Part shown: in pieces, positions 1 through 32,300 of the stretch | Layout of the letters: every line of letters starts with the position of its first letter | Position numbering within the stretch: the first letter of the stretch is position 1 | Assembly: GCA_947630035.1 (NCBI GenBank) | Contig: CANRFW010000008.1 | Span: 1-32,300 of the forward strand | DNA: 32,300 nt | Direction: 5' to 3' | Source: an uncultured Clostridia bacterium | Lineage (GTDB): Bacteria > Bacillota > Clostridia > Christensenellales > Borkfalkiaceae | Made by a program: the position numbers and the translations under genes | Notes under the pieces: model-generated | What the model was told of the DNA's origin: nothing | The model's input: only the letters and a program-made list of their open reading frames with translations | Databases searched by the model: none

Positions 1-1
1 C

Positions 2-1627
2 TTCTATGCGCAGATGACCCCCGAACATGTGGAGACGGTCGTAAGAAAGCACCTCGTCCCGGGCGGGGAGATCGTGCAGGAACTCCTCTTCCAGGACACC
101 GTGCATACGGACGGTTCCATCACTCCCTTCGCGGAGACCCCCTTCTATAAGAAACAACTGCGTATCGCCCTCCGCAACTGCGGCGTGATCGCGGCGGAAG
201 ACATTGAGGAGGCGATCGCCGCGGGCGACTACGCCGCCATCGAAAAGGTCCTCACTTCCATGACGCCCGACGACGTCATCAAGGAAGTTCTCGACTCGGG
301 ACTGCGCGGCAGAGGCGGCGCGGGCTTCCCCACCGGCAGAAAGTGGATGTTCGCGAAGGCTTCGCAGGGCGACATCAAATATGTCTGCTGCAACGCCGAT
401 GAGGGCGACCCCGGCGCATTCATGGACCGCTCCGTTCTCGAGGGCGACCCGCACTGCGTCCTCGAAGCCATGACCATCGCAGGCTACGCGATCGGCGCCC
501 ATCAGGGCTATATCTACGTCCGTGCGGAGTACCCCATCGCCGTCCAGCGGCTTAAGATCGCCATTTCGCAGGCGAGGGAATACGGCCTCCTCGGCAAGAA
601 CATTTTGGGCCTCGGGTTCGACTTCGACATCGATATCCGTCTCGGCGCGGGCGCGTTCGTCTGCGGCGAAGAGACCGCGCTCATGACCTCCATCGAGGGG
701 CATCGCGGCGAGCCTCGCCCCCGTCCTCCTTTCCCTGCCGTAAAGGGCCTCTTCGGCAAACCCACCATCCTCAACAATGTGGAGACGTGGGCGAATATCA
801 ACCCCATCATCATGAAGGGGGCGAAGTGGTTCTCCTCCATCGGCACCGAGAGATCGAAGGGCACCAAGGTCTTCGCGCTCGGCGGGAAGATCAACAACGT
901 CGGCCTCGTCGAAGTCCCTATGGGTACGACTTTGCGCGACATTATCTATGAGATCGGCGGCGGCATCCCGAACGGCAAGGCGTTCAAGGCCGCACAGACG
1001 GGCGGCCCCTCGGGCGGCTGCATCCCCGCGAGCCTCATCGATACCCCCATCGACTTCGACAACCTCGTCGCCATCGGCTCCATGATGGGTTCGGGCGGCC
1101 TCATCGTCCTCGACGAGGATACCTGCATGGTGGACCTCTCCAAGTTCTACCTCGAGTTCACGGCGGACGAGAGCTGCGGAAAGTGCACCCCCTGCCGCAT
1201 CGGAACAAGGCGCCTTCTCGACCTCCTCACGAAGATCACCGAGGGCAAGGGCGAAGAGGGCGATATCGAAAAGATCGGGGCGCTCGCGGAACACATGAAG
1301 AGTTCCTCCCTCTGCGCGCTCGGCCAGAGTGCGCCCAACCCCGTCCTCTCCACCCTGCATCACTTCCGTGACGAGTACGAGGAGCATATCAGAGATCACA
1401 AATGCTCCGCGGGCGTCTGCAAGGCCCTCCTCTCCTACTCCATCGACAAGGAGAAGTGCATCGGCTGCGGACTCTGCTCGAGGAACTGCCCCGTCGCGGC
1501 GATCACCCGCACCGATTACACGGCGCCCGGTCACAAGCTCGCATCGTTCGAGATCGACCCCGCCAAGTGCATCAAGTGCGGCGTGTGCATGAGCAACTGC
1601 AAATTCCATGCAGTCGAGAGAAAGTGA
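2..1627 (+). CDS. hydB: NADH-dependent [FeFe] hydrogenase flavoprotein subunit (NuoF/HndC/HydB-like), 5' truncated by window edge
   Basis: Reading frame is open upstream of the listed ATG ([11 protein letters not shown]). Motifs [44 protein letters not shown], and two C-terminal 4Fe-4S motifs ([23 protein letters not shown]). Confidence 0.93.
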
Positions 1628-1638
1628 GGTAAAGACAA

Positions 1639-3366
1639 ATGGCAAACGTAAACCTTAAGATCAACAATATTCCCGTCACCGTTCCCGAGGGAACGACCAT
1701 TCTGGAGGCGGCACGGAAGGCGAACGTCGTCATCCCCACCCTCTGCTATCTGAAGGACGTGAACTGCGTCGGCTCCTGCCGCATGTGCCTCGTGGAGGCC
1801 ACGGGTGCGCGCGGGCTGGTGGCGGCTTGCGTCTACCCCGTCGCCGAGGGCATGGAGGTACAGACCAACACCGAAAAGTGCAGAAAGAGCCGTAAAATGT
1901 CCCTCGAACTTCTTCTTTCCAAGCACAAGAAGAGCTGCCTCTCCTGCGAGAGAGCGGGCAACTGCGAACTGCAGCGTCTCTCCGTGGAGTACGACTGCGA
2001 TCCCAACTACTTCGAGACCGACCCCAACCTCGACCATCCCATCGACGTCTCCGCTCCCTATGTGGTGCGCGACCGCGACAAGTGCATCAACTGCACCCGC
2101 TGCGTAGCCACCTGCAAGAGCCAGCACGTCGGCGCGATCGGCCCCATCGGGCGGGGCTATGTCTCCCATATCGGGAGCGCGTTCGAAATGTCCCTCATGG
2201 AATCGGTGTGCGTGGGCTGCGGCCAGTGCATCGTCGCCTGCCCCGTGGGCGCCCTCTACGAGCGCACCACCGTGGACGAGGTGTGGGCCGCCATTGCGGA
2301 TAAGACGAAGAAGGTCGTCTTCTTCACCGCTCCCTCCGTCCGCGCCACGCTCGGCGAGGCGTTCGGGCTTCCCGTCGGCACCAACGTCGAGGGCAAGATG
2401 GTCGCCGCCATCCGCAAGCTCGGCAGCGGCATCGAAGTCTTCAATATGGACGTGACCGCCGACCTCACCATCATGGAGGAGGCGAACGAACTATTAAACC
2501 GCATCCAGACGGGCGGCGTCATGCCCATGTTTACGAGCTGCTGCCCCGGTTGGGTGAAGTTCGTGGAACAGAAGTACCCCGAGATGATCCCCCACCTTTC
2601 CACCTGCAAATCCCCGCAGGAAATGTTCGGCGGGCTTCTCAAGACCTATTACTGCGAGAAGAACGGCATCGATCCCAAAGATCTCTATGTCGTCTCCGTC
2701 ATTCCCTGCACGGCGAAAAAGTACGAGTGCAAACGCCCCGAGATGAACGGCGAGGTGGACGCGGCGATCACGACCCGCGAGCTTGCCCGCATGATCAAGA
2801 CGGCGGGCATCAACTTCAAGGACCTCAAGAAGGAACCCTTCGACGATCCTTTCGCGACCTGCTCGGGCGGCGGCACCATCTTCGGCGCGACGGGCGGCGT
2901 GATGGAAGCGGCGCTCCGCGTTGCGGCGAAGACCCTCGACGGCGACTTCGAAGTGGTGGACTTCCCCGAAGTCCGCGGTGCCGTCCCCATCAAGGAGGCA
3001 ACGTACAAGGTCGCAGGCAAGACCATCCGCGTGGCGGTCGCCAGCGGGCTCGGCAATGCGGCGGAGATCATCGAGGGCATCAAGAAGGGAACGCGGCATT
3101 ACGACTTCGTCGAGATCATGGCGTGCCCCGGCGGCTGCGTGAACGGCGGCGGCCAGCCCACCTTGCCCGATGAGATCCGCAACTCCAAGAACCTCAAGGA
3201 GCTTCGCGCGAAGGCGCTCTATAAGAGCGACAAGAAGAACAGCATCCGCCTCTCCTCCGAATCGCCCGTGATCGACACCATCTACGGCGAATACTTCGGC
3301 GCTCCCAACAGCCACAAGGCGCACGAGGTCCTGCACACCTCCTACAAGGCAGACCCGAGAATCTGA
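1639..3366 (+). CDS. hydA: [FeFe] hydrogenase catalytic subunit (HydA/HndD-like)
   Basis: N-terminal 2Fe-2S and 4Fe-4S ferredoxin domains. H-cluster motifs FTSCCPGWVKF, PCTAKKYECKRPE, MACPGGCVNGGGQP. C-terminal small-subunit domain (YGEYFGAPNSHKAHEVLHTSY). Confidence 0.96.
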   Translation: MANVNLKINNIPVTVPEGTTILEAARKANVVIPTLCYLKDVNCVGSCRMCLVEATGARGLVAACVYPVAEGMEVQTNTEKCRKSRKMSLELLLSKHKKSCLSCERAGNCELQRLSVEYDCDPNYFETDPNLDHPIDVSAPYVVRDRDKCINCTRCVATCKSQHVGAIGPIGRGYVSHIGSAFEMSLMESVCVGCGQCIVACPVGALYERTTVDEVWAAIADKTKKVVFFTAPSVRATLGEAFGLPVGTNVEGKMVAAIRKLGSGIEVFNMDVTADLTIMEEANELLNRIQTGGVMPMFTSCCPGWVKFVEQKYPEMIPHLSTCKSPQEMFGGLLKTYYCEKNGIDPKDLYVVSVIPCTAKKYECKRPEMNGEVDAAITTRELARMIKTAGINFKDLKKEPFDDPFATCSGGGTIFGATGGVMEAALRVAAKTLDGDFEVVDFPEVRGAVPIKEATYKVAGKTIRVAVASGLGNAAEIIEGIKKGTRHYDFVEIMACPGGCVNGGGQPTLPDEIRNSKNLKELRAKALYKSDKKNSIRLSSESPVIDTIYGEYFGAPNSHKAHEVLHTSYKADPRI

Positions 3367-3380
3367 CCTCAAAACCAAAA

Positions 3381-3407
3381 AACCGCCTCTTCGGAGGCGG
3401 TTTTTTT
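3381..3407 (+). terminator. Rho-independent terminator after hydA
   Basis: ccgcctc-tt-cggaggcgg-like stem (ccgcctcttcggaggcgg) followed by ttttttt, 15 bp after the hydA stop. Confidence 0.9.
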
Positions 3408-3460
3408 CATGCTTTCTCTATGGTCTTCCCCAATGTCCTCCCTCCGCACTCCCGCGCCGC

Positions 3461-3485
3461 AATCCGCCCGCCAAGCGGATTTTTT
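3461..3485 (+). terminator. Second terminator-like hairpin
   Basis: aatccgc-ccgccaa-gcggatt stem-loop followed by tttt. Confidence 0.45.
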
Positions 3486-3521
3486 GCTTATATTATCTAC
3501 GATTTTCCGCTCGGCACGAAA

Positions 3522-3549
3522 ATAACATACGTTATATAACATATGTTAT
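3522..3549. repeat. Two abutting 14-bp palindromic operator-like sites
   Basis: ATAACATACGTTAT|ATAACATATGTTAT. The second is a perfect 14-bp palindrome; the first is an imperfect copy. Confidence 0.7.
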
Positions 3550-3582
3550 AAGAACGCCCTCCCCCTTGCGGCAGACGAAGAA

Positions 3583-3612
3583 AGCCGCCCGTGCGGGGGC
3601 GCACGGGCGGCT
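3583..3612 (-). terminator. Terminator for the minus-strand esterase operon
   Basis: 12-bp perfect arms agccgcccgtgc / gcacgggcggct, followed on the minus strand by ttcttc. Confidence 0.75.
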
Positions 3613-3636
3613 GTAATACATGTTATTCGCTATCGC

Positions 3637-4377
3637 TTATCGGCTTCCCTTTCTCTGCGAGAAGAGCCACTTCAGCGTGGGCGGGTTTTCCTCATCGCCC
3701 GCGTAGGCAACGGCCCTGTCCCATATGCCGTGGCCGCCGCCCTCGAAGGCGACGTAGCGGATCTTCCCCTTGCCGAACTTTCCGATCGCCCGCACCATCT
3801 CCTCGGTGCAGCGCACGGGGACAACGGGGTCCGCCGTGCCGTGGAAGGTATAGATGGGGATATCCGCGAGCTGTTCCGCCTTGGTGGGGTCTCCCCCGCC
3901 GCAGATGGGAATACCCGCCGCAAAGAGGTCCCCGTGCCGCGTGAGCATGTCCCATGTGCCGAATCCGCCCATGGAAAGCCCGAAGATGTAGACGCGGTCT
4001 TTATCCACGGTCCCCGCCGCCACCGTGTCGGAGACGAGCTTATAGACGAGTTTCAGTTGGGGCGTTTCGGGCGTGCCATCCACCGAGTAGAAAAAATCGG
4101 GGTGGGTGTAGTCCGCCCAATACTTCTCTTCGGGGCACTGCGGAGCGATGACGACGGAGCGGTAGAGTTCCTTCTCCACCGTAAACGCGGGCAAAAGGGC
4201 GAGGGCGAGCTGCTTCTCGTTGTCCCCTCCCCGCTCCCCCGCGCCGTGCAGGAAGAGGACGAGGGGCGGCTTCTTTGTACCGCTCTCCGGCATGCGGATG
4301 CGGTAATCGATGCTCCCCTCCGCGCCCGTGTAAGTTTTCCGTGCAAACTGTTCCGCAAGCTCCCGATCGTAAGACAT
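3637..4377 (-). CDS. Alpha/beta-hydrolase esterase (CE1/feruloyl-esterase-like), no signal peptide
   Basis: LVLFLHGAGERGGDN, nucleophile elbow GLSMGGFGTW, FHGTADPVVPV, GHGIWD. Confidence 0.8.
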   Translation of the reverse strand: MSYDRELAEQFARKTYTGAEGSIDYRIRMPESGTKKPPLVLFLHGAGERGGDNEKQLALALLPAFTVEKELYRSVVIAPQCPEEKYWADYTHPDFFYSVDGTPETPQLKLVYKLVSDTVAAGTVDKDRVYIFGLSMGGFGTWDMLTRHGDLFAAGIPICGGGDPTKAEQLADIPIYTFHGTADPVVPVRCTEEMVRAIGKFGKGKIRYVAFEGGGHGIWDRAVAYAGDEENPPTLKWLFSQRKGSR

Positions 4378-4386
4378 ATCCTTCTC

Positions 4387-5445
4387 CTATTTGATTTTTT
4401 TCTGTTCAAAGAGCCATTTCAGCGTGGGAGGATTCCTGTCGTCCCCCTGAAAGGCGAGCGCCTGATCCCAGATCACATGCCCCGCGCCCTGATACTCCAC
4501 ATAGTGGATAAGCCCCTTCCCCTGCCGCTCGATGGCCTCCACCACCGTTACGGTGCCCTCCACGGTGATATTGGTGTCCGCCGTGCCGTGGAAGGTATAG
4601 ATGGGGATCTCCGCGAGCTGTTCCGCCTTGGTGGGGTCCGCGCCCCCGCAGATGGGAATGCCCGCCGCAAAGAGATCGCCGTGCCTCGTAAGCATATCCC
4701 ATGTGCCGAATCCGCCCATGGAAAGCCCGAAGATGTAGACGCGGCTCGCATCCACATAGTCCTGCCCGATATACTCTTCGAGGAGCTGCGCCGTGAGTTT
4801 CAGCTGTACGCTCTCGGGAATTTGGTCGACGCTGTAGAGGCCGTAAGTCCAATCGACCTCCACCCACCGTTTGTTCCGCGGGCACTGCGGGGCAATGACG
4901 ACGGAATCGTACATTTCACACTTATAGCTCGAATACGTTTTGAGGACGGCGAGATCGAGCTGGGCGTCGTTGTCGTCCCCGCGCTGTGCCGCGCCGTGCA
5001 GGAAGAGGACGAGGGGGACGGGGCGGTCGGTGTGATCGGGCATGCGCACGCGGTAACCGATGGAATTGGTCCCGTCCGTAAACGTCTTCTCCTCGAACTG
5101 TGCGCGGACCTCGCTCTCGGTGAGGGCAACGCCCACGGCGATCCGCTCCTCCGCGGTCTTATCCCGATAGGTTACGGTGACGGCAACATTCTCCGCCGTG
5201 AGGGCGGCTGTGGGCGAGTAGGTGTAATCGGTGACCTGCTCCTCCGTGCCGTCGCTGTAATGCGCCGTGACGACAAGCCCCGCGGGATCGAATTTCTCCC
5301 CCACGTTGTAGCGGGTCTCGTATTCTCCGCCGAGGGTGATCCCCGTGAGGGTCGCGGGCACCTTCTCTTCGCCGCACGCCGCGGCGCCGAATGCCGCCAT
5401 GAGGCACACCGCAAAGGACGCGGCCGATAACAATGCTTTTTTCAT
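4387..5445 (-). CDS. Lipoprotein esterase: Big-type Ig-like domain plus CE1-like alpha/beta hydrolase
   Basis: Start trimmed to MKKALLSAA... (SD aaggagat upstream). Lipobox ...AAFGAAAC. Ig-like GEKFDPAGLVVTAHYSDGTEE. Esterase domain GLSMGGFGTW shared with the neighbouring gene. Confidence 0.82.
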   Translation of the reverse strand: MKKALLSAASFAVCLMAAFGAAACGEEKVPATLTGITLGGEYETRYNVGEKFDPAGLVVTAHYSDGTEEQVTDYTYSPTAALTAENVAVTVTYRDKTAEERIAVGVALTESEVRAQFEEKTFTDGTNSIGYRVRMPDHTDRPVPLVLFLHGAAQRGDDNDAQLDLAVLKTYSSYKCEMYDSVVIAPQCPRNKRWVEVDWTYGLYSVDQIPESVQLKLTAQLLEEYIGQDYVDASRVYIFGLSMGGFGTWDMLTRHGDLFAAGIPICGGADPTKAEQLAEIPIYTFHGTADTNITVEGTVTVVEAIERQGKGLIHYVEYQGAGHVIWDQALAFQGDDRNPPTLKWLFEQKKIK

Positions 5446-5473
5446 ATGGATCTCCTTATCGTAAGATAGACCC

Positions 5474-5502
5474 ATTGTACCCGAACGCCGCCCGCCTTTC
5501 AA
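5474..5502 (-). promoter_or_regulatory. Promoter for the esterase operon
   Basis: Minus strand TTGAAA-17 bp-TACAAT upstream of the 5445 start. Confidence 0.7.
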
Positions 5503-5564
5503 GTGAAAATTTGCGCAAACTGTATTGAAAAACGACGAATTCGTTCGGAAAATGTGAGAATTTC

Positions 5565-5864
5565 TCAATCCTCCGCCTCGAGATAGAAGCTGACGGGGCG
5601 GAAGCCGTCGTTACAGGAGACCATGGCGGAATGGGGATCTTTCATCCAGCCGCCGAAAAAATTCCCGCCGCCGCATGCAAGTTCCTTTACGAACTTCTCC
5701 ATGTTCTCCCATGCGCCCGCGCACAGCCCCGCGGGCCTCTCGCCCGTTGAATAGAAGACCTGCCCCTCGCGGACGGAACACGGCTCCTCTGGGAAATTTT
5801 CGTATTTTGCGGAGAGATCGGGGTACTCCGTTCTCCGCACGGCGGTGATCTTTACGCGCGGCAT
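5565..5864 (-). CDS. TIGR04076-like small protein
   Basis: 99 aa, VKITAVRR...GLCAGAWENM...SCNDGFRPVSFYLE pattern; SD aaggag upstream. Confidence 0.6.
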   Translation of the reverse strand: MPRVKITAVRRTEYPDLSAKYENFPEEPCSVREGQVFYSTGERPAGLCAGAWENMEKFVKELACGGGNFFGGWMKDPHSAMVSCNDGFRPVSFYLEAED

Positions 5865-5900
5865 GCTTTCTCCTTTTTCCCCGAAAATGGGGACATGGGG

Positions 5901-7211
5901 TCAGATTTTTCGGAAAATCTTCGAAGAGAAGGGGGGAAGATGCACCTCGCTTAAGAGGGTGCGCTCCCCCGTAAACACGTCCTCCCCCTCCCCGTCTCCC
6001 GCATGGAGAACGCAGTCCGTTTCGGCGATATTGACGGCGACGAGGAGCCTCTCCCCTCCCCCCTCGCGGAGGAAGGAAAAGTCGGTATTGCGGAGGGTGA
6101 CCTTCGTATACGTCCCATAGGCGAGGGCGGGGCTTGCAGCGCGCAGACGGGCAAGGCGGGCGAGGTGAGAAAAGAGGTCGCTGCGGGAGCGGTCGATCTC
6201 ACATGCTGCGGGGCGGAGGCGGTAGTCCCCCTCCGATTTATCCCCCTTCGCCGCGTACTCCGAGCCGTAGTAGATGCAGGGAATGCCCGGCATCGTGAAG
6301 AGAACGGAGTATAGGCCGAAGAGGTTGCGCCCCTCCTTGAGGGCGGTGGCGGCGCGCTCCACGTCGTGATTGTCGACGAACGAAAAGAGGTTCTTGCCGC
6401 GGAGGAGCGCCCACGGGAAGTTGCCGAAGAGACGGGAGAGGGAGTACTCGATCTCGAAGAGGTTGCGCGAATTGAACGCCGAGACGAGGCTGCGGTAGCC
6501 CTCGTAATTGGTGATCGAATCGAGCCGCGAGGGGCAGAGGTTCTGCGCGAAATTGTTGAGGTGGATGACCTCCCCCATGAGGAAAAAGTCCTCCTTCTCG
6601 GCATTCACCGTGCGGCGCAAGAGTTCCATGAACCACGGCGGGAGGAGGTAGCTTACGTCGAGACGGAGCCCGTCGATATGGAACTCGCGGATCCAGAAGC
6701 GCACCGCATCCATGAGATAGTTTTGAAGGTCTGCGTTTTCGAGGCGGAGCTTGACAAGCTCGGGGTGCCCCTCCCAATCGGCGTAAGAAAGCCCGTCGTT
6801 ATAGCGGGAATTGCCGTGAAAATCTACGTTGAACCAGAAGCGGTAGTCCGTCCCCTCCCTCTTTTCAAGCACCTCGCGGAAGGGAGGAAATCCCCGCCCG
6901 ACGTGGTTGAAGACGCCGTCGAACACCACCCGTATCCCCGCCGCATGGAGGGCGTCCACCATGTGCGCAAGCTCCCCGTTCGTGCCGAGACGGCGGTCGG
7001 CGCGGAAGAAGTCCACCGTGTCGTAGCCGTGCCGCTCGCTCTCGAAGAGGGGGTTGAAGAGAACGGCCGTCACGCCGAGTTCGAGAAGTTTGGGGATCTC
7101 CGCCTCGATCGCCTGAAACCTGTGGCGGGTCTCCCCGAAGTCGTTCTCCCGCTCCGCGCCGCAAAAGCCGAGGGGGTAGATCTGATAAAACACTGCCTCG
7201 TCAAACCACAT
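5901..7211 (-). CDS. GH13 alpha-amylase family glycosidase
   Basis: FYQIYPLGF, GVTAVLFNPLFES, GIRVVFDGVFNHVG, HIDGLRLDVSYLLP, FMGEVIH, FSFVDNHDVER (GH13 conserved regions). Confidence 0.9.
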   Translation of the reverse strand: MWFDEAVFYQIYPLGFCGAERENDFGETRHRFQAIEAEIPKLLELGVTAVLFNPLFESERHGYDTVDFFRADRRLGTNGELAHMVDALHAAGIRVVFDGVFNHVGRGFPPFREVLEKREGTDYRFWFNVDFHGNSRYNDGLSYADWEGHPELVKLRLENADLQNYLMDAVRFWIREFHIDGLRLDVSYLLPPWFMELLRRTVNAEKEDFFLMGEVIHLNNFAQNLCPSRLDSITNYEGYRSLVSAFNSRNLFEIEYSLSRLFGNFPWALLRGKNLFSFVDNHDVERAATALKEGRNLFGLYSVLFTMPGIPCIYYGSEYAAKGDKSEGDYRLRPAACEIDRSRSDLFSHLARLARLRAASPALAYGTYTKVTLRNTDFSFLREGGGERLLVAVNIAETDCVLHAGDGEGEDVFTGERTLLSEVHLPPFSSKIFRKI

Positions 7212-9576
7212 ATTCGTCCTTCCCGTTTTTCAGGACGGCGCCCAGAACTTCGCACGCGTTGCGCTGCAACTCGCCGAGGGTGAGCCGCCCCTTCTTATCA
7301 AGTCCTTTTTTGAGACCGCCGTGCTGCTTCTTTTTGCCGAGGTAGCCGCCGCCCGGCATCAGCACATTGACCCCCGCCCGCACGCGCAGGGGGTTGTTTT
7401 TCATCCTTTTGAAGAGGCGGGAGCGCCCCTTGTGCATCCACCAATCGGTGATGACGCACCCCCCGAACCCCCATTCGCCGCGAAGGATCCCGCGGACAAG
7501 CTCGTAATGATAATAGGCCTGCACGCCGTTGACGCTGTTGTAGGAGGTCATGAGGAAATGGGGCTTCCCCTCCTTTACGCAGATCTCGAACCCATAGAGG
7601 TAGAGTTCGCGGAGCGCCCGTTCGGAGAGGCGGCTGTCGTTCTTCGAACGGTTGAACTCCTGATTGTTGCAGGCGAAGTGCTTGGGGCACGCCGAAACGC
7701 CCGCGCTCTGCAGGCCGCGCACGGCGGCCGCCGCCATCTTGCCCGAGAGAAAGGGATCCTCCGAGTAGTACTCGAAGTTCCGCCCGCAGAGGGGATCGCG
7801 GTGGAGATTGAGGGCGGGAGCGAGCAGCACGTCGGAACCGCGCGCCTTCATCTCCTCCCCCACCGCGGCATACACCGCCTCCGTGAGGGCGGGATCGAAG
7901 GTGCAGGCGAGGGCGGTCGCAATGGGAAGAAGGGAGCTTTTCGCCTTTAATCTTATGCCCGAGGGACCGTCCGTCATCGTGAGAGGGGGCACCCCGCGCT
8001 CCCTGAGAGCTGCGCTTACGCCGCCCATGACCCCCGCATTGCCGCCCGCCCCGAGGGGGCTGTCCATTTTGAGGGCGCCGTAGGCGAGGTCTTCAAGCTC
8101 CGGAACCGTGAGAGAGGCGACGAATTCCCCGAGGGAAACTTCACCTTTTCTTACCGCGGAGAAGTGCGGTTTTTCGTCATTTTGGGGGAACGGGGACGGA
8201 ATTTGCGCCTCGATCTCCGAACGGAGTTCGCCTTTTCTATTTTCCCCGCGGAGGACTTCCCGCCCGTCCGCCGTCTCTGTTTCAAGATCGCGGAAGGGAG
8301 CAACCCTGCGGGAGAGGCGTTCTTCCGTCTCCACGCGGTCGAGGGTGAAGGAGGCGATTCTCTCCGCGCGGGAGGAGGTCCCGAAGTAGATGCCGTACTC
8401 CCCCGCACAGCGCACATAGGCGGAGGCGAGACGGTCGTAGGAGCAAAAGGCGCGGGGCGGGATGGCGATCTCCCCCCTCTCCTCCTCTCCGGGGCGGAGG
8501 AGCGCCGTCTTGCAAAAGCCCGCAAGCTCCCGCGCGGGGTTGCCGAGAAGGCCGTCCGGCTTGCGCACATAGACCTGCACCACCTCCCTGCCCGCTCTCT
8601 CCCCCACGTTCTTCACGCAAAATTTTACCTTGCCTTCCGCATACTCCGCCTCGGAGTGAAAGCGGGTGTAACTCAACCCGTACCCAAAGGGGAAGAGAAC
8701 TTTCTCCTGCGCCTTGGTGGAAAAATAGCGGTAGCCGACGTAGATATCCTCCGAATAATTGTTGTAGGCGGCATTGCCGAAATTGCCCGAAGTCGGGTAA
8801 TCGGAATACGCCCTCGCCGCGGTATCGGCGAGCTTCCCGCAGGGGTTTACCTTCCCCGTGAGAAGATCGGCGCAGGCGTCCCCCGCCTCCATCCCGCCCT
8901 GCCACAGGAGGAGGACGGCGCCGACTTTGTACCGCTCCGTAAAGGAGAGGTCGATGAGGTTCCCCATGTTGAGGAGGACGGCGACATGCGCAAAGTGCCC
9001 CGTGACGAGGGCGAGCATCTTCTCCTCCCTGTCCGTTAAATAGTAGCTCCCCTTTTTGAGTTCCTGATCGCAGTCCTCCCCCGCGGCGCGCCCGATGACG
9101 ACGACCGCCGTCTCCGTCTCCTTGCGTGCGGAGAGGACCTGCTCCTCGGTAAGCGGCATTTCGGGGAGGCTCCTCGGCCATTCCCCCCATCCGCCGTACT
9201 CCGCGGGGTGTTCTTCGGAATAGGTACGGTACGCCTCCTCGAGGGAAGCCGCAAGAGGAATGCCGCCCGCTTTCAGCCCCTCGGCGATAGAGACGCGGTA
9301 GGGGGTGATGACGTTCCCGCCCGAGCCGTATCCCGAATAAAAGGTATCGTTTTGCGCCCTTCCGAAGAGGGCGATCTTTTCAGAGAGCGGGAGGACGCCG
9401 TCGTTTTTGAGGAGGACTGCCCCCTCCGCGGCGGCACGGCGCAAGAGGGCGGAAGTCTCCTTCGTGACCTCCCCCCGATACTCCCCCGCGTTCGCCCTCT
9501 GGCTTAACGGACTTCCCGCGAGACGGAAGTAAATTTTCGCCGCGGCGTTTATCAGCTTTTGCTTGAATTTGCCCAT
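7201..9576 (-). CDS. GH3 beta-glucosidase family protein with permuted domain order
   Basis: N-terminal half carries the GH3_C-like segment (AVLLKNDGVLPLSEKIALFGR...). C-terminal half carries the catalytic barrel (MTDGPSGIR, CPKHFACNNQE, TSYNSVNG, GFGGCVITDWW). Confidence 0.88.
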   Translation of the reverse strand: MGKFKQKLINAAAKIYFRLAGSPLSQRANAGEYRGEVTKETSALLRRAAAEGAVLLKNDGVLPLSEKIALFGRAQNDTFYSGYGSGGNVITPYRVSIAEGLKAGGIPLAASLEEAYRTYSEEHPAEYGGWGEWPRSLPEMPLTEEQVLSARKETETAVVVIGRAAGEDCDQELKKGSYYLTDREEKMLALVTGHFAHVAVLLNMGNLIDLSFTERYKVGAVLLLWQGGMEAGDACADLLTGKVNPCGKLADTAARAYSDYPTSGNFGNAAYNNYSEDIYVGYRYFSTKAQEKVLFPFGYGLSYTRFHSEAEYAEGKVKFCVKNVGERAGREVVQVYVRKPDGLLGNPARELAGFCKTALLRPGEEERGEIAIPPRAFCSYDRLASAYVRCAGEYGIYFGTSSRAERIASFTLDRVETEERLSRRVAPFRDLETETADGREVLRGENRKGELRSEIEAQIPSPFPQNDEKPHFSAVRKGEVSLGEFVASLTVPELEDLAYGALKMDSPLGAGGNAGVMGGVSAALRERGVPPLTMTDGPSGIRLKAKSSLLPIATALACTFDPALTEAVYAAVGEEMKARGSDVLLAPALNLHRDPLCGRNFEYYSEDPFLSGKMAAAAVRGLQSAGVSACPKHFACNNQEFNRSKNDSRLSERALRELYLYGFEICVKEGKPHFLMTSYNSVNGVQAYYHYELVRGILRGEWGFGGCVITDWWMHKGRSRLFKRMKNNPLRVRAGVNVLMPGGGYLGKKKQHGGLKKGLDKKGRLTLGELQRNACEVLGAVLKNGKDEYVV

Positions 9577-9594
9577 ACACTCTCCAATGTTTTG

Positions 9595-9623
9595 ATTATA
9601 TCAAAAAAAGCAAAATCTGTCAA
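9595..9623 (-). promoter_or_regulatory. Promoter for GH3-GH13 transcription
   Basis: Minus strand TTGACA-17 bp-TATAAT, full consensus. Confidence 0.85.
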
Positions 9624-9641
9624 TGGGGGGCGAAGAAAGAG

Positions 9642-9670
9642 TTGCATTTTCTTTTCGGGAGGGATATAAT
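9642..9670 (+). promoter_or_regulatory. Promoter for the M18 aminopeptidase
   Basis: TTGCAT-17 bp-TATAAT; -10 ends only 7 nt before the ATG at 9678. Confidence 0.75.
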
Positions 9671-9677
9671 AGACGGC

Positions 9678-10904
9678 ATGGAACTCACACAATTTCTTGC
9701 AACTTCTTATACCCCCTACCATGCCGTGAAAAACGCCGTCTCCCTCTTGGAGAAGGGCGGCTTCGTCCCCCTCGGCGAGAAGGAAGAGACCCCCCTTTGC
9801 GAGGGCGGGAAATACTATCTCGTGCGGGGCGGCGGGCTCGTCGCCTTCCGTCTCGGGCGGGAGAGCGGGCTGCGCATCGTCGCCTCCCACACCGATTCCC
9901 CCTGCCTCAAACTGAAGGAGAGCGCCCTCTCGGACGGGACGTATACCCGCCTCAATATCGAGACGTACGGCGGGGGCATCTGGCATACCTTTTACGACCG
10001 TCCCCTCCGCCTCGCGGGAAGAACGGTGCGCGCCTCGGGGGAGGGCCTCGAAGTCTCCCTCTACGAGAGCCCCTTCCGCGTCGTCATCCCCTCCCTCGCC
10101 ATCCATCAGGACCGCGAGGTGAACAAGGGCTTCACTCCCGATCTGCAGCGGGACCTCCCCCTCCTTGCCCTCGGCAAAAAGGAGCTTGCGCCCCTCCTCG
10201 AAAATGCCCTCTCCTACGACCTCTTCGCCGTGCCCGACGAGCCGCCTTTCTATAGCGGTGCGGACGGGGAATTCCTCTGCTCCCCCCGTATCGACGATCT
10301 CACGGGGGTGTATGAGAGCCTCGTCGCCCTTATAAATGCGGACCCCTCGGCGACGGCGGTGTGCGCCGCCCTCTGCGGGGAGGAGATCGGGAGCCGCGTC
10401 GAGGACGGTGCGGGCGGAGATCTTCTGCGCAACGTACTCGAACGCATTTGCCGCGCACGCGGGGAGAGGGCGGAAGCGGTCTATCCCGATTCCCTCCTCC
10501 TCTCCACCGACAACGCCCACGCCCTGCACCCCAACCGCCCCGAGGTCTCCGACCCCGCAGACCGTCCCGTTTTGGGCGGGGGGATCGTCATCAAGTCGCA
10601 TGCGGACGGCGCCTACACGACGAACGCCGTCACCTCCGCCCTCCTCAAAAAGATCTTCGGGGACGCGGGCGTCAGGTATCAATCCTTCTACAACCGCACG
10701 GGCATGCGGAGCGGGGCGACCCTCGGCGCCATCTCCCTCGCGCAGGTCTGCATCCCCTCCGTCGATATCGGCATCGCCCAGCTCGCCATGCACTCGGCGC
10801 TCGAGACCGTCTTAAAAGAAGACGTCGGGGAACTCGGCAGGGGATTAAAGGCCTTCTTCGAGAGCCGCTTCACGAGGACGGGCGACAAACTTCTCTTCCG
10901 TTAA
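9678..10904 (+). CDS. M18 family aminopeptidase
   Basis: YHAVKNAVSLLEKGGF, VASHTDSPCLKLK, DDLTGVYESLVAL, EEIGSR, DNAHALHPNRP, RTGMRSGATLG. Start moved to MELTQF; the listed ATG at 9642 lies within the promoter. Confidence 0.93.
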   Translation: MELTQFLATSYTPYHAVKNAVSLLEKGGFVPLGEKEETPLCEGGKYYLVRGGGLVAFRLGRESGLRIVASHTDSPCLKLKESALSDGTYTRLNIETYGGGIWHTFYDRPLRLAGRTVRASGEGLEVSLYESPFRVVIPSLAIHQDREVNKGFTPDLQRDLPLLALGKKELAPLLENALSYDLFAVPDEPPFYSGADGEFLCSPRIDDLTGVYESLVALINADPSATAVCAALCGEEIGSRVEDGAGGDLLRNVLERICRARGERAEAVYPDSLLLSTDNAHALHPNRPEVSDPADRPVLGGGIVIKSHADGAYTTNAVTSALLKKIFGDAGVRYQSFYNRTGMRSGATLGAISLAQVCIPSVDIGIAQLAMHSALETVLKEDVGELGRGLKAFFESRFTRTGDKLLFR

Positions 10905-10910
10905 AAGACG

Positions 10911-10939
10911 GCCGGCTGCGATTTGCGGCCGGCTTTTTT
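10911..10939 (+). terminator. Terminator after the M18 aminopeptidase
   Basis: gccggctgc-gattt-gcggccggc followed by tttttt. Confidence 0.85.
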
Positions 10940-10948
10940 ATACGGTGC

Positions 10949-10982
10949 CCCGCGCCGCCCGCTTCCCCGCGGGCGGCGCGGG
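10949..10982. repeat. Strong GC hairpin between the M18 terminator and minD
   Basis: 14-bp perfect arms cccgcgccgcccgc / gcgggcggcgcggg, loop ttcccc, no T tract on either strand. Confidence 0.75.
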
Positions 10983-11078
10983 AAAAACTCCCCTTTCTCG
11001 ACCCGCTCCCGCAAAATGGGAAAAAATACGCGCGCCCGCCCGTGGTACCATGGAGGAAAACGCGCGCGGGAGGGCGGC

Positions 11079-11795
11079 ATGGCGAGAAAGATCGTGATGA
11101 CCTCGGGCAAGGGCGGCGTCGGGAAGACGACGGTCTGCTGCAATCTCGGCGTGCAGCTCGCAAAGCGGGGGTGCCGTGTCCTCGTCGCCGACCTCGACTT
11201 CGGGCTGAACAATGCCGACGTCGCGCTCGGCGTGGAAAATCTCGCCCTCTACGACCTCGTGGACGCGGTGGAGGGGAAGTGCCGCCCGCGGCAGGCCCTC
11301 ACCCGCCACCCCCGCTACCCCACCCTCTCGGTGCTGCCGAGCGGCCGCGTTGCGGAGCATTACGTCTCCCCGCAGGCGATCCGCCTCGTCCTCGACTCCC
11401 TCGCGCCGCAGTTCGACTTCATCCTCCTCGACTCCCCCGCCGGCATCGAGGAGGGATTCCACCGCGCCGCGTCCTGTGCGGAAGAGGCCGTCCTCGTCAC
11501 CACCCCCCACGTCTCCGCCATGCGGGATGCGGACAGGGTCGCGGGCATGCTTGCCCACTATCGGTTCGGGAGGACGGGGCTCGTCGTCAACCTCGTGCGG
11601 AAGGACAGGACGAGACGGGGAGAGACTCTCTCTCCCGAGGAGATCTCCTCCCTCCTGCGCGTCCCCCTCCTCGGAACGGTCCCCGAGGAAGACAGGCTGT
11701 ATCTCAACAACATCGAGGGGCGCTCCCGCCCCTTCAAGGCGCTCGCCGGGAAACTGCTCGGCGAGGAAGACCGCGGCTTCGGAGGACGGAGATGA
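11079..11795 (+). CDS. minD: Septum site-determining ATPase MinD (ParA/MinD family)
   Basis: IVMTSGKGGVGKTTVCCNLG deviant Walker A, VLVADLDFGLNNADVALG, FDFILLDSPAGIEEGF. Start trimmed to MARKIV. Confidence 0.9.
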   Translation: MARKIVMTSGKGGVGKTTVCCNLGVQLAKRGCRVLVADLDFGLNNADVALGVENLALYDLVDAVEGKCRPRQALTRHPRYPTLSVLPSGRVAEHYVSPQAIRLVLDSLAPQFDFILLDSPAGIEEGFHRAASCAEEAVLVTTPHVSAMRDADRVAGMLAHYRFGRTGLVVNLVRKDRTRRGETLSPEEISSLLRVPLLGTVPEEDRLYLNNIEGRSRPFKALAGKLLGEEDRGFGGRR

Positions 11796-12022
11796 GAGAC
11801 GATCCGAAAGAACGGGTGAAACGGCTCCTTGCAAGCGACAAGGAGGAGATGAACGAGGCCTCGCGGGCGGCGGCCCTGCGGGACTTTGCGCACGTCGCCG
11901 CGGAGTATTTCGAGGTGGAGGGTCCCCCCTCCATGCAGATCAAAACGGGCAGACGGGGTGCGGAAGTCACCTTCTCTTTCCGCGCCGTCCGCGTAAAAAA
12001 TTTCACGGTACTGAAAAACTAA
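11792..12022 (+). CDS. minE: Cell division topological specificity factor MinE
   Basis: ATGA overlap with the minD stop. 76 aa, KERVKRLLASDKEEM...LRDFAHVAAEYFEVEGPPSMQIKTGRRGAEVTFSFRAV matches the MinE layout. Not listed separately because it is nested in the 10361..12022 ORF. Confidence 0.75.
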   Translation: MRDDPKERVKRLLASDKEEMNEASRAAALRDFAHVAAEYFEVEGPPSMQIKTGRRGAEVTFSFRAVRVKNFTVLKN

Positions 12023-12026
12023 ACTG

Positions 12027-12055
12027 TTGACAAAGCAAACAAAATGCGGTATACT
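12027..12055 (+). promoter_or_regulatory. degV promoter
   Basis: TTGACA-17 bp-TATACT. Confidence 0.8.
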
Positions 12056-12082
12056 GTAACAAAAGATTTTGTGAGGACGTCT

Positions 12083-12955
12083 ATGGAAAGAAAATTTGCG
12101 ATTCTCACCGACTCCGCGAGCGATCTTCCCAAATCCTATTATGAGGAACACAACGTCGAGTGCATTCCGCTCGGCTTCATCATGGACGGCGTCTCCTACG
12201 GCGGGGAGGACGGAGAGTTCATCGAAGATAAAGATTTCTATGCCCGCCTCCGCGGCGGCGCCATGCCCAAGACCTTCCAGATCACCCCCGAACAGGCGAA
12301 GATGCACATCCTCCCCCATGCGGAAAAGGGGGAAGACGTTCTCATCGTCTCCTTCTCTTCGGGGCTTTCGGGGACCTATGAGAGCTACGTTTCCGCCGCA
12401 ACGGAGGTGAAAGCGGCATACCCCGGGCGCAAGATCGTCGTCGTCGACTCCCTCTGCGCCTCCTTGGGACAGGGGCTGTTCGTCGACTATATCGTAAAAT
12501 ATGCGGACGGCGGCGCAACAATCGAGGAGACGGAAACTTACGCCCTCGGCCTCCGTACCCATATCTGCCACTACTTTACCGTGGAGGACCTCAACCACCT
12601 CAAACGGGGAGGACGGGTGAGTGCGTCCGCCGCCTTCCTCGGCACCCTCCTCAACGTGAAGCCCGTGCTGCACGTCGACGAGGCGGGCCACCTCATCCCC
12701 ATCGAGAAGAAACTCGGCAGGAAAAAATCGATCACGGCGCTCGTCACCCATATGAAGGAACTGCAGATCCTCACCCCCACCGACCCCATCTTCGTCAGCC
12801 ACAGCGACTGCGCGGAGGACGCCGAGACCCTCGTCAAGGCACTCAAAGCGGAGTACGGCGAGCGGGAGATCTACGTCAACATGATCGGCAGCGTGATCGG
12901 CACCCACTCGGGCGCAGGCACCCTCGCCGTGTTCTTCCGCGGCCTGCACCGCTGA
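12083..12955 (+). CDS. DegV family (fatty-acid-binding) protein
   Basis: FAILTDSASDLPKSYYEEHNVECIPLGFIMDG, VSFSSGLSGTYES, VVDSLCASLGQG, RGGRVSASAAFLGTLLNVKPVLHVDEAGHL, IGTHSGAGTLAVFFRG. Start trimmed to MERKF (SD gaggac). Confidence 0.92.
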   Translation: MERKFAILTDSASDLPKSYYEEHNVECIPLGFIMDGVSYGGEDGEFIEDKDFYARLRGGAMPKTFQITPEQAKMHILPHAEKGEDVLIVSFSSGLSGTYESYVSAATEVKAAYPGRKIVVVDSLCASLGQGLFVDYIVKYADGGATIEETETYALGLRTHICHYFTVEDLNHLKRGGRVSASAAFLGTLLNVKPVLHVDEAGHLIPIEKKLGRKKSITALVTHMKELQILTPTDPIFVSHSDCAEDAETLVKALKAEYGEREIYVNMIGSVIGTHSGAGTLAVFFRGLHR

Positions 12956-12960
12956 CCCTG

Positions 12961-13222
12961 TTTTAAGCCGCTCGGGCGGCGGCTCGTTGCATCTTTCTGC
13001 CCCCGCACCGCAATCTTTTTTCGCTCCCACTCGGGCGGCCGCACCGCGGCCGCCCTTGCCACGCTCTTCCGCGGATTGCATTCCTGCCCTACTTTTTCGA
13101 ACCGCTTGGCGGCGGCCCGTCGTATACTTCCTCCCCGCACCGCCAACCTTTTTTCGCTCCTGCTCGGGCGGCCGCACCGCGGCTGCCCTTTTTGTACGTG
13201 AAATCGATTGCAATTCCGCAAA
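12961..13222. repeat. Imperfect tandem duplication, two units of about 132 bp
   Basis: Shared ccccgcaccgc(c)aa(c/t)cttttttcgctcc(c/t)(a/g)ctcgggcggccgcaccgcgg(c/t)(c/t)gccctt at about 13001 and 13133, and shared downstream attgca(a)ttcc. Unit A has a perfect hairpin gggcggccgc-acc-gcggccgccc. Confidence 0.7.
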
Positions 13223-13236
13223 AAACCCGCTATAAT
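13208..13236 (+). promoter_or_regulatory. tRNA-Ser promoter
   Basis: TTGCAA-17 bp-TATAAT, 26 bp before the mature tRNA start. Confidence 0.8.
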
Positions 13237-13262
13237 GAGAATGCGGCGGAACGCCGACACAC

Positions 13263-13350
13263 GGAAGGTTGGCAGAGCGGTCGAATGCGGCGGTCTTGAA
13301 AACCGTTGACGGGCAACTGTCCGGGGGTTCGAATCCCTCACCTTCCGCCA
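13263..13350 (+). tRNA. tRNA-Ser(UGA), CCA encoded
   Basis: ggaaggt acceptor pairs with accttcc; anticodon loop cTTGAAA (TGA); long variable arm; T arm gggggttcgaatccctc; terminal gCCA. Confidence 0.95.
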
Positions 13351-13597
13351 ATTTCGGGGGCGGGCATAGAGATATGTCCGCCTTTTATTTGCATATCTTT
13401 CTTCCGCGCGGCGCGCTTTTCCATGTATTCGAGATAATCGAGGTATTCGTCGTAATCGGTAAAGCCGAGCCGTTCCCTTTCTTTTCGGGCGTTCTTGTAC
13501 TCGTTTATCCTTTGACAAAACAAGGGCAAAATCGGACCTATTCCGAAAAATTTTTCGTCGGCATAATCGCCATTAACATCTATTTTACCCCTGTTAT
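13338..13597 (-). pseudogene. N-terminally truncated ORF remnant adjacent to the tRNA (short form 13338..13529 uses TTG)
   Basis: Reading upstream of the TTG gives a continuous open frame (ENNRGKIDVNGDYADEKFFGIGPILPLFCQRINEYKNARKERERLGFTDYDEYLDYLEYMEKRAARKK...) back to a stop, with no ATG. The end overlaps the tRNA 3' end in antisense. Confidence 0.4.
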
Positions 13598-13642
13598 TTT
13601 CTCATAATTTTGTATTATCGGAAGTTGACGGTCAAAAAATTT

Positions 13643-14533
13643 TTAGTATTTCACTTTGAAGTAATCAAGCCAAGTCTTGAATTTGTCCTGCGCGGCAAGG
13701 CAGGTATCGCGCAAGTATCCGCGCTCGGTTTTCCATTCTTTCAATCCGCGGTAGTAGAACAGTTTCAACTCCTCGTCGATGATGAACGGCACGATATTGT
13801 ATTTCAGGCACTCCTTAAAGAGGAGAAGCCGCCCGATTCTGCCGTTGCCGTCTTGAAAGGGATGAATACACTCGAAACGGTAATGAAAATCCAACAGATC
13901 GTCGAAGAATTTTTCTTTGTTTGAGTTGTATTCAAAGAGCAGTTCCTTCATCTTGCCCCCGACTTCTTCGGGACTTGCCGTGTACATATCACCGACGGTG
14001 TTGGGGAGCTTTTTGTAATCGCCGGTCATAAACCAAGACTCGCGCGCATCGGTCGTCCCGTTTTTCAGTGTGCGGTGCAATTCCTTGATAAAAGCCTCCG
14101 CAATCGGCCTTCTTGCGTTTTCTATAATGAGGTCAATACACTTGAAATGATTCGCCGTTTCAACGATGTCGTCCACTCTTACCGAGCCGCCGTCGATCCC
14201 GATCGTGTTCGTTTCAAAAATGTACCGTGTCTGGTCATGAGTAAGGCGGCTTCCCTCGATATGGTTGGAATTGTAAGTCAGTTCTATCTGGACCTTATGA
14301 TAAATTCCGCCCGAAAGTTTCGCGTTTTTTTCGGCGGTCAGCACTTCCAAAAGCGTGGTGGGGGCGGTCGATTTTTTATTGATACGGTCGGGCTTCTCGG
14401 CATCCTCGGGGATATTCCACGTCTTTCCCGTCAGAAAAGCGTTGTCGATTTTCCCGAGCGCACAATAATTCCGAACGCTCCGTTCGGACAAATTCCACTT
14501 CTTCGCCGTTTCAGTTACGGACAGATACTTCAT
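13643..14533 (-). CDS. Fic family protein with N-terminal HTH-like segment, class II autoinhibited type
   Basis: Fic core HPFQDGNGRIGRLL; inhibitory-helix motif SNHIEG; N-terminal LSVTETAKKWNLSERSVRNYCALGKI looks like a helix-turn-helix. Confidence 0.92.
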   Translation of the reverse strand: MKYLSVTETAKKWNLSERSVRNYCALGKIDNAFLTGKTWNIPEDAEKPDRINKKSTAPTTLLEVLTAEKNAKLSGGIYHKVQIELTYNSNHIEGSRLTHDQTRYIFETNTIGIDGGSVRVDDIVETANHFKCIDLIIENARRPIAEAFIKELHRTLKNGTTDARESWFMTGDYKKLPNTVGDMYTASPEEVGGKMKELLFEYNSNKEKFFDDLLDFHYRFECIHPFQDGNGRIGRLLLFKECLKYNIVPFIIDEELKLFYYRGLKEWKTERGYLRDTCLAAQDKFKTWLDYFKVKY

Positions 14534-14552
14534 TCAAAATCACCTCATGATA

Positions 14553-14581
14553 AGTATAGCATAAAATCGGCAAGAAAGCAA
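14553..14581 (-). promoter_or_regulatory. fic promoter
   Basis: Minus strand TTGCTT-17 bp-TATACT; SD gaggtgat before the ATG. Confidence 0.7.
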
Positions 14582-14748
14582 GAGTTATCGGCTCTGATTT
14601 TTATTATTTTTGCCGTTATCGGTAATCGCCATTACAATTTATATACCCGACGGTCTCATCTACAAAATCTCTACAAAACTTATCGGAAAAAGTGAATCTC
14701 CGAGGAGACGGCAACAATCGGCAAAAATCGTTAAATAGCAATAAAAAA

Positions 14749-14783
14749 GGCTCAAAACCGCATTTTGTACGGGTTTTAAGCCT
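14749..14783 (-). terminator. Minus-strand terminator-like hairpin
   Basis: ggcttaaaacccg...cggttttgagcc on the minus strand followed by ttttttatt. Confidence 0.5.
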
Positions 14784-14849
14784 GAAATTCGGGAATCAAG
14801 TATCAACAACGATAGATAACAGTCGGTAACGATAAACACGGTACGGGGA

Positions 14850-14873
14850 CTTGAAAACCGTTGGCGTGCAACT
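14850..14873 (+). repeat. Partial tRNA-Ser copy (candidate att repeat)
   Basis: cttgaaaaccgttggcgtgcaact versus cttgaaaaccgttgacgggcaact in the tRNA at 13295-13318: 22 of 24 identical. Confidence 0.65.
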
Positions 14874-14905
14874 CGCTTGAACACAAGTTCAAGCGAGTTG
14901 CTTTT
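14868..14905 (+). terminator. Perfect 15-bp hairpin with T tract
   Basis: gcaactcgcttgaac-acaa-gttcaagcgagttgc followed by tttt on the plus strand. Confidence 0.65.
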
Positions 14906-14926
14906 AATTGGTTGTGTATGAATAGG

Positions 14927-15988
14927 TTATTTTGAGTAGACTATGTCGCCGGAGGAGAGAGTGAGGAGGGATTCGTAGGAGGAGGCGGTGCGGATGCGGT
15001 TGCCGGAAGCATCGGTAAAGTCCACGCCGCGGCCGGTCTCCCCTATCACGGCGAGGTCGGCGGCTCTGCCCGGCTCCAAGCGGCCCCACTCGCCCTCTTT
15101 TCCGAGCGCTTTGGCGGCCGAGGAAGTGACCGCGCGGAAGATCTCGGCCTCGGCCATACCCACGGCGCGGGCGACGGTCATGCAGGCGGTAAGGCCGTAC
15201 CTGCCGCCCCGGTTAAAGGCGCTGAGACGCGTGAGGTCGGTACTGATCGTATCGGGAGCCGCCCCCGCTTCCACCGCGCGGCGGAACACTCCGAGATCGG
15301 TATGGACCGTTCCCGCCATGCCGGCATCCACGACTACCCCCCGCCGTTTGGCCTCGAGCAGACATGCGAACCCGTCCGCTTCGGCAGTGTTGCGCCCGCC
15401 GTGATAGACGTGCGTGGCAATATCCCCCGGCCCGAGCGCGCCGATGATATCCGCCATGGGCACCGCCGAGCCGTTGGTGTGTACGGTCACCTTGTACCCG
15501 AGTTCGCGGGCGCGGGCGACGATCTTGCGTAGAGGCTCCGTCCCGCCTGTTTTTTCGCAGTCGTAAACCACCTTAAAGCCCGCCGCCGCACTGCCGAACT
15601 TTTCGAGCAAGGCCTCGGCGCGTGCAAGATCGGGCGTGCCGTCCGAGGCAATACCGACGTTCGCAAAGACCACGCATTTGACCCCGAACGACTTAACCAG
15701 AGCCTCGTCTCCGAAGTTTGCGCCGCAGTCCGCCGCCGCAGTCACCCCGAAGGGAAAACTCCCGCAATCGGCCGAAAATCCATACATGGGTATGGAAATC
15801 CCGCGAAAATGCACATGGATATCCACCAGCCCGGGCGAGACGACAGCCCCCGCCGCATCATAGACATACTCTGCGTGATAGCCTTCCGTTCCGACCGCCG
15901 CAATCGTGCCGTTTTCCACCAGCACGTTGCCAGCCGAAAAGCGCTCGCCGTCCCATATCCTGCCGTTTATGATTGCGATACTCTTCAT
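14927..15988 (-). CDS. Amidohydrolase/deacetylase family metallohydrolase (EF_0837-like)
   Basis: VVSPGLVDIHVHFRG, GFKVV (candidate carbamylated Lys), VTVHTNG, ATHVYHGG, TISTDLTRLS, GRLEPGRAADLAVI. Confidence 0.82.
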   Translation of the reverse strand: MKSIAIINGRIWDGERFSAGNVLVENGTIAAVGTEGYHAEYVYDAAGAVVSPGLVDIHVHFRGISIPMYGFSADCGSFPFGVTAAADCGANFGDEALVKSFGVKCVVFANVGIASDGTPDLARAEALLEKFGSAAAGFKVVYDCEKTGGTEPLRKIVARARELGYKVTVHTNGSAVPMADIIGALGPGDIATHVYHGGRNTAEADGFACLLEAKRRGVVVDAGMAGTVHTDLGVFRRAVEAGAAPDTISTDLTRLSAFNRGGRYGLTACMTVARAVGMAEAEIFRAVTSSAAKALGKEGEWGRLEPGRAADLAVIGETGRGVDFTDASGNRIRTASSYESLLTLSSGDIVYSK

Positions 15989-15989
15989 A

Positions 15990-16970
15990 TTATTTTACCC
16001 GAAGTACAACCTTGCCCACGTTCTCGCCGCGCTCGAGGATCGCCTGAGCGGCTTCCGCCTCCGCAAAAGGCAGCACGCGGTATATCTCCGGCCTAATGTC
16101 TCCCGCGGAGATCTTGTCCCAAACCTTACCGACGAGTTCGCTGAGCAATCTGCCCTTTTCTTCCACCGAGCGTTTGCGGAGCATGCTCCCCGTAAGGTGC
16201 AGGCCGCGCGTGAGTACGGGGCGGAGGGAAAGTTCGGTATCGACTCCCGCAAGCGTGGAAATGAGTACCCAGTACCCGCCTTCCGCCATGTGTACCATGG
16301 CCTTGCCGAGCTGTTCCCCGGCGAGGCAGTCGAGCGCGAGCGACACCGGCCGCCCCTCGGCCTCCCATCTTGCGAACGCTTCGCTTACCGTCTCCTTGTT
16401 GAGGTCGATGACCTCCTCCGCGCCGAGCGCTTTGACCCGCGCGATGTTGTCCGCGATGACGACGTCCGTCACGACGTGCGCGCCGAGCGCCTTTGCAAGC
16501 TGAATGCCGAACGAGGCCAGACCGCTTGCGCCCGCGGCAATATACACCGTGCTTCCCGCGCGAAGGTGCCCTTCCCAAACGAGATTGAGATACGACGTCG
16601 CCATCGCCTCGGGGAGCGCCGCCGCCTCTTCGAACGTCAATCCCTTGGGCACGGGCATGACGAGCAGATACGGCACCGCGATCTTCTCCGCATACGCGCC
16701 GCCGCCGCAGAGGGCGCACACCTCGTCGCCCACGCAGAACGGGGAGTTCCTGCGCGCATTTTCTCCCAGCGCAAGCACGACGCCCGCGCATTCAAGCCCC
16801 GGCCACCCCGGCCAACCGGCGGGCGAGGGATAGGTGCCCTTCTTTTGGAGAAGGTCGGCCCTGTTGAGCGCCGCGGCGCGGATCTCTATCAGGACGTCGC
16901 CCTCCGAAATCACGGGGTCCGCGACCTCACGCATCACCAACCTGCCGTCCTTGACAAGCATCGCTTTCAT
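15990..16970 (-). CDS. Quinone oxidoreductase-like NAD(P)H dehydrogenase (zinc-less MDR)
   Basis: LNRADLLQKKGTYPSPAGWPGWPGLECAGVV, AAGASGLASFGIQLAKALGA, FAEAEAAQAILERGENVGKVVLRV. Confidence 0.88.
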   Translation of the reverse strand: MKAMLVKDGRLVMREVADPVISEGDVLIEIRAAALNRADLLQKKGTYPSPAGWPGWPGLECAGVVLALGENARRNSPFCVGDEVCALCGGGAYAEKIAVPYLLVMPVPKGLTFEEAAALPEAMATSYLNLVWEGHLRAGSTVYIAAGASGLASFGIQLAKALGAHVVTDVVIADNIARVKALGAEEVIDLNKETVSEAFARWEAEGRPVSLALDCLAGEQLGKAMVHMAEGGYWVLISTLAGVDTELSLRPVLTRGLHLTGSMLRKRSVEEKGRLLSELVGKVWDKISAGDIRPEIYRVLPFAEAEAAQAILERGENVGKVVLRVK

Positions 16971-16974
16971 GGCT

Positions 16975-17937
16975 TCAGTCCCCTTCCAATATCGTCTTTT
17001 TCTCGTGCAGCAACCCCTGCTTCAAAGTGAGAAAATCGCTCTGTTTAAGACCCGTGGCTTTCAGCATTTTCGAGTTGTCGTAAACCCTGTTGAAGAGGCG
17101 GGCGTAACGAAGCTGCCAGATGATCCACAGGTCGCGCTCCGGGTCGAAATCGGGCTTTCTGAAACGGAAATATTCCTCCTCGGTCACCCACTTGTGTTCC
17201 AGCCCGAAAATCTCGTGATAGAGATCGGCGATCTGCTGCCAGGTGAGCGCTTCGGACGAAGTGACGTTGTAGTCCTCGCCCGCGGCCTCGGGCAGCGCCG
17301 CAAGCCGCAGTATCATCTGCGCCACGTCCCCGCCCCATGTGAGCGACGCGGGGATATCCTTCGCCTCCTCGGGAAGAAGGACGGGCTTCCCCGCCCGGAG
17401 CGAACCGACAATACTGTCGCGTTCGAGCGTTACCAGCTGGCAGCGCTTTCTCGAATAGGTCGTAGAGGGCCGCACGATCGTCCAGTTGCGGAACTTGCTT
17501 ACCCTGAGCGTGTTCTCCTCGCGCGCCTTGTACATGCAGTAGTCGTCCGAGAGAATGAGGCGGCGGTCGGTCGTCACGTCGATGAGGCGCGGCGACGTCT
17601 CCACGATCGGATTTTCCTCATTGGCGAACACCCTGCACGAGGACAAAAACACATACCTGCCTACACTTTTGAGATAGGTAGGGATCACGGCACGGAATAC
17701 CTCCGTGCGATAGGTCATAAAGTCGACGACGATATCATAGTGCCGTGCCGCGGCCTCCGCGATAAAGGCGGGGTCGCGCGCATCCTTCACGCGGATACGG
17801 CGCACGTTTTGCAGAGGCGGGGCATCGTCGAGCGAAACCGCATCCACCTCATAGCCTTCTTTCGCCGCAGCCTCGGTGAGGTACGAGCCCATGGCGCCCG
17901 TCGCACCCAAAATAAGAAATTTTCCCTTCGATTGCAT
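16975..17937 (-). CDS. NAD-dependent epimerase/dehydratase (extended SDR-like)
   Basis: FLILGATGAMGSYLTEAA Rossmann motif; FLSSCRVF; YCMYKAREENTL (YxxxK). Start trimmed to MQSKGK (SD ggagg). Confidence 0.82.
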   Translation of the reverse strand: MQSKGKFLILGATGAMGSYLTEAAAKEGYEVDAVSLDDAPPLQNVRRIRVKDARDPAFIAEAAARHYDIVVDFMTYRTEVFRAVIPTYLKSVGRYVFLSSCRVFANEENPIVETSPRLIDVTTDRRLILSDDYCMYKAREENTLRVSKFRNWTIVRPSTTYSRKRCQLVTLERDSIVGSLRAGKPVLLPEEAKDIPASLTWGGDVAQMILRLAALPEAAGEDYNVTSSEALTWQQIADLYHEIFGLEHKWVTEEEYFRFRKPDFDPERDLWIIWQLRYARLFNRVYDNSKMLKATGLKQSDFLTLKQGLLHEKKTILEGD

Positions 17938-17957
17938 AATTGATTTCCTCCTTTTTT

Positions 17958-18956
17958 TCAAATTTTAACGCCGCAAGTCAGCATGAGGTACTTCTGCAGA
18001 AGGTACTCATGCGCGTAAGTGAACTCGCTGCCTTCTCCGCGCGCCGCACGCACGAAATCGAGCGCCATCAGGTCGTAGCGCCTGCAGCGCTCGCTTCCTG
18101 CCCCGGCATCGGGATAAGAGAGCCGCGCTTCGCTCTTCCAGCGCATTCCCTCATCGGCAATGTACATGGCGGTCGGCTCGAACGGCCGGAGCGAGACCGT
18201 GCGCTTGCTGCCGGTTACGGTGAACTCGCGCATATCCGGGCCGTTGATCTCCACGGACGAGACCTTGTACGAGGCTATCCCCTTATCGTACTCCATGACG
18301 ACTACGGTGGTATCCTCACAGTCTAACCCCTCCTTGCCCGTCGCCGCCCCGAACACCTCGAAGTGTTTCGGCTCGCCCATGAGCAGGAGGATGAGGTCGA
18401 GCAGGTGACAGCCGAAAATGTAGTTGATGGGCCGCGGCACGCCGTAGGAAGCAAAGCGCGTCCGCTCGGCGAGAGTATGCTCGGTACTCATCTGCGCATA
18501 GATATTGTAGATTTCGCCCAGCTCGCCCGATTTGAGGCTGCGCATGATCTCGCGGAACCCGCCGTTGTAGCGGTACATATAGCCGGTATGGAACGCAAGT
18601 CCCTTCGCCTGTGCCTTGTCGAGGATCCGCTTGTATCCCGCAAGGTCGATCCACGCGGGCTTGTCCATCTGAACATGCAGACCCGCATCCACGCACTTGC
18701 CCGCAAGCGGGGTGAGGTCGGGCACCGTACTCTCGATAAGAGCCGCCTCTATCCCCGAAGAGAGCAGTTCGCTCTCACTCATGACGGGGATATCGCCGTA
18801 TATCTCCGCTCTGTCGCGGCGCTTGGCGGCAAGACGTTCGGGGTCGGGGTCGCACATCCCGACAATGTGTACGCCGGGCGTGTTTTTGAACGCGGCGACG
18901 TTCGGGTTCGCATGGGAATGGCCCACTCCGAAAATACCCACATTCAACATTTTCAC
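17958..18956 (-). CDS. Gfo/Idh/MocA family oxidoreductase
   Basis: VGIFGVGHSHANPNVAAFKNTPGVHIVGMCDPDPER, MDKPAWIDLAGYKRILD. GTG start with SD aaggag. Confidence 0.9.
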   Translation of the reverse strand: MKMLNVGIFGVGHSHANPNVAAFKNTPGVHIVGMCDPDPERLAAKRRDRAEIYGDIPVMSESELLSSGIEAALIESTVPDLTPLAGKCVDAGLHVQMDKPAWIDLAGYKRILDKAQAKGLAFHTGYMYRYNGGFREIMRSLKSGELGEIYNIYAQMSTEHTLAERTRFASYGVPRPINYIFGCHLLDLILLLMGEPKHFEVFGAATGKEGLDCEDTTVVVMEYDKGIASYKVSSVEINGPDMREFTVTGSKRTVSLRPFEPTAMYIADEGMRWKSEARLSYPDAGAGSERCRRYDLMALDFVRAARGEGSEFTYAHEYLLQKYLMLTCGVKI

Positions 18957-18981
18957 GGTTTTGTTCTCCTTATGGGAAACT

Positions 18982-19974
18982 TTATCTCCAATCGAACAGC
19001 AGGCCTATCCGCTCCTCTTTGCCGGAGAGGATATCCGAAAACGCCTCTTTACACTGCCCGGGCTTGTAGATATCCGCAAGGATCGGAAGGAAGGATATGC
19101 GCTTATAGGAAAGCATGTTCAGGATGGCTTCCACGTCCTCGCGGAACGTCCACACCCCCGGACGGGAATCGCAAAGCCCTCGCGCCATGTTGTGCGCTCC
19201 GTACAGTGTGATCCCCGGGCAGTGTACCTTACGGTAGAAATCGATGAAGCAGTCCGAAACGCGGGTACAGCCCAAAAGCGACACACGGCCGAACCGCCGC
19301 GTGATATCGAGCGCATTGTCGAGTGCCTTCGCGCTGCCCGTCACCTCGACCGCCGCATGAACGCCGCCGCGGGTCAAATCGCGCACCCGCTCGGTAAAGC
19401 CCTCTTCGGACGGCGAAAACGCGTAGTCCGCGCCGAGAGAGAGCGCAAGGGAGCGCCGCTTCTGCTTGAAGTCGACCGCGATGACGGGAAGTCCGCCCGA
19501 AAGCCGTGCGAACATGACCGCGGAAATTCCCAGCACTCCCAAGCCGAACACCGCGGCGGACTCCCCCGCTTCGAGCCGCAACCGCCGCAGTCCGCCTAAA
19601 CCCATAGCGCCCACGATGACGAACGCCGCATCGCGGTCGTCGATGGAATCGTCCTCGATCTTGTACACCTCGCGGTCGCAGCGGACAACGTGATCGGCGT
19701 GTACTCCGTGGTAGACCAGCACGCGGTCGCCCGGTTTGAATCCCTCCACTTCGGCGCCCATGTCCTCGACCCGTGACACCGCGCAGTAGCCCAATGCCTT
19801 CGGCCACTTATGCACCGTGTTGTTCATGTCGAGCATATTCGCGCGCTCGGTGCCCTGGCTTATCGCCGTATAGACCGTGCGGCAGAGAAGGTCGTGCGGG
19901 CCGAGCGGCGGGACTTCGCGCTCCATAAGCTCTACCGTGTTCTCGGACGTGAAAAGTATCTGACGTGTTTTCAA
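18982..19974 (-). CDS. Medium-chain (zinc-type) alcohol dehydrogenase-like protein
   Basis: YTAISQGTERANML, GYCAVSRVEDMGAEVEGFKPGDRVLVY, AVFGLGVLGISAVMFARL. Likely TTG start with SD ggag. Confidence 0.82.
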   Translation of the reverse strand: MKTRQILFTSENTVELMEREVPPLGPHDLLCRTVYTAISQGTERANMLDMNNTVHKWPKALGYCAVSRVEDMGAEVEGFKPGDRVLVYHGVHADHVVRCDREVYKIEDDSIDDRDAAFVIVGAMGLGGLRRLRLEAGESAAVFGLGVLGISAVMFARLSGGLPVIAVDFKQKRRSLALSLGADYAFSPSEEGFTERVRDLTRGGVHAAVEVTGSAKALDNALDITRRFGRVSLLGCTRVSDCFIDFYRKVHCPGITLYGAHNMARGLCDSRPGVWTFREDVEAILNMLSYKRISFLPILADIYKPGQCKEAFSDILSGKEERIGLLFDWR

Positions 19975-19993
19975 CTCTCTTATCTCCTTATTT

Positions 19994-20827
19994 TTATACC
20001 CAACCGAAACGGCGGAATGCATCGGCTACGCTGCCGAGATGGCACATTTCGAATACGCTCGACTCGGTATAGCGGTCGAAACAGAAAAGCATGTAGGAAC
20101 CGAGCGCGGGCGCCATGATGCGCGTGGGCGCTCCCGCCTTGCCCGCAAGGTGATACGCGAATTTTACCTTAAGCGCCTTCTTCAGCTCCAGCACGGTGCG
20201 CAGACACTCGGGGATATCGTCCTCCGACTGCGCCTTGCCGACGATCTTTATGACGTCCGCGCCGCGCTTTTCCAGCGTAAGCGCAAGTTCCACCACCTCT
20301 TCCGCATTCATCATGATGCCCGTGTGCGTGCTGAGGACGACTTCCGCCCCCATGGAATGCACCTTTTCGATGAACGCGCACTGTTTTTCGATCGTCTCCG
20401 GCCGCACGGTCACTTCGCGCGGCGCCCTCTTCGCAAACCCTTCCTTCGCACCGGCGAGCGCCGTCTCCATGTCGGGGTCGAACGTATAGCCCTGCATGTC
20501 GATCGCGCTCGCTCCCGCCTCCACCGCCATGAGCAGCTGCTCCATGCGCCGCTCGTCGCTCTCTCCCAAAGGCTTGCCGTCGTAGCCGCCGTTGTAATGC
20601 AGCGCAAGCACGGGAAGATCGGTAGCCGCAATGATCTTTTTCATGCTTTCGGCGTTTCGGTACTCGGGGTCCAGCGTGGGAATGTGCAGGTCGAATCCGC
20701 TTGCGCCTTCAAGAACCGAGTTCTTGATCACGGCTATCGCGGCATTGGGCGTGCGCTCCCGGATCACACTCAAAAATAGCGGACCTTTGTGATCTGTAAA
20801 CGACACTCTTCCCTTCTTGCTCTCCAT
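19994..20827 (-). CDS. Type I 3-dehydroquinate dehydratase-like (AroD-fold) enzyme
   Basis: AEVVLSTHTG (His), GADVIKIVGKAQ (Schiff-base Lys position), PTRIMAPALGS (Arg position). Start trimmed to MESKKG. Confidence 0.65.
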   Translation of the reverse strand: MESKKGRVSFTDHKGPLFLSVIRERTPNAAIAVIKNSVLEGASGFDLHIPTLDPEYRNAESMKKIIAATDLPVLALHYNGGYDGKPLGESDERRMEQLLMAVEAGASAIDMQGYTFDPDMETALAGAKEGFAKRAPREVTVRPETIEKQCAFIEKVHSMGAEVVLSTHTGIMMNAEEVVELALTLEKRGADVIKIVGKAQSEDDIPECLRTVLELKKALKVKFAYHLAGKAGAPTRIMAPALGSYMLFCFDRYTESSVFEMCHLGSVADAFRRFGWV

Positions 20828-20994
20828 GGTTTTCTCCTTTTTGCCGTTTTTCCGCGGCGCAAGGTCCTCCCCCGCTCTGCGGCACGCTTGCATTTTATCA
20901 CTTCCGCGCGGGACTGTAAATAGCGCGGGTGATACTTTTTAACATTTTCGATACAAATTTTCGGAAATTTTTTGGGACGGCCCCTCAATTCTGC

Positions 20995-21023
20995 TTGCGG
21001 AATATGCAATTTTCCGATACAAT
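20995..21023 (+). promoter_or_regulatory. araC-type regulator promoter
   Basis: TTGCGG-17 bp-TACAAT. Confidence 0.6.
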
Positions 21024-21042
21024 AAAGGGAGAGGAAAAAATC

Positions 21043-21828
21043 ATGAACATGACTTTGGACAAACTCGTCGTACGGCGCATCTATGCCGTCAACACGATCC
21101 GCCACCGCCGGCCCGTCAAGATGACGCGGCGGGACCGCCACCTCTCCGCGCTCGCATACAAGACGTCGGGCGAATCGGTCTATACGGGGGGCGGCGTAAG
21201 CTGCGTCTCCGACCCCGCGCATCTCGTCCTGATCCCCCCGAACGTGCCCTATTCCATCGACGTCGCGGAGACGGGGACGTGCTACATGATCGAATTCGAA
21301 TGCGCCGCGGAACTCGACGCCTTTCAGAGTTTCCCCGTGACGGACCCCGACGGCACCGAAAAGCTGTTCCGCAACCTCTGCGACGTGTGGGCGATGCACG
21401 CGGCGGGTTACGAGGCGGCGTGCATGTCCTGCGCTTACGAGATCTTCTATAAGGTACATGTCGGCGCGATCAAGGTGCGCTACACGGGGAAGCGGGCGGT
21501 ACTCGAACCCGCGATGGAATTTTTGAAGACCCACCTCTCCGACCCCGGGCTCTGCAACGCGGCGCTCGCCGAACGCGCGGCGGTCAGCGAGGTCTATTTC
21601 CGCAAGCTCTTCACCGAGGAATACGGCGTTTCGCCCATGCAATACGTCCGCACGTTGCGGATCGAAAAGGCCAAAGATATGCTGCTGGGCGACTACTCCT
21701 CGGTCGCCGCCATCGCCGAAGTGACCGGCTTCGCCTCGGTCTACTCCTTTTGCCGCGCCTTCAAAAGCACCACCGGCCTCACCCCCACCGAGTACTCCCG
21801 CCACTCCCGCAGGGTCAAAACAAAGTGA
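21043..21828 (+). CDS. AraC family transcriptional regulator
   Basis: C-terminal double HTH (CNAALAERAAVSEVYFRKLFTEEYGVSPMQYVRTLRIEKAKDMLLGDYSSVAAIAEVTGFASVYSFCRAFKSTTGLTPTEYS) and N-terminal cupin-like sensor. Confidence 0.93.
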   Translation: MNMTLDKLVVRRIYAVNTIRHRRPVKMTRRDRHLSALAYKTSGESVYTGGGVSCVSDPAHLVLIPPNVPYSIDVAETGTCYMIEFECAAELDAFQSFPVTDPDGTEKLFRNLCDVWAMHAAGYEAACMSCAYEIFYKVHVGAIKVRYTGKRAVLEPAMEFLKTHLSDPGLCNAALAERAAVSEVYFRKLFTEEYGVSPMQYVRTLRIEKAKDMLLGDYSSVAAIAEVTGFASVYSFCRAFKSTTGLTPTEYSRHSRRVKTK

Positions 21829-21869
21829 AGTTGTTCCCGCGGCGGATAGCATGCAAGCGCAATAGGATA

Positions 21870-21899
21870 AGCGGCGGGGCGCCCGATGCGCCCCGCCGC
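21870..21899. repeat. 30-bp hairpin repeat, left copy
   Basis: agcggcggggcgcccgatgcgccccgccgc; 12-bp perfect arms, loop ccgat; identical to 23933-23962. Confidence 0.95.
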
Positions 21900-21989
21900 G
21901 ATTTATATAAAAAGAAAGCGTGCGACTTTTCCGCTACCGTGACCAGATAAAAACAAGGCGGATTTTGATGATAAATGCATTCCAAGGTG

Positions 21990-22018
21990 TTGATTTTTTA
22001 TTGAAATTATGGTATTCT
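21990..22018 (+). promoter_or_regulatory. DUF262 gene promoter
   Basis: TTGATT-17 bp-TATTCT. Confidence 0.6.
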
Positions 22019-22050
22019 ATTTTTACTAAAGATAAGGGAGATAAGGGGCT

Positions 22051-23895
22051 GTGATAAAGTCGGTTCATGATTATCATGTTGATGATTTACTGAAAGCGGA
22101 TGCGAATTATTACTATAAAATACCAAAATATCAAAGAGCGTATACATGGAGTCTATATCATTGGAAGGCCCTGTATGACGATTTGATGGAAAATGGAAAA
22201 GAATATTTCATAGGTACAATTATTTGCATCAATACCGCGGACGATGCAATCGGTTGCCAGTGCTTGGAAGTGGTCGACGGCCAGCAAAGGCTGACCACTA
22301 TTACTCTTTTCATGGCCGCTATTTATAACAAACTAAAATCAAGAGAACATATCATTAAAGATGATGAGGATTCTTATGATGATTATAGGTCATTAAAGAA
22401 GTCTCTCATTTGTCGCGGATCAAAAGAAAACGGGCTGATTTTAGTCCCTCAATCGGAAGGTCATAATAATGTTGATTATGCCTTTATTATGTCGTCCTTG
22501 GGATTATCAAACGGAAGAAAGGAAAAGAACTTCGGGAATCGGAAAATTGCTAAATGCTACAAATATTTTGCCGACAGGTTAGAAACGGAGATCAACGGGC
22601 TTTCGGATATTGATGCCATTAAGAGAATTTGCGAAATCTATGCAATTATAAAGAAGGCCGTAGTTGTTAAAATCGAAGTTTCAAATAGCTCCGAGGCCTA
22701 TATGTTGTTTGAATCTTTGAATAACCGTGGTGCGACCCTTACCCCCATTGAACTGATGAAAAATACCATCTTGGCGCGTGCAGAACAAAACGGTTTGTCT
22801 CCCAGCGATTGCTATGATAAATGGCAAGAGCTGTTGGAAGACATCTCTGATGATTATGGGACGCAGGAAAGATTTTTCCGTCATCATTATAATGCATACA
22901 AAAACAAGATAAATATACCGTTCCGCAAAGAGGATGAAAAGAAGAAAGATGTGTTAGGAAATGTGGCCACTAAATCCAATCTGTTAAATATTTATGAAGC
23001 ACTTATAAAGCGTGACTTGGCCGGTTTTCTTGACGATATTCTAAAAAGCGGAAAAACTTATTCCATGTTTCTTCTTATTAACGAAGAGGATACAAGATTT
23101 AAGAAGGAATTGGCAAGCTTGTACCGCGTTCAAGGAACGCCGTCTTATTTGTTGCTGTTATATTTGGTGCGGGAACAGAGTAATTTGAATTTAACGAATG
23201 AGACAATAGCAAAAATAATCAATTTACTAACCACATTTTTTGTGCGAAGAAATTTGACCGATATACCCAATACCCAAGACGTAACACGGATTTTTATGAA
23301 TATTATCGGCGAGATTGAAGATAAAAATCTGAATGGTGACGAAATATATGGCCATATATATAGCGTTTTGGTTGCCAAATCGGCATCCGACGACCTCTTT
23401 AAGGAAAAACTTCAAGGGGATATCTATGAGGATAACGTTGGGATTACCAGATTTCTGCTTTGCGCGCTTGCAGAGTGCTACATGACAAAGGAAACTTATA
23501 AGGATTTGTGGGCGCAAACCGAGCAGGGTAGCAACGGCAAAAAAATCTACGAATGGACGATAGAACACATATTCCCGGAAGGGGAAAACATTCCGGCAGA
23601 TTGGGTAACAATGATCGCGGACGGAGATATGGTTCTTGCCCAAAGCCGCCGCGAAGAATATGTCCATAAACTCGGGAATTTAACAATCACGGGATATAAT
23701 AGTAAATTGAGTAATATGTCTTTCATTCGGAAAAGAGACCGTAAGGATGAGAACGGAAATTTCATTGGTTATAAAAACGGCCTTGGCATCAATGCGGAAA
23801 TTGCACAGAAAGACAAATGGACTATAGCAGATATCGAAGTCAGGACGAGAGCTTTAACGGATAGGTTCCTTGAAATGTACAAATTATCCAATTAA
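22051..23895 (+). CDS. DUF262/DUF1524 (GmrSD-like) protein, candidate type IV restriction/antiphage nuclease
   Basis: DUF262: IPKYQRAYTWSLYHW...EVVDGQQRLTTITLF. DUF1524 HNH-like: WTIEHIFPEG...HKLGNLTITGYNSKLSNMSF. GTG start, AT-rich relative to neighbours. Confidence 0.9.
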   Translation: MIKSVHDYHVDDLLKADANYYYKIPKYQRAYTWSLYHWKALYDDLMENGKEYFIGTIICINTADDAIGCQCLEVVDGQQRLTTITLFMAAIYNKLKSREHIIKDDEDSYDDYRSLKKSLICRGSKENGLILVPQSEGHNNVDYAFIMSSLGLSNGRKEKNFGNRKIAKCYKYFADRLETEINGLSDIDAIKRICEIYAIIKKAVVVKIEVSNSSEAYMLFESLNNRGATLTPIELMKNTILARAEQNGLSPSDCYDKWQELLEDISDDYGTQERFFRHHYNAYKNKINIPFRKEDEKKKDVLGNVATKSNLLNIYEALIKRDLAGFLDDILKSGKTYSMFLLINEEDTRFKKELASLYRVQGTPSYLLLLYLVREQSNLNLTNETIAKIINLLTTFFVRRNLTDIPNTQDVTRIFMNIIGEIEDKNLNGDEIYGHIYSVLVAKSASDDLFKEKLQGDIYEDNVGITRFLLCALAECYMTKETYKDLWAQTEQGSNGKKIYEWTIEHIFPEGENIPADWVTMIADGDMVLAQSRREEYVHKLGNLTITGYNSKLSNMSFIRKRDRKDENGNFIGYKNGLGINAEIAQKDKWTIADIEVRTRALTDRFLEMYKLSN

Positions 23896-23932
23896 CATTC
23901 GATTTAGTGTCCAAGTTTTCCGTCAGACAAAC

Positions 23933-23970
23933 AGCGGCGGGGCGCCCGATGCGCCCCGCCGCTTCCTTTT
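23933..23970 (+). terminator. 30-bp hairpin repeat, right copy, acting as terminator
   Basis: Same 30-mer as 21870-21899 followed by ttcctttttt. Confidence 0.85.
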
Positions 23971-23987
23971 TTACAGAACCGCCGCTT

Positions 23988-25412
23988 TTACGAAACGGTC
24001 ACGTTCCCGAAGACATACCACTTGTCCGCCGTGCCGCCCTCGCTGCCGAGGAGGTAGGCGGGAAGTTCGTCGTCCAAACTCTCAAAAAGCCCCGCCGCGA
24101 TCCTGTATTCCCCCGCGGGCACGTCCTCTGCCGTGATCGTCACGTTCTCCTGCGAGGCCGTCCCGGGGAGCCATGCCTTGGGGTCGATATCGGTCGCATA
24201 CTTTTTCACCGCCCTGCCTTCGCCGTCGAGGAGGGCGAGGACCACGTAGCACGGCTCGTAGACGGGGGTGATGCCGTCGTTGCGGAACTCGAGGATGACC
24301 TCGGTCTCCCCCGCAAGCTCCTCTTTGTACCATGCCCTCTTGAGACGGAAGTAGTACCCCATGCGGTTGGCAAGCTCCTCGCAATACTCCTTGTTCGCCC
24401 TGTACCAATCGACGTCAAGCTCGATATAGGAGGGTTTCGCGATGGCGATCGCCTCCTCCAACTTCTGGTTGAAATACGCCCCGCCCCGCTCGGGATCCTC
24501 GGCGTAGTGATCGTACCCCCGCGCAAACTCAAAGGCGACGGGGAGTTTTCCGTACGCCTCGGCGAGCATGTCGAGGCCGTTCGTGTAGGAGATGATCCCG
24601 TTGCGGCGGACGGAGACCCTCTCCTCCATGAGTTCGCGGTAGACGCCGTTGAGGTCGTCGTACCCCCACGTGTTGTAGAGAAGGGTATCGGGGAACGCCT
24701 CGATATAGGGTTTTATGTACCTGTCCCTGAAAAACGCGGGGCTGACCTTTCCCTTTTCGCTGTAATTCTCGATGCCCGTTTCAAGCCCGAAGAGGTGCTG
24801 TTCCCCCCAATTCCCGTAAGTTAAGATATCGACGAAGGCAATGTCCTCCTGCCCGTTATACCGCCGCCCGAGTTCTGCGGCAAATTCCGCCGCCTCCTCG
24901 AGATAGACGTCGTCGTCCCACTTGGGGATATATTGGACCTTCTCCTCCCCGCCGTCGAGAAAGTGATGAAGGTCGTATTTCCCGCTCCTCTCGAAGACGA
25001 ACTGCGGGGTAATGTACTCCTCCGTGGAGGAGGTATTCACGCTCATCACGCCGAAGGCGAACTTCCTTCCCACCTTTTGGAAGTACCCGCGCCAGCTCTT
25101 TTCGAGCTTATCGAAGTTGTAGACGCCGTCCGCCGTCTCGAGGTCCGACCACGAGAAGCGGTGGTACCCCACGGCATAGAGATAGGAAAGCTCCTTGAGT
25201 TCCTCGTAGGCGCCGCCGTAGTAGACGAACCCCTTGCCGGGGTTGATGAGAACGTCGTCGGTGTCTGCGAGGACCGCAGCCGTCATCCCCTCTTCGGGGA
25301 GCGGGGGATCGGCGGGCGCAGGCTTCGGCGCGGGCGTCTTCCCTTTACAGCCGCAGACGGGCGAGACGGCAAGGAGCGCGGAGAGCGCAAACAGCCATGT
25401 TTTCCCTTTCAT
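23988..25412 (-). CDS. Lipoprotein with TIM-barrel glycosidase-like domain (DUF4832/DUF4874-like)
   Basis: Signal peptide with lipobox-like SPVCGC; INPGKGFVYY; HRFSWSDLETADGVYNFDKLE; DILTYGNWGE; C-terminal beta-sandwich-like tail. Confidence 0.6.
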   Translation of the reverse strand: MKGKTWLFALSALLAVSPVCGCKGKTPAPKPAPADPPLPEEGMTAAVLADTDDVLINPGKGFVYYGGAYEELKELSYLYAVGYHRFSWSDLETADGVYNFDKLEKSWRGYFQKVGRKFAFGVMSVNTSSTEEYITPQFVFERSGKYDLHHFLDGGEEKVQYIPKWDDDVYLEEAAEFAAELGRRYNGQEDIAFVDILTYGNWGEQHLFGLETGIENYSEKGKVSPAFFRDRYIKPYIEAFPDTLLYNTWGYDDLNGVYRELMEERVSVRRNGIISYTNGLDMLAEAYGKLPVAFEFARGYDHYAEDPERGGAYFNQKLEEAIAIAKPSYIELDVDWYRANKEYCEELANRMGYYFRLKRAWYKEELAGETEVILEFRNDGITPVYEPCYVVLALLDGEGRAVKKYATDIDPKAWLPGTASQENVTITAEDVPAGEYRIAAGLFESLDDELPAYLLGSEGGTADKWYVFGNVTVS

Positions 25413-25467
25413 TTACTTCCCCTCCCATGATTTTTACGAAGCATGCGGCGTTTTTCCTACCCCATTC

Positions 25468-26178
25468 CTACATTTTGAGTTCCGTGAGGTACTCGTTGAG
25501 TTCGCGGTAGCCGCCGTGCGGATAGCGGGAAATATCCCTGTTTTCGGTGTTGATGAGCCAATCGGTGAGGAGGAATACTCCCATCCCGATCTGCTCCGCC
25601 GCCGTGTCCTCGCGGGCGTCGTTGCCCACCATGAGGCACTCCGCGGGATCGAGCGAGAGCTTTTTGCAGATCTCCGCATAGTAGGCGGGATTGGGTTTGC
25701 AGTAGCGGGAATTCTCGTAGGAGGTGGCATAGGCAAAGTCCGAAGGGTCTGCCCCCGCCCAGCCCATCCTGCTCTCCTGCGCGATGCGGGGGAAGACGGG
25801 GTTGGAGGCGAGGACGAGCGTCCTTCCCGCCCCGCGTATGCGCCGCAGAACCTTCCCCGCTTCGGGGTTGAAGCCGCAGACCGAGCGCGCCTCGTTGAAC
25901 CGCGTGCGGTAAAACTCCTCGAAGGCGGGCATATCGCGATAGACCCTCTCCCCGAAGTCCTGTGCAAATCGTGCCCAAAAGGCCTCTTCATTGGTACGGG
26001 AACCGTCGTTTGCGACCATCGCCGCCGTCCCCGCCCACACGCCCGCGACGAGTGCGGACGGCTCGTAGCCCAAAGGGGCGACCGTCTCGGCGAGCCGCTT
26101 GAAGTACGCCTTGACGAACACGTCCTGATCCATCGGCAAAAGGGTGCCGTCCATATCGAAGAATACGGTTTTGATCAT
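25468..26178 (-). CDS. HAD family hydrolase
   Basis: FFDMDGTLLPMD, LVLASNPVFPRIA, KPNPAYYAEICKKL, LMVGNDAREDTAAE. Confidence 0.9.
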   Translation of the reverse strand: MIKTVFFDMDGTLLPMDQDVFVKAYFKRLAETVAPLGYEPSALVAGVWAGTAAMVANDGSRTNEEAFWARFAQDFGERVYRDMPAFEEFYRTRFNEARSVCGFNPEAGKVLRRIRGAGRTLVLASNPVFPRIAQESRMGWAGADPSDFAYATSYENSRYCKPNPAYYAEICKKLSLDPAECLMVGNDAREDTAAEQIGMGVFLLTDWLINTENRDISRYPHGGYRELNEYLTELKM

Positions 26179-26250
26179 GTTATCCCTCCGTGCGGGCATC
26201 CGTTCCCATCGGAAAGTATAGCACGCGGCGGCGAAAAAGGCAAGAAAATC

Positions 26251-26279
26251 TTGACAGCGCGGGAAAAATATGCTACTCT
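26251..26279 (+). promoter_or_regulatory. Promoter for DUF3737-Fe-ADH
   Basis: TTGACA-17 bp-TACTCT; ATG at 26293. Confidence 0.7.
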
Positions 26280-26292
26280 TTTACGGTAAGCT

Positions 26293-27141
26293 ATGAGAGT
26301 GATCAAAGACAAACGCTTCGGGGAAGAGCGCGCGCTCTATCTCCTCCGCAATGCCGCCGTGGAGCATTGCCTCGTCGCGGGCGAGGAGGACGGCGAATCC
26401 TTCCTCAAAGAGTGTGCAAATGTGCATGTGAAGGACTGCCGCATGGACCTCCGCTACCCCATGTGGCATGCGGAAAACCTCACCGTAGAGGACTGCGAAC
26501 TGACGGAGAATTGCCGTGCCGCGCTTTGGTACGACGAGGATCTCCGCATAAAAAATACCCGCATGAACGGCATCAAGGCGGTGCGGGAATGCAAGAATAT
26601 CCTCCTCGAGGACTCGGCCGCCCGCTCCCCCGAGTTCGGCTGGAAGTGCCGCAATTTTACCGTTCTCCGCTCGGAGGTGGAGTCGGAATACGCCTTCCTC
26701 GAGTGCCGCGATCTCCGCTTCTCCGATTCAAAGCTGTGCGGAAAATACAGTTTTCAATACTGTGAGAACGTCTCCGCCGAGCGCTCCCGCTTCCTGACGA
26801 AGGACGCCTTCTGGCACGCGAAGAACGTGACCCTGCGGGACTGCACGGTAGACGGCGAATACCTCGGCTGGTACTCGGACGGGCTGACCCTCATCGGCTG
26901 CCATATCCGCGGGACGCAGCCCCTCTGCTACTGCAAGAACCTCCGCCTCGTCGACTGTACGACCGAAAATTGCGACCTTGCCTTCGAATACAGCGATGTG
27001 GACGCCTCGGTGCGCGGGGAGATCCTCTCCGTCAAAAATCCGAGGAGGGGCAGGATCGTTGCGGACGGCTACGGGGAGATCATCCGCGAGGGCGGAAAGT
27101 ACCCCGTGGAGGCAGAGATCATCGTAAGAAACAAAGAATAA
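26293..27141 (+). CDS. DUF3737 family protein (parallel beta-helix-like)
   Basis: MRVIKDKRFGEERALYLLRNAAVEHC...GEEDGESFLKEC and repeated ...CxxLxxxDCxxxG-type rungs. Confidence 0.8.
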   Translation: MRVIKDKRFGEERALYLLRNAAVEHCLVAGEEDGESFLKECANVHVKDCRMDLRYPMWHAENLTVEDCELTENCRAALWYDEDLRIKNTRMNGIKAVRECKNILLEDSAARSPEFGWKCRNFTVLRSEVESEYAFLECRDLRFSDSKLCGKYSFQYCENVSAERSRFLTKDAFWHAKNVTLRDCTVDGEYLGWYSDGLTLIGCHIRGTQPLCYCKNLRLVDCTTENCDLAFEYSDVDASVRGEILSVKNPRRGRIVADGYGEIIREGGKYPVEAEIIVRNKE

Positions 27142-27151
27142 GGAGGAAGAT

Positions 27152-28315
27152 ATGAAGGGAAATTTCGTCTACCACAACCCCACCAAAGTGTACTTCGGCA
27201 AGGGCGCCCTGCAAAATCTCGGCGGGGAACTCGCAAAATACGGGAAGACCGTGCAGCTCATCTACGGCGGCGGCTCCGTGAAAAAGAACGGCATTTACGA
27301 CGCGGTCGTATCCGTTCTGAAGGCGTGCGGGAAGAGGATCGTCGAAGACGGCGGCGTGATGCCCAACCCCACAACCGAAAAGCTCAAAGAGGGGATAAAA
27401 ATCGCACGCGAGAACAAGGCCGATCTCCTCCTCGCCGTGGGCGGGGGTTCGGTGTGCGACTACGCAAAGGCGGTCTCCGTCTCCGTGCATTGCGAGGAGG
27501 ACCCGTGGGAGAAATACTATCTCCGCTTCGAGGAGCCGTCCTGCGAGATCGTGCCCGTCGGGTGCGTGCTTACGATGGTGGGCACGGGGAGCGAAATGAA
27601 TGCGGGCGCCGTCATCACCAACCGCGAACAAAAGCTCAAGATCGGGCATGTGTTCGGCAGTGAAGTGATGCCGAAGTTCACCGTCCTCGATCCCGAATTT
27701 ACCTATTCCGTCCCCCGCCGCCAGATGGTCGCGGGCATCTACGACGCCTTCAACCATGTCTGCGAACAATACTTCTCGGGCGATGACGACAACGTAAGCG
27801 ACCGCCTTGCGGAGGCCCTCATGAAGAGCATCGTCGCCTCCTCCCGCGTCGCCGTGAAGGACCCCGAAAATTACGAGGCCCGCTCCAATCTCATGTGGGC
27901 GGCGACTTGGGCGCTCAACACCCTCATCGCCATGGGCAAGGATACCGACTGGGAGGTACACATGCTCGGGCAGGCGGTGGGCGCCTATACCGATGCGACC
28001 CACGGCATGACCCTTTCCGCCGTCTCCCTCCCCTATTACCGCCACATTCTCCCCTACGGGGTGAAGAAATTCAGGCAGTTCGCGGTGGAAGTATGGGGGG
28101 TCGAAGAGAAGGGCACGGACGAGCAAATTGCATACATGGGGCTCGAAAAACTGCGGGAATGGATGACGGAACTCGGCGTTGCGCAGAACATTTCCGAACT
28201 CGGCGCGACGGAGGAAATGATCGAGGGGATCGCCGATGCGACCCTCGTGATGGACGGCGGCTACCGCGTTCTCACCCGCCCCGAGATCGTAAAGATCTTA
28301 AAAGAAAGCCTGTAA
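27152..28315 (+). CDS. Iron-containing alcohol dehydrogenase (butanol dehydrogenase-like)
   Basis: FVYHNPTKVYFGKGAL, LIYGGGSVKKNGIYD, LLLAVGGGSVCDYAKAV, GTGSEMNAGAVITN, DAFNHVCEQYF, ATHGMTLS. Confidence 0.94.
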   Translation: MKGNFVYHNPTKVYFGKGALQNLGGELAKYGKTVQLIYGGGSVKKNGIYDAVVSVLKACGKRIVEDGGVMPNPTTEKLKEGIKIARENKADLLLAVGGGSVCDYAKAVSVSVHCEEDPWEKYYLRFEEPSCEIVPVGCVLTMVGTGSEMNAGAVITNREQKLKIGHVFGSEVMPKFTVLDPEFTYSVPRRQMVAGIYDAFNHVCEQYFSGDDDNVSDRLAEALMKSIVASSRVAVKDPENYEARSNLMWAATWALNTLIAMGKDTDWEVHMLGQAVGAYTDATHGMTLSAVSLPYYRHILPYGVKKFRQFAVEVWGVEEKGTDEQIAYMGLEKLREWMTELGVAQNISELGATEEMIEGIADATLVMDGGYRVLTRPEIVKILKESL

Positions 28316-28329
28316 AAAATCAAAGGGAA

Positions 28330-28363
28330 CCGCCCGTGCTGTTTTGCACGGGCGGCTTGTTTA
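28330..28363 (+). terminator. Terminator after Fe-ADH
   Basis: ccgcccgtgc-tgtttt-gcacgggcgg followed by cttgtttat. Confidence 0.75.
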
Positions 28364-28410
28364 TCAGAAGAATGTGCCGCGTGCGGCCTCCTTCGTTTCG
28401 CTGTCGGCGA

Positions 28411-29019
28411 TTACGGGATGCGGGTGGTGTACCCCTCCTTTGCCGCCACGATCGTCTTGGTCGGCCAGGAGAAGATCTCCCTGTTCCACACGTTCACGGT
28501 GTCGTTGTAGACCTCGCGCGCCGCGGTGATCTCCTTTTGGAGGTAGGCGTTCTGCCTCATCGCCTCGGCGATCTCCTCGTGTGCGCGCAGTTCGGGGTAC
28601 CTCTCGACTGTAACGTTCACCGCACGGGAGGCCGCCTCCACTGCCCCCGCAAGGGCGCTGCGCTCCTCGTCGTTCCCGCTGCGGTACTTCGCGATCTCCT
28701 TGAAGGTCTCGCGGTCGAGCGCCTCGGCACGGTCGAGGAGACGGGCGCAGTTCTTGAGGACCTGTACCCGCTGTTCGAGGTAGTTATCGATCTGCGAGGC
28801 GTCGTGCTGGAGCTTCTGTTCGAGCTTCTTGAAATAGCTGCGCGCATGCGCCTTCAAAATCATCCACACCACCCCGCCGAGAACGGGGGGCAGGAACCAC
28901 CAAATCACGTCGTACACCTTGGAACCCGTCCCGACGGTGACGGGGAGTTTCTTTGCGATGACGCCGACTTCCCTCCCCTCTTCTTTGACGGGGCCTTCTT
29001 CATCGAGTGCGTTTGCCAT
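28411..29019 (-). CDS. LemA family protein
   Basis: One TM segment (VIWWFLPPVLGGVVWMIL), then coiled-coil ARSYFKKLEQKLQHDASQIDNYLEQRVQVLKNCARLL...YNDTVNVWNREIFSWPTKTIVAAKEG. Confidence 0.75.
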   Translation of the reverse strand: MANALDEEGPVKEEGREVGVIAKKLPVTVGTGSKVYDVIWWFLPPVLGGVVWMILKAHARSYFKKLEQKLQHDASQIDNYLEQRVQVLKNCARLLDRAEALDRETFKEIAKYRSGNDEERSALAGAVEAASRAVNVTVERYPELRAHEEIAEAMRQNAYLQKEITAAREVYNDTVNVWNREIFSWPTKTIVAAKEGYTTRIP

Positions 29020-29024
29020 TTGAT

Positions 29025-30833
29025 TTACCTCCTGTTATCCATATATTCCGAAAAGGTGCGGTCGAACCGTTCGGGGTCTTCCGCGATACAGCAGAGGATC
29101 CCGTCGCCGTAGCACATGCGCTCTATCCCGAGCTTTCCGAACACTTCCCCGAGTCCCCCGCGCACCGTCTTCCCGAAATCGAGCAGGGAAAGCCCCAATT
29201 CGCGGAGGACGACCGTCGTCTCCCTCTCCACGGGGAAATACTCCGTCCACGGCACGTCGATGTCGTGCAGATACCCGTCGCCGCCATACTCCGTCACGGT
29301 CTCCACCCGCTCCTCCGTGCGGTACCCGTAGGCATGCACCCGCACGACGTCCGTCTTGCCGACCGTCCGGATTAGCTGCGTCTTGAAATAGCACTCCGTA
29401 TCCGCCTCTTCGGGACGGAGCGAAGCGCCCATGCGGTACGCCGCGCACTCCGCCTCTTCCTCGGAGACGGCACGCCTTGCGGGGGCGGGAGGGACCGAGG
29501 GCCTCGTCTGCCCGAAGAGCGGGATGGAGAGGATGGGCGCGAGGTCGAAATAGAGGTTGCGGAAATAGGCGAGGGTCTCCCCGAGAAAGTTCTCGCGGGC
29601 GAGCGCCACGCTGTAACCCGAAAGAGAGGCGAGAAATCTGCCGCAGTCGGGGTCCCACGCCGCGGAATGCTCGGAGACGACCGTCGTCTTCATCCCCTCC
29701 TTTTTCATCGTGAAGTCGTCGCCGAACCCCTCCGTCCCCCGCATGAGGGAGAGGAGATTTTTCTGCGCGAGGGGGGTGAAGAGGAGGCGGAACTGCACCT
29801 CATGGTTGCGGTCGAGAGCGCCGAACAGCACGTCGAATTCGGCGTTGCCGAGTTCGGTGAACCCCGGCGTACTCTCCTGTATGCGGCTTATTTTCTTGCT
29901 CCCCTTCCTCACTTTCCGCTCGATCTCCCCCTCGCTGAACCGCTCCGCGTGGGAGGGGGTGCGGGAGAACGTGAGATCGGGAGCGGCTTCGCTGTAAAAC
30001 TCGAGGGCGGTCTCCCCGTAAAAATAGGGGCAGGGCTTCGTTACATACCCCGTGAGGACCTCCGAATGATGCTCCGTCCGGGGGTGGCCCTCCGCGTCGA
30101 CCTCGGTGGTCTCCCAAGTTATGACGATGCTCTCCGAGTAGGTGCGTACCCCCATGCGGTGGCAGAGCTTGCGCCCCACGATAAAGGGGTTGCCGAGAAG
30201 TTCCCCCGAGAGGGTGCCGACGAACATCTTTTCCGGCTCGCAATAAGCTGCGCCGAAATGCTCGCGGATATACTGCGAACGGGCGGCACCGACCGAGGCC
30301 GAAAGCTCGATCTCGGGCACGGTCTTGCGGATGAGATCGGGGAGGAGGACGTCGTCGTACAGCGCCTCGAGGGGGGCGAGCTGGGCAAGGCACTCCCGCA
30401 TGCATTCCTCCGCGCGGGCGCCGTATTCCTCCGCCTTTCTTCCGCTCTCCTTTTTCCGCGGGGCGAGATACTTCGCCGCGAAGAGGCTTGCCCCCACGCA
30501 GAGGGCGGCCCCCGTGACGATGAAGGAGATCCACATGCCGAGGTCTGCTTGCAGGATACTTGCAAAGATGCAGGAGAGGATGGCGAACACGCCGCAGAAC
30601 GCCGCGATGCAGCCGCACAGCACGGTGAACGAGGAGAAGCGCCCGCTTGCGCTCTCCGCCTCCTTCCGCTTTGCTTCCTCCGCACGGTAGGCTGCGACCG
30701 TCTCGCGGTTTTTCCACACGTTCACCGAAGAGGCGCGGAGAAGCTCCTCGAATTTATCTGCGGCGTTTTGCCCGAACTCCCGCCCGTAACGATCCCTGTA
30801 CGCGACGAGCGGCTCGAGAAGACGGTCTTCCAT
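29025..30833 (-). CDS. Large membrane-anchored protein of unknown function, paired with LemA
   Basis: Two adjacent TM helices (FTVLCGCIAAFCGVFAILSCIFASIL; MWISFIVTGAALCVGASLFAA) followed by a long soluble domain. ATG at 30833 has an SD-like ggggg. Stop is 6 bp from the LemA start. Confidence 0.6.
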   Translation of the reverse strand: MEDRLLEPLVAYRDRYGREFGQNAADKFEELLRASSVNVWKNRETVAAYRAEEAKRKEAESASGRFSSFTVLCGCIAAFCGVFAILSCIFASILQADLGMWISFIVTGAALCVGASLFAAKYLAPRKKESGRKAEEYGARAEECMRECLAQLAPLEALYDDVLLPDLIRKTVPEIELSASVGAARSQYIREHFGAAYCEPEKMFVGTLSGELLGNPFIVGRKLCHRMGVRTYSESIVITWETTEVDAEGHPRTEHHSEVLTGYVTKPCPYFYGETALEFYSEAAPDLTFSRTPSHAERFSEGEIERKVRKGSKKISRIQESTPGFTELGNAEFDVLFGALDRNHEVQFRLLFTPLAQKNLLSLMRGTEGFGDDFTMKKEGMKTTVVSEHSAAWDPDCGRFLASLSGYSVALARENFLGETLAYFRNLYFDLAPILSIPLFGQTRPSVPPAPARRAVSEEEAECAAYRMGASLRPEEADTECYFKTQLIRTVGKTDVVRVHAYGYRTEERVETVTEYGGDGYLHDIDVPWTEYFPVERETTVVLRELGLSLLDFGKTVRGGLGEVFGKLGIERMCYGDGILCCIAEDPERFDRTFSEYMDNRR

Positions 30834-30865
30834 GCTGCCCCCGTTGATCGACATTTTCCGACAAT

Positions 30866-30894
30866 ATTGTACCACGCGTGCGCGGCGTTGTCAA
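30866..30894 (-). promoter_or_regulatory. Promoter for the membrane protein-LemA operon
   Basis: Minus strand TTGACA-17 bp-TACAAT. Confidence 0.8.
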
Positions 30895-30922
30895 GAAAAG
30901 TCAAGAAAAGTGCGGCGCGCAC

Positions 30923-30951
30923 TTGACAGCCGCCCGCAAGCGTGCTAAACT
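30923..30951 (+). promoter_or_regulatory. Promoter for the alpha/beta hydrolase
   Basis: TTGACA-17 bp-TAAACT. Confidence 0.75.
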
Positions 30952-30975
30952 TTCGGAAAACAAGATGGGAGGAAA

Positions 30976-31947
30976 ATGATGAAACAACTCAAACTTTGCA
31001 AGGAGTGGGACAAGGTGTTCCCCCGCGAGGAGAGCGTCGCCCACAAAAAGGTGACCTTCCGCAACCGTTACGGCATTTTGCTCGCGGGCGACCTATATGC
31101 CCCCAAGGGAAGGCGCAAGAAGCTCCCCGCGATCGCCGTGTGCGGGCCGTTCGGGGCGGTGAAGGAGCAGTCTTCGGGGCTGTATGCGCAGGAACTCGCG
31201 CGGCGGGGCTATATCGCCCTCGCGTTCGACCCCTCCTTCACGGGCGAGAGCGGTGGCGAGCCTCGCTACGTCGCCTCCCCCGATATCAACACGGAGGACT
31301 TCTCGGCGGCCGTGGACTTCCTCTCCTGCTATGAGAAGGCGGACCCCGCCAAGATCGGCATCCTCGGCATCTGCGGCTGGGGCGGGATGGCGCTCTCCGC
31401 CGCGATCGATACCCGCGTGAAGGCGACCGTCGCCTCCACGATGTACGATATGACCCGCGTCAACGCCAAGGGGTACTTCGACGGGGAGGACAGCCCCGAG
31501 GAGCGCCGTAAAAAGAGGGTGGCGCTGAACGCACAGCGGACGGAGGATTTCAGGAGCGGCACCTATGCCCTTGCGGGCGGCGTCGTCGATCCCCTCCCCG
31601 CGGACGCGCCCTTCTTCGTGAAGGACTATTATGACTATTACAAGACAAAACGGGGGTACCATGTCCGCAGTCTGAACTCAAACAGCGGGTGGAATACGAC
31701 CTCTTCCCTCTCCTTTCTGAACATGCCCCTCCTCGCCTATGCGGGGGAGATAGAGAGCGCGGTGCTGCTTATTCACGGCGAAAAGGCGCACTCCCGCTAC
31801 TTCTCGGAGGACGCCTTCAAACTCCTCGAAGGGAAGAATAAGGAGCTTTGCATCATCCCCGGCGCCGTCCACACCGACCTCTACGACAGGATGGATATCA
31901 TCCCCTTCGACAAGATCGCGGCATTCTACCGCAAGTATCTCAAATAA
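30976..31947 (+). CDS. Alpha/beta hydrolase (YcjY/dienelactone-hydrolase-like)
   Basis: VTFRNRYGILLAGDLYAPKG, LAFDPSFTGESGGEPR, GILGICGWGGMALSAA, LLIHGEKAHSRYFSE, GAVHTDLYD; SD gggagg. Confidence 0.85.
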   Translation: MMKQLKLCKEWDKVFPREESVAHKKVTFRNRYGILLAGDLYAPKGRRKKLPAIAVCGPFGAVKEQSSGLYAQELARRGYIALAFDPSFTGESGGEPRYVASPDINTEDFSAAVDFLSCYEKADPAKIGILGICGWGGMALSAAIDTRVKATVASTMYDMTRVNAKGYFDGEDSPEERRKKRVALNAQRTEDFRSGTYALAGGVVDPLPADAPFFVKDYYDYYKTKRGYHVRSLNSNSGWNTTSSLSFLNMPLLAYAGEIESAVLLIHGEKAHSRYFSEDAFKLLEGKNKELCIIPGAVHTDLYDRMDIIPFDKIAAFYRKYLK

Positions 31948-31968
31948 ATTCAAGGTTTACGGCAAGCG

Positions 31969-32300
31969 CCCACCCCCCTGCCCCCCTCCAATGGAGGGGG
32001 GCAGGTTTTATGCACGCCTCCCCTTCTCCATAAGCCTTCCCCCCCTCGGGGGGAAGGTGTCCCCGCAAGGGGACGGATGAGGGGCAAAACACGATATCGT
32101 GGGCGGACCCTCACCCCTCCCCCTCCCCCTGACGCAGGGGGAGGGCTTTCTTTCGAAACTGCCGCCCTGTTCTCGCAGTCCCACCCCCCTACCCCCCTCC
32201 CACGGAGGGGGCGGATTTATGTGCGCCTCCCCTTCTCCATAAGCCTTCCCCCCCTCGGGGGGAAGGTGTCCCCGCAAGGGGACGGATGAGGGGCAAAACA
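31969..32300. repeat. Array of GC-rich palindromic repeats with an exact 76-bp direct repeat
   Basis: 32016-32091 is identical to 32225-32300. Contains stems ccttcccccc-tc-ggggggaagg, gtcccc-gcaa-ggggac, ccctccccctg-acg-cagggggaggg, gcccccctcca-a-tggaggggggc. Confidence 0.9.

What the first reader, a model, noticed from the sequence alone, without database searches (positions are those of the whole stretch)
21870..23962. AT-rich DUF262/DUF1524 nuclease cassette bounded by two identical 30-bp hairpin repeats
Seen: agcggcggggcgcccgatgcgccccgccgc occurs at 21870-21899 and 23933-23962 with no mismatch. The sequence between is visibly AT-rich, while both flanks are GC-rich, so the composition change coincides with the repeats. 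The cargo is one promoter plus one DUF262+DUF1524 gene. Established: DUF262/DUF1524 proteins include the GmrSD type IV restriction enzymes and other antiphage nucleases. Inference: a single-gene defence cassette captured at, or mobilised via, terminator hairpins. Recombination between the copies would excise the gene and leave one intact terminator behind araC. No transposase or integrase is present.
Basis: partly seen in the sequence, partly recalled or inferred. Interest (0 to 1): 0.72.

Follow-up and report, generated by a model that had tools for sequence, protein, structure and literature searches.

The report
Defence gene inserted between duplicated terminators
A single foreign gene, probably an anti-phage DNA-cutting enzyme, sits between two identical copies of a hairpin that looks like a transcription terminator in an uncultured bacterium, as if it had been inserted at that hairpin and duplicated it; the sequence supports insertion but does not show how it happened or that the gene can move again.

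Summary
The 30-mer lies at 21870-21899 and 23933-23962 with no mismatch, occurs nowhere else in this (incomplete) genome assembly or in 102 other species of the genus at up to 3 mismatches, and brackets a 38% GC segment in about 59% GC DNA. Between the copies is one complete GmrSD-type gene (DUF262 plus DUF1524, 22051-23895, motifs intact), without a close homologue in the congeners searched; its best relatives are in distant bacteria.

The insertion reading is well supported but not proven: no species representative keeps the araC/DUF4832 junction, so no empty site could be seen.

Three things temper it. The hairpin stem, with other loops, recurs in 13 of 103 genus genomes. GmrSD genes in general are not enriched for flanking direct repeats (5 of 61, versus about 6% for neighbouring genes). 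No other AT-rich island of this genome has such borders, apart from one pair of repeated genes.

In the same window a second AT-rich, integrase-less, single-gene segment (Fic) lies between tRNA-Ser and a 27-nt partial copy of it; relatives sit at other loci in two congeners. Best reading: two small genomic islets, one at a terminator, one at a tRNA. Mobilisation is inferred.

The parts
21870..21899 (+). left copy of the 30-bp hairpin repeat, 3' of araC; lacks a T tract
   Evidence: exact match; fold -30.6 kcal/mol
21900..22050 (+). AT-rich 5' region of the cassette (possible promoter TTGATT-17-TATTCT read by eye, ribosome site AAGGGG before GTG)
   Evidence: sequence; no match in 103 genus genomes other than itself
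22051..23895 (+). 614-aa GmrSD-type protein: GmrSD_N (DUF262, DGQQR at residues 76-80) and GmrSD_C (DUF1524, E505-H506, N543, N555)
23933..23962 (+). right copy of the 30-bp hairpin repeat, followed by TTCCTTTTTT; lies between convergent genes
21043..21828 (+). AraC-family regulator, left flank
   Evidence: HTH_18 2.1e-22
23988..25412 (-). DUF4832 protein, right flank, convergent
   Evidence: PF16116 4.4e-13; relatives (52-66% identity) with other neighbours in 4 congeners
13292..13318 (+). 27-nt repeat, copy inside tRNA-Ser(TGA) 13263-13350 (second islet, parallel case)
13643..14533 (-). Fic/DOC protein, the only substantial gene of the second islet
   Evidence: PF02661 1.3e-18
14847..14873 (+). 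27-nt repeat, second copy (24/27), far border of the Fic islet

Best explanation
The 2.06-kb segment is a horizontally acquired genomic islet: one GmrSD-type (type IV restriction-like) nuclease gene with its own upstream region. It was inserted into the terminator between two convergent chromosomal genes, leaving a direct 30-bp copy of that terminator on each side. Shown: exact repeats found only here, coincident composition change, single intact gene, no close homologue in congeners. Inferred: insertion as a small circle carrying one copy of the hairpin (recombinase-type crossover at a dyad core, recombinase supplied in trans or since lost, or Campbell-type crossover over about 30 bp of homology), and a role in defence by NTP-dependent cleavage of modified phage DNA, as reported for GmrSD and BrxU.
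For: The repeats are found only at this place in the genome assembly and in the genus. GC breakpoints fall at the repeats within tens of bases. GC3 is 0.42 against 0.82-0.85. No close homologue in the congeners searched; best homologues are 42-56% identical in Angelakisella, Prevotellamassilia, distant members of the same order and a Pseudomonas plasmid. Of 29 AT-rich islands in 1.59 Mb of this genome, this is the only one with an exact >=20-bp direct repeat at both borders apart from one pair of repeated genes; 0.8% of random placements reach 28 bp. A parallel islet in the same window, Fic between tRNA-Ser and a partial tRNA-Ser copy with no integrase, has relatives 90-91% identical at other loci in two congeners. 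A distant GmrSD island (G074) lies between approximate copies of a hairpin region, next to a tRNA-Leu, whose 26-nt core occurs only twice in that genome.
Against: No empty site and no excised form has been seen. The stem recurs in 13 of 103 genus genomes, three times with the same loop in one of them (G032), so a pair could arise without insertion. GmrSD loci in general show no excess of bracketing direct repeats (5/61, about the same as neighbouring-gene controls). In E. coli a distant homologue in the hsd region varies in presence, with no bracketing repeats found at the one locus checked. The three tyrosine recombinases found in this genome lie on other contigs. Defence activity is inferred from the family only.
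Confidence: 0.6

Rival explanations
1. The gene came in by homologous replacement between flanking sequences, as seems to happen in E. coli hsd regions, and the two hairpins are ordinary genus terminators that became identical by gene conversion or local copying; they played no part in the insertion.
For: The stem is a recurrent genus hairpin, identical copies occur in one genome in G032, an E. coli DUF262 locus varies in presence without bracketing repeats, and GmrSD loci are not enriched for repeats.
Against: This stem with the loop CCGAT occurs only in these two copies, both near the composition borders. Copy 1 lacks the T tract of a typical terminator, although several single copies in congeners also lack it.
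Confidence: 0.25
2. A decayed remnant of a larger integrase-encoding island whose attL and attR are the 30-mers; the integrase was deleted.
For: An apparent tRNA-linked island exists in this genome (C39, exact 25-nt tRNA-Ser copy 13 kb away), and integrases are reported as enriched near GmrSD genes (PMC4619093).
Against: No integrase fragment was seen between the repeats; the interval is filled by an intact gene with 37 bp before the right repeat.
Confidence: 0.1
3. Assembly artefact: a contig from another genome joined at a shared 30-mer.
For: The genome is a fragmented assembly (138 contigs, 76% complete).
Against: It would need the foreign contig to carry the same rare 30-mer at both ends; the 30-mer was not found elsewhere in the genus or, as its 29-nt core, in the viral collection. 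Read data were not available.
Confidence: 0.05

Closest known systems
GmrSD / BrxU type IV restriction enzymes (DUF262-DUF1524)
   Same: domain order, DGQQR motif, E/D-H-N-N nuclease motif
   Different: substrate untested; not in an R-M or BREX locus here
PADLOC HEC-06 and Orf5 models
   Same: near full-length matches, 8.3e-60 and 6.2e-67
   Different: model match only; no function follows from it
Integrase-less genomic islets with attL and attR (CIME-like)
   Same: cargo between direct repeats, no recombinase, foreign composition
   Different: no autonomous partner element with the same site was found; the repeat is a terminator-like hairpin, not a tRNA end
tRNA-targeted islands (compare the Fic islet of the same window)
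   Same: AT-rich, one gene, direct repeat, no integrase
   Different: different repeat and target; the Fic repeats are 24/27 identical rather than exact

Membership tests
GmrSD (DUF262-DUF1524) family | GmrS domain with DGQQR | tested here: met
   PF03235 5.6e-37; D76-R80 invariant in alignment
GmrSD (DUF262-DUF1524) family | GmrD HNH motif E/D-H...N...N | tested here: met
   PF07510 1.3e-17; E505 H506, N543, N555; motif from PMC4619093
GmrSD (DUF262-DUF1524) family | cleavage of DNA with modified cytosine | not testable with these tools
   needs an assay
Integrase-less att-bounded islet (CIME-like) | direct repeats at both borders | tested here: met
   30/30 identical
Integrase-less att-bounded islet (CIME-like) | no recombinase inside | tested here: met
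   one gene only; the three tyrosine recombinases found are on other contigs
Integrase-less att-bounded islet (CIME-like) | empty site with one repeat in a relative | tested here: inconclusive
   locus not syntenic in the relatives examined
Integrase-less att-bounded islet (CIME-like) | partner element with the same att site | tested here: not met
   core absent from 102 congeners (<=3 mismatches) and from the viral collection (exact)

The most novel reading that the evidence does not exclude
Bacteria of this genus exchange single defence genes as small integrase-less circles that integrate, with a recombinase acting in trans, at dyad-symmetric sites: terminator hairpins (GmrSD gene) and the tRNA-Ser anticodon region (Fic gene).
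Probability: 0.2. Interest if true: 0.7.

Novelty: new member of a known kind. Interest (0 to 1): 0.4.

Why it matters
If insertion at terminators is real, it is a harmless landing place for single defence genes: neither neighbour is broken. It would give a concrete site at which to test how lone defence genes are gained and lost. Two such islets 7 kb apart in one contig make the question testable with strain-level data.

Tried and rejected
Scans of the genome and viral collections with the single protein found nothing; an alignment query found 80 loci. The idea that GmrSD genes recur between direct repeats looked promising by exact matches (L121, L130, L137, L157) but failed against neighbouring-gene controls (eight control rows with start coordinates at or below zero were spurious self-matches and are discounted by hand). 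Of the loci that looked promising, L121 (flank too short) was not among the 61 and L157 did not count because its repeat overlaps the gene end. The 30-mer as a member of this genome's abundant REP-like hairpin families: rejected, only two copies. Other terminator-bracketed AT islands in this genome: none convincing (C45 7785/8554 belongs to a repeat family). The tail of the genome (C109-C138, about 0.1 Mb) could not be read. Literature searches found no description of a GmrSD gene bracketed by terminators.

Full report
Observation. The two 30-mers are exact, in direct orientation and found only at this place in the genome assembly held. Each forms a strong hairpin; the right copy has a T tract, the left copy does not. 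Between them GC is 0.38 against 0.59 outside. Breakpoints fitted to GC alone lie at the repeats when the hairpins are included and within tens of bases when they are masked.

Cargo. One 614-aa protein with GmrSD_N and GmrSD_C domains, best PADLOC models Orf5 and HEC-06, motifs DGQQR and E-H-N-N intact by alignment against the motifs given in PMC4619093. It has no close homologue in 36 congeners or in the 396-genome sample of the order at 1e-30 within the genus; the few congener matches are weak. Best relatives are 42-56% identical and taxonomically scattered. Together with GC3 of 0.42 this means horizontal acquisition.

Is the bracketing special? In 1.59 Mb of this genome, 29 AT-rich islands were listed; only this one has exact >=20-bp direct repeats at both borders, apart from one pair of repeated genes. 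Of 3000 random placements 0.8% reach 28 bp. The 29-nt core of the 30-mer is absent from 102 other genus genomes at up to 3 mismatches and from the viral collection as an exact match. However, the stem with any 3-8 nt loop is present in 13 of 103 genus genomes, eight times in G032 and three of those with one loop. The stem is therefore a recurrent genus hairpin, and the weight of the argument rests on the shared loop and on the position of both copies.

Is it a property of GmrSD genes? Of 61 testable loci 5 have a direct repeat of at least 36 bits across the gene, against about 12 of 195 neighbouring genes once spurious rows are removed. No enrichment. One parallel is notable: in G074 a GmrSD island lies between approximate copies (89% over 93 bp) of a hairpin region next to a tRNA-Leu; the 26-nt core occurs only twice in that genome. 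Part of the tRNA end is also repeated there, so a tRNA-directed island is the simpler reading for that case.

Empty site. DUF4832 relatives in four congeners have other neighbours, and the araC gene has no close relative. No species representative examined preserves the junction, so the decisive comparison could not be made.

A second islet in the window. The AT-rich stretch 13263-14901 begins with tRNA-Ser(TGA). A 27-nt stretch of the tRNA (13292-13318) is repeated at 14847-14873 (24/27), and the only substantial gene between is a Fic protein. In G009 and G014 a 90-91% identical Fic segment, with a similar tRNA-Ser-like end, lies beside genes that read by eye as hsdM/hsdR-like and lemA-like respectively. 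That segment has therefore occupied different loci. It shows that small integrase-less single-gene segments with att-like ends exist in this genus, which raises the plausibility of the insertion reading for the GmrSD gene without proving it.

Mechanism. The most economical model is one crossover between a circle carrying one hairpin and the resident terminator, by a tyrosine-type recombinase in trans (the core is 12-bp arms around 5 bp) or by short-homology recombination. Three tyrosine recombinases were found in the genome, on other contigs; none can be linked to the site. Everything after 'inserted at the terminator' is inference.

Verdict. Observation confirmed; insertion likely; mobility unproven; protein family known. 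Interest moderate.

Noticed in passing
window 13263-14901; L300; L301: AT-rich single-gene Fic islet at tRNA-Ser with a 27-nt partial tRNA copy at the far end and no integrase; 90-91% identical segments at other loci in G009 and G014.
   Followed up: partly
G000 genome, e.g. L050, L084, L085: Abundant dispersed hairpins with a common core GCCCGCCCGC/GCGGGCGGGC and outer arms that differ between copies yet stay self-complementary (CGTCTCAAAC, CGTCAGTGGC, CGTTTTTGC...), REP-like.
   Followed up: no
genus-wide, e.g. G032, G461, G010: Hairpin stem GCGGCGGGGCGC/GCGCCCCGCCGC recurs with hypervariable loops in 13 of 103 species.
   Followed up: partly
L068 (G074:C27) 1935-6071: Three-gene AT-rich block (by eye PLD-like and GIY-YIG-like genes around a GmrSD gene) between approximate copies of a hairpin region 3' of tRNA-Leu; part of the tRNA end is also repeated.
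   Followed up: partly
L137 3216-6820: Three ~65-bp copies of the 3' end of a gene separate two blocks, one holding a DUF262 gene: looks like serial insertion at a gene end.
   Followed up: partly
L121 2415-4958: About 230 bp including the 3' end of a transporter-like gene is repeated (81%) on the far side of a lone DUF262 gene.
   Followed up: partly
G000:C39:122-13287: 13-kb stretch between tRNA-Ser(CGA) and an exact 25-nt copy of its 3' end; no PF00589 recombinase detected in it.
   Followed up: no
L088, L067: A macro-domain-like gene (by eye) lies beside the GmrSD homologue in two distant genomes.
   Followed up: no
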